Source: Oxalobacteraceae bacterium OTU3CINTB1 (GTDB lineage: Bacteria; Pseudomonadota; Gammaproteobacteria; Burkholderiales; Burkholderiaceae_D). From it: a DNA stretch of 64,000 nucleotides. Position 1 is the first letter of the stretch; every line of letters starts with the position of its first letter. Positions 1 to 64,000 of the stretch are shown piece after piece. The notes below the pieces were generated by a model that ran no database searches, was not told the DNA's origin, and worked only from the letters and a program-made list of their open reading frames with translations. The stretch is from the NCBI GenBank assembly GCA_024123955.1, contig CP099652.1:6448001-6512000 (forward strand). Reading direction: 5' to 3'. A program made the translations under genes and the position numbers.

Positions 1-596
1 AGCGACACCGCGCCGGCCATGGTCGCGGCCAGCGGCTGCGCGCCGCCCATGCCGCCCAAGCCCGCCGTCAGCACCCACCGGCCTTTGAGGTCGCCGCCGA
101 AATGCTGGCGCCCCGCCTCGGCGAAGGTTTCGTAGGTGCCCTGCACGATGCCCTGGGTGCCGATGTAGATCCAGCTGCCGGCGGTCATCTGGCCGTACAT
201 GAACAGGCCTTTGCGGTCCAGTTCATTGAAGTGCTCCCAGTTGGCCCACTTCGGCACCAGGTTCGAATTGGCGATCAGCACGCGCGGCGCGTCCTCGTGG
301 GTCTGGAACACGCCGACCGGCTTGCCGGACTGGATCAACAGGGTTTGATTGTCTTCCAGCTCGCGCAGCGAAGCCAGGATCTGGTCGTAGCATTCCCAGT
401 TGCGGGCGGCGCGGCCAATGCCGCCGTAGACCACCAGATGCTTGGGATTTTCCGCCACTTCCTTGTCCAGATTATTCTGGATCATGCGGTACGCCGCCTC
501 GGCGCCCCAATTCTTGCAAGTCAGTTCCGGACCACGGGGCGCGCGGATCTCGCGGCTGGCGTCGAATCGTGGATCGCTGTCTAAATGGCTGGTCAT
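1..596 (-). CDS. hutU: Urocanate hydratase, N-terminal part (cut by window edge)
   Basis: Second step of histidine degradation: hydration of urocanate to imidazolone propionate by an NAD-dependent cytosolic enzyme. The minus strand reads open from an ATG at 594-596 to the window edge, about 198 residues. The translation has typical urocanase segments: [20 protein letters not shown] near residue 13, [48 protein letters not shown] and the glycine-rich [12 protein letters not shown] near the edge, which begins the NAD-binding region. A strong ribosome site (AGGAGG, 602-607) precedes the ATG. The promoter upstream contains a HutC-type palindrome, so repression by HutC and induction by urocanate is likely. 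The rest of the hut operon should lie to the left. Family assignment is firm; the frame is complete up to the edge. Confidence 0.95.
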
Positions 597-625
597 GGGG
601 CCTCCTCCTGTGGATGATGGCCACA

Positions 626-654
626 AGGATAAGTTGTATAGACAACCAAGTCAA
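626..654 (-). promoter_or_regulatory. Sigma70-type promoter of hutU
   Basis: On the minus strand a -35 box TTGACT (649-654) is separated by exactly 17 bases from a -10 box TATCCT (626-631), about 30 bases before the hutU start codon. The spacer holds the palindromic operator described separately. Prediction from sequence only. Confidence 0.7.
633..646. promoter_or_regulatory. Putative HutC operator in the hutU promoter
   Basis: GTTGTATAGACAAC has 5-base perfect inverted arms (GTTGT/ACAAC) and sits wholly within the 17-base spacer of the hutU promoter, so a bound repressor would block RNA polymerase. It resembles the TTGT-N4-ACAA type of site known for HutC repressors. A HutC gene lies about 12 kb away at 12725-13480. 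Confidence 0.7.
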
Positions 655-678
655 GCCACTATTTTTGCGCCCGACCCT

Positions 679-2358
679 TTACTTTTTGTACACGCGCTTG
701 CCGCCCATCCAGGTCTGCAGCACCACCGTCTTGCCGATCTGCTCAGGCGCCACCTTGAATATATCGCGGTCGATCAGGATGAAATCGGCCCACTTGCCCG
801 GCTCCAGCGAGCCGATGACGTTTTCCTGGTGGGCCGCGTACGCCGCGTCCAGGGTGAAGCAGCGGAACGCCTCGTTCATCGTCATCGCCTGGTTCTTGTA
901 CCAGCCGCCGGCCGGCACGCCGGCGTTGTTCTGGCGCGTGACGGCGGCGTGCAAGCCCTCGAACGGATTAGGCGACTCCACCGGGAAGTCCGACCCGCAG
1001 GCGATCTTCGAGCCCTGGTCGAGGAAGGTGCGCCAGGCGTAGGCGCCCTTGATGCGCTCCGGGCCGACGCGGTGTTCGGCCATGTTCTGGTCGGACGTCG
1101 CGTGCGTGGGCTGCATCGACGGGATCACTCCCAGCGCCTTGAAACGCGGGATGTCGTCCAGCGCCACCACCTGGGCGTGCTCGATGCGGTGGCGCAGTTG
1201 CGCGTTTTTATATTTGGGGATCAGCTGCGCATAGGCGTCGAGGATCTGGCGGTTGCCGGCGTCGCCGATGGCGTGGATATTGACCTGATAGCCGGCCTTC
1301 ATCGCCTTGTTCATCTTGGCCAGCATCTCATCGTTGGGGTAGAACAGCAAGCCCTTGGTCGACGGCATATCGCTGTAGGGCGACATCAACGCCGCGCCAC
1401 GGCTACCCAGCGCGCCGTCCGAATACAGTTTGACCGCCGCCAGCGCGTAGACGTCGTTGGCGTAGGACTTGAGCGGGCCTTCCCTGGACAGTTCGTCGAA
1501 GTCGCCGGCGGTGTCGCCGATCATCGCGTAGACGCGCGCGGTCAGCTTGCCGTGGTCGGCGTAGTCGCGATACAGGTCGTCCTGCGCCACCTTGATGCCG
1601 GCGTCGTGCACGCTCGTCAGTCCCACCTTGGCCAGCGCCGCCAGCGCGTTGTCCAGCGTGCCGCGCGCCTGCGCCGGCGTCGGCAGCGGCACCACCTTGT
1701 TGACCAGCTCCATGGCGCTGTCGACCAGCACCCCGGTCGGCTTGCCGTTGGCGTCGCGCTCGATCTTGCCGCCGGCCGGGTCGGGAGTGTCCTTGTTGAT
1801 GCCGGCCATCTCCAGCGCCTTGGTGTTGACCCAGCTGGCATGGGCGTCGACCCGGTGCAGCAGCACCGGACGGTCGCCCACCACGGCGTCCAGTTCGGCG
1901 GCGGTCGGGAAGCGGCCGAGCTTCCACACCTCCTGGTTCCAGCCGTAGCCGACGATCCAGGCGTTCTTCGGGTGGCTGCGGCTAAATTCGGCCACCGCCC
2001 GCACCGCGCCGCCCAGCGACGTCGCGCTGAACAGGTCGACCCCGGAGGCGATCTCGCCCAGCTCGAACACGTGGCCGTGGGCGTCGATCAGCCCTGGCAG
2101 CAGGGTTTTGCCCTGGGCGTCGATGTGCTGCGCGTCCGGCAGCCTGGCCGCCGTGTCCTTTTCGCCGCCTACAACGATCACCCGTCCCAGATCGTCGAAC
2201 CCCAGCGACGTGAAACGCTGCAAGGTGCCCGCCGCCGTCAGCGTGTAGCCGTTGGCGTGGTCGATGATGGTGTCGGCGTGGGCCGGCGCCAGGAAGGTGG
2301 CCAGGGCAAAAGTCATTGCCGCTGCCAGCGGGGAAGGTTGCAAAAGGGCGGTGCGCAT
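679..2358 (-). CDS. Secreted metal-dependent amidohydrolase (YtcJ-like, amidohydrolase 3 family)
   Basis: About 559 residues. An N-terminal signal peptide (hydrophobic run to residue 27, ending in APAHA) sends it to the periplasm. The mature part is an amidohydrolase TIM barrel: the metal motif HxH is seen in PGLIDAHGHV near residue 90, later conserved pieces are HAIGDAGNRQILDAY and RIEHAQVV, and the C-terminal aspartate ligand is in CGSDFPVESPNPF. This matches YtcJ/NfdA-like enzymes that hydrolyse N-acyl or N-formyl compounds; the real substrate is unknown. The start at 2358 was chosen because GGAGAG lies 6 bases before it and it begins a good signal peptide; an upstream ATG at 2415 lacks both. 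The gene is convergent with nothing and lies head-to-head with msbA. Confidence 0.85.
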   Translation of the reverse strand: MRTALLQPSPLAAAMTFALATFLAPAHADTIIDHANGYTLTAAGTLQRFTSLGFDDLGRVIVVGGEKDTAARLPDAQHIDAQGKTLLPGLIDAHGHVFELGEIASGVDLFSATSLGGAVRAVAEFSRSHPKNAWIVGYGWNQEVWKLGRFPTAAELDAVVGDRPVLLHRVDAHASWVNTKALEMAGINKDTPDPAGGKIERDANGKPTGVLVDSAMELVNKVVPLPTPAQARGTLDNALAALAKVGLTSVHDAGIKVAQDDLYRDYADHGKLTARVYAMIGDTAGDFDELSREGPLKSYANDVYALAAVKLYSDGALGSRGAALMSPYSDMPSTKGLLFYPNDEMLAKMNKAMKAGYQVNIHAIGDAGNRQILDAYAQLIPKYKNAQLRHRIEHAQVVALDDIPRFKALGVIPSMQPTHATSDQNMAEHRVGPERIKGAYAWRTFLDQGSKIACGSDFPVESPNPFEGLHAAVTRQNNAGVPAGGWYKNQAMTMNEAFRCFTLDAAYAAHQENVIGSLEPGKWADFILIDRDIFKVAPEQIGKTVVLQTWMGGKRVYKK

Positions 2359-2507
2359 CAAATCTCTCCATTCGGAAGCAAGTTCAGAGTGTAACCAAGT
2401 TTGCGCCGGGGTCAACCGAACTCGCCATGGGTGTCAGGGGTTTTTACACGCTGGCGCCCGGGCGGGAGGGGTACAATGGCGGATTCGCCGCTCTCAGAAC
2501 GCCACAC

Positions 2508-4346
2508 GTGTCCAGCCGCCTACTCTATATCCGCCTGCTCAACCAGTTCCGTCCCTACGCCGGGATCGTCGCCGTCACCCTGTTCGCGGTCGGCGTGGCG
2601 GCGGCCACCGACGTGCTGCTGATTAACCAGCTGAAGAACGTGATCGACGCACTGGCGCCGGCCGAAAACGCCACCGGCGCCCCCGCCACCGGCATCCTGG
2701 CCTGGGTGCGCGAACTGCTCGCCCCCCTGCTGCCGAGCGACCCGGCGCGCGTGGCGCTGTGGACCATCCCGGCCGTGATCCTCGGCCTGGCGGTGATGCG
2801 CATGGTCTCCAGCTTCGTCGGCGAGTACGGCGCCGCGTGGCTCAGCAGCCGCGTGCAGGCCAACCTGCGCGAGCAGATGTTCGCCCGCATCATGCGCCTG
2901 CCGAACGGCTATTTCGACCAGTCCTCGACCGGCACCACGCTCTCGCGCGTGGCGTTCGATGCCGCCCAGGTGTCACAGGCGGTGCTCAACGTCGTCAACG
3001 TCGCCGTGCGCGACTCGGTGCAAACCATCGGCTACCTGATCACGCTGTTCCTCGTCGACTGGCAGCTGGCGGTGTTTTGCCTCGGCCTGCTGCCGCTGGT
3101 GGCGGCCATCGTCACCTTCACCGGGCGCCGCATGCGTCACCTGAGCAAAAGCGCCCAGGCGGCCATGGGCGAGTTGACCAATGTGCTCGACGAGAGCATC
3201 AGCGGCCAGCGCGTGGTCAAGATCTTCGGCGGCCAGCACTACGAGCAGACCCGCTTCGACAACGTGGTCAAGACCAATCGCCAGCTGGCCGTCAAGCACG
3301 CCGCGACGTCTGCGCTCAACTCCGGCATCATCATGCTGCTGATCGGGATCACGCTGTCGTCGGTGATTTATTTCGCGCTGATCCGCAGCCAGGCCGGCGC
3401 GCTCTCGCCGGGCGACTTCGTCGCCTTCATGTCGGCGCTGATGGCGATGCAGTCGCCGATCAAGAACCTCACCAAGATCAATGAACCGATGCAGCGCGGC
3501 TTGGCAGCCGCCGAATCGGTGTTCGGCCTGATCGACACCGACACCGAGGCCGACACCGGCACCAAAACGCTGGAACGCGCCGAGGGGCGCCTGCAACTGG
3601 AGGAAGTGAGCTTCCATTATCGCGGCGCCGATGGCCAGCCGCTGTCGCCGGACGCGCGCCCGGCGCTGGACAGCGTCTCGCTCGATATCGCCGCCGGCGA
3701 AACGGTGGCCCTGGTGGGCAGCTCGGGCAGCGGCAAGACCACCCTGGCCGGCCTGCTGCCGCGCTTCTACGATGTCAGTTCCGGCGGCATCAGGCTCGAT
3801 GGCGTCGACCTGCGCGAGTACACGCTGGCGTCGCTGCGCAGCCAGATCGCGCTGGTGAGCCAGGATGTGGTGCTGTTCAACGATACGCTGGCGGCCAACA
3901 TCGCCTACGGCGATCCGGCGCCGTCGATGGAACGCATCGAGGCGGCCGCGCGCGCGGCGCATGCCCACGAATTCATCGAGCGCCAGCCGGGCGGCTACCT
4001 CGCGCCGGTGGGAGAAAATGGTTTGCGTTTGTCCGGCGGCCAGCGCCAGCGCCTGGCCATCGCCCGCGCCTTGTACAAGAACGCGCCGATCCTGATCCTC
4101 GACGAGGCCACCAGCGCGCTCGACACCGAATCGGAACGGCTGGTGCAGTCGGCGCTGGAAGTGTTGATGAGGGGCCGCACCACGGTGGTTATCGCGCACC
4201 GCCTGTCGACCATCGAGAACGCCGACCGCATCGTGGTGCTCGACGGCGGCCGCATCGCCGAAGCTGGCAGCCATGCCGCGCTGCTGGCGCAAAACGGCAT
4301 TTATTCGCGTTTATATCAAACGCAAAAAAGCGTGCAAATCGCTTAA
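2508..4346 (+). CDS. msbA: Lipid A export ABC transporter, ATP-binding/permease protein
   Basis: Half-size ABC exporter of about 612 residues that, as a homodimer, flips lipid A-core across the inner membrane in its family. The N-terminal half carries six predicted membrane segments (residues about 15-310). The ATPase half has Walker A GSSGSGKTT near residue 404, signature LSGGQRQR near 508, Walker B ILILDEAT near 529 and the switch histidine in VIAHRLST. The start is taken as GTG at 2508, because homologous sequence begins there; the open frame extends upstream without similarity. The ribosome site is weak. A TACAAT -10-like element lies at 2472-2477. The gene ends 4 bases into the convergent hybrid-kinase gene. 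An alternative reading is another lipid or drug exporter of the same type. Confidence 0.85.
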   Translation: MSSRLLYIRLLNQFRPYAGIVAVTLFAVGVAAATDVLLINQLKNVIDALAPAENATGAPATGILAWVRELLAPLLPSDPARVALWTIPAVILGLAVMRMVSSFVGEYGAAWLSSRVQANLREQMFARIMRLPNGYFDQSSTGTTLSRVAFDAAQVSQAVLNVVNVAVRDSVQTIGYLITLFLVDWQLAVFCLGLLPLVAAIVTFTGRRMRHLSKSAQAAMGELTNVLDESISGQRVVKIFGGQHYEQTRFDNVVKTNRQLAVKHAATSALNSGIIMLLIGITLSSVIYFALIRSQAGALSPGDFVAFMSALMAMQSPIKNLTKINEPMQRGLAAAESVFGLIDTDTEADTGTKTLERAEGRLQLEEVSFHYRGADGQPLSPDARPALDSVSLDIAAGETVALVGSSGSGKTTLAGLLPRFYDVSSGGIRLDGVDLREYTLASLRSQIALVSQDVVLFNDTLAANIAYGDPAPSMERIEAAARAAHAHEFIERQPGGYLAPVGENGLRLSGGQRQRLAIARALYKNAPILILDEATSALDTESERLVQSALEVLMRGRTTVVIAHRLSTIENADRIVVLDGGRIAEAGSHAALLAQNGIYSRLYQTQKSVQIA

Positions 4347-6265
4347 AGCAGGCGCAGCGTCTGCTGCAGTTCGTCGATCGCGGCCGGTTTGACCAGGTGG
4401 AAATCGAAGCCGGCGGCGGCGGTTTTCTCGCGGTCCTCGGCCGAGCCGAAACCGGTGTGCGCGATCAGCCGGATGCGCGACAGCGCCGAGTCGGCGCGCA
4501 GCATGCGCGCCAGTGCGTAGCCGTCCACGTGCGGCATGCCGATGTCGAGGATCATCGCGTGCGGCGCGAAGTCGCGCGCGCTGGCCAACGCGGTCGCCGC
4601 GTCGTGCGCCAGCCGCACCTCGTAGCCAAGCAACTGGAGCAGATCGCTCAACACCTCGCCGGAATCGATGTTGTCGTCGACCACCAGCAGCCGGTTCAGG
4701 CCTTTGGCCGACGCCGGCACCGGCGAACCCGCGCCCGCCACCGGCGCTGAAAGCTCCGTTCCGGGCGCGACCAGCACCGGCAGCTCGATGACGAAGCTGC
4801 TGCCCTGGTCGGTGCCGGCGCTTTCGGCGTACACCGTCCCGCCATGCATCTGCACCATCTTCGACACCAGCGACAGCCCGATGCCCAGGCCGTCGTGCGC
4901 GCGGTCGTGCGTCGAGGCGCCCTGCGCGAACATGTCGAAGATGCGCGGCAGGTTTTCGGTCGAGATGCCGATGCCGTTGTCGCGCACCGCGATGCGCACG
5001 CGGTCCGGCGCCGGCAACGTCACCTCCAGCCGGACCTCGCCGCCGACCACGGTGAACTTGGCCGCGTTGTGCAGCAGGTTGCCGACCGCCTGCGCCAACC
5101 GGACCGGATCGCCGTGCAGGCGAATCGGCTGCGGGGGCACGTCCACGGTCAAAGTATGGCCGCGTGACTCCATCAGCGGCCGGGCCGTCTCCAGCGCCGG
5201 CTCCAGCACCTCTTGCAGCTCCAGGTCCTCCAGCTTCAACGCCAGCTTGCCCTCGGAGATGCGGGCCACGTCGAGCAGGTCGTCCACCAGCCGCGCCAGA
5301 TGGCCCACCTGGCGCATGATCACCTGGCGCGCCTTGCGGTGCACCTCCACCTGGCCGGCGTCGGCCACGCCCATCAGCGCCACCGCGTTGCGGATCGGGC
5401 TCAGAGGGTTGCGCAGCTCGTGCGCCAGGGTGGCCAGGAAGTCGTTCTTGTTCTCGTCGGCCGCGCGCAGCAGGCCTTCCATGGTTTTACGCTGGGTGAT
5501 GTCGCTGCTGATGCGGGCGATGCGGTACGGCGTGTGACCGGCGTCGCGCACCTGGAAGGCGCGGTCGCGCACCCAGCGCAAGGTGCCGTCGGCCAGCAGC
5601 AGGCGGTACTCCTCGTCGTAATGCTCGCCGTGCTGCGCCGCCTCCCAGCGGGCGGCGACGGCGATGCGGTCGTCGACGTGGATGGCGTTGAGCCAGTCGC
5701 CGTTGTTTTGCTGCAGCTGCGCCGCCACCCGGCCCCAGAAAGTATCGTAGGCGTTGTTCACGTAGAGCAGCGCGCGGCTTTGCAGGTCGAACATCCAGAA
5801 CACGTCCTCGATGTTCTCGGTCAGCTGGCGGAAGCGTTCCTCGCTGTTGCGCAGCTCCGTCTGGGTGCGCTGAAGCCGCAGCAGCGCGTTGACGTTGGCC
5901 ACCAGCTCGTCGGCCTCGATCGGCGCCGCCAGGTAGTTGTCGGCGCCGCCCTCCAGGCCGCGGATCTTGTCGTCGCGCCCCGTCAGCGCGGCCGACGTTT
6001 GCAGCACCAGCACGCCGGCCGTCAGCGCATCGTCCTTGATTCGGCGGCACACCTCGATGCCGTTGATGTCGGGCAGTTTGACGTCCAGCAGCACCAGCGC
6101 GGGCAGCATCTGGCGCGTCAGCGCCAGGCCGTCGGTGCCGTTGGCCGCCTCCACCACCTTGAAGCCGGCGCCGTGCAGGATGCGGGTCTTGACGTAGCGC
6201 GCGCCGTCGTTGTCGTCGACATTCAGGATCAATATGCTGTCATTGCTCATGGCTTTGTCTTTCAT
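4343..6265 (-). CDS. Hybrid sensor kinase REC-PAS-HisKA-HATPase-REC (stressosome output)
   Basis: Soluble protein of 640 residues with no membrane segment. In order: receiver domain (about 10-130) with phosphoacceptor D61; PAS fold (about 145-260); HisKA with H282 in LAHELRNPLSP; HATPase with NLLHNAAKF, DNGIGIS and GLGIGLSLV; and a second receiver (about 525-640) with aspartate in ILDIGMPHVDGY and lysine in LVKPA. The first receiver has ALA-ALA (113-114) where the conserved lysine-proline is expected, so its phosphorylation chemistry or signalling may be altered. It is the last gene of the rsbRST-kinase operon; its ATG overlaps the preceding stop (ATGA), implying translational coupling. It probably passes stressosome signals to an unlinked target, since there is no DNA-binding domain. 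Confidence 0.85.
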   Translation of the reverse strand: MKDKAMSNDSILILNVDDNDGARYVKTRILHGAGFKVVEAANGTDGLALTRQMLPALVLLDVKLPDINGIEVCRRIKDDALTAGVLVLQTSAALTGRDDKIRGLEGGADNYLAAPIEADELVANVNALLRLQRTQTELRNSEERFRQLTENIEDVFWMFDLQSRALLYVNNAYDTFWGRVAAQLQQNNGDWLNAIHVDDRIAVAARWEAAQHGEHYDEEYRLLLADGTLRWVRDRAFQVRDAGHTPYRIARISSDITQRKTMEGLLRAADENKNDFLATLAHELRNPLSPIRNAVALMGVADAGQVEVHRKARQVIMRQVGHLARLVDDLLDVARISEGKLALKLEDLELQEVLEPALETARPLMESRGHTLTVDVPPQPIRLHGDPVRLAQAVGNLLHNAAKFTVVGGEVRLEVTLPAPDRVRIAVRDNGIGISTENLPRIFDMFAQGASTHDRAHDGLGIGLSLVSKMVQMHGGTVYAESAGTDQGSSFVIELPVLVAPGTELSAPVAGAGSPVPASAKGLNRLLVVDDNIDSGEVLSDLLQLLGYEVRLAHDAATALASARDFAPHAMILDIGMPHVDGYALARMLRADSALSRIRLIAHTGFGSAEDREKTAAAGFDFHLVKPAAIDELQQTLRLL

Positions 6266-7653
6266 GGCGCACCGTCGATGGCGCCCTCGGGACGGCGCGG
6301 CAGGTGCAGCGAAAAGGTCGAACCGGTGCCGATCACGCTGGCCACGTCCACCGAACCGCCCAGCAGCTGCGCCAGCTGGCGGCACAGCGGCAGCCCCAGG
6401 CCGGTGCCCTTGGCGCCAGCCTGCAGCGGATGGGCGATCTGGCTGAATTCCTCGAAAATCAGTTGCAGGTTGTCGGCCTCGATGCCGATGCCGGTGTCGC
6501 TGACGGTGAAGGTGAGCTGGTCGCCGCCATCGTCGTGCAGCGCCACCGTCACCTGGCCGGCCTGGGTGAACTTGAGCGCGTTGGAGATGAAGTTGCGCAG
6601 GATCTGCGCCACCTTGGGCTCGTCCGATAGCAGCAGGCAAGGCGCCGCCGGCGCGACGAACACCAGCTCGACGTCGGGATTGCGCGTCAGCGGCCGCAGC
6701 ATGCCTTTGAGGCTGCTGAACAGGTTGTCGATGTCGATCGGCGCGATCGCCAATTCCACCTTGCCCGCCTCGATCTTGGCCAGGTCCAGCAGGTCGTTGA
6801 CCAGCTCCGACAGGTCGAAGGCGGCGCTGGCGATGAAGCCGACCTGGCGCTCCTGCTCGGGGGTCAGGTCGCCGTCCATGCGGTCGAGCAGCAGCTTGGC
6901 CAGCGCGCGGATCGAGCTCAGTGGCGTGCGCAGCTCGTGGCTGGTGTTGGACAGGAAGCGCGATTTCATTTCGTCGGCCTTGCGCAGGCGCTCGGCCTTT
7001 TCCTCGATCTCGGCGTACAGCGCCACCACGCCACGGTTGGTGTCCTCCAGCTCGCGCGTGAGCGCCAGCAGGTCGTCCTGGCGTTCGCGCAGCTCGGCCA
7101 GCGCGGCGCCCAGCTCGCGGTTTTGCTGCTGCATCTCCGAATACGTGTTCTGCACCGGGCTGGCCGCCAGCTCGGCGCCGAGTCCGGCCAGGCCGGCGGC
7201 GTCGATGCGCTGGCCGGCCGGCAGATCCTTGCGCATGACCACCGTCAGGCCGCCGCCGGCCGCGTGTTCAACCTCGCAGTCGTCCATCAGCCGCCGGGCG
7301 GTGACGATGGCGTTGTCGAACTGCGCCGCCGCCGATTCCATCTCGACGCCTGCCGCAGACACCGGCGGCGTGAAAGCCGACAGGGAACCCTGCGCCGGCA
7401 CCGGCCGCGCCTCGGCGCGGATCGACACCGTCAATTGCGCCACCGGCCCGCGCTGGTCGAGCGCGAACTGCCCGCGCCCGCCGGACAACCGGCCGTAGGC
7501 GCAGCGCGCCACCTCGGAGACCGCCGTCGCGACCCGCACCTGGTCCTGCACGCCGAAGCCGAGCAGGCCGGAGATCTGGCGCGCGCGCTGGCGCACCAGC
7601 ACCACGTCAGGCTCGCTGTCGATGCCAACTTGCAGGATGCGGGTAAGCGACAT
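6262..7653 (-). CDS. Histidine kinase with N-terminal degenerate RsbT-like ATPase domain
   Basis: 463 residues, soluble. Residues about 1-110 resemble the anti-sigma/RsbT HATPase fold (QRARQISGLLGFGVQDQ, then VSEVARCAYGR), but the N-box asparagine is cysteine (C51) and no DxGPGI motif follows, so ATP binding there is doubtful. A coiled coil (about 205-260, with the repeated LRERQ and LTRELED stretches) leads to HisKA with histidine in NTSHELRTPLSSIRALAK and a HATPase with RNFISNALKF, VSDTGIGIEA and GTGLGLPL. The start at 7653 overlaps the previous stop codon by one base (TGATG). It lies between the RsbT-PP2C fusion and the hybrid kinase, so it is probably the point where the stressosome feeds a phosphorelay. 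This role is inference from order and domains. Confidence 0.85.
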   Translation of the reverse strand: MSLTRILQVGIDSEPDVVLVRQRARQISGLLGFGVQDQVRVATAVSEVARCAYGRLSGGRGQFALDQRGPVAQLTVSIRAEARPVPAQGSLSAFTPPVSAAGVEMESAAAQFDNAIVTARRLMDDCEVEHAAGGGLTVVMRKDLPAGQRIDAAGLAGLGAELAASPVQNTYSEMQQQNRELGAALAELRERQDDLLALTRELEDTNRGVVALYAEIEEKAERLRKADEMKSRFLSNTSHELRTPLSSIRALAKLLLDRMDGDLTPEQERQVGFIASAAFDLSELVNDLLDLAKIEAGKVELAIAPIDIDNLFSSLKGMLRPLTRNPDVELVFVAPAAPCLLLSDEPKVAQILRNFISNALKFTQAGQVTVALHDDGGDQLTFTVSDTGIGIEADNLQLIFEEFSQIAHPLQAGAKGTGLGLPLCRQLAQLLGGSVDVASVIGTGSTFSLHLPRRPEGAIDGAP

Positions 7654-8699
7654 CAACGTTCTCCGGGACAGCGTTGCACCAACACGCAGGCGTCGTCGCG
7701 CGCGCGCGCATGATCGCGCAGCAGCACCGCCGCCACGATGGACGGATCGCACGCGGCCAGGCCCGGATACTGCGCCAGGTCCCACTGCGTGGCGATGCCG
7801 TCGCTGGCCAGGATCACCAGCGCGCCGGGCGGGCATGGCAGCACGAACTCCTGCACCTTGCGGATGTTATGGCCGACGATGCCATTGTGCGACATCATCT
7901 GGCGGCGCTCCTCGCCGTCGATCACACAGGCGCCGATGTTGCCGACGCCGGCGAAGGACAGCTGGCGCGCCTCCAGGTCCAGCAGCGCGATCGCCTGCGC
8001 CGCGCCGCGCGTGGGCCGCAGCGCCGCGTGGCACACCTCGATCTGTTGCGCCGGGCGCATGCCCGGCTGCAGCGCCATCGCGTCGACGGCGGCGCGGCCG
8101 GCCTTGGCCGCCTCCGGCCCGTGTCCCAGGCCGTCGACCACCATCAGCGCGATGGCGTGCCGCTGGCGCGCCACCAGCCAGGCGTCGCCGCTTTCCGTTT
8201 CGCCGGCCAGCGGCAGGCAAACGGCACCCGATAAGGACCGGGACGGCGCCGGCGCCGGCGATATCGCCCCCGCGCCGGCGCGCGGCCACAGCCGCATGCA
8301 AAACACCGCGCCCTTGCCCGGCACCGCATACACGTCGAATTCGTCGGCCAGGCGGCGCATCGCCCCCAGGCCGGTGCCGGCGGTGCCGGCGCTGGAGACG
8401 CCGTCGCGCAGCGCCTGCCCCAGGTTGGCGATGCCGGGGCCTTTGTCGAGCGCCAGAATCTCGACGCCGGCGCTGTCGCCGCTAAACACCGGCAACAGCG
8501 CGATGCGCCCTTCGCCGGCGTGCTTGAGGATGTTGGTGGCGGCCTCGCTGATGACGATGGCCACCTGGCCGCTGCGCACATCGTCGAAGCCGGCGTCCTG
8601 CGCCATGCGCTGGCCGCAACGGCGGGCGCTGGCGATATCACTCGGATGAACAATTGAAAACCACTGCTGGCCGTCGAACGAACTGGCTATTTTTTCCAT
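7653..8699 (-). CDS. RsbT-like kinase domain fused to SpoIIE/PP2C phosphatase (RsbX-like)
   Basis: 348 residues. The N-terminal 140 residues are an anti-sigma-type HATPase (VISEAATNILKHAGEG as N-box, ALDKGPGIANL, GTGLGAMRRLADEF). Residues about 150-348 form a PP2C-like phosphatase with the metal-binding aspartates in VVDGLGHGPEA, then LLDLEARQLSFAGVGNIG, SHNGIVGHN, ILASDGI and RDDACVLV near the end. In the Bacillus stressosome RsbX dephosphorylates RsbR and RsbS; fusion to an RsbT-like domain suggests one protein that could work on the same partners in both directions, which is inference. It starts inside rsbT (13-base overlap) and is coupled to the next kinase gene. Confidence 0.85.
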   Translation of the reverse strand: MEKIASSFDGQQWFSIVHPSDIASARRCGQRMAQDAGFDDVRSGQVAIVISEAATNILKHAGEGRIALLPVFSGDSAGVEILALDKGPGIANLGQALRDGVSSAGTAGTGLGAMRRLADEFDVYAVPGKGAVFCMRLWPRAGAGAISPAPAPSRSLSGAVCLPLAGETESGDAWLVARQRHAIALMVVDGLGHGPEAAKAGRAAVDAMALQPGMRPAQQIEVCHAALRPTRGAAQAIALLDLEARQLSFAGVGNIGACVIDGEERRQMMSHNGIVGHNIRKVQEFVLPCPPGALVILASDGIATQWDLAQYPGLAACDPSIVAAVLLRDHARARDDACVLVQRCPGER

Positions 8700-9154
8700 T
8701 TGACGACCGCCACGGCGGTGCCCTCTCCACTGCGTGAATCGATGTCGAATTCGTCAACAAGTCTTTTGGCGCCGCCCAGGCCGAGGCCCAGGCCGCCGCC
8801 GCTGGTGAAACCGTCGCGCAGCGCCTGCGCGATGTCGGCGATGCCGGGACCGTCGTCGGCGAACACCAGCCGCAATCCCTGGCGCACGCCGTCGGTCAGC
8901 TCCTGCGCGACAACCATGCCGCCGCCGCCATATTTAATGGTGTTGCGCGCCAGCTCGCTGGCGGCCGTCACCAGCTTGGTCTGCTCGACCAGGCTCAGTT
9001 TGAGCGCCAGCGCGTGCTCGCGCACCACCCGGCGCACGGCCACGACATGCTCGTCGGTACGCAACGGCAAGGTCTGGCTGGCGCGCACCATGCGGTCCGC
9101 TTGCAGCAACGGCGAGGCGAAGCGGACCGGGTCCGCTGACGACGCACCGTTCAT
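8687..9154 (-). CDS. rsbT: Serine/threonine kinase of the stressosome (anti-sigma HATPase)
   Basis: 155 residues. RsbT-type GHKL ATPase: residues about 20-155 include RTDEHVVAVRRVVREHALAL, the N-box in ASELARNTIKYGGGG, the G1 box FADDGPGIADIAQALRDG and the ATP-lid glycines GGGLGLGLGGAKRLVDEFD. In the family RsbT phosphorylates RsbS and RsbR within the stressosome and, once released, activates a downstream partner. All nucleotide-binding motifs are intact, unlike the RsbT-like domain of the kinase two genes on. Start codon overlaps the rsbS stop by 4 bases. No RsbU phosphatase or sigma-B-like gene is nearby, so the output is different from that in Bacillus. Confidence 0.9.
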   Translation of the reverse strand: MNGASSADPVRFASPLLQADRMVRASQTLPLRTDEHVVAVRRVVREHALALKLSLVEQTKLVTAASELARNTIKYGGGGMVVAQELTDGVRQGLRLVFADDGPGIADIAQALRDGFTSGGGLGLGLGGAKRLVDEFDIDSRSGEGTAVAVVKWKK

Positions 9155-9507
9155 TGATAACTCTTGCCGAGCAGCGCCATGCCTTTTTCGACATTGAGCG
9201 CGGTTTTCACGCCCGGCAGGGTCAACCCCAGCTCGACCAGCGTGATGGCGACGGCCGGCTGCATGCCGACGAGCACCGTTTGGGCGTCGAGCACGCGCGC
9301 CATGGCCGCCGTGTTGCTGATCATGCGGCCGATGAAGGAATCGACCAGATCGAGCGCGGAGATATCGATCAACACGCCCTTGGCCTGGTCCTTGACGATG
9401 CGCTCGGTCAGGTCGTCCTGCAGGGTCATCGCCAGGCGGTCATGCATGTCGACCTGGATCGTCACCAGCAGCAGGTCGCCGATGCGCAGAATAGGTATGC
9501 GTTCCAT
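9151..9507 (-). CDS. rsbS: Stressosome STAS scaffold protein RsbS
   Basis: 118-residue single STAS domain. It begins RIPILRIGDLLLVTIQVDMHD and carries the usual serine region DISALDLVDSFIGRMI, in which RsbS proteins are phosphorylated by RsbT (serine near residue 57). It would form the core of the stressosome with RsbR. It lies 7 bases after rsbR and overlaps rsbT. The ribosome site is weak, which fits translational coupling to rsbR. Confidence 0.92.
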   Translation of the reverse strand: MERIPILRIGDLLLVTIQVDMHDRLAMTLQDDLTERIVKDQAKGVLIDISALDLVDSFIGRMISNTAAMARVLDAQTVLVGMQPAVAITLVELGLTLPGVKTALNVEKGMALLGKSYQ

Positions 9508-9514
9508 CGGCGGC

Positions 9515-10375
9515 TCAGACTTTGCGGGAAATGGTCGAGCCGACCCGCGCCAGCGCCACGATGAAGGCGTCGGCCAGGGTCGCCTTGGTGACGACGTCGT
9601 CCAGGTTCACGCCCAGGTGGACGATGGTTTGGGCGATCTGCGGGCGAATGCCGCTGATGATGCAGTCGGCGCCCATCAGGCGGGCGGCGGCGATGGTCTT
9701 CATCAAGTGCTGGGCCACCAGGGTGTCGACGGTCGGCACGCCGGTGATGTCGATGATGGCGATGGCGGCGCCGGTCTCGACGATCTTCTCGAGCAGGCTC
9801 TCCATCACCACCTGGGTGCGGGCGCTGTCGAGGGTGCCGATCAGCGGCAGCGCCAGGATATCGGTCCACAGCTTGACGACCGGGGTCGACAACTCCAGCA
9901 GCTCCTGCTGCTGGCGCACGATGATCTGGTCGCGGCTCTTCTGGAACACCTCGATGGTGAACAGGCCCAGCTTGTCGAGCAGGGTGCTGACGTTCCACAG
10001 CGCCTCGGCCAGCAGTTCCGGCTCGGACGCCAGCGACTGGCGCAGGCTGCCGAACAGCGACTGCTTGAGCGAGAACACGAAGGTGGCCGTCTCGCTCGGC
10101 GTCGAACCCTGCTTGGCGCGCTGGCCGGAGATTTCGGTCAACTGGTCGCGCACCTCGTCCCAGGCGCGGCCTTCGATGCTGTCGAAGCCGCCGTTCAGGG
10201 TCGCTTCGGGCAGCAAGGTCAGCAACTGGCGGCAGTGGCGGCGCAGTTGTTCCTGCGAAGCACTGTCGCTGCGAAATGCCATGCTTTCCAGATTTGCGAT
10301 CCAGTCGGCGCCGATCTCGGCCTGGTGCTGTTGAATCAGGGCGCTGATACGGCGCGCGTTGTCGTTGGTGGTCAT
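9515..10375 (-). CDS. rsbR: Stressosome sensor-scaffold protein RsbR
   Basis: 286 residues. The N-terminal half (about 1-150) is an all-helical sensory region like the RsbR/RsbRD N-domains (ALIQQHQAEIGADWIANL, then FSLKQSLFGSLRQSL); no heme-binding or PAS motif was recognised. The C-terminal half is a STAS domain (TPVVKLWTDILALPLIGTLD, then IIDITGVPTVDTLVAQHLMK), with threonines at the usual RsbT phosphorylation positions. The start at 10375 follows GGGGA with good spacing; the upstream in-frame ATG at 10453 gives an unlikely N-terminus. First gene of a six-gene minus-strand operon reaching 4343. The signal sensed is unknown. Confidence 0.88.
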   Translation of the reverse strand: MTTNDNARRISALIQQHQAEIGADWIANLESMAFRSDSASQEQLRRHCRQLLTLLPEATLNGGFDSIEGRAWDEVRDQLTEISGQRAKQGSTPSETATFVFSLKQSLFGSLRQSLASEPELLAEALWNVSTLLDKLGLFTIEVFQKSRDQIIVRQQQELLELSTPVVKLWTDILALPLIGTLDSARTQVVMESLLEKIVETGAAIAIIDITGVPTVDTLVAQHLMKTIAAARLMGADCIISGIRPQIAQTIVHLGVNLDDVVTKATLADAFIVALARVGSTISRKV

Positions 10376-10537
10376 CAAATCCCCGGAGGTTGTCGTGCAA
10401 ATTAAATAATAGCAACTAATAGTACCAAAGCATTGCGGCTTTTCGATGTTCAATTGACCACGCGCGCGGCCGCTGCGCAGGCAGCATAACAGGCGGACGA
10501 GTAGTGCGGCGGGGAAACCGAAGGAATATTCGAATCT

Positions 10538-11500
10538 TCAGGTGGCGTCGTGAAAGATGACGCCCAAGGTATGGCGCACCGCGATGGTGCGCGCGCCTGC
10601 GCCGGCGCCGGCCTCGGTTGCTGCTACCGCGCGCACCCGGCTCACGCCGTGACGCATGGCCACCCGGTAAACGCCGCGCGTGCCTTGCACCGGACGGTGG
10701 TTGACCGGGAAAATCACCATGTCGCCGCGCCGCAGCGGCACCACCTCGACCCGCGACTGCATGCGCGGGCGCTGCTCGGTCAGCACGAACTCGCCGCCGT
10801 CGAAATCCTTGCCCGGTTCGCTGAGCAAAATCGCCACCTGCAGCGGGAACACGTGCTCGCCGTACAGGTCCTGGTGCAGGCAGTTGTAGTCCCCCGCCGC
10901 GTATTGCAGCAGCAGCGGCGTCGGACGGTTCTGGCCGGCGGCGTGGCAGCGCGCCAGGAAGTCGGCGTGGTCGGCCGGGAAGCGGGTGTCGATGTCCAGC
11001 GCCTCGTGCCAGCGGTTGGCGATGGCGGCCAGCGGCCCATACAGCGCCTGCCGCAGCGCCGAAATCATCGACGGCAGCGGGTAGCGGAAGTATTGATACT
11101 CGCCGCTGCCGAAGCCGTGCCGCGCCATCACCACGCGGCTGCGGAACAGCTGCGACTGCGCGTACTGCGCGGCCATGGCGACGCTTTCGTCGGCGGTCAG
11201 CATGCCGGGGACGATGGCGTAGCCATGCGCAGTGAGCTCGTCGGCGATGGCTTGCCAGTCCAGCCCCGCCACATGCACGGCGATGCCGGCGGCCGCGCCC
11301 ACGGCGCGGCGCGCGTTGGCCAGCGCCAGCGCGCCGGGCGCCGGATCGGTGGCGGCCGCGGGGTCGCTGGCGATGGCCGCCGCTGGCGCGGCTTGGGAGG
11401 TTGCTGGACCGGCCGGCGCCACGCCGACCGGCGGCGCCTTGCGCGGCTGGCGTTCCGGCGCGCCGGCGCTGAAGTCGAATTCGCCGTTGTTACTACTCAT
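10538..11500 (-). CDS. 2-oxoglutarate/Fe(II) oxygenase linked to DNA repair
   Basis: 320 residues. An Ala/Pro-rich, probably flexible N-terminus (1-65) precedes a double-stranded beta-helix dioxygenase: the iron ligands are HxD in NCLHQDLYGEHVF and the distal histidine in FPVNHRPVQG, with the 2-oxoglutarate arginine in YRVAMRHGVSRV. It resembles the Oxygenase-NA family described as acting in oxidative demethylation of damaged DNA. Its ATG lies within the end of ada (8-base overlap), so the two are one transcript, and this context supports a role in alkylation repair. The true substrate could also be protein. The gene is followed by the rsbR operon on the same strand. Confidence 0.8.
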   Translation of the reverse strand: MSSNNGEFDFSAGAPERQPRKAPPVGVAPAGPATSQAAPAAAIASDPAAATDPAPGALALANARRAVGAAAGIAVHVAGLDWQAIADELTAHGYAIVPGMLTADESVAMAAQYAQSQLFRSRVVMARHGFGSGEYQYFRYPLPSMISALRQALYGPLAAIANRWHEALDIDTRFPADHADFLARCHAAGQNRPTPLLLQYAAGDYNCLHQDLYGEHVFPLQVAILLSEPGKDFDGGEFVLTEQRPRMQSRVEVVPLRRGDMVIFPVNHRPVQGTRGVYRVAMRHGVSRVRAVAATEAGAGAGARTIAVRHTLGVIFHDAT

Positions 11501-12578
11501 TGCCCAGCCTTTCCCGGTCCAACAGCGCCGCCTTGCGGTCCACGCCCCAGCGGTAGCCGGAAATCGCGCCATCGTTGCGCACCACCCGGTGGCAGGGAAT
11601 CGCCACCGCCAGCGCGTTGGCCGCGCAGGCGCCGGCCACTGCGCGCGCGCCCTTGGGCACGCCCACCAGCTCCGCCAGCTCGGCGTAGCTGACCGTGCGC
11701 CCGGCAGGTATTTCGCGCAACACCTGCCACACCCGCTGCTGGAACGCCGTCCCACGCACGTCGAGCGGCAGATCGAGGCCGATCCCGGGCCGTTCGACCA
11801 TGCCCACCACGCGCGAGACCACCTGCTCGTACTCCGCCTCGGCGCCGATCAGCTCCGCCTTGGGAAAGCGGTCCTGCAGGTCGCGCACCAGGAAGTCGGG
11901 ATCGTCGTCGATCAGGATCGCGCAGATGCCCTGCGCCGTGCTGGCCACCAGGATCGCGCCCAGAGAACAGGCGGCGATGGCGAAGCGGATCACCGTGCCG
12001 GCGCCGCCGGCGCGGAAGGCGGTCGGCGTCATGCCCAGCACCGCTGGCGAACTGGCGTAGAAACGGCCGCTGGAATTGAAGCCGGCATCGTAGATCGCCT
12101 CGGTGACCGTGGCCTGGCGCGTCAAGCCGTCCTGCACCCGCCGCGCGCGCCGCGCCTGGGCATAGGCTTTCGGGGTGATCCCGGTGACCGCCTTGAACAG
12201 CCGGTGGAAATGAAAGCGGCTGACGCCGACGGCGGCGGCCAGGCGGTCCAGGTCCGGCGCCTCGTCGGCGGCGTCGATCAGGCGGCAGGCCTCGGCCACC
12301 AGCGCGGCGCGGCGCTCGGCCAGCGGCGGCTCTTCGGGCTTGCAGCGCAGGCAGGGCCGGAAACCGGCTTGCAGCGCCGCCTCGCGGCTGTCGTGGAACG
12401 CCACGTTCTTGCGCAAGGCCGGCCGCGCCCCGCACGACGGCCGGCAGTACACCCCGGTGCTGCGCACCGAATACCAGAACACGCCGTCGGCGCCGGCGTC
12501 GCGCCGCTGCACGGCGGCCCAGCGCGACTGCTCGTCGGCGTAGCCCGTCTCGGTCGCCTTGTCTGTTAACTTGTCCAT
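11493..12578 (-). CDS. ada: Bifunctional Ada: methyl-responsive regulator and O6-alkylguanine-DNA methyltransferase
   Basis: 361 residues, three parts. Residues about 15-80 form the zinc methylphosphotriester domain (GVYCRPSCGAR and CLRCKP give the four cysteines). Residues about 90-185 are an AraC-type helix-turn-helix (AAAVGVSRFHFHRLFKAVTG). The C-terminal half is the methyltransferase with active-site AIPCHRVVRNDG. Methylation of the first cysteine turns the protein into an activator of ada and its partner. The start at 12578 has GGAG six bases upstream; the ORF also has an ATG at 12590 with no such site. It overlaps the 2OG oxygenase gene. Confidence 0.94.
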   Translation of the reverse strand: MDKLTDKATETGYADEQSRWAAVQRRDAGADGVFWYSVRSTGVYCRPSCGARPALRKNVAFHDSREAALQAGFRPCLRCKPEEPPLAERRAALVAEACRLIDAADEAPDLDRLAAAVGVSRFHFHRLFKAVTGITPKAYAQARRARRVQDGLTRQATVTEAIYDAGFNSSGRFYASSPAVLGMTPTAFRAGGAGTVIRFAIAACSLGAILVASTAQGICAILIDDDPDFLVRDLQDRFPKAELIGAEAEYEQVVSRVVGMVERPGIGLDLPLDVRGTAFQQRVWQVLREIPAGRTVSYAELAELVGVPKGARAVAGACAANALAVAIPCHRVVRNDGAISGYRWGVDRKAALLDRERLGNE

Positions 12579-12653
12579 CGCGGACTCCATCGTTGAATTG
12601 GAATGGTGTCATCCTATCGGGGGACGGACGGGGACGCACTCCAGCTCTTGCTT

Positions 12654-12682
12654 TTGAATTGTACCCGTGCCGATGCTAAAAT
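12654..12682 (+). promoter_or_regulatory. Sigma70-type promoter of hutC
   Basis: TTGAAT (12654-12659) and TAAAAT (12677-12682) are 17 bases apart and lie about 43 bases before the TTG start of hutC. No copy of the hutU operator palindrome is seen near it, so autoregulation is not evident. Confidence 0.6.
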
Positions 12683-12724
12683 GCCCCGCTCCGCCGCCTG
12701 CGGAGGCGCGCCAGGAGAACCCGT

Positions 12725-13480
12725 TTGGACGATCAAAGCGATCAGCAACAACAAGAACATCCCTCGCCGGCCAGCCCGGACGGCACCCCTATCTTCCAGC
12801 GCATCAAAGACCATTTGCTGGCGCAGATCGCCGCCGGCGTCTGGAAGGAAGGCGACGTCATCCCGTCCGAACAGGCGCTGGTCAAACAATTCGGCGTCTC
12901 CCGCATGACCGTCAACCGCGCCGTGCGCGAACTGACGGCCGAACAGGTGCTCACGCGCCGCCAGGGCTCCGGCACCTACGTCGCCCAGCAAAAATACCAG
13001 GCCACGCTGGTGGAGATCAAATCGATCGCCGACGAGGTGCGCGCGCGCGGCCACGTCCACCGCAGCAGCCTGCAGCAGCTCGAGCGCGCCAAGGCCAGCG
13101 ACCTGATGGCCAAGCAGTTCGACCTGCCGGCCGGCCACCCGCTGTTCCATTCGGTGATCATCCACTTCGAGAACGGCGTGCCGATCCAGGTCGAGGACCG
13201 CTGGGTCAACCCGCTGTGCGCGCCCGACTACATGGAGCAGGACTTCGCCAGCACCACCCCCAACGAATACCTGATGAAGGCGGCCCCGCTGCAGGGCGCC
13301 ACCTACAGCATCGAGGCGCTGGCCACGCCGCGCGACATCGCCGACATGCTGGCCATCGACACCCGGCAAGCCTGCCTGGTGCTCAAGCGCCAGACCCTTT
13401 CGGGCGGGCGCATCGCCAGCATCGCCACCATGTGGCACCCCGGCCACCGCTACCAGTTCGCCGGCAGCTTCGCGCAATAG
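12725..13480 (+). CDS. hutC: Histidine utilization repressor (GntR family, HutC subgroup)
   Basis: 251 residues. Winged helix-turn-helix at about 20-85 (IFQRIKDHLLAQIAAG, PSEQALVKQFGVSRMTVNRA, RQGSGTYVA) and a UTRA ligand domain at about 95-245. The segment VEDRWVNPLCAPDYMEQDF followed by TPNEYLMKAAPL and WHPGHRYQFAG is typical of HutC rather than other GntR regulators. In the family it represses hut genes and is released by urocanate. It starts with TTG at 12725, preceded by AGGAG; no ATG is available near that place. It is separated from hutU by about 12 kb of unrelated genes, which is unusual, but the hutU promoter has a matching palindrome. Confidence 0.88.
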   Translation: MDDQSDQQQQEHPSPASPDGTPIFQRIKDHLLAQIAAGVWKEGDVIPSEQALVKQFGVSRMTVNRAVRELTAEQVLTRRQGSGTYVAQQKYQATLVEIKSIADEVRARGHVHRSSLQQLERAKASDLMAKQFDLPAGHPLFHSVIIHFENGVPIQVEDRWVNPLCAPDYMEQDFASTTPNEYLMKAAPLQGATYSIEALATPRDIADMLAIDTRQACLVLKRQTLSGGRIASIATMWHPGHRYQFAGSFAQ

Positions 13481-13709
13481 CCGAAGCGTGACTCCCAGTC
13501 GGCAAGTCGCGCCACGCGCCGCTTTCTCACCGAATGTCACACGCGCGGGCCGCAACAGGGCGTTTTCATGCCCAAAATGTGTCTTTTTCGGGGCGCGACG
13601 CCCCTCGCACGCAGCAATTCCCTTCTTTTCCTATCGATGCGATCACAGCGGTTAAAACTGCTATAGTTGGCTGCCTCCAGGCACCCACTGTCATCGGAAA
13701 GGGAAGCTC

Positions 13710-18068
<4,359 letters not shown>

Positions 18069-18282
18069 GCCCTTTCGACATTCCGCCGCACATTTTTAAA
18101 AAATGGGTTATTATTTCAGCCATCCCCGCCTGCCGACCTTGTTGCCATCCCATCCAAGACATTGAATTCGCGCAATTGGCCACCATCTGTTGTCGGTAAC
18201 CGGCAACGTTGTAGGCGATTGCGGACAACATGGCATAATCTCCAGGCGTTATTGACCCACACAGACCTCGATTGAGGAATAT

Positions 18283-18609
18283 ATGAGCGAAAATATCAAA
18301 CACATCACCGATACTTCTTTTGACGCCGACGTGCTGAAGTCCGACCGCCCCGTGCTGGTCGACTTCTGGGCCGAATGGTGCGGTCCTTGCAAGAGCATCG
18401 CCCCGATCCTGGAAGAAGTGGCCAAGGAATACGACGGCAAGATCCTGATCGCCAAGATGGACGTCGATGCGAACCAGGCGGTCCCTGCCAAGTTCGGCAT
18501 CCGCGGCATCCCGACCCTGATCCTGTTCAAGAACGGCGTTCCCGCCGCTCAAAAAGTCGGCGCGATGGCAAAAGGTCAACTGACTTCTTTCATCGACAGT
18601 AATATCTAA
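18283..18609 (+). CDS. trxA: Thioredoxin 1
   Basis: 108 residues, the normal size. The active site is WCGPC at 32-36 inside [18 protein letters not shown], and the cis-proline is in [10 protein letters not shown]. It is the general cytosolic disulfide reductase fed by thioredoxin reductase. A GAGGAATAT ribosome site precedes the ATG. It lies directly before rho, the order common in betaproteobacteria, with a GC-rich hairpin between them. Confidence 0.97.
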
Positions 18610-18631
18610 GTACGATAGTATTTGCCTGCAT

Positions 18632-18659
18632 CGACGGCGCCGCGCCCGCGGCACCGTCG
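18632..18659 (+). terminator. GC-rich hairpin between trxA and rho
   Basis: A 12-base-pair stem with one C-A mismatch (CGACGGCGCCGC / GCGGCACCGTCG) and a four-base loop lies 20 bases after the trxA stop. There is no T-run after it, so it may be a weak terminator, an RNA 3' end stabiliser or part of the rho leader. A TATAAT at 18705-18710 without a clear -35 could start rho transcription. Confidence 0.45.
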
Positions 18660-18777
18660 GTTATCCGGCAGAAAACGATGGCCCGGCCAGACCGCAGCCC
18701 GTTTTATAATTAAACAGACAACACCACGCAGTTCCCTCCCCTACCTTTACTTTCCCGTCACGGGACACTCAACACAT

Positions 18778-20040
18778 ATGCATCTATCTGAATTAAAGGC
18801 CCTACACGTCTCGGCATTGCTGGAGATGGCCATCGGTCTTGATATCGACAACGCGGCGCGTCTGCGCAAACAGGAACTGATGTTCGCGATCCTGAAAAAG
18901 CGCGCGAAATCCGGTGAACAGATCTTCGGCGACGGCGCCCTGGAAGTGCTGCCCGACGGCTTCGGCTTCCTGCGCTCGCCGGACGCCAGCTACATGGCCT
19001 CCACCGACGATATCTACATTTCCCCTTCCCAGATCCGCCGCTTCAACCTGCACACGGGCGATTCGATCGAGGGCGAAGTGCGTACCCCGAAAGATGGCGA
19101 GCGCTACTTCGCGCTGGTCAAGGTCGACAAGGTCAACGGCGAATCGCCGGAAGCCTCGAAGCACCGCATATTGTTCGAGAACCTGACGCCGCTGCATCCG
19201 AACGAGCCGCTGCGCCTGGAACGTGACATCAACGGCACCGAAAACATCACCGGCCGCATCGTCGACCTGATCGCGCCGATCGGCAAGGGCCAGCGCGGCC
19301 TGCTGGTGGCGTCGCCGAAATCCGGTAAATCGGTCTTGCTGCAGCATATCGCCCACGCGATCACCTCCAACCACCCGGATGTGACCCTGATCGTGCTGCT
19401 GATCGACGAACGTCCTGAAGAGGTTACCGAGATGCAGCGCTCGGTGCGCGGCGAAGTGGTCGCCTCGACCTTCGACGAACCGGCCACCCGCCACGTGCAG
19501 GTCGCCGAGATGGTGCTGGAAAAAGCCAAGCGCCTGGTCGAAATGAAAAAAGACGTGGTCATCCTGCTGGACTCGATCACCCGCCTGGCGCGCGCCTACA
19601 ACACCGTGATCCCTGCCTCGGGCAAGGTATTGACCGGTGGTGTCGACGCCAACGCGCTGCAGCGTCCGAAGCGTTTCTTCGGCGCCGCCCGCAACATCGA
19701 GGAAGGCGGCTCGCTGACCATCGTCGCCACCGCGCTGATCGAGACCGGCTCGCGCATGGACGATGTGATCTATGAGGAATTCAAGGGTACCGGCAACATG
19801 GAGGTGCACCTGGAGCGCCGCCTGGCCGAGAAGCGCGTCTACCCGGCGATCAATCTGAACAAATCGGGCACCCGCCGCGAGGAACTGCTGATCAAGCCGG
19901 ACCAGCTGCAGAAGATCTGGATCTTGCGCAAGTTGCTGTACTCGATGGACGAGATCGAGGCGATGGAGTTCATCCTCGACAAGATGAAGGCCACTAAGAA
20001 CAACGGTGAGTTCTTCGACATGATGCGTCGCGGCGGCTAA
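18778..20040 (+). CDS. rho: Transcription termination factor Rho
   Basis: 420 residues, normal length. It begins [18 protein letters not shown]. The RNA-binding cold-shock-like domain is seen in [16 protein letters not shown], and the hexameric ATPase has Walker A in [11 protein letters not shown] and Walker B in [17 protein letters not shown]; the Q-loop [12 protein letters not shown] and R-loop region [20 protein letters not shown] are intact. It ends FFDMMRRGG. The ATG at 18778 is in ACACATATG with no strong ribosome site; longer upstream reading in the same frame does not look like Rho. Essential housekeeping function: ATP-driven RNA translocase for factor-dependent termination. Confidence 0.97.
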
Positions 20041-20156
20041 AACCGCCCACAGCTTCGTTGCCCCTCCTAGCCGTGCTATTCGCACTGTCTTCGTCGGGGC
20101 ACCTCGCTGCGAGCGGTTTTTAGCCGCCGCGCGGGGCCGGAGTAGTGCATCATGAC

Positions 20157-20182
20157 AAACAGGCAACCTCGGTTGCCTGTTT
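20157..20182 (+). terminator. Terminator hairpin after rho
   Basis: A perfect 12-base inverted repeat, AAACAGGCAACC and GGTTGCCTGTTT, separated by TC, lies 116 bases past the rho stop. The T-run is only three bases. Its right arm overlaps the -35 box of the rpmE2 promoter. Confidence 0.6.
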
Positions 20183-20201
20183 CCGTTTACGGCTGTATAA
20201 T
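20173..20201 (+). promoter_or_regulatory. Sigma70-type promoter of rpmE2
   Basis: TTGCCT (20173-20178), 17-base spacer, perfect TATAAT (20196-20201) with a TG upstream extension. About 107 bases before the rpmE2 start. The -35 box lies within the rho terminator's right arm. Confidence 0.7.
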
Positions 20202-20308
20202 CCGCGGTCGCACTATCCAAACCACTGGCAAGTGATCGGCAATCGGGTCAAGAAGCAGCATCGACCGACGAAGTGCTGTTTGGCTACCAAACCTACCGAG
20301 ACTTAAAC

Positions 20309-20578
20309 ATGAAACCAGAAATCCATCCAGAATACCGCGACGTTGTCTTCCACGACCTGTCGTGCGACTTCAAATTCGTCACCCGTTCGACCATCCAGAC
20401 CCGCGAAAAGATCCAGCACGAAGGTAAAGAATACCCGCTGGTCAAAATCGAGGTGTCGGCTGAATCGCACCCGTTCTACACCGGTAAGCACAAAATCGTC
20501 GACACCGCTGGCCGCGTTGAGAAATTCCGCCAGAAATTCGGCGCCGTCGGTTCGAAGACCCAAGTCGCCCAAGGTTAA
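20309..20578 (+). CDS. rpmE2: 50S ribosomal protein L31 type B
   Basis: 89 residues. It starts [20 protein letters not shown] and contains [21 protein letters not shown], both typical of L31. There is no CxxC zinc pair; only one cysteine is present, so this is the type B (zinc-free, YkgM-like) form. The start at 20309 is chosen by homology; the frame is open 36 bases further upstream. It is a single gene with its own promoter and terminator. Confidence 0.95.
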
Positions 20579-20593
20579 TTCCTTCCCGCGATC

Positions 20594-20622
20594 AAAAAAA
20601 GCAGCCTCTGGCTGCTTTTTTT
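20594..20622 (+). terminator. Rho-independent terminator of rpmE2
   Basis: GCAGCC-TCT-GGCTGC stem flanked by seven A bases and seven T bases, starting 15 bases after the rpmE2 stop. The symmetric A/T flanks mean it could work in both directions. Confidence 0.9.
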
Positions 20623-20690
20623 GTTTGTCGGCCTCGCCTGCCGCCGGTTTTCCTTCATACTCCCGTCTACCTCAATTTGCACACTGATCG

Positions 20691-22415
20691 ATGAAGCCAG
20701 TCCGTCTTCCCGCCGCCGCCACCCTGGCCTTGCCACGCTGGGCCCTGTTCGCCCTCGGCCTGCTCTACATCCTGCCCGGTTTGATCGGCCGCGACCCGTG
20801 GAAGAACGACGACGCCGCCAGCTTCGGCATCATGTGGACGATGGCGCACGGCACCTGGCAGGACTGGCTGTGGCCCAATATCGCCGGCCTGTCGATGCCC
20901 GACGAGGGCCCGCTGGCGTTCTGGATCGGCGCGCTCGGCATCAAGCTGTTCGGCTGGCTGCTGGGCGACGTCATGGCCGCCCGCGTCGGCACCATCGCCA
21001 TCTTCCTGATCGGCGTGTCGTCGCTGTGGTTCGCCACCTTCAACCTCGGCCGCCGCCAGGACGCGCAACCGCTGCGCCTGGCCTTCGGCGGCCAGCCCGA
21101 GCCGGACGACTTCGGCCGCACCCTGGCCGACGCCGCCGTCCTGATCTACCTCGGCTGCCTGGGCCTGCTGCTGCACAGCCACGAGACCACCTCCGAGGCG
21201 CTGCAGGTGTCGCTGACGGCGTTCATGCTGTACCGCACCGTGCGCTACGTCGAGGCGCCGTCGCTGCGCAACGCCGCCCTCAGCGGCCTGGCGATCGGCC
21301 TGCTGACGTTGACGCGCGGCTGGGTCACGCCGGTGTTCCTCATGCTGGCCGTGTTCGCCTGCACCCGCCTGCTGGCCCAGCCGGTGCTGCGCGCGCTGCG
21401 CGACCTCGGCCTGGCGCTGCTGGTGGCCGCCTTTGTTGCCGCCGTGTGGCTGGTGCCGGCCGAAGTGCTGCGCCCGTACAACCAGCAGCCGCTGCAGGCG
21501 TGGATGAACTGGAACCTGAACCAGGTCGCGCTGCCCACCCTCGCCGCCTTCAAATACTTCTTCCGGGTCGGGGTCTGGTTCTTCTGGCCGGCCTGGCCGT
21601 TCGCCGGCTGGGCCGTGTGGGCCTGGCGCCGCCAGCGCCTGGCGCTGCACATCGTCGTGCCGCTGGCCTTCGTCACCATGGGTACGCTGCTGAGCTTGTC
21701 CACCGAGGTGCCCGAGCAGGGCCAGTTGCTGGTGCTGCTGCCGCCGCTGGCCGTCATGGCCGCCTTCGGCCTGCTGACGATGAAGCGCGGCGCCATCAAC
21801 GCCATCGACTGGTTCTCGGTGATGGCGCTGACCTTGTGCGGGGCCGTCATCTGGCTGTTCTGGATCGCCAAGCTGACCGGCTGGCCGGCGCAGTTCGCCA
21901 AGAACGCGTTGAAACTGGTGCCGGGCTTCACGCCGGAGGTGGGACTGGTCGCGGTGCCGGTGGCGCTGCTGGCCACGGCCGGCTGGTTCGTGCTGGTGCA
22001 CTGGCGCGTGTCGCGCCGGCCGACGGTGCTGTGGCGCGCCGTGGTGCTGTCGTCCGGCGGCGTGATCCTGATCTGGATCTTGCTGATGACGTTGTTCCTG
22101 CCGGACGTCAACTACAGCAAGAGCTACGCCAGCGTGGCGCGCCAGATCGCCGAGAAAATTCCATCGAAGGGGGATTGCATCGAAACCAACGTGGGGCCGG
22201 CGCAACGCGCGTCGTTCGCCTACTACGCGCAACTGCCGTTCACCGGTGTCGAAGGCGGGCGCTGCAAACTGCTGCTGCTGCAGGACAGCACCAAGGTGCG
22301 CGACAACCGCGAGATCCAGCCGCAGCATCGCGGCAAGCAGTGGGCATTGATCTGGGAAGGTCGCCGTCCGGCGGACCGCTCCGAGCGCTTCAGGCTATAC
22401 CGCCGGGCCGACTAA
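20691..22415 (+). CDS. GT-C family membrane glycosyltransferase (ArnT/PMT-like)
   Basis: 574 residues, about 11-12 predicted membrane segments. The first loop has the acidic pattern expected of GT-C transferases (LIGRDPWKNDDAASFGIMW, residues about 32-50) and LSMPDEGPLAFW resembles the ArnT/PMT acceptor loop. Members transfer sugars from polyprenyl-phosphate donors to lipid A, protein or glycans outside the inner membrane. The last 90 residues (after about 475) form a soluble extracytoplasmic tail (SYASVARQIAEKIPSKGDC). Donor and acceptor are unknown, and the gene stands alone after rpmE2. No lipid A modification genes are nearby. Confidence 0.8.
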   Translation: MKPVRLPAAATLALPRWALFALGLLYILPGLIGRDPWKNDDAASFGIMWTMAHGTWQDWLWPNIAGLSMPDEGPLAFWIGALGIKLFGWLLGDVMAARVGTIAIFLIGVSSLWFATFNLGRRQDAQPLRLAFGGQPEPDDFGRTLADAAVLIYLGCLGLLLHSHETTSEALQVSLTAFMLYRTVRYVEAPSLRNAALSGLAIGLLTLTRGWVTPVFLMLAVFACTRLLAQPVLRALRDLGLALLVAAFVAAVWLVPAEVLRPYNQQPLQAWMNWNLNQVALPTLAAFKYFFRVGVWFFWPAWPFAGWAVWAWRRQRLALHIVVPLAFVTMGTLLSLSTEVPEQGQLLVLLPPLAVMAAFGLLTMKRGAINAIDWFSVMALTLCGAVIWLFWIAKLTGWPAQFAKNALKLVPGFTPEVGLVAVPVALLATAGWFVLVHWRVSRRPTVLWRAVVLSSGGVILIWILLMTLFLPDVNYSKSYASVARQIAEKIPSKGDCIETNVGPAQRASFAYYAQLPFTGVEGGRCKLLLLQDSTKVRDNREIQPQHRGKQWALIWEGRRPADRSERFRLYRRAD

Positions 22416-22490
22416 GCTGACTAACAACCCGACTGAAAAACCCGGGCGCCGGCGGCCGCCACGCGACCGCCCGCCCACGGCATGCCCGCA

Positions 22491-22892
22491 TCAGCGGCGC
22501 GCCATCATGATCGTATTGGCAGGCAGCTTGGCGGCCATCGGCAACTTTTCAAAGTTGCTGATGCCAACCGTTTGGCCCTCTTCGGTGAACACGATGCGGG
22601 TGCCCGCCTCGGTGACGAACTCAGTCCGCGAAGCGGCGAAGATACGCACGCGCTGGCCCTTGTCGATCTGCGTGTAATAGTGGTTGCCGTTCTGCGTGAA
22701 CTGCAGCACCTGGCCGTTGGTCAACTGATAGGCGTTCTTGAAATCGGCGAACTCGCCCGGCGTGACGTAGTAGCGGGCCGGCGTGGCTTTGATCTGCACG
22801 CTGCTGTCATCCGCGTGGGCGGCGGACATCGAGGCCAGCGAAGTCATGACGAGGGCGGCTGCGGCGGCAATGCTGAACAGGGATTTTTTCAT
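22491..22892 (-). CDS. Small secreted protein of unknown function
   Basis: 133 residues. A clear signal peptide (MKKSLFSIAAAAALVMTSLA, cleavage after SAAHA near residue 27) sends it out of the cytoplasm. The mature 105 residues are rich in beta-prone segments (RYYVTPGEFADFKNAYQLTN, QFTQNGNHYYTQIDKGQRV) and lack cysteines or a lipobox. I do not recognise a family. It lies convergent with the glycosyltransferase gene, 75 bases away, and divergent from the FtsH-like gene. The ribosome site GGAG lies before the ATG. Confidence 0.75.
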   Translation of the reverse strand: MKKSLFSIAAAAALVMTSLASMSAAHADDSSVQIKATPARYYVTPGEFADFKNAYQLTNGQVLQFTQNGNHYYTQIDKGQRVRIFAASRTEFVTEAGTRIVFTEEGQTVGISNFEKLPMAAKLPANTIMMARR

Positions 22893-23336
22893 GGTGTGCT
22901 CCGTAAGGTTATCGGTTCAATAAACTGCTCTGGGATCACCGCTGGAATGTGCTGTTCAGCGGCTGACGTGATCACATTAACAAAAGCGGGCGCCGATATC
23001 CGGCGTTTGCGACGGGCGGTCAAACGGCGGGCGTCAAAAGCAAAAAACCGCGACGAACGGAAGGCGCATCAACCACGCCCGGCGCGCGCCGCCGGCTGTT
23101 GCGCGACACGCTTTTTTGTTGAGCAAACGCGAGACAAAACGAAAAAGGACCGCTATAGTTCACCTAGGACGAGTTGCCGCACGGCATGTTAGTTTCACAA
23201 GATTCGTCCCAAGTTAACCCTTAGCAACACCCGGCTGCGCCACACCGCGCACCGGCAACGGCGGCCTCGGCTGCTGCGCCCCACTCCCGCGCACCAGCCC
23301 GACACTCAGCTGCCCACTCCAGGTTGGATAGCGCAT
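22893..23336. other. Intergenic region between a secreted protein and the FtsH-like gene
   Basis: 444 bases without a convincing gene. It must contain the divergent promoters of both neighbours. A TATAGT at 23154-23159 could be a -10 box, but no good -35 box is seen. An imperfect GC-rich inverted stretch lies around 23005-23060. No RNA gene was recognised. Confidence 0.4.
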
Positions 23337-25241
23337 ATGTTTACTCTTCACAAACTTCAATCCGCACTACGCAATAATTACGTCCGCGCCGCGCTGCTGC
23401 TGCTGGCGATCGCCGCCGCCGCGCTGTTCAGCTGGCGCAGCGACGTGCCGCAGGACACCGGCCCGATCATGCGCTCGCAGGACATTTCGCAGATCACCGC
23501 GCTGGCCACGCAGCGCGACAAGCTCGAATACCTGATGGTGGCCGCGCCGCTGTCGGAGGCGCCGCGCTATATCTTCAAGCTCAAGGGCGACCCGATGCTG
23601 CGCGTGATCAAGGTGCCGAGCACCTCGCACCTGAGCCTGGAGCGCGAAGTCCTGCTGCGCAATAACATCCCCTATTCCATCGCGCGCGAGGATTACCTGG
23701 CGTCGCACAAGGCCGTACTGGTCGACGAGGACGACAGCAAGCTGGCGCGCGCAGGCGGCTTCCTGCGCCGCCACGCGGTCGACATCCTGCTGATCGGCCT
23801 GGTGCTGTTCCTGCTGCGCCACGGCATTCCCGGCACCGGCGTCAGCGCCACCGTGCTCGATCCCGCGCAGCTCAAGGGCAGCATGGACGATCTGATCGGC
23901 ATGGAAGACATCAAGCAGGAAGTGCTGCACCTGGAAGACATGATCCGCAACCGCGCGGTGTACCGCGAGCACGACATCGACAAGCCGTTCAACGTCATGC
24001 TCACCGGCCCGGCCGGCACCGGCAAGACCAAGCTGGCCGGCTACCTGGCCAAGCGCCTCGACGTGCCGCTGATCCAGGCGTCGGCCTCGGCGCTTGAATC
24101 GGGTTATATCGGCGGCGGCTCCAAGGCGCTGCACGCGCTGCACCGCAAGGCTTGCGCGCGCGGCAGCTGCATCATCTTCCTCGACGAGGCACAGGGCTTG
24201 TTCATGCCGCGCGGCCGCGGCGAAAAGAAATGGGAAGACGACACCGCCAACACTCTGCTGGGCCTGCTCGACGGCGTGCGCAGCGACCAGGGCGCCGGCG
24301 TGATCTGGGTGGTGGCCTCCAACTTCGACGACGCCTCCTCGCAGATGGACGAGGCGATGCTGCGCCGCTTCTCTGTCAAGATCAACTTCCGCCTGCCCAA
24401 CAAGGGCGAGCGCAGCGAACTGCTGCGCTCCTTCCTGTCGCGCAAGGCGCACGGTTGCGTCGACTGGGACGGGCTCAACCTCGACCACGTGGCCGAGATC
24501 ACGGCCAACCTCAGCCCGGCGCTGTTGCAGACGGTGGTCGAGCGCGCCAGCATGATCGCGATCCAGGAAAAGACCGTCATCAACACCGACCTGATGTTCC
24601 GCGCCTTCGAACGGGCCACCATCGGCCTGACCGACCGCGCCACCACGGCCGAGAAGACCCGCCAGCGCGAACGCGTCGCGCTGCACGAGCTGGGCCACTT
24701 CTTCATGCAGATCGATCCGTGGCTGCGCGAGGGGTTGCCGCTGGCCGAGGTGAAGGAACGCTCGCCGCTGCTCAAGATCAGCACCGAGTCGGTGTCCAAG
24801 CTCGGCGCGCTCGGCTATGTGTTGTCGGCGTCGGACGACGTCGCGCTGCGCACGCTCGAGGAACTCGAGCGCGACGTGATCCAGCTATACGGCGGCGTGG
24901 CGGCCGAGGAGTTGTTCTACGGCGCGCGCGGCATCTCGGTGGGCAGTCAGAACGACATCCAGAAGGCCACTTCGATGCTCGACATGATGGTCAACAAGCT
25001 GTCGATGTACTCGCGCTCCAAGCTGGACTACTCGCAGTTCAAGAACAAGGAAAACGACCTCGACCAGGTCCAGGCCAAGGCGGACGAGCTCTACACGTAC
25101 ACCTTGCAATCGATCAACGACTACCGCGAGCAGATCAGCGAACTGAAGGAAGTGCTCATGGATCAGTATGTGCTGTCGAAGGACGCCATCTTCGCGCTGC
25201 TGGAGCAGCAGCATCAACAGCGCCTGTTGAAGGTGGCGTGA
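23337..25241 (+). CDS. Divergent FtsH-like AAA+ zinc protease of the inner membrane
   Basis: 634 residues with FtsH architecture: membrane segment 18-33, periplasmic region about 35-147, second membrane segment about 148-161, AAA+ ATPase and M41 peptidase. Walker A is GPAGTGKT (about 224-231), Walker B IIFLDEAQ, and the arginine region is AMLRRFSVK. The zinc motif HELGH (450-454) and the third ligand aspartate (D540, in SQNDIQKAT) are intact. It differs from housekeeping FtsH: the pore loop reads ESGYIGGG instead of the FVEMFVGVG type, the SRH lacks the usual TNRPD pattern, and DEAQ replaces DEID. So it is probably an active but specialised paralog. Its start lies in AGCGCATATG without a strong ribosome site. 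No partner gene is evident except the convergent coiled-coil gene. Confidence 0.85.
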   Translation: MFTLHKLQSALRNNYVRAALLLLAIAAAALFSWRSDVPQDTGPIMRSQDISQITALATQRDKLEYLMVAAPLSEAPRYIFKLKGDPMLRVIKVPSTSHLSLEREVLLRNNIPYSIAREDYLASHKAVLVDEDDSKLARAGGFLRRHAVDILLIGLVLFLLRHGIPGTGVSATVLDPAQLKGSMDDLIGMEDIKQEVLHLEDMIRNRAVYREHDIDKPFNVMLTGPAGTGKTKLAGYLAKRLDVPLIQASASALESGYIGGGSKALHALHRKACARGSCIIFLDEAQGLFMPRGRGEKKWEDDTANTLLGLLDGVRSDQGAGVIWVVASNFDDASSQMDEAMLRRFSVKINFRLPNKGERSELLRSFLSRKAHGCVDWDGLNLDHVAEITANLSPALLQTVVERASMIAIQEKTVINTDLMFRAFERATIGLTDRATTAEKTRQRERVALHELGHFFMQIDPWLREGLPLAEVKERSPLLKISTESVSKLGALGYVLSASDDVALRTLEELERDVIQLYGGVAAEELFYGARGISVGSQNDIQKATSMLDMMVNKLSMYSRSKLDYSQFKNKENDLDQVQAKADELYTYTLQSINDYREQISELKEVLMDQYVLSKDAIFALLEQQHQQRLLKVA

Positions 25242-25244
25242 CCG

Positions 25245-25784
25245 CTAGCGGCTGAGGACGAAGATCATCTGTGAGATGTTGGCTGCCGCGAGCAGCCACA
25301 TCGCGAACTCGACCCGGCCCACGCGTCGCTCAACCCTATCTACCCCTTGGGAAAGGTTGTCGACGTTGACGGACAAATGGTCGACGCTGGCGGACAAATG
25401 GTCGACGCTTACGGACAAATGGTCGACCCTGACGGACAAATGGTCCACCCTGACGGACAGAGCGGCCAACTCTGCCGCCAGTAGCGAGACTTGTTGCTCG
25501 AGTGTCTGAACTCTTGCAACCAAGGCATTCAGCCGTTCCTCCAAAATGGCAACTTTAAAAGTCAGCGCCGCCACTTCCTTGCGCAAGGCAGCCACTTCCT
25601 GGCGCACGGAGGCCAGCTGTTCCCCGTGATTGCCAAGCACCCGCTCAAGCGCATCCAAGCGTTCGCCGCACTCCGCCAGCTGCTCGCCATGCGTCTCCAA
25701 CTGGTCGCCATGGGCCGCTTTGACCAACTCGGTCAGCGCATCGACCCGCGCGGCCAGCATATCTACTCTCTGGGACAATTCCAT
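25245..25784 (-). CDS. Heptad-repeat coiled-coil protein with C-terminal membrane anchor
   Basis: 179 residues, nearly all predicted coiled coil. It has repeating units such as LSVRVDH, LSVSVDH, LSASVDH and LSVNVDN in perfect 7-residue phase (residues about 110-145), preceded by longer heptads (LASVRQEVAALRKEVAAL). The last 20 residues (FAMWLLAAANISQMIFVLSR) look like a single membrane segment, so it would be a tail-anchored rod. The start at 25784 is preceded by GGAGGG; the open frame has an earlier ATG at 25853 without a ribosome site. It is convergent with the FtsH-like gene with three bases between stop codons. The function is unknown. Confidence 0.7.
   Translation of the reverse strand: MELSQRVDMLAARVDALTELVKAAHGDQLETHGEQLAECGERLDALERVLGNHGEQLASVRQEVAALRKEVAALTFKVAILEERLNALVARVQTLEQQVSLLAAELAALSVRVDHLSVRVDHLSVSVDHLSASVDHLSVNVDNLSQGVDRVERRVGRVEFAMWLLAAANISQMIFVLSR
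25360..25460. repeat. 21-base tandem repeat encoding heptads
   Basis: The core GGACAAATGG recurs at 25371, 25392, 25413 and 25434, exactly 21 bases apart, with a partial further copy at about 25455. It lies in frame within the coiled-coil gene and encodes one heptad per unit. Such near-identical units can change number by slippage. Confidence 0.85.
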
Positions 25785-25984
25785 AGCGCCCTCCGCCCCT
25801 TGCGGTGCATGGCTAAAGTTTATACGGTTTACAGGGATATACCGGTCGTTCATGCATGCATTGTGGCGCCAAAAAAAACGAGCTCATCCGACAAAGACAG
25901 CACGTTTTGATCTGCGTCCAACGGTGCGCAGGCGACCGCGACGTCCGGCCACTTGCTTGAAAACCAAATAGTGCGCATCAAGGC

Positions 25985-26013
25985 TTGCGGCTGCGGAGCA
26001 AATCAGTGATAAT
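25985..26013 (+). promoter_or_regulatory. Promoter of tRNA-Leu
   Basis: TTGCGG (25985-25990), 17-base spacer, GATAAT (26008-26013) with a TG extension. The expected transcript start is about 6 bases before the mature tRNA 5' end. Confidence 0.65.
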
Positions 26014-26025
26014 GCGGGTCGCGTT

Positions 26026-26110
26026 GCCGGGATGGCGGAATAGGTAGACGCACGGGACTCAAAATCCCGCGCCGCAAGGCGTGCCGGTTCGATTCCGGCT
26101 CCCGGCACCA
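26026..26110 (+). tRNA. tRNA-Leu (anticodon CAA)
   Basis: Acceptor arms GCCGGGA (26026-26032) and TCCCGGC (26100-26106) pair fully, followed by discriminator A and an encoded CCA. The anticodon stem CGGGA/TCCCG encloses the loop CTCAAAA, giving anticodon CAA. A long variable arm (class II) and the T arm CCGGTTCGATTCCGG are present. It decodes UUG. Total 85 bases including CCA. Confidence 0.97.
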
Positions 26111-26153
26111 TGAATAGAATTTGACCACGCAGTACATAGCTTCACCAAACGAC

Positions 26154-26189
26154 AAAACCCGCATCGCCAACAGGCTCTGCGGGTTTTTT
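26154..26189 (+). terminator. Rho-independent terminator of tRNA-Leu
   Basis: AAAACCCGCA pairs with TGCGGGTTTT around a 14-base loop and is followed by T bases (six in total). It lies 43 bases after the tRNA. It may also serve the small minus-strand gene that ends at 26218. Confidence 0.85.
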
Positions 26190-26217
26190 GTTGGCTGGCG
26201 CCGGCGCGCCAGGCACA

Positions 26218-26412
26218 TCACTGGTAACGGCGGACGGTATCGCTCTTGCGGCGGGTCTCCGGATAGGCCAGCACGCGGCGGATCGCTTCCGCAGGCACCT
26301 TGTACGTCTGCATATACGCCCAGGCGATCGCGCTCCCCTGCGAGTCGGCCAGCCAAATTCCATGTTCCACCGCCGCGCTGAGCGAAGCGTTGTGTCGTTG
26401 TTCTGTTTGCAT
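26218..26412 (-). CDS. Small protein of unknown function (64 residues)
   Basis: The frame starts at an ATG (26412) preceded by GGGAGAG, a strong ribosome site, and encodes 64 residues beginning MQTEQRHNASLSAAVEHGIW and ending in a basic tail (RRKSDTVRRYQ). It is predicted helical and soluble, with no signal or membrane segment. It lies between tRNA-Leu and the next plus-strand gene, and I do not recognise a family. The support is the ribosome site and the ordered amino-acid composition; it could still be spurious. Confidence 0.55.
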   Translation of the reverse strand: MQTEQRHNASLSAAVEHGIWLADSQGSAIAWAYMQTYKVPAEAIRRVLAYPETRRKSDTVRRYQ

Positions 26413-26600
26413 GTGCTCTCTCCCAATAGACACGCAAGTTATCATAAAAATAAAAACAATGTCGGATGCGAACTAAAGTGTTTCGATTGTACTGTATAAA
26501 AAGACAATCCCGCCTGTTGAGCGCCCCACCCTTCGTTAGCCCCCGAACAGACGCCGCCGCGCTTCGCCCCTATGCTGAGGTTTTTAACTCGGGAGCAGTC

Positions 26601-27107
26601 ATGGGCTTTGACCTCGGAAACTTATTGCAGCAATTCGCGGCACATCCTACCGCCACCGATCCGGAAGGCGTCGCGCAAGCGTTCTCGCACGTTGCCGGCG
26701 ATGCGCCACGCGCGTCGATCGCACAGGGATTGGCCTCCGCCTTTCTGTCGAGCGAGACGCCGCCGTTCGGCCAACTGGTCAGCCAGTTGTTCGTGCGCAG
26801 CGATCCGCAGGTGCAGGCCGGCTTGCTGAATCAGTTGCTCGACGACGTAGGTCCGACGATGCAGGCCGCCTTGGCCGGCAGCGTGGGCGAGCTGTTCACC
26901 GCCAACGGCCACGCGACACTGACGCCCCAGCAGGTGTCGGACATCACGCCGCCGCAAGTGGCCGAAATCGCCACCACCGCGCAGCAGCACAACCCGGGCG
27001 TCGTCGAGCGCGTCGCGTCCTTTTTTGCCGACCACCCACAACTGGTCAATTCGCTGGACAGCGCCAGCTTGAAGGTCGCGCTGGGTAAAATGGCCCAGGT
27101 GCACTGA
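26601..27107 (+). CDS. Soluble helical protein of unknown function (168 residues)
   Basis: The ATG at 26601 follows GGGAG at five bases, so I prefer it to the longer open frame starting at 26466. The product is helical, with repeated amphipathic segments (LGNLLQQFAAH, GQLVSQLFVRSD, QAGLLNQLLDDV) and a proline-rich middle (TPQQVSDITPPQVAEIATTA). There are no cysteines, signal peptide or membrane segments. I do not recognise a domain. It stands alone; a GC-rich hairpin at 27201-27222 follows at a distance. Confidence 0.7.
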   Translation: MGFDLGNLLQQFAAHPTATDPEGVAQAFSHVAGDAPRASIAQGLASAFLSSETPPFGQLVSQLFVRSDPQVQAGLLNQLLDDVGPTMQAALAGSVGELFTANGHATLTPQQVSDITPPQVAEIATTAQQHNPGVVERVASFFADHPQLVNSLDSASLKVALGKMAQVH

Positions 27108-27200
27108 AGGACGCTGCCGCAGCGAACCAGTATCGATCAAACTACCGCAGGGTTGTTTTGAGTTTAATGCCAATAAATTAAGCATGCTATTTTGACCATG

Positions 27201-27222
27201 ACGGCGGGCGCCCGCTCGCCGT
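27201..27222 (+). terminator. Hairpin before the PEP-CTERM gene
   Basis: ACGGCGGGCG and CGCTCGCCGT form a 10-base stem with one G-T wobble and a CC loop, followed by four T bases. It could terminate the upstream gene or act as a leader structure for the PEP-CTERM gene, which starts 23 bases later. Confidence 0.45.
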
Positions 27223-27244
27223 TTTCCACTTACTGGAGGTTAAG

Positions 27245-27961
27245 ATGGCTGTTTCTTTCAAATCCGCTTTGATGTCGGCTTTCGCGTTGGCATTGGCCCT
27301 GGGCCTGAGTACCGGCGCCTCGGCCGATCCGTTGACCGAAAACTTCAACACCGGTCTACCCGCAGGCTGGACCGTCAAAAACCTGAGTGAGCCGCCGGGC
27401 ACGCTCGCCTGGTTCCAGGGCAACGAGTTCGTCTTCGACGCGCAACAGGGCGCGCCGAACTCCTATCTCGCCGCCAATTTCGAATCGGGCGGTGACTTTT
27501 CCACCATCAGCACCTGGCTGATACTGCCGACCTCCACTTACCGCAATGGCGACACGCTGTCCTTCTACAGCCGCACCGCCGACTTGTCGGAATGGCCGGA
27601 CCGACTGGAGGTTCGCTTCAGCAACATCGGCGGCAGCGATGTCGGCACCACGGCGACCAGCGTGGGCAGCTTCTCCACGCTTCTCCTCAGCATCAATCCG
27701 ACGCTGGAGGTGGGTGGCTATCCGGAAGACTGGACCCGTTACAGCGCCACCTTGAACGGCCTGGCCGGCCCGACCACCGGGGCGTTCGCGTTCCGCTACA
27801 CGGTCGCCGACGCCGGGCTGTTCGGCGCCAATTCGAACTACATCGGTATCGACACGGTGCAAATCAGTGCCGCCGCCGTGCCCGAACCAAGCACGTACGT
27901 GATGATGGCGTTCGGATTGGGCATGGTCGGCTACATGCGCAGGCGTCAATCCCGCGCCTAA
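27245..27961 (+). CDS. PEP-CTERM sorted secreted protein with choice-of-anchor type domain
   Basis: 238 residues. A signal peptide (cleavage near ASA, residue 27) precedes a beta-sandwich region starting DPLTENFNTGLPAGWTVKN, the pattern of choice-of-anchor J domains that are common in exported proteins. The C-terminus has the full PEP-CTERM signal: VPEPSTY, a hydrophobic helix (VMMAFGLGMVGYM) and the basic tail RRRQSRA. In such proteins exosortase EpsH/XrtB-type enzymes cut the signal and the protein is linked to the surface, often with exopolysaccharide. No exosortase is seen in this window. GGAGG precedes the ATG. Confidence 0.9.
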   Translation: MAVSFKSALMSAFALALALGLSTGASADPLTENFNTGLPAGWTVKNLSEPPGTLAWFQGNEFVFDAQQGAPNSYLAANFESGGDFSTISTWLILPTSTYRNGDTLSFYSRTADLSEWPDRLEVRFSNIGGSDVGTTATSVGSFSTLLLSINPTLEVGGYPEDWTRYSATLNGLAGPTTGAFAFRYTVADAGLFGANSNYIGIDTVQISAAAVPEPSTYVMMAFGLGMVGYMRRRQSRA

Positions 27962-28022
27962 GCGGGTGGCTGCGGGGCGGGCTTGCCGTCGGGTGCGCCC
28001 GCCCCCGGCGTAGAATGTCGCC

Positions 28023-28346
28023 ATGGCTACCAAATCTCCGAAATCCCCCACCTTCCCCGGTCCGTTGACGGCGCGCGGCGCCGTGCTGGCGGTCCTGCTT
28101 TCCGATAGCGACCAGTCCGGCAACCCGCCGCTGCAAGGCCGCACGTCGCTCGCGGCCATCATTAAAAGCTTGAAGCGCAAATATCACTGGCCGGTCGAGG
28201 TGAGCAGCTTTCCGTCGAACGGCGCCGACGGCCGCGCCACCTGGGCCACCGTCTACAGCCTGCCCCCCGCCGTGGTGGAGCGCGCGCTGGAGCGGGGCGG
28301 ACGCGAATGGCTGGAGCGCCGCGACGCCGCCAAAAGCGCGCCGTAA
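28023..28346 (+). CDS. Conserved-looking basic protein of unknown function (107 residues)
   Basis: The product is soluble and basic (SLAAIIKSLKRKYHWPVEV in the centre). Its fold looks like a small winged-helix or similar alpha/beta domain, but I cannot assign a family. A TAGAAT element at 28011-28016 ends only six bases before the ATG and there is no ribosome site, so the transcript could be leaderless. It is a single gene between two secreted or envelope proteins. Confidence 0.65.
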   Translation: MATKSPKSPTFPGPLTARGAVLAVLLSDSDQSGNPPLQGRTSLAAIIKSLKRKYHWPVEVSSFPSNGADGRATWATVYSLPPAVVERALERGGREWLERRDAAKSAP

Positions 28347-28445
28347 CATCTGCTTACGCCGGAAACACTTCCCAGGTCACCCCGTGCCCTTCCCGTCCCG
28401 TTATAGGGGCAAGCGCCACACACGGCGATATCTGGAGAGAAGAAA

Positions 28446-28949
28446 ATGGAACATACCGTACCTAACCGCATGCATCCCTTGCTGGCCGTCGCCGCGTTTT
28501 CCGTGACCATCGTCAGCCTGGTGGGCGCCGCTTCCATCCTCGGCCTGCTGCCGTACTCGCAAGCGAAAGGCAGCATGCAGCCGGAGATCAGCGCCACCGC
28601 GCCGGCGTCGCAGGCGAACCAGCCGCTGACCGCGCAAGTACAGGCACCGCAGCCGCAGCCCCGCCAGGTCGTCGAGCACCGCACCGTCGTGCACCACACG
28701 TATGCGCCTGCCCGCCAGGCAAGCCGCAACGACGACCGCACCGAGGTCGCGCAAGCGCCGGTGCAGCGCGCTGCGGCACCGGCGCCGCAGAACAGCGCGG
28801 TCGGGATCGGCCTGGGCGCGGTGGTGGGCGGGCTGCTGGGCAACCAGGTGGGCGACGGCAAAGGCAGGACGCTGGCCACCATCGCCGGCGCGATGGGTGG
28901 CGCCTACGCAGGCAACGAAATCGCCAAGCGCAACCAGCAACAGCAGTAA
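28446..28949 (+). CDS. Glycine-zipper 2TM domain membrane protein
   Basis: 167 residues. An N-terminal membrane segment (about 12-34, LLAVAAFSVTIVSLVGAASI) is followed by a Gln/Pro/Ala-rich periplasmic linker with HRTVVHHTYAPAR. A C-terminal glycine zipper follows (VGIGLGAVVGGLLGNQVGDG and TIAGAMGGAYAGNEIAK, residues about 117-160), as in the 17-kDa antigen/SlyB type. Such proteins sit in the envelope and affect its integrity. It has no lipobox, unlike SlyB. GGAGAG precedes the start. Confidence 0.8.
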   Translation: MEHTVPNRMHPLLAVAAFSVTIVSLVGAASILGLLPYSQAKGSMQPEISATAPASQANQPLTAQVQAPQPQPRQVVEHRTVVHHTYAPARQASRNDDRTEVAQAPVQRAAAPAPQNSAVGIGLGAVVGGLLGNQVGDGKGRTLATIAGAMGGAYAGNEIAKRNQQQQ

Positions 28950-28963
28950 TCCAGCGGTGCGTT

Positions 28964-30508
28964 TTAGTACTTGGCCGGCGCGTTGGGCGCCGGTGTCGCC
29001 TGGCGGATGAAGTCACGCAGATCCTCGTTGGCGCTGGCCAAATCCTCCGACCGCAGATACATCATGTGGCCGCTGCGGTAGCCCTCAAAGCGCAGGCGGT
29101 CCTTCATCTTGCCGCTCGGGTCCAGCTGCCACATCGTATACTTGGCGTCGAAGTAGGTGCAGGCGCCGTCGTAGTAGCCCGACTGGATCATCACCTTCAG
29201 GTAGGGATTGGCGGCCATCGCCAGACGCAGGTTCTCGCCGGTCTTCTCGTTCTTGAAGTCCCACGGATGGACGTCGCCGAACAGGTTGTACTTGATGTCG
29301 GTCTTGTAGCCCAGCTCCACCCGCAGATACTGGTTGATGGCCGGGGTGAACGAGTGCAGCCACGACGTCAGTTCGGCGTTGTAATCGACCTTGTCGCCGG
29401 AATCGGTCTTGTCGATCCCAAGGTAGCGCGAGTCGAGGCGGCCGACGGTCTTGCCCTGCTTGCGCAGCAGCTCCTTCCAGAAACTGTCCACCGGCACCGA
29501 CAGGTTATTCTGCAGCACATAGGCTTCCGACAAACCGGAGTAGCGCGCGAACCTGGCCGCGATCTGCGCCTTCTTCTGCGGATCGATAAAGCCGCCGCGC
29601 GCCGTCGCCGGCAGCAGTTCGTCGATGGTGAAGGCCTCCACCTCCGGCAGCAGATCCTTCAAGTCGCGCGCCTGCAAGTCGGCCGGCAACACCTTTTGAT
29701 ACCAGGCGGTGGCGGCGAAGTACGGCAGCGCGAGCGCGTCGGCGACGACGCCGTCGCGCTTGAGGCCCAGTTCCGTCGGCGACACCAGCACCACACCGTT
29801 CAAGTACATCCACTGGGCGTTCTGCAATTCCAGCGCCAGGCCGGCCACGCGCGAGGTGCCGTAGCTCTCGCCGATCAGGTATTTCGGCGAAGTCCAGCGG
29901 CCCTCGCGCGAGACGAAGGTGCTGACCCATTCGGCCAGGTAGGAAATGTCGGCGTTGACGCCGAAGAAGCGCGCGCGGTCGCTCTTGCCGTCCAACACGC
30001 GCGAGAAGCCGGTGTTGACCGGATCGATGAAAATGATGTCGGCCACGTCGAGGATCGAGTGCGGATTGTCGCGCACGCCGTAGGGCTGGGTCGGATAGCC
30101 TTCGGCGTCGAGGTTGAGCACCTTGGGGCCGGTGTAGGCGACGTGCATCCACACCGACGCCGATCCCGGGCCGCCGTTAAACGATAGCACCAGCGGACGC
30201 TTGCTCTTGTCGGCGACGTCGGTGCGCTGGTAGTAAGTGTAGAACAAGGTCGCGCTGACCTTGCCATCCTTGTCCCACACCGGCTGCGTGCCGGCCGTGA
30301 CCTTGTACGGCACCGCCTTGCCCTTGATGGTGACGGTGGCGGTTTTGCTCACGCGCGAGTCGGCCTTGATGACGCGCTCGTTGGCCAGCAGGTCGGCCGC
30401 GCGCTCCTTGCCCAGCGCCGGCGCGGACTGTGCTTTGTCGGTAGGGTTTTCTTGCGCGCAGACGGTCGCGCTGACGGCCAGCAGCATGATGGCAAGCTTG
30501 GATTTCAT
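28964..30508 (-). CDS. Secreted S10 family serine carboxypeptidase
   Basis: 514 residues. A signal peptide (to about residue 18, cleavage after CAQ or VCA) places it in the periplasm or outside. The catalytic triad is recognisable: serine in LIGESYGTSRVAG, aspartate in SGYYDGACTYF and histidine in YRSGHMMYLRSED; the oxyanion segment is SFNGGPGSASVWMH. It matches the bacterial branch of carboxypeptidase S10 enzymes, which remove C-terminal residues from peptides. The convergent glycine-zipper gene ends 14 bases away. The gene upstream on the same strand (BNR protein) ends 110 bases before its start, with a short hairpin between. Confidence 0.9.
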   Translation of the reverse strand: MKSKLAIMLLAVSATVCAQENPTDKAQSAPALGKERAADLLANERVIKADSRVSKTATVTIKGKAVPYKVTAGTQPVWDKDGKVSATLFYTYYQRTDVADKSKRPLVLSFNGGPGSASVWMHVAYTGPKVLNLDAEGYPTQPYGVRDNPHSILDVADIIFIDPVNTGFSRVLDGKSDRARFFGVNADISYLAEWVSTFVSREGRWTSPKYLIGESYGTSRVAGLALELQNAQWMYLNGVVLVSPTELGLKRDGVVADALALPYFAATAWYQKVLPADLQARDLKDLLPEVEAFTIDELLPATARGGFIDPQKKAQIAARFARYSGLSEAYVLQNNLSVPVDSFWKELLRKQGKTVGRLDSRYLGIDKTDSGDKVDYNAELTSWLHSFTPAINQYLRVELGYKTDIKYNLFGDVHPWDFKNEKTGENLRLAMAANPYLKVMIQSGYYDGACTYFDAKYTMWQLDPSGKMKDRLRFEGYRSGHMMYLRSEDLASANEDLRDFIRQATPAPNAPAKY

Positions 30509-30618
30509 GGGCTACTCTTGACGTTAAAAAATCAATGGTAGTCCAATCGAATACCAGCCGACAACAAAATACGCGATACCGCCGGTATCGATTTGTCACG
30601 TATTGTTTCAGCGTGGTT

Positions 30619-31965
30619 TTAGCGCGGCGGCCGCCAGTCCAGCACCCGCACCGGCCGCGGCGGCACCGCCGCCTGTCCCTCGCCATCGACCTGCTGCACG
30701 TCCTGCACGAACAGGCTGAGCACACCGTTGCGCCGCCACAACTCGGTATCGAAACTCGGCTCCCACGCACCGACCGACGCATCGGTCAAATCGCTGACTT
30801 GCCACTTGCCGCCGACAAAGTTACTGATGCTGACGACCGACACCTTGCTGCCGCGTTCCTCGTCGCGGAACACCAGCAGGCCCCCCGGCGTGCCCGTGCC
30901 GGGACCGGCATCGACCATGATTTGCGGGCGCGCGATCGGGATGCGCTTGGTGCCCTGCCCGCTCAGCGAAAACGCCGTCTTGCGGAAATCGAGGGCGCGC
31001 ACCGTCCAGCCGGCGTCGGTGCGGAACACCACGTGGTATTGCGGCACCGCCGAGCCGGCGTCGCGCCAATAGCTGGCGATGTAGGGGTGGCCGTCGCGGT
31101 CGGCGGCCATCGAGGTCTGGTTGATCAGCTCGCTGTTTTGCGGGATGCGCAGCGCGTACTCGGCGCTGCCGGCGCTGATCGGCAAGCTGTAGGGCTGGCC
31201 GTCCGATTTCTCCCAGGTCACGCCGCCGTCGCGCGAGCGGGCGTAGGCCAGGTCGTGGTTGCTGGCCACGTCCGGCGATTCGCGCCACACCCAGGACAGG
31301 TGCAAGGTGCCCTGGTGGTCGAGGAAGGCTTGCCAGTAGGCGTTGCGCTTGCCTTCGCCGGTGATCAGGTTGGTGTGCAGGCGCGACCAGCGCCGCGTCT
31401 TCGTGTCGTAGCGGTTAATCACCAGGTCGCCCCGGCCGGAACCTCCCAGCCGGTAAAAGAATAGCAGGTTGCCGTCCGGCAGACGGTAGAACTCGGGATA
31501 CGACACCGATTCCTCGTCGGCGCCGACCATCGCCAGCTTGGCGCCCAATTCCAGCGCGCCCGGCTTGACGCTGCGGGCGTAACGCAGCGCGTTGTTGTGG
31601 TGGTCCCAGGACACATGCAGATACCCGGCGCCGTCGAGCATCAGGCTGATGGCGTTATGGGCGTCGGCGGCGTTGCCCCGGTACGGCGTGCGTTGCGTGG
31701 TCCACCGCGACGTGCCCAGCTTGCGCTTGCCCAGCACCAGGTAGCGCTCGGCGTCGTAGTAGCCGATGTATTGCGTGTGCCGGTCCGAGACCAGGGAATT
31801 CTTGCGGAACACCACGGCGTTGACCGAATTGTTAGCCCAGCCGGGGCCGACGACCGATTCTGTCGGCGCCAAGGCCGAGTCGGCCGCCGCCAGCGCGCCC
31901 GGGGACGCGATGCACACGGCCACGGCCATGGCCAGCAATACGGCCGGCAACAAGCTTCTCTTCAT
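30619..31965 (-). CDS. Secreted BNR-repeat beta-propeller protein (BNR_4-like; possible polysaccharide-active enzyme)
   Basis: 448 residues with a signal peptide (to about 26, ending ALAAA). The rest shows repeated propeller blades: [37 protein letters not shown] and [10 protein letters not shown] (an Asp box). [20 protein letters not shown] is typical of BNR_4 proteins, which include PL24/PL25-type ulvan lyases and related enzymes. Catalytic residues cannot be confirmed by eye, so lyase, hydrolase or pure binding are open. The start at 31965 follows GAGGG; an in-frame ATG upstream (31998) is less likely. A hairpin (30574-30590) separates it from the S10 peptidase gene. Confidence 0.75.
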
Positions 31966-32004
31966 CTCAGCGCCCTCATTGATACATATCAATTGCAACT
32001 ATAG

Positions 32005-32032
32005 TTTCCCTATGGAAAATATGACCTATAAT
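32005..32032 (+). promoter_or_regulatory. Possible promoter for the 148-residue membrane protein
   Basis: TTTCCC and a perfect TATAAT (32027-32032) are 16 bases apart in an AT-rich divergent region. An inverted pair TTGATA/TATCAA (31979-31992) next to the start of the BNR gene could bind a regulator. Confidence 0.4.
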
Positions 32033-32067
32033 ATCCTCCGCTCCACCCGCGCCCAAAAAATGCCGCC

Positions 32068-32514
32068 ATGACAACCGAAACGCTTGACACCCTCCCTAAC
32101 GATGCCCCTCTGGAATTCTGGGAACATCGCATCAAAGCCAGCAGATGGTTGATCACCAAGACCATGGCGCTGGGCACCTGCGCCGCCGTGCTCGGGATAT
32201 TGGGCCAGGGCTGGCTGGAGCAAGCGGCGCCACTGTTTCCCTTCATCAGCCAGAATTATGGCATCTGGCAAGCCGCCTATCTGCTCTCCCTGCTGATCAT
32301 TTTCTTTATCTGGGCGGCCGCGATGCGGCAAAAAATGGGGCTGCTGGAAAACAGCAAGAGGGGTTTCCAGGTGCAGCAGCGCATCGCCGAGCACAACGAA
32401 CGCCGCGCGCAGCAGGCGCAAGAGGCGCGCGAGCGGCGCAAGAAGCTGGAAGAAGAGCGCGACCCGGTGTCGTTCTTCAAGAGCGCGGCGCGCAGCAAAA
32501 AATTCGACTACTAA
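32068..32514 (+). CDS. Small membrane protein with coiled-coil tail, unknown function
   Basis: 148 residues. Two predicted membrane segments (about 29-47 and 66-86: YLLSLLIIFFIWAAAM) are followed by a strongly charged helix (RIAEHNERRAQQAQEARERR) and a C-terminal SFFKSAARSKKFDY. I do not recognise a family. It is convergent with the MacB permease gene, 19 bases away. The start codon lacks a clear ribosome site. Confidence 0.65.
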   Translation: MTTETLDTLPNDAPLEFWEHRIKASRWLITKTMALGTCAAVLGILGQGWLEQAAPLFPFISQNYGIWQAAYLLSLLIIFFIWAAAMRQKMGLLENSKRGFQVQQRIAEHNERRAQQAQEARERRKKLEEERDPVSFFKSAARSKKFDY

Positions 32515-32533
32515 ATTCGACCATCACGCGGCG

Positions 32534-33757
32534 TCACTCATAGCGCAGGCAATCGACCGGCAGCAGCTTCGACGCCCGCCGCGCCGGATAAAAACCAAAG
32601 AACACGCCCACCAGGCTGGAAAACCCGCACGCCACCACCACCGCCTGCAAGGTGATGAACACGTCGAATTTGCCGGTCGCGGTGATCGCCGCCGCCGCCC
32701 CCGTGGCCACCAGAATGCCGAACACCCCGCCCACCAGGCAGATGACCACCGCCTCCGTCAGGAACTGCAGCAGCACGTCGCGCGGCTTGGCGCCGATCGC
32801 CATGCGGATGCCGATCTCGCGGGTGCGCTCGGTCACCGACACCAGCATGATGTTCATGATGCCGATGCCGCCGACGATCAGCGAGATCGCGCCGATCAGG
32901 CCAAGCAGCGCGGCCAGGCCGGCGCTGATGGTCTTTGCCGTCTCCGCGAACGAGGCCAGGTTATCGATGCGGAAGTCGTCCGGCTGCTCGAACTTGATGC
33001 GGTGACGGTCGCGCAGCGTTTCGTTGATGTCTTGGATGGCGTCCTGCAGATTGCCGCCGGATTTGCCCTGCGCGACCACGTAGTGCACATTGCCGGGGAA
33101 CTGCATCTTTACCAGGTTGGCGGCGGCGGCGGTGATCGGCACCAGCACGTAGTCGCTCAAATCGCCGCCGTCAACCTGCTTGCCCTCGCCGTACAGCACC
33201 CCCACCACCTGGAACGAGACGTTCTCGATGCGGATGTATTTGCCCAGCGGGTCGATCTTGTAGAAGAACTGGTCGGCGATCTTGCGGCCGATGACCACCA
33301 TGCGCGCGGCCGAACGCACGTCGGCGTCGCTGAAGGCGCTGCCCTTGTCGATTTTCCAGCCACGGATCTTGAACATGTCCGGCGTGACGCCGTGCACCGT
33401 CTTCGATGCGTTCTCGTTGCCGACCGCCAGATTGAAGCCGCCTTGCAGGGTCGGCGCGGCGCCGGCCAGCGACGGCAGCCGGTTCAGCGCCGCCGCGTCG
33501 AGCATCGTCAGCGCCGGCGCGGCGCCGTTGCGCAGGCGCTGCTGCTGCGCGCGGTCGCCGCCGGGAGAAATGAACAGCATGTTGGTGCCCAGCTGCTCCA
33601 GCTGCTTGCCGATGAAGCGTTTCATGCTGTCGCCGACGGCCAGCAGCAGCACCACCGAGGCAATGCCGATGATAATGCCCAGCATCGTCAGCAAGGTGCG
33701 CAGGCGGTTCGCCAGCATCGAGCGGAACGCCTCTATCGTGATCTGCAATGGGTTCAT
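32534..33757 (-). CDS. macB: MacB-type ABC transporter permease (FtsX domain)
   Basis: 407 residues: a membrane segment near the start (TLLTMLGIIIGIASVVLLLA), a large MacB periplasmic core (about 50-240), then three membrane segments with the FtsX motif in TERTREIGIRMAIGAKPRDV. It is the mechanotransmitting permease of a MacAB-like exporter. In E. coli MacB the ATPase and permease are one polypeptide; here the ATPase is separate (33754-34551), and the two genes overlap by ATGA. No TolC-like outer-membrane gene is in the window. Substrates may be peptides, siderophores or drugs. Confidence 0.85.
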   Translation of the reverse strand: MNPLQITIEAFRSMLANRLRTLLTMLGIIIGIASVVLLLAVGDSMKRFIGKQLEQLGTNMLFISPGGDRAQQQRLRNGAAPALTMLDAAALNRLPSLAGAAPTLQGGFNLAVGNENASKTVHGVTPDMFKIRGWKIDKGSAFSDADVRSAARMVVIGRKIADQFFYKIDPLGKYIRIENVSFQVVGVLYGEGKQVDGGDLSDYVLVPITAAAANLVKMQFPGNVHYVVAQGKSGGNLQDAIQDINETLRDRHRIKFEQPDDFRIDNLASFAETAKTISAGLAALLGLIGAISLIVGGIGIMNIMLVSVTERTREIGIRMAIGAKPRDVLLQFLTEAVVICLVGGVFGILVATGAAAAITATGKFDVFITLQAVVVACGFSSLVGVFFGFYPARRASKLLPVDCLRYE

Positions 33758-34551
33758 GGCGCCGCCACGCTTGTCGGTGACAGCGGAGGATGGCCGAGGG
33801 CCGCCTCCTGGCTTAGCGCCATCTCGCGCAAACCCTCGGCGGCCGGGCCGTCATAGATGACATGGCCGTCCTTGAGGCGCATCAGCCGCTTGCTGTAGGC
33901 GGCGATGTCCGGTTCATGCGTGACCAGCAGGATGGTGATGCCGCGCTCGTGGTTCAATTGCTGGAACGAGCGCATGATCTCCTCGCTGGTCTGCGTATCG
34001 AGATTGCCGGTCGGTTCGTCGGCCAGGATCAGCGGCGGGTCGCCGACCAGCGCGCGGGCGATCGCCACCCGCTGCTGCTGGCCGCCGGACAGCTGGTTCG
34101 GCGTGCGCTTGGCGTAGTCCTTCAGCCCCACGCGCTCCAGCTCCACCAGCGCCTTGGCGTGCGCCTTCGCGCGCGAGACGCCGGCGTAGATCAGCGGCAG
34201 CGCGACGTTTTCCGCCACGCTCATGCGCTTGATCAGGTTAAAGCTCTGGAACACGAAGCCGATGGTGCGGTTGCGGATGGTGGCCAGTTCCGCACGCGAC
34301 AAGGTCAGCGTGTCGACGCCGTTGAGGAAGTAGCTGCCGCCGGTGGCCTGGTCCAGGCAACCGAAGATATTCATCAAGGTCGACTTGCCGGAGCCCGACT
34401 GCCCCATCACCGCCAGGAAGTCGCCGCGCGGCACGGCCAGGTCGATCCCGAACAGCACCCTGGTCTCGACGCCGCCGGAGAAGTAGCTTTTGGTGACGCC
34501 GCGTATGTCGATCAAGGCATTGGTCAATGCGCTGCCGGCTGGTGGCGTCAT
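33754..34551 (-). CDS. MacB-type ABC transporter ATPase
   Basis: 265 residues, LolD/MacB-type nucleotide-binding protein. Walker A is GQSGSGKSTLMN, the signature LSGGQQQRVAIARAL, Walker B LILADEPTGNLD and the H-loop LLVTHEPDIA. The start at 34551 shares one base with the stop of the upstream adaptor gene, and its stop overlaps the permease start, so the three genes are translated together. A C-terminal extension of about 35 residues (after VIYDG) has no known motif. Confidence 0.9.
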   Translation of the reverse strand: MTPPAGSALTNALIDIRGVTKSYFSGGVETRVLFGIDLAVPRGDFLAVMGQSGSGKSTLMNIFGCLDQATGGSYFLNGVDTLTLSRAELATIRNRTIGFVFQSFNLIKRMSVAENVALPLIYAGVSRAKAHAKALVELERVGLKDYAKRTPNQLSGGQQQRVAIARALVGDPPLILADEPTGNLDTQTSEEIMRSFQQLNHERGITILLVTHEPDIAAYSKRLMRLKDGHVIYDGPAAEGLREMALSQEAALGHPPLSPTSVAAP

Positions 34552-35783
34552 CAACGCACCCCGTCCTTGTTCTCGACGATGGCGCGGGTGACAACCTTGT
34601 CGCCCTTCTTCAAGGCGCCGCCCACCACCTCCGTATAGCGGAAGTTCGACAGGCCGATCCTGACGTCGATCGGCTGCGGCTGATTCTTGGCGTCGAGCGT
34701 GTAGATCTTGAAGGTGCGCGTCAAGTCGGCCTTGGTGCGGAACGCCGCATCGTCGTCCGGCGGCGGCGCGTCCAGCGCGGCGTCGGCGCCGGCACCGGCG
34801 CCGGTCCCCGCACCCTTGCCCTTGGCCGTCCTGGCCTGCCGTTCGAGTTCCTCGTCGCTGAGGCGGAAGCGCAGCGCGGCGGTCGGAATGCGCAGCACGT
34901 TCTCGCGGTTGCCCACCAACAGGCGCACCTGCGCCGTCATGCCCGGCTTGAGCAGCTCGTCCCGGTTGTCGACATCGAGCACCACGTTGTAGGTGACGAC
35001 GTTCTGCACCACGTTGGCCGCCAGGCGGAACTGCCGCATGCGCGCCTCGAACTCCCGGTCCGGATAGGCGTCGACGACGAAGCGCGCCTGCTGCCCCTCC
35101 TTCAGCGCGCCGACGTCCGCCTCCGAAACGCTGGTGTCGATCTGCATCTTGGTCAAATCCTGCGCGATCTGGAACAGGGTCGGCGTGGTGAACGACGCGG
35201 CGACCGTTTGTCCCAGGTCGACGGTGCGCTTGATGATCACGCCGTCGATCGGCGAGCGGATCACGCTGTTGTTCAAGTCCGCCTGCGCGCGCGCCAGCTG
35301 CGCCTGCGTCAGCTGGATGTTCGCCTGCGCCACGTCGACCTCGCGCTTGGACTGGTCCAGCGCCAGCGGCGAGATGAAGCTTTGCGTCACGAGGGTCTGG
35401 TTGCGCTGGTGCGTGGCCTGCGCCAGCCGCAGCGAAGCGCGCGCTGATTCCAGTTGCGCCTCGCCCTGGCGGATTTGCGCGTTGAAGATGGTCGGATCGA
35501 GCGTCAGCAGGATCTGGCCCTTTTTCACGCGGTCGTTGAAGTCCGCCTTCAGCACGTTGACCGTGCCGGACACCTGCGAACCGATGTTGATCAGGGCGAC
35601 CGGATTGATGGTGCCGGTGGCCGTCACCGTCTGCGTGATGGTTCCCGTGTCGACGGCAGCGACGCGGAACCGTGGCGGCTCCACCACAGGGGCCTGGCTT
35701 TTGGAATAGAACGCCAGCGCGGCGCCGCCGATCACGATCGCGCCCACCGCCAGCGCGATCTTTTTCTTGGTGAAAAAGGCCAT
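34551..35783 (-). CDS. macA: MacA-type periplasmic adaptor (HlyD/RND family)
   Basis: 410 residues. A membrane anchor (about 9-25, IALAVGAIVIGGAALAFYS) is followed by the biotinyl-lipoyl-like half motif (NIGSQVSGTVNVLKADFND), an alpha-hairpin (about 105-190), and the second half motif (SPIDGVIIKRTVDLGQTV). A Gly/Ala/Asp-rich insert (about 325-350) interrupts the membrane-proximal domain. First gene of the exporter operon. In the family the adaptor hexamer links MacB to an outer-membrane channel. Confidence 0.88.
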   Translation of the reverse strand: MAFFTKKKIALAVGAIVIGGAALAFYSKSQAPVVEPPRFRVAAVDTGTITQTVTATGTINPVALINIGSQVSGTVNVLKADFNDRVKKGQILLTLDPTIFNAQIRQGEAQLESARASLRLAQATHQRNQTLVTQSFISPLALDQSKREVDVAQANIQLTQAQLARAQADLNNSVIRSPIDGVIIKRTVDLGQTVAASFTTPTLFQIAQDLTKMQIDTSVSEADVGALKEGQQARFVVDAYPDREFEARMRQFRLAANVVQNVVTYNVVLDVDNRDELLKPGMTAQVRLLVGNRENVLRIPTAALRFRLSDEELERQARTAKGKGAGTGAGAGADAALDAPPPDDDAAFRTKADLTRTFKIYTLDAKNQPQPIDVRIGLSNFRYTEVVGGALKKGDKVVTRAIVENKDGVR

Positions 35784-36074
35784 CGTTTTTTATCTGTCTC
35801 ATAGTGGAGATCCGGCCATACGCGGATCAACCCGGCAAGTATTGAGCAGTTTTGCAAAAAACGCAATCCAGCGCCTTGCATCGCCGGCCCGCAAAGGGGA
35901 ATGGAGACGGGTATCACTTAGGGGATGGAAGCCCGCACCCCGATGTCGGGATATGCAATTTTGCAATCCAACTTTGCAGGAATGGCCGTTCCCAGCGACG
36001 AAAATCGGCCCTACCATGCACTCCATCGCCAGGCCACAACGGCCTGTCAGCGGCCCACACCACGGAGCAAAAAC

Positions 36075-36785
36075 ATGAACGCATCCCTCAAGGAGTCCCT
36101 CACCGTCACCGTCGCCGACGGCAGCTTCCAGTGCTACGTCGCGCGTCCGACCGGCAGTGGCAGCGCGCCGGTCATCATTGTTCTGCAGGAGATCTTCGGC
36201 GTCAACGCCGGCATCCGCAGCATCTGCGACGACTACGCCGCCAAGGGCTACATCGCCGTCGGCCCCGATCTGTTCTGGCGCGCCGCACCCGGCCTGGACA
36301 TGTCCGAGGCCAGCCCCGGCGACTGGGAGCGCGGCTTCGCGCTGTACAGCGCCTACGACTTCGGCGCCGGCGTCGGCGACATCGCCGCCACCGTGGCCGC
36401 CGCCCGCGCGATGACCGGCGCCTCCGGCAAGGTCGGCGTGACCGGCTACTGCCTCGGCGGGCTGATGACCTTCCTCACCGCCGCCCGCGCCGACGCCGAC
36501 GCCTTCGTCGCCTACTACGGCGGCGCCACCGAAAACTACGCGGGCGAAGGCGCCAACGTCAAACGCCCGCTGCTCTACCACCTGGCCGGCGACGACGAAT
36601 ACATCGGCAAGGATGCGCAGGCGGTCATCCACGCCGCCCTCAAGGACAACGCCAACATCGAGATGCATACCTACCCGGGCTGCAACCACGCCTTCGCCCG
36701 CCCGGGCGGCGACCACTACGACGCCCAGGCGGCGACGTTGGCCAACGGCCGCACCGACGCTTTCTTCAAGCAGCACCTGAACTGA
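36075..36785 (+). CDS. Dienelactone hydrolase family protein
   Basis: 236 residues, alpha/beta hydrolase. The dienelactone hydrolase catalytic set is visible: the conserved glutamate (E39) in LQEIFGVN, nucleophile cysteine (C126) in GYCLGG, aspartate in AGDDEYI, and histidine in CNHAFAR. It would open lactones or other esters in the cytosol. The start at 36075 is preceded by GGAG at 8 bases; the open frame extends upstream to 35925 with no similarity. The chloroperoxidase-like gene follows 32 bases later, probably in the same operon. Confidence 0.88.
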   Translation: MNASLKESLTVTVADGSFQCYVARPTGSGSAPVIIVLQEIFGVNAGIRSICDDYAAKGYIAVGPDLFWRAAPGLDMSEASPGDWERGFALYSAYDFGAGVGDIAATVAAARAMTGASGKVGVTGYCLGGLMTFLTAARADADAFVAYYGGATENYAGEGANVKRPLLYHLAGDDEYIGKDAQAVIHAALKDNANIEMHTYPGCNHAFARPGGDHYDAQAATLANGRTDAFFKQHLN

Positions 36786-36817
36786 TCTTTAATCCCATCG
36801 ACAAATAAGGAAAAACC

Positions 36818-37807
36818 ATGTCCGGCAACGATAACAACCAAGTCAATCCATCCCGCCGCTCCGCCATGGTGGGCGGCGCGTTCGCCGCCGCCGCGGCGGT
36901 CGCCACCGCGCTGCCGCTGGCCGCCGTCAGCACCGACAGCCAGGCCGCCGCCACCGGCGGCAAAATCCAGAAGACCGCCAGCACCATCACCACCCGCGAC
37001 GGCGTCGAGATCTATTACAAGGATTGGGGTCCACGCAACGGCCAACCGGTGATCCTGAGCCACGGCTGGCCGCTCAACGCCGACAGCTGGGAATCGGCCG
37101 CCTTCCATCTGGCGAACAACGGCTTCCGCGTCGTCAGCCACGACCGCCGTGGCCACGGCCGTTCGAGCCAACCCTGGGACGGCAACGACATGGACCACTA
37201 CGCCGACGACCTGGCGCAGCTGATCGAAGCGCTCAACCTGAACAACATCATCCTGGCCGGCTTCTCCACCGGCGGCGGCGAGGTGGCGCGCTACGTCGGC
37301 CGCCACGGCACCAAACGCGTCGCCAAGCTGGCGCTGATTTCCGCCGTCACGCCGCTGATGCTCAAGACCGACACCAACCCGGGCGGCCTGCCGCTGTCGG
37401 TGTTCGACGGCATCCGCGCCGCGTCCGAGGCCAATCGCGGCCAGTTGTACCTGGACTTCGCCTCCGGCCCGTTCTACAACTACAACCGTCCCGGCGCCAA
37501 GCCGTCGCAAGGGCTGATCAACGCGTTTTACAACCAGGGCATGCAGGCCGGCCATAAGAACACCTACGATTCGATCGCGGCGTTCGCCCAGACCGACTTC
37601 CGCGACGACCTGAAAAAATTCGACAAGCCGACGCTGATCATTCACGGCGAGGACGACCAGGTGGTGCCGATCGACGCCGCCGGCCGCGCCGCCGCCAAGA
37701 TCGTCAAGCAGGCCAGGTTGATCACCTATCCGGGCGCGCCGCACGGCCTGACCGACACCCACAAAGAGAAGTTCAACGCCGACTTCCTGGCCTTCGCCAA
37801 GTCTTGA
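36818..37807 (+). CDS. Exported alpha/beta hydrolase, non-heme chloroperoxidase-like
   Basis: 329 residues. The N-terminus has a twin-arginine-like signal ([11 protein letters not shown] followed by a hydrophobic Ala/Val run, residues 12-45), so export of a folded protein is likely though the motif is not perfect. The core is typical of cofactor-free haloperoxidases and aryl esterases: [24 protein letters not shown], nucleophile serine S150 in [12 protein letters not shown], acid in [12 protein letters not shown] and histidine in [10 protein letters not shown]. Esterase or perhydrolase activity is more certain than halogenation. It follows the dienelactone hydrolase gene. Confidence 0.85.
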
Positions 37808-37895
37808 CAGCACGCGGAGCCGCGGGCCGGTAACAGATGCCCGCGCTCCCTGTGATCAAGAAGCGCCGGGCAGAGCATTCAGTAGAAAAAGACCG

Positions 37896-39116
37896 TCAGG
37901 CCACCAGTCGCAACTCGCGCCCCGCCATGCGCGCCATGACGCCGACCACGTGGTCGATTTGCGCGCGGGTATGGCCGGCGTTCATCATGAAGCGCAGGCG
38001 CGCCTGGCCCACCGGCGCGGCCGGGAACTGGATCGCGTCGACATGGATGCCCTCGCGGCGCAATTCGATCGCGTAGCGCTGGCAGGTCTCGGCGTCGCCG
38101 ATCAACACCGGCAGGATCGGCGTCTGCGTCGAGATGATGGTGTAGCCCAGCGGCGCCATCTTCTCGATGAAGTAGCGCTGGTTGTCCCACAGGCGCTGGC
38201 GGCGCTGCGGCTCCTCCTCCAGCAAATCCAGGGCCGCCAGCAGCGCGGCCGCCTGGTCCGGCGGCGGCGGGCAGGTGAAGCCGTAGGCGGAACTGGTCAG
38301 GCGGATCACGTCGGCCACCTCGGGCTCGACGGCGACAAAGCCGCCGATCGACCCGAGCGCCTTGCTCAGGGTCCCCATCTGCATGATGTTCTCGCTGTAG
38401 CAGTTGAAATGCTCGGAGGTGCCGCCGCCGTTGGCGCCCAGGATGCCGGTGGCGTGGGCGTCGTCGATGTACAGCAGCGCGCCATAGCGCTCGGCCAGCG
38501 CCACCAGCTCCGGCAGCGGCGCGATCGTGCCCTCCATGCTGAACACGCCGTCGCTGACGATCAGCGGCGTGGTGCCCTCCTCGGCGCCGGCCTTGAGCAG
38601 CGTCTCCAGGTGATTCATGTCGCAGTGGCGGTAGTTGTAGCGCAGCGCGCCGGACATCTGGATGCCTTCGCGGATGCTGATATGATTGAACTCGTCCGAG
38701 TAATAGGCGTACTTGTGGCGCTTCTTGGTGCGGAAGCCGTGCAGCCGCGCCAGGGTGGCCGCCTTGACGATCGACGACAGCACGCCGATGTTGGTCATGT
38801 AGCCGGTCACGAAGAGCACCGCGTCGCCCTTGTGCTTGAGCGCCCCGAGGCGCCGTTCCAGCTCGCGGTAGACTTCCAGGTCGCCGCCCAGCAGCCGCGA
38901 TTCGCAGTTGCCGACGCCGTAGCGGTCGAGGCCCTGCTTGGCCGCCGCCACCAGGCGCGGATGGTTGGCCAGCGCCAGGTAGTTGTTGGTGCTGAAGGAG
39001 ACCACCGTCTCGCCGCCCGTGACAAAGGTCGGATCGGGCAAGGTGCTGTGCACCAGCGAGTCGTGGTGGATCGGGTGGTGTTGCAGCCAGTGGGCGATGT
39101 CGCTTAAATCATGCAT
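37896..39116 (-). CDS. PLP-dependent alpha-oxoamine synthase (BioF/SPT-like), substrate unknown
   Basis: 406 residues. Family features: STNNYLAL, DEFNHISIREGIQMSGA, the PLP-contacting aspartate and histidine in YIDDAHATGILG (D219) and the Schiff-base lysine K252 in MGTLSKALGSIGGF. Such enzymes condense an amino acid with an acyl thioester, giving KAPA, sphinganine precursors, or alpha-hydroxyketone signals of the CqsA type. The glycine region NCESRLLGGDLEVYRELE differs from housekeeping BioF, and no biotin genes are nearby, so a special product is likely. It lies after a two-component system on the same strand. The start at 39116 has a weak ribosome site. Confidence 0.8.
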   Translation of the reverse strand: MHDLSDIAHWLQHHPIHHDSLVHSTLPDPTFVTGGETVVSFSTNNYLALANHPRLVAAAKQGLDRYGVGNCESRLLGGDLEVYRELERRLGALKHKGDAVLFVTGYMTNIGVLSSIVKAATLARLHGFRTKKRHKYAYYSDEFNHISIREGIQMSGALRYNYRHCDMNHLETLLKAGAEEGTTPLIVSDGVFSMEGTIAPLPELVALAERYGALLYIDDAHATGILGANGGGTSEHFNCYSENIMQMGTLSKALGSIGGFVAVEPEVADVIRLTSSAYGFTCPPPPDQAAALLAALDLLEEEPQRRQRLWDNQRYFIEKMAPLGYTIISTQTPILPVLIGDAETCQRYAIELRREGIHVDAIQFPAAPVGQARLRFMMNAGHTRAQIDHVVGVMARMAGRELRLVA

Positions 39117-39222
39117 GGTGATGGAGAGTCGAGTGAGCGTGAATCCATGATAGGACCGCGCGCCTCTCCGCAAGATTGCGGTCACATTACGGGTGGGATA
39201 GCTTGGCGGCGCGTCACCGCCG

Positions 39223-40683
39223 TCACCCCGGCGCCAGCGGCAGCAGGATGCGCGCGACCAGCCCGGGCGCGCCGTCCTCCAGCGCCAGCGAGCCGCCGTG
39301 CGAGGTGGCCGTGGCGCTGACGATGGACAGTCCCAGGCCATTGCCGGGCAGGTGGCGGCTCTTGTCGAGGCGATAAAACCGCTGCGTCACCTTGTCGCGC
39401 TCCGCCGCCGGGATGCCGGGGCCGTTGTCGTGGATGGCGATCGAGGCCCGGCCCTGGTGCACGCCGGCGCGCACGCGGATGGCGGCGCCCGGCCCGGCGT
39501 ATTTGATGGCGTTGTCGAGCAGGCTGGCGACGGCGCTGGCCAGCAGGTTGCGGTCGCCGTCGACGTACAGCGAGGCCGGCGAATCGACCGTCAGCGCGAT
39601 GCCCGCATCCTCGGCGATGGCCTCGTACATCTCGCCGATGTCGGCCACCACCCGCCCCAGGTCGAGCCGCTCGAACAGGCGCGCGCGCATGCCCGATTCG
39701 GCTTCGGCGATCTGTAGCAGGCGTTCGAACAGGCGTATCAGATCGTCGATGTCGTCGATGGCGTCGTGGGCGGCGCCGGACAGGCGCGGCACCGTCATCT
39801 CGTGGCGCAGCGCGTCGTCGAGCCGCCCGCGGATGCGGCTGAGCGGCGTGCGCAGGTCGTGGGCGATGGCGTTGGAGACGTGGCGGATGCCCTCCATCAG
39901 CAGCTCGATGCGGTCGAGCATGCGGTTGATGTCGCGGTTGAGCAGCGCGAACTCGTCGCCGCCGGAGACGGGAATGCGGTGACTGAGGTTGCCCGCCTCG
40001 ATCTGGGCGGCGGTGCGGCGGATCTGGCCCAGCCGCCCCTCGATGCCACGGCGGAACAGCAGCGCGCCGCCCACCGTCAGCAGCAGCGAGACGCCGGCGC
40101 CGGCCAGCAGCGCGCGCCAGATCACCTCGCGCACCGCGTGCTGTTCGCTCAGGTCGCGCCCGACGATCAGCAGGCCGCCGTCGGCCATCGGCCGCAGGTA
40201 CAGGCGCGCCGGCCGGTCATGGCCGGCGCGCTTGACGACGGTGGTGACCATCAGCGCGCGGCGCGGCGGCACGGGTCCGGCGCCGGCCGGCACGGCATCG
40301 AGGTTGCCGGCGGCGGGCACGCCGTTGCCGGTGAGGAGCTGGAAGATCTCGCGGTCGCTGTCGACGCCGTCGGCCAGCTGGCGCCGCACCTCCTCGACCA
40401 GCGCGCCGTGGCCGGGGAAGCGGGCGTGTTCGATCAGGCGCTCCGATTGCATGACGATCTTGCCGTCGAGGTTATCGTCAAGCACGCCGATGGTGCCGGT
40501 GTAGAACACCGCCGACACCACCACGATCGAGAAGGTGCCCAGCAGGCCGTAGCCCAGCGCCAGCTTGGCGGCGATCGAGGCCCGCCCGAGCGGCCCGAAA
40601 GGCCGCTTGGCCGGCAACCTGGCGGCGGCGCCCGGCAAGGAAGACGGGGTAGACGATCGAGACGAGTTAGACGAATTAGCCAA
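39223..40683 (-). CDS. Membrane sensor histidine kinase (HAMP, class I)
   Basis: 486 residues. Membrane segments at about 40-62 and 188-210 enclose a periplasmic sensor of about 125 residues. HAMP (FRRGIEGRLGQIRRTAAQI) is followed by HisKA with histidine in AIAHDLRTPLSRIRGRL and a HATPase with SLLDNAIKYAGPG, IHDNGPGIPAAE and GNGLGLSIV. The start overlaps the end of the response-regulator gene by 8 bases, so both are one operon. The signal is unknown; kinases with this layout near OmpR-type regulators often sense metals or cell-envelope conditions. Confidence 0.9.
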   Translation of the reverse strand: MANSSNSSRSSTPSSLPGAAARLPAKRPFGPLGRASIAAKLALGYGLLGTFSIVVVSAVFYTGTIGVLDDNLDGKIVMQSERLIEHARFPGHGALVEEVRRQLADGVDSDREIFQLLTGNGVPAAGNLDAVPAGAGPVPPRRALMVTTVVKRAGHDRPARLYLRPMADGGLLIVGRDLSEQHAVREVIWRALLAGAGVSLLLTVGGALLFRRGIEGRLGQIRRTAAQIEAGNLSHRIPVSGGDEFALLNRDINRMLDRIELLMEGIRHVSNAIAHDLRTPLSRIRGRLDDALRHEMTVPRLSGAAHDAIDDIDDLIRLFERLLQIAEAESGMRARLFERLDLGRVVADIGEMYEAIAEDAGIALTVDSPASLYVDGDRNLLASAVASLLDNAIKYAGPGAAIRVRAGVHQGRASIAIHDNGPGIPAAERDKVTQRFYRLDKSRHLPGNGLGLSIVSATATSHGGSLALEDGAPGLVARILLPLAPG

Positions 40684-41398
40684 GCGCCGGCCCCGTGTCG
40701 TCGGCCGCGCCGGCGCCCATGCGGTAGCCGACGCCGCGCAGCGTGTGGATCAACATGACCGGGAAATCCTTGTCCACCTTGGCGCGCAGGCGGCTGATCT
40801 GGACGTCGATCACGTTGGTCTGCGGGTCGAAGTGGTAATCCCATACCGATTCGAGCAGCATGGTGCGGGTGACGACCTGGTTCTCGTTGCGCATCAGGTA
40901 TTCGAGCAGCCGGTACTCGCGCGGCTGCAAGGTGATGACCTTGGGGCCGCGCGTGACGCGCATGGTGCGCAGGTCCAGGGTCAGGTCGGCCACCTGCAGC
41001 TGGGTGCTGTCGGCGCCCGGGGCGCTGCGCCGCAGCAGCGCCTCGACCCGCGCCAGCAGCTCGGAGAAGGCGAAAGGCTTGGACAGGTAGTCGTCGGCGC
41101 CGCCGCGCAGGCCCGTGACGCGGGCGTCGATGGTGGTCAGCGCGCTGACGATGATGACGGGGGTCTGCTTGCCCAGCGCGCGCAGCTTGTCGACAATGGA
41201 CAGGCCGTCGATGCGGCCCGGCAGCATGCGGTCGAGGATGATCAAGTCCCATTGCTCGCCGGTGGCGTAATCGAGTCCGTCCGGACCAGTCGCGCAGGCG
41301 GTGACCAGGTAGCCCGCTTCGCGCAGGCCCTTGCAGATGTAGTTCGAGGTTTCTACTTCATCTTCGATGACCAGGCAGCGCACGCGGTTCTCCATCAT
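40676..41398 (-). CDS. OmpR/PhoB-family response regulator
   Basis: About 240 residues. Receiver (1-120) with acidic pocket VIEDE, phosphoacceptor aspartate in LIILDRMLPG and lysine in YLSKPFAFSEL; winged helix (about 130-230) with YRLLEYLMRNENQVV and HTLRGVGYRMG. It partners with the kinase next to it. Two adjacent ATG codons (41398 and 41395) are possible starts. No ribosome site is evident for either. The alpha-oxoamine synthase gene further down may be a target, which is inference from position. Confidence 0.92.
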   Translation of the reverse strand: MMENRVRCLVIEDEVETSNYICKGLREAGYLVTACATGPDGLDYATGEQWDLIILDRMLPGRIDGLSIVDKLRALGKQTPVIIVSALTTIDARVTGLRGGADDYLSKPFAFSELLARVEALLRRSAPGADSTQLQVADLTLDLRTMRVTRGPKVITLQPREYRLLEYLMRNENQVVTRTMLLESVWDYHFDPQTNVIDVQISRLRAKVDKDFPVMLIHTLRGVGYRMGAGAADDTGPALG

Positions 41399-41429
41399 AT
41401 TGGGGCGATGGGCGTATTCTACCTGCTTG

Positions 41430-41473
41430 GGGACAGGGACGAGGACAAGGACGAAGACAAGCACAAGGACGAC
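41430..41473. repeat. Short purine-rich simple repeat
   Basis: Units close to GGACRA recur about seven times (GGACAG, GGACGA, GGACAA, GGACGA, AGACAA, GCACAA, GGACGA) directly upstream of the response regulator. Low complexity of unknown meaning. Confidence 0.6.
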
Positions 41474-41617
41474 CGGGTGAACCCCCGCCCGGACGACGTC
41501 GTTGCGTCGCACAGGGGGTGGCGCCATCTTGGTAGCGCCATCAATGAGGACCGTCGGCAGGACGCGGAGTTCGGTGACGATGATAGCCGCCGGCGCCCGC
41601 CGAAGACTTGCGCCAGA

Positions 41618-42769
41618 TCAAACAGCGTGGTCGCGCGGGGCTGCGCGCTTGCCGGTGTGGCGCGCCGCCAGCTCCCGGTACAGCGCGTGGTAGTTCTCGG
41701 CCATGCGCTCGGCGGTGAACAGCTCCCAGTAGCGCGCCTCGGCGCGGCGGCCCATTTCGGCGGCGCGCTCGGGCTGCTCCCACAGCAGGCGCATGGCGCC
41801 GCTGAAGGCTTGCGGGTCGCTGGGCGGCACCACCAGGCCGGTCTCGTTGTCGATGTTGATGTAGGTGGTGCCGGTGCCGATTTCGCTCGAGATCATCGGC
41901 TTGCCGAACATCGCGCCCTCCAGCAGCGAGATGCCGAACGCCTCCGAGCGCAGGTGCGACGGGAACACCATCGCGTAGCAAAGCCGCAGCAGCGCGATCT
42001 TGTCCTCCTCCTCCACCGCGCCGACGAACGTGACGTGGGTCAGCCCCAGGCGGGCGGCGTGCTCCTTGAGCTCCTGCTCGATCGGGCCGGCGCCGACGAT
42101 CACCACCGGATAATCGATGTTGGCCATGGCGTCGAGCAGGATGTGCAGTCCCTTGTAGTAGCGCAGCACGCCGACGAACAGGAAGAAGCGCTCGCCGCAG
42201 CGTTCGCGCCACTTCTCCATCACCGCCGCCGACGGCTGCGGATAAATGCTCTTATCGAGGCCGTAGGTGATGGTGCGGGTCTTGTGGGCGAAGCGCTTGA
42301 GCACCGGCGACGAGGCCAGGTAGTTGGGCGAAGTGGCGATGATGGTGTCGACGCTGCGCAGGAAGCGGCGCTTGAGCGGGCTGTAGACGCGCAGCAGGTT
42401 CTTCTGGCGCACGATGTCCGAGTGGTAGGTTACCACGCTCGGTTTGTTGATGCGGGCCATGAAGTGGGCCACGTCCATGAACGGCCACGGGAAATGATAG
42501 TGGATCACGTCGGCCTTGCGCGCCAGGCGCGCCAGCGCGCGGATCGCCGCGAACGAGAAGCCGGTCGAGGCGATCTCGAAGTCCATGCGCACGCGGTGCA
42601 CGGTATGGCCTTCGAACTCGATCTGCGCCGGGCCGCCATCGCGGGTCAGCGTCAGTACTTCGTTGGTCACGCCGAGGCGTCCGGTGCCCACGCACATCTG
42701 GCGGATCACCTGCTCGATGCCGCCCCAGGTGTCGGGATAATAAGTCTTATAGAAATGGAGGACGCGCAT
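41618..42769 (-). CDS. GT4 family glycosyltransferase (probable rhamnosyl/mannosyl transferase)
   Basis: 383 residues, GT-B fold. It begins MRVLHFYKTYYPDTWGGIEQ, with the glycine-rich acceptor loop, and the C-terminal half has the donor-binding EX7E motif in RSEAFGISLLEGAMFGKP. It is the last gene of the gmd-rmd operon, so it probably transfers D-rhamnose (or mannose) to a lipid-linked glycan at the inner membrane face. The start at 42769 is chosen because the family N-terminus begins there; the ribosome site is weak. It is separated from the preceding glycosyltransferase gene by 56 bases. Confidence 0.85.
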   Translation of the reverse strand: MRVLHFYKTYYPDTWGGIEQVIRQMCVGTGRLGVTNEVLTLTRDGGPAQIEFEGHTVHRVRMDFEIASTGFSFAAIRALARLARKADVIHYHFPWPFMDVAHFMARINKPSVVTYHSDIVRQKNLLRVYSPLKRRFLRSVDTIIATSPNYLASSPVLKRFAHKTRTITYGLDKSIYPQPSAAVMEKWRERCGERFFLFVGVLRYYKGLHILLDAMANIDYPVVIVGAGPIEQELKEHAARLGLTHVTFVGAVEEEDKIALLRLCYAMVFPSHLRSEAFGISLLEGAMFGKPMISSEIGTGTTYINIDNETGLVVPPSDPQAFSGAMRLLWEQPERAAEMGRRAEARYWELFTAERMAENYHALYRELAARHTGKRAAPRDHAV

Positions 42770-42825
42770 GGATGTGGTGGGGGTTGCCGCCCTGCGGCGC
42801 CGGCCGGCGTGGCAGGGGTGGGGCG

Positions 42826-43977
42826 TTATTGTGACAGGACGCCATGATACACGGCGGCGGTGCGGCGGGCCGCTTCGTCCCAGGTGAGTTCGAGCGCGCG
42901 GCGCCGGCCGGCGTCGATGCAACGGGCACGCAGCGCGTCGTCGCGCACGATGGCGGTCATCGCCGCGCTCATCTCCGGCACCGACAGCGGGTCGAACTCC
43001 AGCGCCGCGCCCTGCGCCACTTCCGGCAGCGAGGTGGCGTTGGAGGTGGCCACCGGCACGCCGCTGGCGAAGGCCTCGACCACCGGCAGGCCGAAACCCT
43101 CGTACAGCGAAGGAAAAATAAAGGCGCCGGCGCCGGCGTACAGGTGGCGCAGCTGGCCGTGGTCGGTCAGCTGGTCGAGCCAGACCACGTTCTCGCCGTT
43201 CTGGCGCGCCGCCTTCAGGCGCGCCACCACGTCCTCGCTGCGCCAGCCGGGCGCGCCGACGACGACCAGCTGGCGCGCCGAGCGCAGCACCGGCGGCAGC
43301 GCCAGGTAGGCATCCAGCAGGCGCCCGATGTTCTTGCGCGGCTTCAGCGTGCCGACGAACAGGAAGTAGCCGGCGCGCAGGCCGTATTGCGCCAAGGTCG
43401 TGTCGCGCTCGGCGGCGGCCGGCGTCTCGAACCATTCGGCGCCTATGCCGTGGTGCACCACGCTGATGCGGCGCTCGTCGACGCCGAAGCAGTCGACCAA
43501 CTCGCGGATCGAATAGTGCGAGCCGGTGATCACATGCTGGGCCTTGCGGGTCGCCTTGACCTGCAGCCAGTTCTTCAGGCGACGCATCTTCGGACTGCAC
43601 CACTCGGGGTGGGAAATCGGCAGCGCGTCGTGCAGCGTCGCCACCACCGGGCAATCCATGCGCACGATGCGGTAGTCGGTGGCGTGGAACAGGTCCAGCG
43701 GTGCCGGCGCCAGCCGGCTGACGTTGAGGTGGACGCTGGACGGCAGGATCAGGTCGCCGAGCGTGGCGAGCGGATACGACAGCGGCAGCGCGCGGCCCAC
43801 GGTCAGGCGCCCGGCCTGGCCGGGCGGGGCGAACGAAAACGGCAGCACCTCGACGCCGGCGCGCGGCAGGTGCCGCAGCAGGGCGCTGCTGTAGACGCCG
43901 ATGCCGTCGGGCCGGCCGCCGCTCAGTCCCGGCTCGGCCGTCGTGGTCGACAGCCCGACCCGGGGTGCGCCACTCAT
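42826..43977 (-). CDS. GT4 family glycosyltransferase
   Basis: 383 residues. The N-terminal half shows SGGRPDGIGVYSSALLRHL and LFHATDYRIVRMDCPVVATL; the C-terminal half has FVGTLKPRKNIGRLLDAY and the EX7E donor site in SLYEGFGLPVVEAFASG. This is typical of mannosyl- or rhamnosyltransferases of O-antigen or exopolysaccharide loci. Its ATG overlaps the rmd stop (ATGA). With GDP-D-rhamnose made by the two genes upstream, transfer of D-rhamnose is a reasonable inference. Confidence 0.87.
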   Translation of the reverse strand: MSGAPRVGLSTTTAEPGLSGGRPDGIGVYSSALLRHLPRAGVEVLPFSFAPPGQAGRLTVGRALPLSYPLATLGDLILPSSVHLNVSRLAPAPLDLFHATDYRIVRMDCPVVATLHDALPISHPEWCSPKMRRLKNWLQVKATRKAQHVITGSHYSIRELVDCFGVDERRISVVHHGIGAEWFETPAAAERDTTLAQYGLRAGYFLFVGTLKPRKNIGRLLDAYLALPPVLRSARQLVVVGAPGWRSEDVVARLKAARQNGENVVWLDQLTDHGQLRHLYAGAGAFIFPSLYEGFGLPVVEAFASGVPVATSNATSLPEVAQGAALEFDPLSVPEMSAAMTAIVRDDALRARCIDAGRRRALELTWDEAARRTAAVYHGVLSQ

Positions 43978-44903
43978 GCTTCGTACATCCAGCGCAGCGT
44001 CTCGGCCAGCGGCGGCGCGGCGATCGGACCGGTGACGGCGACCAGGCGGGTATTGTCGCCGACCAGGCGCACCACCTCGTTGGCGCGCACGAAGGCCGGA
44101 TTGACGTGGACGTTGATTGTATAGCCGGCGATGTCGGCCATCATGTCGAGCGCCTCGCCCAGTGAATAGGCCTGGCCCGAGCAGATGTTGAAGGTTTTGC
44201 CGGCGGCGGCCGGCGCGGCCAGCAGGCCGCGGTAGGCGCGGGCGACCGCGCGCACGTCGGAAAAGTCGCGCCACACATGCAGGTTGCCCAGCTCGATGTC
44301 GGCCGCGCGGCGGCGGAAGTGCGAGACGATTTTCGGCAGCAGGAAGTTCTCGTGCTGGCCGACGCCGGTGTAGTTAAACGGACGCACCACGATCAGCGGC
44401 AGCTTGTCCTGCCACAGGCGCGCCATGTATTCCATGGCCAGCTTGCTGACGGCGTAGTCGTTGGCCGGCGCGGCCGGCACGTCCTCGCCGATGACGCCGA
44501 CGTCGGTGTTGCCGTAGATGTTGGCGCTCGAGGCCAGCAGCACCGCCGACGGTTTCTTATCGAGGCCGGCCAGCGCCTCGAGCAGGTTGCGGGTGCCCGC
44601 GACGTTGACGCGGTAGATTTGCTCGACGTCGCCGTGGCCGACAAAGGCGATGGCGGCCAAATGCGCCACCACATCGGGGCGCACCTGCTGCACCACGGCG
44701 GCCAGGCCGGCGCGGTCGTTCAGGTCGACCGGATAGCGCCCTTCGGCCTGCGCGCCGTCCGGCGACACGGTGCCGAAGACTTCATAGCCGGCCGCGCGCA
44801 GTTCGCGCTCAACGTACAGGCCGGTGAAGCCGGACAGGCCGGTGATCAAGGCCCGCTTGCCGGTGCCCTCGCTGCCCTCCAGCGCCGCCGTCACCGTGCC
44901 CAC
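43974..44903 (-). CDS. rmd: GDP-6-deoxy-D-mannose reductase
   Basis: 309 residues, extended short-chain dehydrogenase. Rossmann motif GLSGFTGLYVERELRAAGYE near residue 22, catalytic serine region LLASSANIYG and YxxxK in DYAVSKLAMEY. It follows gmd with a one-base gap, and Rmd reduces the 4-keto sugar that Gmd makes, giving GDP-D-rhamnose. The start is GTG at 44903. An alternative is GDP-L-fucose synthase, but the similarity to Rmd and the presence of DLNDRAGLAAVV-type spacing favour Rmd. Confidence 0.85.
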   Translation of the reverse strand: MGTVTAALEGSEGTGKRALITGLSGFTGLYVERELRAAGYEVFGTVSPDGAQAEGRYPVDLNDRAGLAAVVQQVRPDVVAHLAAIAFVGHGDVEQIYRVNVAGTRNLLEALAGLDKKPSAVLLASSANIYGNTDVGVIGEDVPAAPANDYAVSKLAMEYMARLWQDKLPLIVVRPFNYTGVGQHENFLLPKIVSHFRRRAADIELGNLHVWRDFSDVRAVARAYRGLLAAPAAAGKTFNICSGQAYSLGEALDMMADIAGYTINVHVNPAFVRANEVVRLVGDNTRLVAVTGPIAAPPLAETLRWMYEA

Positions 44904-44904
44904 C

Positions 44905-46002
<1,098 letters not shown>

Positions 46003-46071
46003 TCACACGGGACGGCTCGCGCAAGGCCCGACATTACATAAATTACATCCTGTTACAGCGTGTCGGCGCCC

Positions 46072-46110
46072 AAAAAAAAACCGGCCCGGCTCCTGGCGGA
46101 GCGGGACCGG
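46072..46110 (-). terminator. Rho-independent terminator of maeB
   Basis: On the minus strand a GC-rich hairpin (arms of 13 bases with two mismatches, loop of four) is followed by nine T bases. It lies about 48 bases after the maeB stop, between maeB and gmd. Confidence 0.8.
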
Positions 46111-46157
46111 TATCGCCGGCCCGCGCGCGGCGGGCCGTCACGGTTGGGTACTCCGGC

Positions 46158-48476
<2,319 letters not shown>

Positions 48477-48904
48477 GCTGTGCTGCCTTCCTGTTTGTGC
48501 GGTCGGAAAGCTTACGATTTTATCAGACCAATTCTTTCATTTAAGTAGGTATTTTCACCAACGGTGATGACGGTTATTGGCAGAACTTATTGTTCCAGAG
48601 GGCAATTGGCCGAATTTTTGGTGTTTTTAGCAGCTTTAGGCTATCAATAGCTTCAATATAGTCACATTTGATTAATAATTCAGTTTAGCTATTGATACAC
48701 GCTTACTGATTGAGATTATGAATATTTTGACCGGTTCCCCAGAAAGTTCCGGCGCGGTCACGCCGGGCATCGACGGCCGCTTCGCCAATCACAGTTCTAC
48801 TGTCGGAGGAATAAAGCGTATGCCGGCCACCTTCCTACCCTGAGAGACTAAACAACTTCATAGTTCGTCCTGTCGCAACCCACATTAACCTCCAAGGACC
48901 AACC
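48477..48904. other. AT-richer intergenic region upstream of the AhpD-like gene
   Basis: 428 bases, clearly lower in GC (the stretch 48530-48730 is close to 40%). It must hold the maeB promoter and the promoter of the AhpD/peroxiredoxin pair. A 41-codon open frame (48718-48843, starting MNILTGSPESSGAVTPGI) has a purine-rich lead but no recognisable similarity; I do not call it a gene. CTATCAATAGC at 48640-48650 is a short imperfect inverted stretch. Confidence 0.45.
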
Positions 48905-49438
48905 ATGAAAACTTTCACCATCCCGACCGCTGCCACCGTCTCGCCCGCCAACCAAGCCATTTTCGAAAAACTCCAAAAGGGCTTGGGCATGGTGCCCAAC
49001 CTGTACGCCACGCTGGCACACTCCGAAAGCGCGCTGGGCAATTACCTCACGCTGCAGAACGGTAAAAGCTCGCTGAACGCGAAAGAGCGCGAAGTCATCA
49101 ACCTCGTGGTCAGCCAGGTCAACGAGTGCGCATACTGCCTGGCAGCCCATAGCGCGCTCGGTGCCATGGCCGGCTTCACTCCCGAGCAGATCATCGCCAT
49201 CCGCAGGGGTGGCGCGCCGTTCGACGCCAAGCTCGATGCCTTGGCGCGTCTGGTGAAAAGCGCCACCGAGCGCCGTGGCCAAGCGGAACCGGCGCTGGTC
49301 GACGCCTTCTTCGCCGCTGGCTATATGGAGGGCCAACTGGTGGATGCGGTGATGGTCATCGGCGACAAGATCATCACAAACTACCTGCATGCGCTGACCC
49401 GGGTGCCGGTCGACTTCCCCGCAGCGCCGACACTGTAA
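48905..49438 (+). CDS. Carboxymuconolactone decarboxylase/AhpD-like alkylhydroperoxidase
   Basis: 177 residues, all-helical CMD fold. The redox CxxC pair with its acid and histidine is seen in VNECAYCLAAHSALG (C75, C78, H82), so it belongs to the peroxidase branch and not the decarboxylase branch. It is followed 26 bases later by a peroxiredoxin gene on the same strand, which suggests the pair detoxifies peroxides together, one perhaps reducing the other. Ribosome site AAGGACC before the ATG. Confidence 0.88.
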   Translation: MKTFTIPTAATVSPANQAIFEKLQKGLGMVPNLYATLAHSESALGNYLTLQNGKSSLNAKEREVINLVVSQVNECAYCLAAHSALGAMAGFTPEQIIAIRRGGAPFDAKLDALARLVKSATERRGQAEPALVDAFFAAGYMEGQLVDAVMVIGDKIITNYLHALTRVPVDFPAAPTL

Positions 49439-49464
49439 ATAACGCACCCAAAGGAAAACCAGTC

Positions 49465-50136
49465 ATGACGTTACAAGCAAAACTCGACGCATTCAAGGCC
49501 GACTTCAAGGGCGGCAAAGCCCCTTACTTCGCACCTGCGGAAATCCACCCCGTGATGGAACGCGCCACCGCCGAACTGATCGAATCCGGCCAAGCCGGCC
49601 GCGCGCTGAAGGCGGGCGACCGCGCGCCCGTGTTCACCCTCAACGATCCGGATGGCCAGCAGGTCTCGTCCACAGACCTGCTGGCGCAAGGGCCGCTAGT
49701 CGTCAGCTTTTACAGGGGCGTGTGGTGCCCCTACTGCAACCTGGAACTGCAGGCACTGCAAGAAACGCTGCCGCAGTTCAAGGCCGTGGGCGCCAACCTG
49801 GTTGCCATCTCGCCGCAAACGGCCGCCAACAGCCGCAAGTCGCAGCGACAGAACAAGCTGGACTTCCCTATCCTGAGCGACACGCACAATGATATTGCCG
49901 CCGCGTTCGGCCTTCGCTTCGCACTGCCAGACTACTTGGTGGACCTGTACAAGCGCTTGAAGAACGATCTGCCGGCCTTCAACGACGACCCGGCCTGGAC
50001 CCTGCCGATGCCGGCCCGCTACGTGATCGGCAAGGATGGCGTCATCGCCTATGCCGAGGTCAACCCCGACTACACGCTGCGACCGGAACCGGACAGCATG
50101 CTGCCAGTGCTGCAGAGTTTGCTAACCAGCACCTGA
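49465..50136 (+). CDS. Peroxiredoxin-like protein (AhpC/TSA family)
   Basis: 223 residues. An N-terminal helical extension of about 45 residues precedes a thioredoxin fold with VVSFYRGVWCPYCNLELQAL; the pair C88/C91 is CPYC, similar to thioredoxin-type bacterioferritin comigratory relatives rather than the usual TxxC peroxiredoxin site. Later motifs are FPILSDTHNDIAAAFGL and PARYVIGKDGVIAYAEV. It probably reduces peroxides with the AhpD-like neighbour. Ribosome site AAAGGAAAA precedes the ATG. It is convergent with a LysR gene. Confidence 0.85.
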   Translation: MTLQAKLDAFKADFKGGKAPYFAPAEIHPVMERATAELIESGQAGRALKAGDRAPVFTLNDPDGQQVSSTDLLAQGPLVVSFYRGVWCPYCNLELQALQETLPQFKAVGANLVAISPQTAANSRKSQRQNKLDFPILSDTHNDIAAAFGLRFALPDYLVDLYKRLKNDLPAFNDDPAWTLPMPARYVIGKDGVIAYAEVNPDYTLRPEPDSMLPVLQSLLTST

Positions 50137-50148
50137 TCCATTGGCCGC

Positions 50149-51054
50149 TCACTCTAGCGCTGGCGCATCACCGCCCATGATCTCCTGTACAAAGGCCGTG
50201 AACGCACGCGCTTTGGCGCTGGCCAAACGGCCGGACGGATAGACCGCCCACAAGTCTATCGACGGTAGGCTCCAATCGGCCAGCACGCGTTCCACCGCGC
50301 CGCTGGCCAGTTCTGGCGCGAACATCCACTCCGAGACAATGGCCAGGCCGACGCCGCCACACACAGCCGCCCGCACGCCTTCGGCCGCGTTCACGCGCAG
50401 CCGGCCGTTGACGGCGACCGACAACTGAGTGCTGTCGCGTTCGAAGGACCATGTGTTGTCGCCACCGGCATCCGCCAGGTAAACCACCGCCTCATGCCGG
50501 ACCAGATCCGCCGGCACTTTCGGCACGCCGCGCCCGGCAAGATAGGCAGGAGCGGCCACCACCGTGCGCGGTCCGGTGGCGATGCGGCGCGCGGTCATCG
50601 ATGAATCGCCGAGCTCGCCCATGCGCAACGCCACGTCGATGCCATGTTCGAGCAGGTCTATATTCCTGTCGTCGAGCATGACCTCGACGTCGAGCCCCGG
50701 GTGGCTGTCCAGGAAGCGCTTGATATGCGGGATAACGTGCAGGCGCGCGAAAGTGACCGCGGCGCACACCCGCAGCTTTCCTGTCAGGCCCGCACTGGCG
50801 TCGCGCGCCGCAGCATCGGCCTCGTCCGCCATGGCAATCGCCCGCTTGACGAATTCGTAGTACGCCTGCCCCGATTCGGTCGTGGTCAGGCCGCGCGTCG
50901 AGCGTAGCAGCAGTCGGGTTTGCAGCCGGTCCTCCAACTGTGCGACCGCCTTGGAAACGGCGGGCTGGCCCACGCCGAGTCTGCGCGCGGCGGCCGAGAA
51001 TGAGCCAGTCTCCACGGTACAGACAAAGGTTTCCATCAAAGTGAGTCGATCCAT
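50149..51054 (-). CDS. LysR-family transcriptional regulator
   Basis: 301 residues. DNA-binding domain (1-65) with FSAAARRLGVGQPAVSKAVA and LLRSTRGLTTTESG; the substrate-binding domain follows (GKLRVCAAVTFARLHVIPHI). It is the CrgA/PecT-like group. The gene is convergent with the peroxiredoxin and divergent from thiL, so its targets are not obvious; the nearby AhpD/peroxiredoxin pair is a candidate. Confidence 0.92.
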   Translation of the reverse strand: MDRLTLMETFVCTVETGSFSAAARRLGVGQPAVSKAVAQLEDRLQTRLLLRSTRGLTTTESGQAYYEFVKRAIAMADEADAAARDASAGLTGKLRVCAAVTFARLHVIPHIKRFLDSHPGLDVEVMLDDRNIDLLEHGIDVALRMGELGDSSMTARRIATGPRTVVAAPAYLAGRGVPKVPADLVRHEAVVYLADAGGDNTWSFERDSTQLSVAVNGRLRVNAAEGVRAAVCGGVGLAIVSEWMFAPELASGAVERVLADWSLPSIDLWAVYPSGRLASAKARAFTAFVQEIMGGDAPALE

Positions 51055-51176
51055 CGGTTTCCCTAGCGATGCGCCTTGCCGCTATACCGGGCATTCCGCG
51101 CAGGAATGAATTATAGGCGCGACGGCGCCGCGCGCGTTTTTTGTGTTCTTCGCCAGCCGGCTGGGTACAATAGGCC

Positions 51177-52145
51177 ATGATCTCCGAATTCGACCTCATC
51201 AAAGAATACTTTCAGCGCCCCCAGCAGCCGGGCCGGGCCACGCTCGGCATCGGCGACGATTGCGCGCTGCTCACCCCTACCCCCGGCATGCAGACGGCGA
51301 TTTCGTCCGACATGCTGGTCGAGGGCCGCCACTTCTTCGCCGGCGAGGACGCTTTCCGGCTGGGCCACAAAAGCCTGGCCGTGAACCTGTCCGACCTGGC
51401 GGCGATGGGCGCGCGGCCGGTCGGCTTTACCTTGGCGCTGGCGCTGCCGCTGGCAGATCGCGCTTGGCTGGCCGGCTTCTCGCACGGCTTGTTCGCGCTG
51501 GCCGACGCCTTCAACATCGAGCTGATAGGCGGCGACACCACCAAAGGTCCGCTGACCATCTGCATCACCGTATTCGGCGAGCTGCGTCCGGGGCAGGCAT
51601 TGCGCCGCAACGCCGCGCAGGTTGGCGACGATATCTGGGTGTCGGGCACCTTGGGCGACGCGCGCCTGGCGCTGGCCGGCTACCGCCTTGAACAATCCCT
51701 GGACGCGACCATTCTGCATACGGCGTCGGTGCGCATGCACACGCCGGTGCCGCGGGTGGAACTGGGCGCCGTGTTAGGCGAACAGGGCATCGCCCGCGCG
51801 GCAGTCGATATCTCCGATGGCCTGGTCGGCGATCTCGGTCATATCTTGTCGATGTCGAACGTAGGCGCGACCTTGAACGTGGATGCGCTGCCCCCGGGCG
51901 AGGCGCTGACGGCCTTCCCGCAGGAGCTGCGGCGCCGGTTCACCGCCGCCGGCGGCGACGATTACGAGTTGTGCTTCACCGCGCCGGCGTCGGCCCGCGC
52001 GGCGGTCATCGCGGCCGCCGGCAGCGTGGCCACGCCGGTCACGCGCGTCGGCAGCATCGAGGCGGCGCCGGGCCTGCGCCTGGTGGACGCCGCCGGCCAG
52101 CCGCTAGACCTCAAGCTCGCCGGCTTCGATCACTTCACGTCCTGA
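51177..52145 (+). CDS. thiL: Thiamine-monophosphate kinase
   Basis: 322 residues, normal length. It begins SEFDLIKEYFQRP and has the metal and nucleotide sites IGDDCALLTP, SDMLVEGRHF, NLSDLAAMGARP, GGDTTKGPL and DISDGLVGDL. It makes the cofactor thiamine diphosphate from the monophosphate, the last step of the pathway. A TACAAT box at 51166-51171 is only five bases before the ATG and no ribosome site is seen, so the mRNA may be leaderless. No TPP riboswitch was seen. The last 16 bases overlap the convergent signalling gene. Confidence 0.95.
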   Translation: MISEFDLIKEYFQRPQQPGRATLGIGDDCALLTPTPGMQTAISSDMLVEGRHFFAGEDAFRLGHKSLAVNLSDLAAMGARPVGFTLALALPLADRAWLAGFSHGLFALADAFNIELIGGDTTKGPLTICITVFGELRPGQALRRNAAQVGDDIWVSGTLGDARLALAGYRLEQSLDATILHTASVRMHTPVPRVELGAVLGEQGIARAAVDISDGLVGDLGHILSMSNVGATLNVDALPPGEALTAFPQELRRRFTAAGGDDYELCFTAPASARAAVIAAAGSVATPVTRVGSIEAAPGLRLVDAAGQPLDLKLAGFDHFTS

Positions 52146-54736
52146 AGCGCGGTCACATCCTCGTCCGGCTGACCGGCGCGCAGGCCGCTGCCGTGCATCA
52201 GCCAGTAGTGGTGGAACGCCAGCCGGATGTTGTCGCGCAGTTGGGTGTCGTCCCACGGCTTGGTGTAGAAACGGTAGATGGCGCCCTGGTTGACCGATTC
52301 GAGCACCGCGTCGAGCCCCATGTAGCCGGACAGGATGATGCGGATCGTCTCCGGATACATGTCCTTGACCTGGCCGAGGAACTCGGTGCCGTTCATGCCC
52401 GGCAGGCGCTGGTCGCACAGGATCACCTGCACCGGGTGCAGCGCCAGCAGCTCGAACGCCTCGCTGGCCGATCCGGCCGTCAAAATCTGGTAGGCGTCGC
52501 GCTGGAACAGCTGGTCGAGCGACCATAAAATATCCGGATTGTCGTCGACGATGAGCAGCGTTTGCGCCGGCTGGTTAGGCGCCGACGGATCGACCGGCAG
52601 GCAGCGGCCCGATTCGACCAGCACCGCCATGTCGGCCGGCGCCACCGGACGGCTGAAGAAATATCCCTGGATTTCATCGCAGCGGCTGCGCCGCAGGTAT
52701 TCGAGCTGCGCGCGCGTTTCCACGCCCTCGGCGATCACGCGCAGCTTGAGGCTGTGCGCCATGCTGATGATGGCCGTGGCAATCGCCGCGTCGTTCGGAT
52801 TGGTGGTGATCTCGCGCACGAAGGCGATGTCGATTTTGAGCTTGTCGATCGGGAAGCGCTGCAGGTACGCCAGCGACGAGTAGCCGGTGCCGAAATCGTC
52901 GATCGCGACCTTGATGCCGATCGCCTTCAGATTGGTCAGCACCATGATGGTGCGCTCGGCGTTGGACATCAGCGCGGTTTCGGTCAGCTCCAGTTCCAGC
53001 AGTTCCGGCGGCACCTCGTGGCGCACCAGCGCCGAACGCACCACCTGTTCCAGGTCGCCCTCGATGAACTGGCGGCTGGCGACGTTGACGGCCACGCGCA
53101 CCGGTCCCACGCCGCTGCGCAGCCAGGCGCCGATCTGCTTGCAGGCGGCGTCGATGATCCAGGCGCCGACGCGCACGATCAGGCCCGTGTCCTCCAGCAC
53201 CGGCACGAACTCGGACGGGAACACCAGCCCGAAGCCGGGCCGTTGCCAGCGCAGCAGCGCCTCGGCGCCGGCGATGGCGCCGGTGTGCAGGTTGACCTTG
53301 GGCTGGTAGTACAGCAGCAGTTCGTCGTTGTCGAGCGCGCGGCGCAGCGCCAGCTCCATGTCCAGCCGCGCCAGCACCTGCACGTTCATGCCGGCGGTGA
53401 AGAAGCGGTAGCCGTCGCGGCCCGCCTGCTTGGCGCGCTCCATCGCGGTGTCGGCGTATTTCAGCAGCGTTTCCGGGTCGGTGGCGTCGTCCGGATACAT
53501 GGCGATGCCGATGCTGGCGCTGAGCACCGCCGGGTGGCCGTTCAAATCGAACGGCAGGCGCAGCGCCTCCCTCACCTCGTTGGCCGTGTGGACGGCGTCC
53601 TGCTGGTCGCGCGGCATCGACAGGATCAGCGCGAATTCGTCGCCGCCCATGCGCCCGACCGTGTCGCGCAGGCGCACGCATTGCACCAGCCGGTTGCTGA
53701 ACTGGCGCAGCAACTCGTCGCCCAGCGCGGCGCCAAGCGAATCGTTGATGTTCTTGAAGCGGTCCAGCGCGATGAACAGCACCACGATGCGCCACGATTT
53801 TTCCTGCGCCAGCGAGATCGCGTCGGCCAGGGTCTGGAAGAACAAGGTGCGGTTGGGAAGACCCGTCAGGCTGTCGTAATGGGCCATGTGCTGCAGCAGT
53901 TCCTCCGAGTGGCGCCGCTCGCTGATGTCGCGCGCCACGCCCAGCATGACGTTCGACTGGCCGGGACGCGTGAGCAGCTGCCAGTAAATCTCCACCGGCA
54001 CCGAAATTAGGTCGCGCCGCATCAATTCGAGTTCGGCCAGCTCCGGCGCGCGCGCCTTGCCGACGGCGGCGGCGTAGTCGTCGAGCCGGTGCGCCTGCGC
54101 GCGCAGCAGCGCCTGCGTGCCCAGGCCGAGCCGGCTGGCGGTCTGGCCCAGCATCTCGTCGCGCGGGTAGCCGAGCATGCGGCAGGCGCCGTCGTTGACG
54201 TCGACCAGTTCGGCGGTGGCCGCGTCGAGCAGGAAAATGGCGTCGGCGGTGGCGTCCATGGCGCTGCGGAAGCGCTGCAGTTCGACCGTCCGCTCGCGCA
54301 CCGTCTGCTCCAGGCGCACGCTGTAGTTGCGCGCCTCGCGGTGCAGCAGGCGCACCTCGAGCATGTTGCGGATGCGCGTGAGCACCTCGACCGGGTCGAT
54401 CGGCTTGCTCAGGAAATCACGCGCGCCCGATTCGAGCGCCTTGAGTTTATGGTCCGGCTGGGCCGTGACCACCAGCACGGGCAGCCAGGAATCGGCCTCG
54501 AGCGGGCGCAGCGCGTCCATCACCTCGAAGCCATCCATGCCGGGCATCTGCAAGTCGAGGATGATGAGGTCGTACCGGTGTCGGCTGTGCCAGTCGGCCA
54601 CCACGCGCGAGTCGGTGGTGGACGTGACGGCCTTGTAGCCCGTCGATTTGAGCAGGAATTCCAGCAGCTCCACGTTGACGAGCTGGTCGTCGACGATCAA
54701 GATGCGTGCATGAAAAATATCAGTCTGGCTGATCAT
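52130..54736 (-). CDS. Cyclic-di-GMP signalling protein REC-PAS-GGDEF-EAL-REC
   Basis: 868 residues, soluble. The first receiver (about 10-130) has LIILDLQMPGMDG and LSKPIDP; a coiled linker and PAS (about 150-275) follow. The GGDEF domain (about 290-450) keeps MGGDEF near 362 and the EAL domain (about 460-715) keeps EAL near 490 (GAEALLRW), with DDFGTGYSSL and KIDIAFV. A second receiver (about 735-855) has LCDQRLPGMNG and YTKPWDD. Both catalytic motifs are intact, so synthesis, breakdown or both are possible. A receiver at each end suggests double input. No cognate kinase is beside it. The start is preceded by GGAGG. Confidence 0.9.
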   Translation of the reverse strand: MISQTDIFHARILIVDDQLVNVELLEFLLKSTGYKAVTSTTDSRVVADWHSRHRYDLIILDLQMPGMDGFEVMDALRPLEADSWLPVLVVTAQPDHKLKALESGARDFLSKPIDPVEVLTRIRNMLEVRLLHREARNYSVRLEQTVRERTVELQRFRSAMDATADAIFLLDAATAELVDVNDGACRMLGYPRDEMLGQTASRLGLGTQALLRAQAHRLDDYAAAVGKARAPELAELELMRRDLISVPVEIYWQLLTRPGQSNVMLGVARDISERRHSEELLQHMAHYDSLTGLPNRTLFFQTLADAISLAQEKSWRIVVLFIALDRFKNINDSLGAALGDELLRQFSNRLVQCVRLRDTVGRMGGDEFALILSMPRDQQDAVHTANEVREALRLPFDLNGHPAVLSASIGIAMYPDDATDPETLLKYADTAMERAKQAGRDGYRFFTAGMNVQVLARLDMELALRRALDNDELLLYYQPKVNLHTGAIAGAEALLRWQRPGFGLVFPSEFVPVLEDTGLIVRVGAWIIDAACKQIGAWLRSGVGPVRVAVNVASRQFIEGDLEQVVRSALVRHEVPPELLELELTETALMSNAERTIMVLTNLKAIGIKVAIDDFGTGYSSLAYLQRFPIDKLKIDIAFVREITTNPNDAAIATAIISMAHSLKLRVIAEGVETRAQLEYLRRSRCDEIQGYFFSRPVAPADMAVLVESGRCLPVDPSAPNQPAQTLLIVDDNPDILWSLDQLFQRDAYQILTAGSASEAFELLALHPVQVILCDQRLPGMNGTEFLGQVKDMYPETIRIILSGYMGLDAVLESVNQGAIYRFYTKPWDDTQLRDNIRLAFHHYWLMHGSGLRAGQPDEDVTALQDVK

Positions 54737-55040
54737 GGGATGCGCCTCCGTGGGCTCTTGAACCGGCGTTCTGGCCGGATCAGTCCGATTTCTTCCCGCA
54801 AGCGACTTCGGCTTGCTTGTCTGGTGCGCGTTCCGCGGTGTTTGGGCAGAGCACGCTACGCAGTGCTATTGAGTGTACGCAAGTTCAAATCGCCGGTCTA
54901 ATGTTTTTATGCAAAGTTAGGGTTGCCGTTAATCAGCGGTGCATCGCTGGCAACGATTGTGATCTGCATGGTACAGTGGCAGCACGCCCAGCGGGATATC
55001 CCAGCCGGCTCCCGAACGCCGCTTCAGAAGGAGAGTTTAC
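54737..55040. other. Divergent region between the c-di-GMP protein and pncC
   Basis: 304 bases without a gene. It carries the ribosome sites of both neighbours (GGAGG on the minus side; AAGGAGAG before pncC). The middle (54860-54960) is AT-richer and probably contains the promoters, but no clear -35/-10 pair was identified. Confidence 0.4.
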
Positions 55041-55547
<507 letters not shown>

Positions 55548-55674
55548 CCTGGTTTCATCGCCCTGATGGCGCCATCACTTTCGTGATGGTTGCCTTCCTG
55601 CCACAAAACAATTACTCTCGATGCGTTCGAGCGCGATGGTGCGCCTATTCCATGCAGATTCAGGGGTGATTTCG

Positions 55675-56427
55675 ATGCAAAACACGGTACATTTTATTCT
55701 CCAGGGTAAAGGCGGCATCGGCAAGACGCTGGTGTCGACCATCCTTGCGCAGTGGCTCGCCAGCAAGGACGCCGCCGGCGACCTGGAAGCGCAGCGCCAG
55801 CCGCTGCGCTGCTACGACACCGACCAGGAGAACGCCACGTTTTCGCGCTACAAGGCGATGGAGGTCAAGCACGTGCCGGTGATGACCGACAGCCGCACCA
55901 TCGATCCGAAACGCTTCGACGCGCTGATGATCGACATCCTCGAAGAGGAAGGCAACTGCGTCATCGACAACGGCGCCAACACCTTCTCGCCGCTGATGGG
56001 CTATTTGCTTGAAAACGATTGCTTCGCTTTATTGGAAGAATCAGGCCGCAAGGTCTACATCCACACCATCGTCGGCGGCGGCGACACCTTGCACGACACG
56101 GCGATGGGCTTCGTCTCGACCGCCAAGGCCACCAAGGTGCCACTGGTGCTGTGGGAAAACGAACACTTCGGGCTGCTGCAATCGGCATCCGGCAAGCAGT
56201 TCACCGAATCGCAAACCTACGCCGACAACTCGTCGCGCGTGCGCGGGCGCATCGTGCTGTCGGCCCGCAACGCCGACACCTTCGGCGCCGACATCAAGAA
56301 GATGAACACGGCGCGCCTGACCGCCAACGAGGTACGCGAAAGCGACAAGTTCAACGTCATGGAAAAGCAGCGCATCAAGGTGGTGTTCCGCGACTTGTTC
56401 GAGCAGCTCGACAAGGTCGAGTGGTAA
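55675..56427 (+). CDS. TraL-like P-loop ATPase (IncP conjugation type), chromosomal orphan
   Basis: 250 residues. The N-terminus MQNTVHFILQGKGGIGKTL is a deviant ParA-type Walker A (residues 10-18), and the whole reads like TraL of IncP plasmids: CYDTDQENATFSRYKAMEVK, a segment NCVIDNGANTFSPLMGYLL that matches IIDNGASSF-type sequence, and VVGGGDTLHDT-like region IVGGGDTLHDTAMGF. TraL is a cytosolic protein of conjugative transfer whose exact job is unclear. The start at 55675 begins this conserved N-terminus, with GGGGTGA upstream. It is followed by a TraM-like gene (6-base gap). No relaxase, coupling protein or pilus gene is near. GC is like the chromosome. Confidence 0.75.
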   Translation: MQNTVHFILQGKGGIGKTLVSTILAQWLASKDAAGDLEAQRQPLRCYDTDQENATFSRYKAMEVKHVPVMTDSRTIDPKRFDALMIDILEEEGNCVIDNGANTFSPLMGYLLENDCFALLEESGRKVYIHTIVGGGDTLHDTAMGFVSTAKATKVPLVLWENEHFGLLQSASGKQFTESQTYADNSSRVRGRIVLSARNADTFGADIKKMNTARLTANEVRESDKFNVMEKQRIKVVFRDLFEQLDKVEW

Positions 56428-56433
56428 GCGGCC

Positions 56434-57003
56434 ATGGATCAACAAAAGCTGCGGAGTCTGGTATTTGAAAAAACCGGCGTCAAGATCGACATCGACGACC
56501 CGATTTTTGCGCTGGTGGCGCTGAACGAGGCGGTGCTGGAGGAAGCGGTCGGGCGGCATATCGCGGCCATCGACGCGGCCTCGCTTGAGCTCACGCAGCA
56601 TGCGCGGCTGGCGGGCGGGCTGCCGGCGGAGTCGGCGCGCAAAACGGCGGCGCCGGACGCAACCGACGAGGGCCCGGCGCCCTCCCCGTCAGCCGCCAAT
56701 GCCGGCTACGTGCCGACGCCACCCGGTCCGGTGCGACCGATCGCCACGCAGTCGCCCGCGATCACGCCGCGCGAGTTGCGGTTGCTGGGGGCGGCCGCCG
56801 GTATCGCCATACTCAGTGCGCTGATCGTTGTTGGCGCGCAGGCGGTGTTTTCCAAACCCGCGCCGGCGCCGGTGATCGAGCAGGCCAAGCAGCTGACGCC
56901 GGAGCAGACGCTGGCCTTGCGCAATGCTGAAAAACTGAGCAAAGCGATCGAGAAGCTCGATCCGAAGCTGCGCAACCAGTTGCAAGCGGAGTTGCAGAAA
57001 TAG
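56434..57003 (+). CDS. TraM-like membrane protein (IncP type)
   Basis: 189 residues. The N-terminus (LVFEKTGVKIDIDDPIFALV) resembles TraM of IncP plasmids, which begins with a similar helix before DDPILIL. A Pro/Ala-rich linker (60-110) and one membrane segment (about 116-139, LRLLGAAAGIAILSALIVVG) are followed by a charged tail. It is probably co-transcribed with the TraL-like gene. The stop TAG at 57001-57003 lies 13 bases before the break point of the SIR2 remnant. Function on the chromosome is unknown. Confidence 0.65.
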   Translation: MDQQKLRSLVFEKTGVKIDIDDPIFALVALNEAVLEEAVGRHIAAIDAASLELTQHARLAGGLPAESARKTAAPDATDEGPAPSPSAANAGYVPTPPGPVRPIATQSPAITPRELRLLGAAAGIAILSALIVVGAQAVFSKPAPAPVIEQAKQLTPEQTLALRNAEKLSKAIEKLDPKLRNQLQAELQK

Positions 57004-57016
57004 CGGTTTGGAGAGC

Positions 57017-57109
57017 GATTCCGGCGCCGCAGAAAAACACAACTTTCCCATCTTCGTGCGCCTGAAAGAGCGCGTCGGGAACATCTGGACCAAGATTGGC
57101 AAACTGCAC
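57017..57109 (-). pseudogene. 5' stump of a SIR2-like (NAD-binding) gene
   Basis: From a GTG at 57109 the minus strand encodes 31 residues whose second half, DALFQAHEDGKVVFFCGAGI, is the N-terminal signature of SIR2-like proteins: the FFCGAG loop binds NAD and is followed by serine or a similar residue in complete members. Here similarity stops abruptly after GAGI, and the sequence continues as the antisense of the TraM-like gene. AAGGTGAG lies before the GTG, and the start is 23 bases after the Fic stop, as expected for the second gene of an operon. So the rest of the gene was lost by deletion. Such SIR2 proteins often belong to antiphage systems, which is inference here. Confidence 0.7.
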
Positions 57110-57132
57110 GCGGTGCTCACCTTCCCGGAAGT

Positions 57133-58710
57133 TTACTTAGAATGACCAGGTGAATCAGCTTTATCCTCATCGTCTATGACTTCAAGGTAGTCGGGATCTA
57201 GCACTGCTCGAACGGCGTCGATGATGGACTCTGCAAGTCGAGGATCCTCCAACATTGGAAACGCCTTTCGTAACTTGTTTGAGAGCATCCAGCCATTGTC
57301 CCGTATGGAGCGGATTATTTGGTCGATATCACTGTTAGGTCCCTCGAGATAGTCTTTTACATTATGTCTGGCACGTTCGATATCGCGCAGGTAGCTAGCC
57401 TCCTTACTCATCTCCACTTCGATGGTCATCCGGACGACGCGGCCAAGGAAGTCCGCCTGTTGTGTGAGATCGGGATAACGCCAAGTTGGTAAGGCATCTT
57501 CGTATGCGTCGAAGGTAAAATCACTTTCGATCCCATCGTCATAAGTGTTCCGCGTACCGAAATCACACTGCCTGTGGTACTTAAGCATCAGTGGTTTGGA
57601 GAGCACTTCAAGGGCGCGATCATAACCAATGCGCTCGCGTGAGTTGTCAGTGATCGTCGCAGAAATAGGAATGATGAATGGCGCTGGCACTGCCCCATCA
57701 CGACGTAGCACATCATTTACCAGGAACCTTGAGATGCGTCCGTTCCCGTCCGACATTGGATGGATATAGACAAAACCAAATGAGGCAATTGCCGCCCTTA
57801 AAATGGACGGCATTCCTTTTGTTCGACGCATTGTGGTGCGTAAGCCATCGAGCATCTGTTCCGTTTGATGCCAGTGCGGTGCAATGTAATCGACGACATT
57901 TGTGAAGCCCGCTGTGTGGCCGACGATTACGGGCGATTTGCGCAATCCATATCGCGTTGCCATCCCAAGGATGTCAGCCTGAAGCTGGCCTAGCGAATCC
58001 AGCGTTAGTGGATCTCCGTCCTGACCGCACCGACGGTCCATGACAGCCGCAAACCTCTTTATTCGATCGACGTGGCGATCTTCGTGTTCGATCTTGAAGC
58101 TTGCTCGACTTTCCTTTATGGACAACCAAACCACACTACGCATCAGAATATCGGCGCCAAACTCACGTTCAAGCTTTGCAAGCTCCCCGTCGCAATCATA
58201 GGTTTCCCATTGTTTGATCGCCTCGGTACGGTGGATAATTGGGCAGAACTCGCGCGTTCCAGGCATGTTGTCCCTCACGCGCCAGCGAGGGACATTGGCT
58301 GACCGGCTTGCAACGAGATGGGTGCCTGAGTCAAGGGCGTCAACATAGTTTCCGCCCAAGCCCTCCGGCACGTTAAGCTGTAGATTAGTGAGCCATTCAT
58401 ATAGGAATCCGGCGCGGCGAGCGTACGCGCCCGTCGGCTCGTCTGAAAGCCATGCTTCGAGCTCACTTGCGTCGAGTACGTCAAACAAGCGCGAGAAGAA
58501 TTCCAAATTAACGACCTCGTGTTTGAGCGCAAACGTGAGTTCTGTGCGTAAGCTAGGTCTGGCATCAACTTTAACGTATGTTTCTTCGCGCGTGCCGTCA
58601 CTTTCCACCGTTCGGCGAGTGTTGCCTAATTTGCTGACGACAGCAAAAGCTTGAACCGGTTCAAGCTGAAATTTTTCAGCCAGCCATTTTTGCCCCAAGT
58701 ACTGTGTCAT
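57133..58710 (-). CDS. Fic-domain protein (probable AMPylase) of foreign origin
   Basis: 525 residues. The Fic core (about 190-360) has the active-site motif HPMSDGNGRISR (317-328), equivalent to HPFxxGNGR, with catalytic H317 and the anion-binding GNGR. Upstream, ESRASFKIEHE (200-210) matches the inhibitory helix pattern SxxxE(G/N), here with H instead of G/N after the glutamate (E208), so it is a class II-like Fic protein. The first 190 and last 150 residues are unassigned, possibly target-binding. Fic enzymes transfer AMP or other groups onto proteins. GC is about 51% in the sampled part against about 65% around, a sign of transfer. It precedes a truncated SIR2 gene. Confidence 0.85.
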   Translation of the reverse strand: MTQYLGQKWLAEKFQLEPVQAFAVVSKLGNTRRTVESDGTREETYVKVDARPSLRTELTFALKHEVVNLEFFSRLFDVLDASELEAWLSDEPTGAYARRAGFLYEWLTNLQLNVPEGLGGNYVDALDSGTHLVASRSANVPRWRVRDNMPGTREFCPIIHRTEAIKQWETYDCDGELAKLEREFGADILMRSVVWLSIKESRASFKIEHEDRHVDRIKRFAAVMDRRCGQDGDPLTLDSLGQLQADILGMATRYGLRKSPVIVGHTAGFTNVVDYIAPHWHQTEQMLDGLRTTMRRTKGMPSILRAAIASFGFVYIHPMSDGNGRISRFLVNDVLRRDGAVPAPFIIPISATITDNSRERIGYDRALEVLSKPLMLKYHRQCDFGTRNTYDDGIESDFTFDAYEDALPTWRYPDLTQQADFLGRVVRMTIEVEMSKEASYLRDIERARHNVKDYLEGPNSDIDQIIRSIRDNGWMLSNKLRKAFPMLEDPRLAESIIDAVRAVLDPDYLEVIDDEDKADSPGHSK

Positions 58711-58845
58711 TTTCGATTAACCCGCGTAAGTAACGATTACATTTTAGCCCCCTGCCAAAAAAATGATTAGAAAATTGAGATGCAGGAAATGTATATAACT
58801 TTCAGCGGATGAAAAAGTCCTGAGCACGCAAATTATTCGTGCTAA

Positions 58846-58867
58846 CATATGAATAGCTGTTCACATG
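58846..58867. promoter_or_regulatory. Putative operator of the ArsR-family metalloregulator
   Basis: CATATGAA-TAGCTG-TTCACATG forms an imperfect inverted repeat (one mismatch in 8-base arms) 31 bases before the arsR-type start. Its shape fits the ATATGAAN..NTTCATAT sites of SmtB/CzrA-like repressors. It lies in the divergent region between the Fic gene and the metal-efflux operon. Confidence 0.6.
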
Positions 58868-58898
58868 AAGAGTTATACAAAATACACGAGCTAAATCT

Positions 58899-59225
58899 AT
58901 GAGCTGTCAACACGACTACGCCGGCGTCGATCCCGCCATCGCCCAACTCGCCGATCTGTTCCACCTGCTGGGCGATCCGACCCGCTTGCGCATTGTGCTC
59001 GCCTGCGTGGCGGCGCCGATCGCCGTCAGCGACATCGCCACCTCCCTTGAACTGAGCAGCTCCCTCGTCAGCCACCACTTGCGCTTGCTGCGCGCGGCGC
59101 GCATCGTGAAGTCGGAGCGGCAAGGCAAACAAGTTTTCTACTCCGCCGCCGATGCGCATATCAGCGACGTCCTGAACGATATGCTGGAACATATCGCCGA
59201 ACCTGCCAACGGGAACGAAGCATGA
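58899..59225 (+). CDS. ArsR/SmtB-family metalloregulator
   Basis: 108 residues. Winged helix-turn-helix (about 25-95): [20 protein letters not shown], then the recognition helix [18 protein letters not shown]. The C-terminal [17 protein letters not shown] carries histidine and aspartate residues like the alpha5 metal site (DxHxxxxxxxxxxH) of SmtB/CzrA. An N-terminal cysteine and histidines (MSCQHDY) could add ligands. It overlaps the CDF exporter by ATGA. Probable function: repression of the operon, relieved by zinc, cobalt or cadmium. Confidence 0.9.
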
Positions 59226-60267
59226 GCAAGCACCACGACCATCACGACCACGATCACGACCATGAGCACCACGATCATGATCACGGGCATGGCCACAGCC
59301 ACGCGCCCGCCAAGCCGGCCGCGAAAGCACACGCCCACGATCATGGCCATGGACACGATCACGCGCACGGCCACGGCCATCACCACCACGGCGATCCCAA
59401 CACCATGGGCCGCGCCTTCGCCATCGCCATCGTGCTCAACCTGGGTTTTGTCGGCGTCGAATTCTTCTACGGTTTCCTGGCCAACTCCACCGCGCTGATG
59501 GCCGACGCCGGCCACAACCTGTCCGACGTGCTGGGCCTGATGCTGGCCTGGGGCGCGGCCATCCTGGCCAAGCGCCTGCCAAACCAGCGCTATACGTACG
59601 GCCTGCGCAGCACGTCGATGCTGGCGGCGCTGTTCAACGCGATGCTGCTGATGGTCGCCTGCGGCGGCATCGCCTTCGAGGCGGTGCAGCAACTGGCCCA
59701 TCCCGAGCCGGTGGGCGGCTTTACGGTGTCGGTGGTGGCCGGCATCGGTATTCTGATCAACGGCTTCTCGGCGTGGCTGTTCATGTCCGGCAGCAAGGAC
59801 GACATCAATATCCGTGGCGCCTACCTGCACATGGCCGCCGACGCGGCGATCTCGCTGGGCGTGCTGGTGGCCGGCCTGATCGTCCGCTATTCGGGCTGGA
59901 ACTGGGTCGATCCGGCGGTCAGCATGGTGATCGTGGCGATTATCGTCTACAGCACCTGGTCGCTGCTCAAGCAGTCGCTGCGCATGATGCTGGCGGCGGT
60001 GCCGGACAACGTGGATCGCGGCGAGATCGAGCAGTTCTTGCGCGACCGTCCCGGTGTGACCGAGGTGCACGACCTGCACATCTGGGCGATGAGCACCACC
60101 GAGACGGCGCTGACCGCGCAGCTGGTCACGCCGGCCGGGTATCCAGGCGACGTGGCGGTCGACGACATTACCCGGCAGCTGCGCGAGGATTTCTCAATCC
60201 AGCACAGCACCTTGCAGGTGCGGCTCGGCACCACGGTGCACGAGTGTTGCCTGCAGGAGCCGGCGCA

Positions 60268-60271
<4 letters not shown>
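59222..60271 (+). CDS. czcD: Cation diffusion facilitator (CzcD/ZitB-like metal exporter)
   Basis: 349 residues. The first 60 residues are strongly histidine/aspartate-rich and would bind metal ions. Six membrane segments follow (about 65-245), with the transport-site pairs in TM2 (ADAGHNLSD) and TM5 (YLHMAADA). The cytoplasmic C-terminal domain (about 255-349) includes [19 protein letters not shown]. It exports zinc and related divalent cations in exchange for protons. The regulator gene upstream is coupled to it. The stop overlaps the convergent cysK by four bases. Confidence 0.92.
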
Positions 60272-61200
<929 letters not shown>

Positions 61201-61266
61201 GGAAAAAACCTCCGCGCGATGGGGAGTAGCCAGTCTACTCCTGCCACGCGGACAACGACGTATTGT

Positions 61267-61827
61267 TTACTTCACATCCATCAGTTCGACGTCGAAGATC
61301 AGCGCCGAATTCGGCGGGATGCCGCTGCCCGGCGACGGGCGCGAGCCGTAGGCCAGCTCGGACGGAATGATCAGGGTGCGCTTGCCGCCGACCTTCATGC
61401 CCTGGATGCCCTGGTCCCAGCCTTTGATGACGCGGCCGGCGCCGAGCACGAAGTCGAGCGGTTCGCCGCGCGAGATCGACGAGTCGAATTGTTTGCCGTG
61501 CATGTTTTTCGCCAGCGGACGATACAGCCAGCCGGTGTAGTGCATGTAGACGGTGGCGCCGGTACTGGCTTCCTTGCCGGTGCCGACCTTGGTGTCGGTG
61601 ATGATCAGCTGCTCGGCGGCCGGACCCGGCGTGGCCGAACCGACGACCATCGGCGGCGGTGGCGGCGCGACGGCGGGCGTGGCGGTGGTGGTCGGCGCGG
61701 CCGGCGCTGGCTGGGCGGTAGGGGCTGCCGGGGCTGCGGGTGCGGCAGGCGCGGCGGGAGTCTGGGCCTGGGCCACGGAGGCCGCCAGCGCGCACAGCAT
61801 TGCTACTAAAACGGAACTACGCGTCAT
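61267..61827 (-). CDS. Periplasmic FKBP-type peptidyl-prolyl isomerase
   Basis: 186 residues. A signal peptide (cleavage after AQA, residue 21) is followed by an Ala/Pro-rich linker (about 22-70) and an FKBP domain (about 75-186): VYMHYTGWLYR, FDSSISRGEPLDFVLGAGRV, GWDQGIQGMKVGGKRTLIIP and AYGSRPSPGSGIPPNSALIF. It speeds folding of envelope proteins. The linker is variable-looking. The start at 61827 begins MTRSSVLVAMLCALAASVAQ; the longer open frame upstream has no signal peptide. Confidence 0.9.
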   Translation of the reverse strand: MTRSSVLVAMLCALAASVAQAQTPAAPAAPAAPAAPTAQPAPAAPTTTATPAVAPPPPPMVVGSATPGPAAEQLIITDTKVGTGKEASTGATVYMHYTGWLYRPLAKNMHGKQFDSSISRGEPLDFVLGAGRVIKGWDQGIQGMKVGGKRTLIIPSELAYGSRPSPGSGIPPNSALIFDVELMDVK

Positions 61828-61918
61828 GTTTTTTCTTTCAATGAGTTTCTGTGGACGGCACGGCGGCCGGGCCAGCGCGCACAATGATAGCAAACCTGCC
61901 TGGCGCACCGGATAAAAT

Positions 61919-62791
61919 CTACGCCGTCTCGTCAGCCGCCACCGCAGGTACCGGCGCCGGCGCCGCCTGCGCGCCATTGGCCAGCTGCCGCAGCACGTGG
62001 CCGGCGGCGACCATGCCGAAGGTGGCCGTGACCACCATCGCCGAGCCGAAGCCGGCGCAGTTCAAGCCAGTCACGCCGCCGGCGCGGTCGTCGCCGTCGA
62101 CCGCGCACACCTCTCCCGTTTCGGGAAACTTGAGCGGTTCCATCGAGAACACCGCGTCCACGTGGAACTTGGTTTTCTCGCCGCGCGGATAGCCGTACTG
62201 GCTGCGCAAGACCTTGCGCACTTTTTTGAGCAGCGGTTCCTGCTCGGTGCGGGCCAGGTCGCGCACGGCGATCTGAGTCGGATCGGTCTGGCCGCCGGCG
62301 CTGCCGATGATGACCAGCGGCAGCGCGTGCTGGCGGCAATACGCGATCATCGCCGCCTTGGCCTTGACGCTGTCGATGGCGTCGACCACGTAGTCGAACT
62401 TGCCGGTGCCGAGCATCTCGTCGAGATTGTCGGCGCTGACGAAATCCTCGATCTGGTTGACCACGCAATACGGATTGATCTGCGCGATGCGCTCGGCCAG
62501 CGCGCTGATCTTGGCCTGGCCGACAGTGCCGGTCAGCGCCTGGATCTGGCGGTTGATATTCGACTCGGCGACGTTGTCGAGGTCGATGAGGGTCAGTTGG
62601 CCGATGGCGCTGCGGGCCAGCGCCTCGACGATCCACGAGCCGACGCCGCCGACGCCGACCACGCACACGTGGGCGCCCCGGAAGCGCGCCAGCGCGCGTT
62701 CGCCGTACAATCGGGCGATGCCGCCGAAACGGCGGTCGAAGTCGACGGCGTCCGGGCCTTGGTCGACATTAAGGTCAGAGATACTGTTCAT
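61919..62791 (-). CDS. tcdA: tRNA threonylcarbamoyladenosine dehydratase
   Basis: 290 residues, E1/ThiF/MoeB-like. The ATP-binding loop is VVGVGGVGSWIVEAL (about 43-57), followed by LTLIDLDNVAESNINRQ and the catalytic cysteine region. The C-terminal part has KFPETGEVCAVDG and FGMVAAGHVLRQL. It catalyses ATP-dependent cyclisation of t6A to ct6A in tRNAs. It is divergent from the hemerythrin-PdxH frame, with 73 bases between the starts. Confidence 0.92.
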   Translation of the reverse strand: MNSISDLNVDQGPDAVDFDRRFGGIARLYGERALARFRGAHVCVVGVGGVGSWIVEALARSAIGQLTLIDLDNVAESNINRQIQALTGTVGQAKISALAERIAQINPYCVVNQIEDFVSADNLDEMLGTGKFDYVVDAIDSVKAKAAMIAYCRQHALPLVIIGSAGGQTDPTQIAVRDLARTEQEPLLKKVRKVLRSQYGYPRGEKTKFHVDAVFSMEPLKFPETGEVCAVDGDDRAGGVTGLNCAGFGSAMVVTATFGMVAAGHVLRQLANGAQAAPAPVPAVAADETA

Positions 62792-62864
62792 CCCGCCATT
62801 TTACCGGACACGGCGACAAGAATTATTCTAGAATGACTTTCCCCCCTAGCCTAAGCCCCACGCC

Positions 62865-64000
62865 ATGAGCAACGCAGAGAATAAACCCCTGTTCGACACC
62901 GCCCCCGATTTCAGCCAGCCGATAGCAGTTTTGAAACATTGCCACGACCGTATCCGCAAGCAATTGTTGACGATGCAAAACCTGCTGGCCCACCTGCCCG
63001 CCCACGGCGCCGACGCCGAGGCGCAAAAAGCCGCGCAAGCCGTGCTCAAGTATTTCAACAACGCCGCCCACCTGCACCACGACGACGAAGAGCAAAACCT
63101 GATGCCGATGTTGCAGGCCACCGCGCGCGACGCCGACGCCGCGCTGCTCGACGAATTGGTGCCGGGCATCCTGGCCGACCACCAGGCCATGGACAAGGAC
63201 TGGGAAATCGTCCGCGCGCAGCTGGAAAAAATCGCCGCCGGCGACAGCGCCGAGCTGTCGACGCCTGACGTGGAGCGCTTCTGCGACGCCTACGCCGCCC
63301 ACATGGCCAAGGAGGAAGCCAACATCGCGCCGATGGCCAAGCGCCTGTTCAGCCCGGAGCAGATGGCGCAACTGGGCAGCGCGATGCAATTGCGGCGCGG
63401 TATCACGCCCGACCTGCCGCAAAGCCAGGTGCCGGAGCAGCAACAGGTGGCCGTGGCCAAGGCCGTGGCAGACGGCGTGGTGCTGGCCGATCTGCGCCTC
63501 GACTATGGCCGCGCCAGCCTGACGAAAGCGGACGTGCTTGACGACCCGATCGCCCAGTTCGGCAAATGGTTCGACGAGGCGCTGCACGCCAAGGTCAACG
63601 AACCGAACGCGATGAGCGTGGCCACGGTGGGCGCCGACGGCAAGCCAACCTCGCGCATTGTTTTGATCAAGCAATTCGATCCGCGCGGCTTCACCTGGTA
63701 CACCAATTACGACAGCCAGAAGGGGCAGCAATTGCGCGACAACCCGCACGCGGCGCTGCTATTCTTTTGGAACGAACTCGAGCGCCAAGTGCGCATTGAA
63801 GGCAAGGTCGTCAAAACTTCGGCCGAGGAAAGCGATCAATACTTCCATAGCCGGCCGGTGAAAAGCCAGATCGCCGCGATCGCCTCGCGGCAGAGCGCGC
63901 CCATCGCCAGCCGGGAACAGATGGAAGCCAATTACGATGCCTCGGCCGCGATCAGCGGCGAGCATCCGGTGCGGCCGGAACACTGGGGCGGTTACCGCCT
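62865..64000 (+). CDS. pdxH: Hemerythrin domain fused to pyridoxamine 5'-phosphate oxidase (3' end outside window)
   Basis: One uninterrupted frame from the ATG at 62865 to the window end (378 codons, no stop), with an in-frame TAG just upstream of the start. Residues about 15-180 form a hemerythrin domain: histidines in [11 protein letters not shown] (25, 27), [13 protein letters not shown] (HxxxE, 69-76), DHQAMD and [15 protein letters not shown]. After a short linker (about 190-215), PdxH begins at [20 protein letters not shown] and continues with [62 protein letters not shown] and HWGGYRL. PdxH oxidises PNP/PMP to PLP with FMN and O2. No ATG lies in the linker. Most PdxH proteins are about 210 residues without a hemerythrin part. 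Confidence 0.85.

Follow-up and report, generated by a model that had tools for sequence, protein, structure and literature searches.

An intact fic gene beside the stump of dsr1: a probable remnant of a fic-dsr1 cassette between traM and arsR in Oxalobacteraceae bacterium OTU3CINTB1

The window analysed here, a stretch of 64,000 nucleotides from Oxalobacteraceae bacterium OTU3CINTB1, carries a whole fic gene followed by a dsr1 gene that is cut after codon 31; the same pair is whole in Oxalobacteraceae bacterium AB_14, and a third copy has decayed. The data support the view that the stump is what remains of the SIR2-type antiphage gene Dsr1, which once followed fic in an operon. We consider it probable that a fic-dsr1 cassette, a stack of single-gene systems, entered between traM and arsR and survives in the window as a remnant (Table 1). 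Most likely, the dsr1 of the stacked cassette was lost or never fully arrived.

Table 1. Features of the fic-dsr1 remnant and its surroundings (positions in the window)
Feature	Position	Strand	Remarks
TraL-like P-loop ATPase, native left flank	55621-56427	+	NF010461, 192 bits, below the cut-off of 360
TraM-like gene, native left flank	56434-57003	+	no family matched; name from the sequence-only reading
Insertion relative to the empty site	57006-58832		1,827 bp; flanks kept in G344, G092 and G773
Foreign piece	57015-58790	-	90% DNA identity to the AB_14 Fic-Dsr1 locus (L002:7920-9696); 51% GC
dsr1 5' stump	57017-57109	-	GTG start and 31 codons, Dsr1 residues 1-31
fic	57133-58710	-	intact ORF, 525 aa, PADLOC candidate family PDC-S24
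Three direct repeats TAATC[AG]	58764-58769, 58734-58739, 58714-58719	-	first base at -59, -29 and -9 from the fic start
ArsR-type regulator, native right flank	58899-59225	+	Pfam scan
CDF-type cation transporter, native right flank	59222-60271	+	matched in 74/74 genus genomes

The arrangement described in an earlier reading of this DNA from its letters alone (the sequence-only reading), namely a Fic gene, a gap of 23 bases, a ribosome site and a GTG start opening a SIR2 signature, was confirmed. The stump begins 23 bp past the fic stop codon, with an AAGG-type ribosome site ahead of its GTG, and it matched the Dsr1 (defence-associated sirtuin 1) model NF041818 at positions 1-31 only (E 2e-15, 55.6 bits) as well as the PADLOC Dsr1 model (E 1.1e-13). 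As NF041818 has a cut-off of 1400 bits and its members a complete SIR2 domain, the stump is a fragment and not a member, and in contrast to Dsr1 it retains no SIR2 active site. At the DNA level, 81 of its 93 bases are identical to the dsr1 gene of AB_14; a Pfam scan of this very short piece reported nothing. The gene had further been said to end after 31 codons, and the Dsr1 likeness does stop there, but the frame itself runs on without a stop for 67 more codons antisense to traM, to position 56813, giving an ORF of 98 aa.

PDC-S24 (PDLC04966) is a PADLOC phage-defence candidate consisting of a single Fic gene, and the window Fic belongs to it by a near full-length match (540.7 bits, residues 2-506, profile positions 2-491 of 497); the Pfam Fic model matched as well (45.1 bits, cut-off 24). 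The catalytic Fic motif is HPxxDGNGRxxR, with the catalytic His, and residues 317-328 of the window Fic (HPMSDGNGRISR) conform to it, including this His. Across 29 sequences, the P, D, G, N, G, R and R of the motif were invariant and the H nearly so. Class II, or self-inhibited, Fic proteins carry an (S/T)xxxE(G/N) helix ahead of the Fic core; the window Fic has an SxxxE motif at S204/E208, of which E208 was invariant and S204 present in at least 90% of the 29 sequences, but the next residue is H and not the G/N of class II. The C-terminal helices (residues 459-504) align inside matches to 3eqx and 8cil, and no Pfam HTH model matched the protein. Compared with SoFic, a single-gene Fic defence protein (NF046030), the window Fic scored just 18.9 bits where the cut-off is 550, and has an extra N-terminal part of ∼150 residues. 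E. coli SoFic is reported to have a small antitoxin gene, AS1, downstream (PMC12249575); no antitoxin gene like AS1 was recognised at the window fic.

A scan restricted to close relatives, with one genome per species (84,980 species), returned three loci. In AB_14 (L002), a Fic 93% identical to that of the window is followed, after a gap of 23 bp, by a whole Dsr1 of 1274 aa, and the intact version anticipated in a relative thus exists. Neither of the two results named beforehand as refuting the sequence-only reading was obtained, since a relative does have SIR2 behind this Fic and the stump does resemble an HMM. This Dsr1 is a full member of NF041818 (1931.1 bits, positions 1-1263), with a SIR2_2 match of 70.6 bits and with N127 and H166 of its SIR2 domain invariant among 14 aligned members. 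A Tn5-type transposase gene borders the AB_14 pair on one side and two genes for large serine recombinases on the other, in surroundings of mostly 49-58% GC. The copy in Duganella sp. 1411 (L004) is decayed: its fic has two internal deletions, and the last matching piece spans the fic end and halts 21 bases (∼codon 7) inside dsr1. At the third locus, in a Methylococcaceae MAG (L003), the Fic is 53% identical and is followed by an unrelated ORF of 243 aa. In the three Oxalobacteraceae copies, which have different surroundings, similarity breaks off upstream at the same point to within a few bases. As only one pair is intact and the three copies are closely related, the function of the pairing is not readable from conservation.

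The foreign piece in the window measures ∼1.8 kb and is indeed lower in GC than its surroundings, at 51% against 65% for the window overall; the lowest-GC stretch of equal length sampled in positions 1-55000 had 57%. Alignment with AB_14 was confined to the foreign piece, and similarity therefore ends, at 57015, at the very junction beside TraM that had been called sharp; since fic and the dsr1 stump both lie on the minus strand, this junction is the low-coordinate end. In the suggested comparison with empty sites, three near relatives (G344, G092 and G773) keep the flanks without the insertion, continuous save for 29-46 bp between the traM and arsR sides. Genus-wide, the gene at 59222-60271, which we take from its sequence to be of the CDF-type cation transporter family, was present in all 74 genomes and traM in 65 of the 74. 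The TraL-like ATPase and the TraM-like gene (55621-57003), both on the plus strand, are paired on the chromosome throughout the genus.

The traM-arsR gap, which in the window extends from 57004 to 58898, exceeded 2 kb in 21 of the 62 genomes whose two flanks lie on a single contig, the window included. Its contents were examined in 19 of those 21 genomes and, as a twentieth, in G369 with a gap of 1.1 kb (loci L189-L208). A HipA-type toxin gene was located inside the gap in three genomes (G286, G231 and, with an HTH partner, G070). Given these oversized gaps with foreign genes in the genus, the fic-dsr1 remnant occupies an insertion spot. The gap of G360 holds a nucleotidyltransferase and a pentapeptide gene, and a similar set is found in G280.

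Alternatively, the gap might have received a copy of some arbitrary part of a mobile island, made up of fic and the first bases of whatever came next, and the pair would then never have functioned together at this place. The dsr1 cut and the insertion edge coincide within ∼10 bp, and the gap receives other foreign genes in the genus, both as expected of such a fragment; however, fic is exactly whole, upstream repeats included, and the Duganella copy, at a different site, likewise ends just inside dsr1, so that we hold this explanation to be unlikely. The truncation of dsr1, ascribed to deletion in the sequence-only reading, is compatible either with a deletion after entry or with the import of a fragment that had been cut beforehand.

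The sequence-only reading had seen in Fic and SIR2 a two-gene operon; the pair is whole in AB_14, but a conserved two-gene module was not borne out by our surveys of Dsr1 and Fic loci. Full-length Dsr1 was found at 20 other loci, in 8 of 392 genomes of the family, 3 of 369 of the class and 9 of 398 of the phylum, and 19 of these are informative, as L216 has just 99 bases upstream. A search of the flanks of all 20 with a profile derived from 29 Fic members revealed no PDC-S24 gene. None of the 19 has a PDC-S24 Fic adjoining Dsr1, and among the Dsr1 loci examined AB_14 alone has dsr1 directly after fic. No PDC-S24 Fic accompanied Dsr1 in the Dsr1-bearing plasmid records (8 of 10 examined) or E. 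coli genomes (3 of the 88 matching). One candidate, G308 (L070), was not counted as a pair, its Fic-like ORF of 358 aa being a different one that lies ∼3.4 kb from Dsr1 on the opposite strand; in G1011, full-length Dsr1 and PDC-S24 sit on separate contigs. Conversely, PDC-S24 was present at E <1e-140 in 29 of the 392 family genomes, the window's included, with zero overlap with the eight that bear full-length Dsr1. A tblastn search of AB_14 Dsr1 against 102 Fic loci, a number which includes the window itself and duplicates (some places being present in both a short and a long version), matched L002 and the window alone, and L004 additionally retains its seven-codon remainder; elsewhere PDC-S24 stands without dsr1.

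In searches for a phage origin of fic, none of 50,697 phage records matched the gene at E 1e-20, nor did viral contigs in a single-protein scan. An alignment scan of viral contigs gave 61 Fic loci, 12 of which (L245-L256) match over most of the length, and none of these 12 has dsr1; for Dsr1 itself, viral contigs gave a single weak match (29%), and solved structures, searched by sequence, gave none. In the literature, with most subscription papers outside the coverage of the search, nothing was found on a pairing of Fic with DSR1 or under the name PDC-S24, and for a Fic protein with defense islands and SIR2 only the SoFic work was found. The pair was found in AB_14, in the window and as the L004 remainder, did not recur outside these close relatives, and is thus lineage-limited as far as seen. 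Among the Dsr1 loci, L123 (G440:C1:16500-36400) is a tandem array of several Dsr1-like genes within a single genome, of which two or more are fragmented; at L238-L240 of E. coli, dsr1 adjoins an integrase gene near tRNA-Leu genes, with yfdR/yfdQ-type phage genes next to it in two strains and restriction genes in one.

These surveys also bear on the idea that Fic and Dsr1 are a true two-gene system here, each needing the other, with Fic restraining Dsr1 by AMPylation or operon repression, or relaying an infection signal. AB_14 and the window agree in order, strand and the 23-bp gap, which leaves dsr1 too little space for its own promoter. Moreover, two of the three copies have lost most of dsr1, one from codon 31 and the other from ∼codon 7, as one might expect of a harmful gene. 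Yet none of the 19 informative Dsr1 loci adjoins this Fic, a whole dsr1 is absent from 101 of the 102 Fic loci (duplicates and window included), and Dsr1 is described as a single-gene system (PMC10973363), all of which makes mutual dependence quite improbable. In our reading, Fic-Dsr1 is a lineage-limited stack made up of two single-gene systems. That the resemblance to SIR2 arises by chance from a frame that is not used, for which one might cite its mere 31 codons and the silence of Pfam, is refuted by the matches from position 1 to two curated Dsr1 models and by the DNA alignment to AB_14, and retains practically no probability.

The three direct repeats upstream of fic in the window are spaced by 30 and 20 bp, and AB_14 has the same TAATC[AG] set before its fic. 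In the 110 bp before 32 PDC-S24 fic genes, TAATC[AG] was observed 26 times against 3.4 expected, relatedness not being removed from this count. In a motif-free test, the best 14-base direct repeat at offsets of 16-74 was taken from the 120 bp upstream of each gene, and an offset was scored when it equalled a multiple of ten or exceeded one by 1 bp. Such offsets were found for 25 of 32 non-redundant fic upstream regions (of 35) in a first set; the corresponding counts were 66 of 322 for control genes and 12 of 67 for controls of low GC. The rule of spacing by tens of bp was noticed in this set and then tested on a second set from other genomes, where the result was weaker (11 of 25, binomial p 0.006). 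With both sets combined, repeats of at least 11/14 bases peaked at 20, 30, 50 and 60 bp (9, 11, 9 and 7 of 57, respectively), compared with 1, 1, 0 and 2 in 67 controls. By itself the window array did not rise above shuffles (35 of 60 reach an equal score), and the best repeat offset upstream of the AB_14 fic was 27. Other Fic families also exceeded the controls (13 of 34 at such offsets), and the spacing may therefore not be special to PDC-S24. A simple scan found no sigma-70-type promoter.

The repeat sequence varies among fic subgroups (for example window 58711-58820, L084, L094 and L100), which we read as a protein that may have co-evolved with its sites, and the upstream repeats suggest that PDC-S24 Fic proteins could regulate their own operons. 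A precedent may be CccR, a Fic toxin of Yersinia pseudotuberculosis, which is reported to repress its own promoter, to bind a palindrome and to be secreted (PMC9755527). The window Fic resembles it in combining a Fic protein that has a C-terminal helical domain with repeated sequence before its own gene; the window repeats, however, are direct instead of palindromic.

In the scenario that we favour for the remnant, fic and dsr1, two single-gene defence-type systems, would have become stacked, so that dsr1 came under the promoter of fic. We picture Fic as an enzyme that AMPylates proteins, is auto-inhibited, and is predicted to bind the repeats before its own gene and to keep the operon low; Dsr1 would respond to some phage component by destroying NAD. 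With only a stump of dsr1 left, the fic of this strain is an orphan, as nearly everywhere else. Points to set against this scenario are that a single intact pair was found, that H follows E208, that the window array does not exceed shuffles, that the simple scan found no sigma-70-type promoter, and that the low dN/dS includes a period preceding the loss of dsr1. As a tentative extension, which we would not rate as probable, PDC-S24 Fic proteins may generally be AMPylating enzymes that read gene-specific direct-repeat arrays, in ∼10-bp turns, before their own genes, a switch that in fic-dsr1 would have captured an NAD-destroying gene.

For the window itself the result is a modest one, an orphan gene next to the stump of its partner. 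AB_14, on the other hand, provides a concrete intact locus where one transcript would cover a candidate defence Fic and a known antiphage NADase, so that co-regulation, cost and protection can be tested for each gene in turn. The repeat arrays suggest a testable way in which PDC-S24 fic genes may be restrained without an obvious antitoxin and, if the proposal is true, a Fic enzyme would decide when the suicide gene dsr1 is made.
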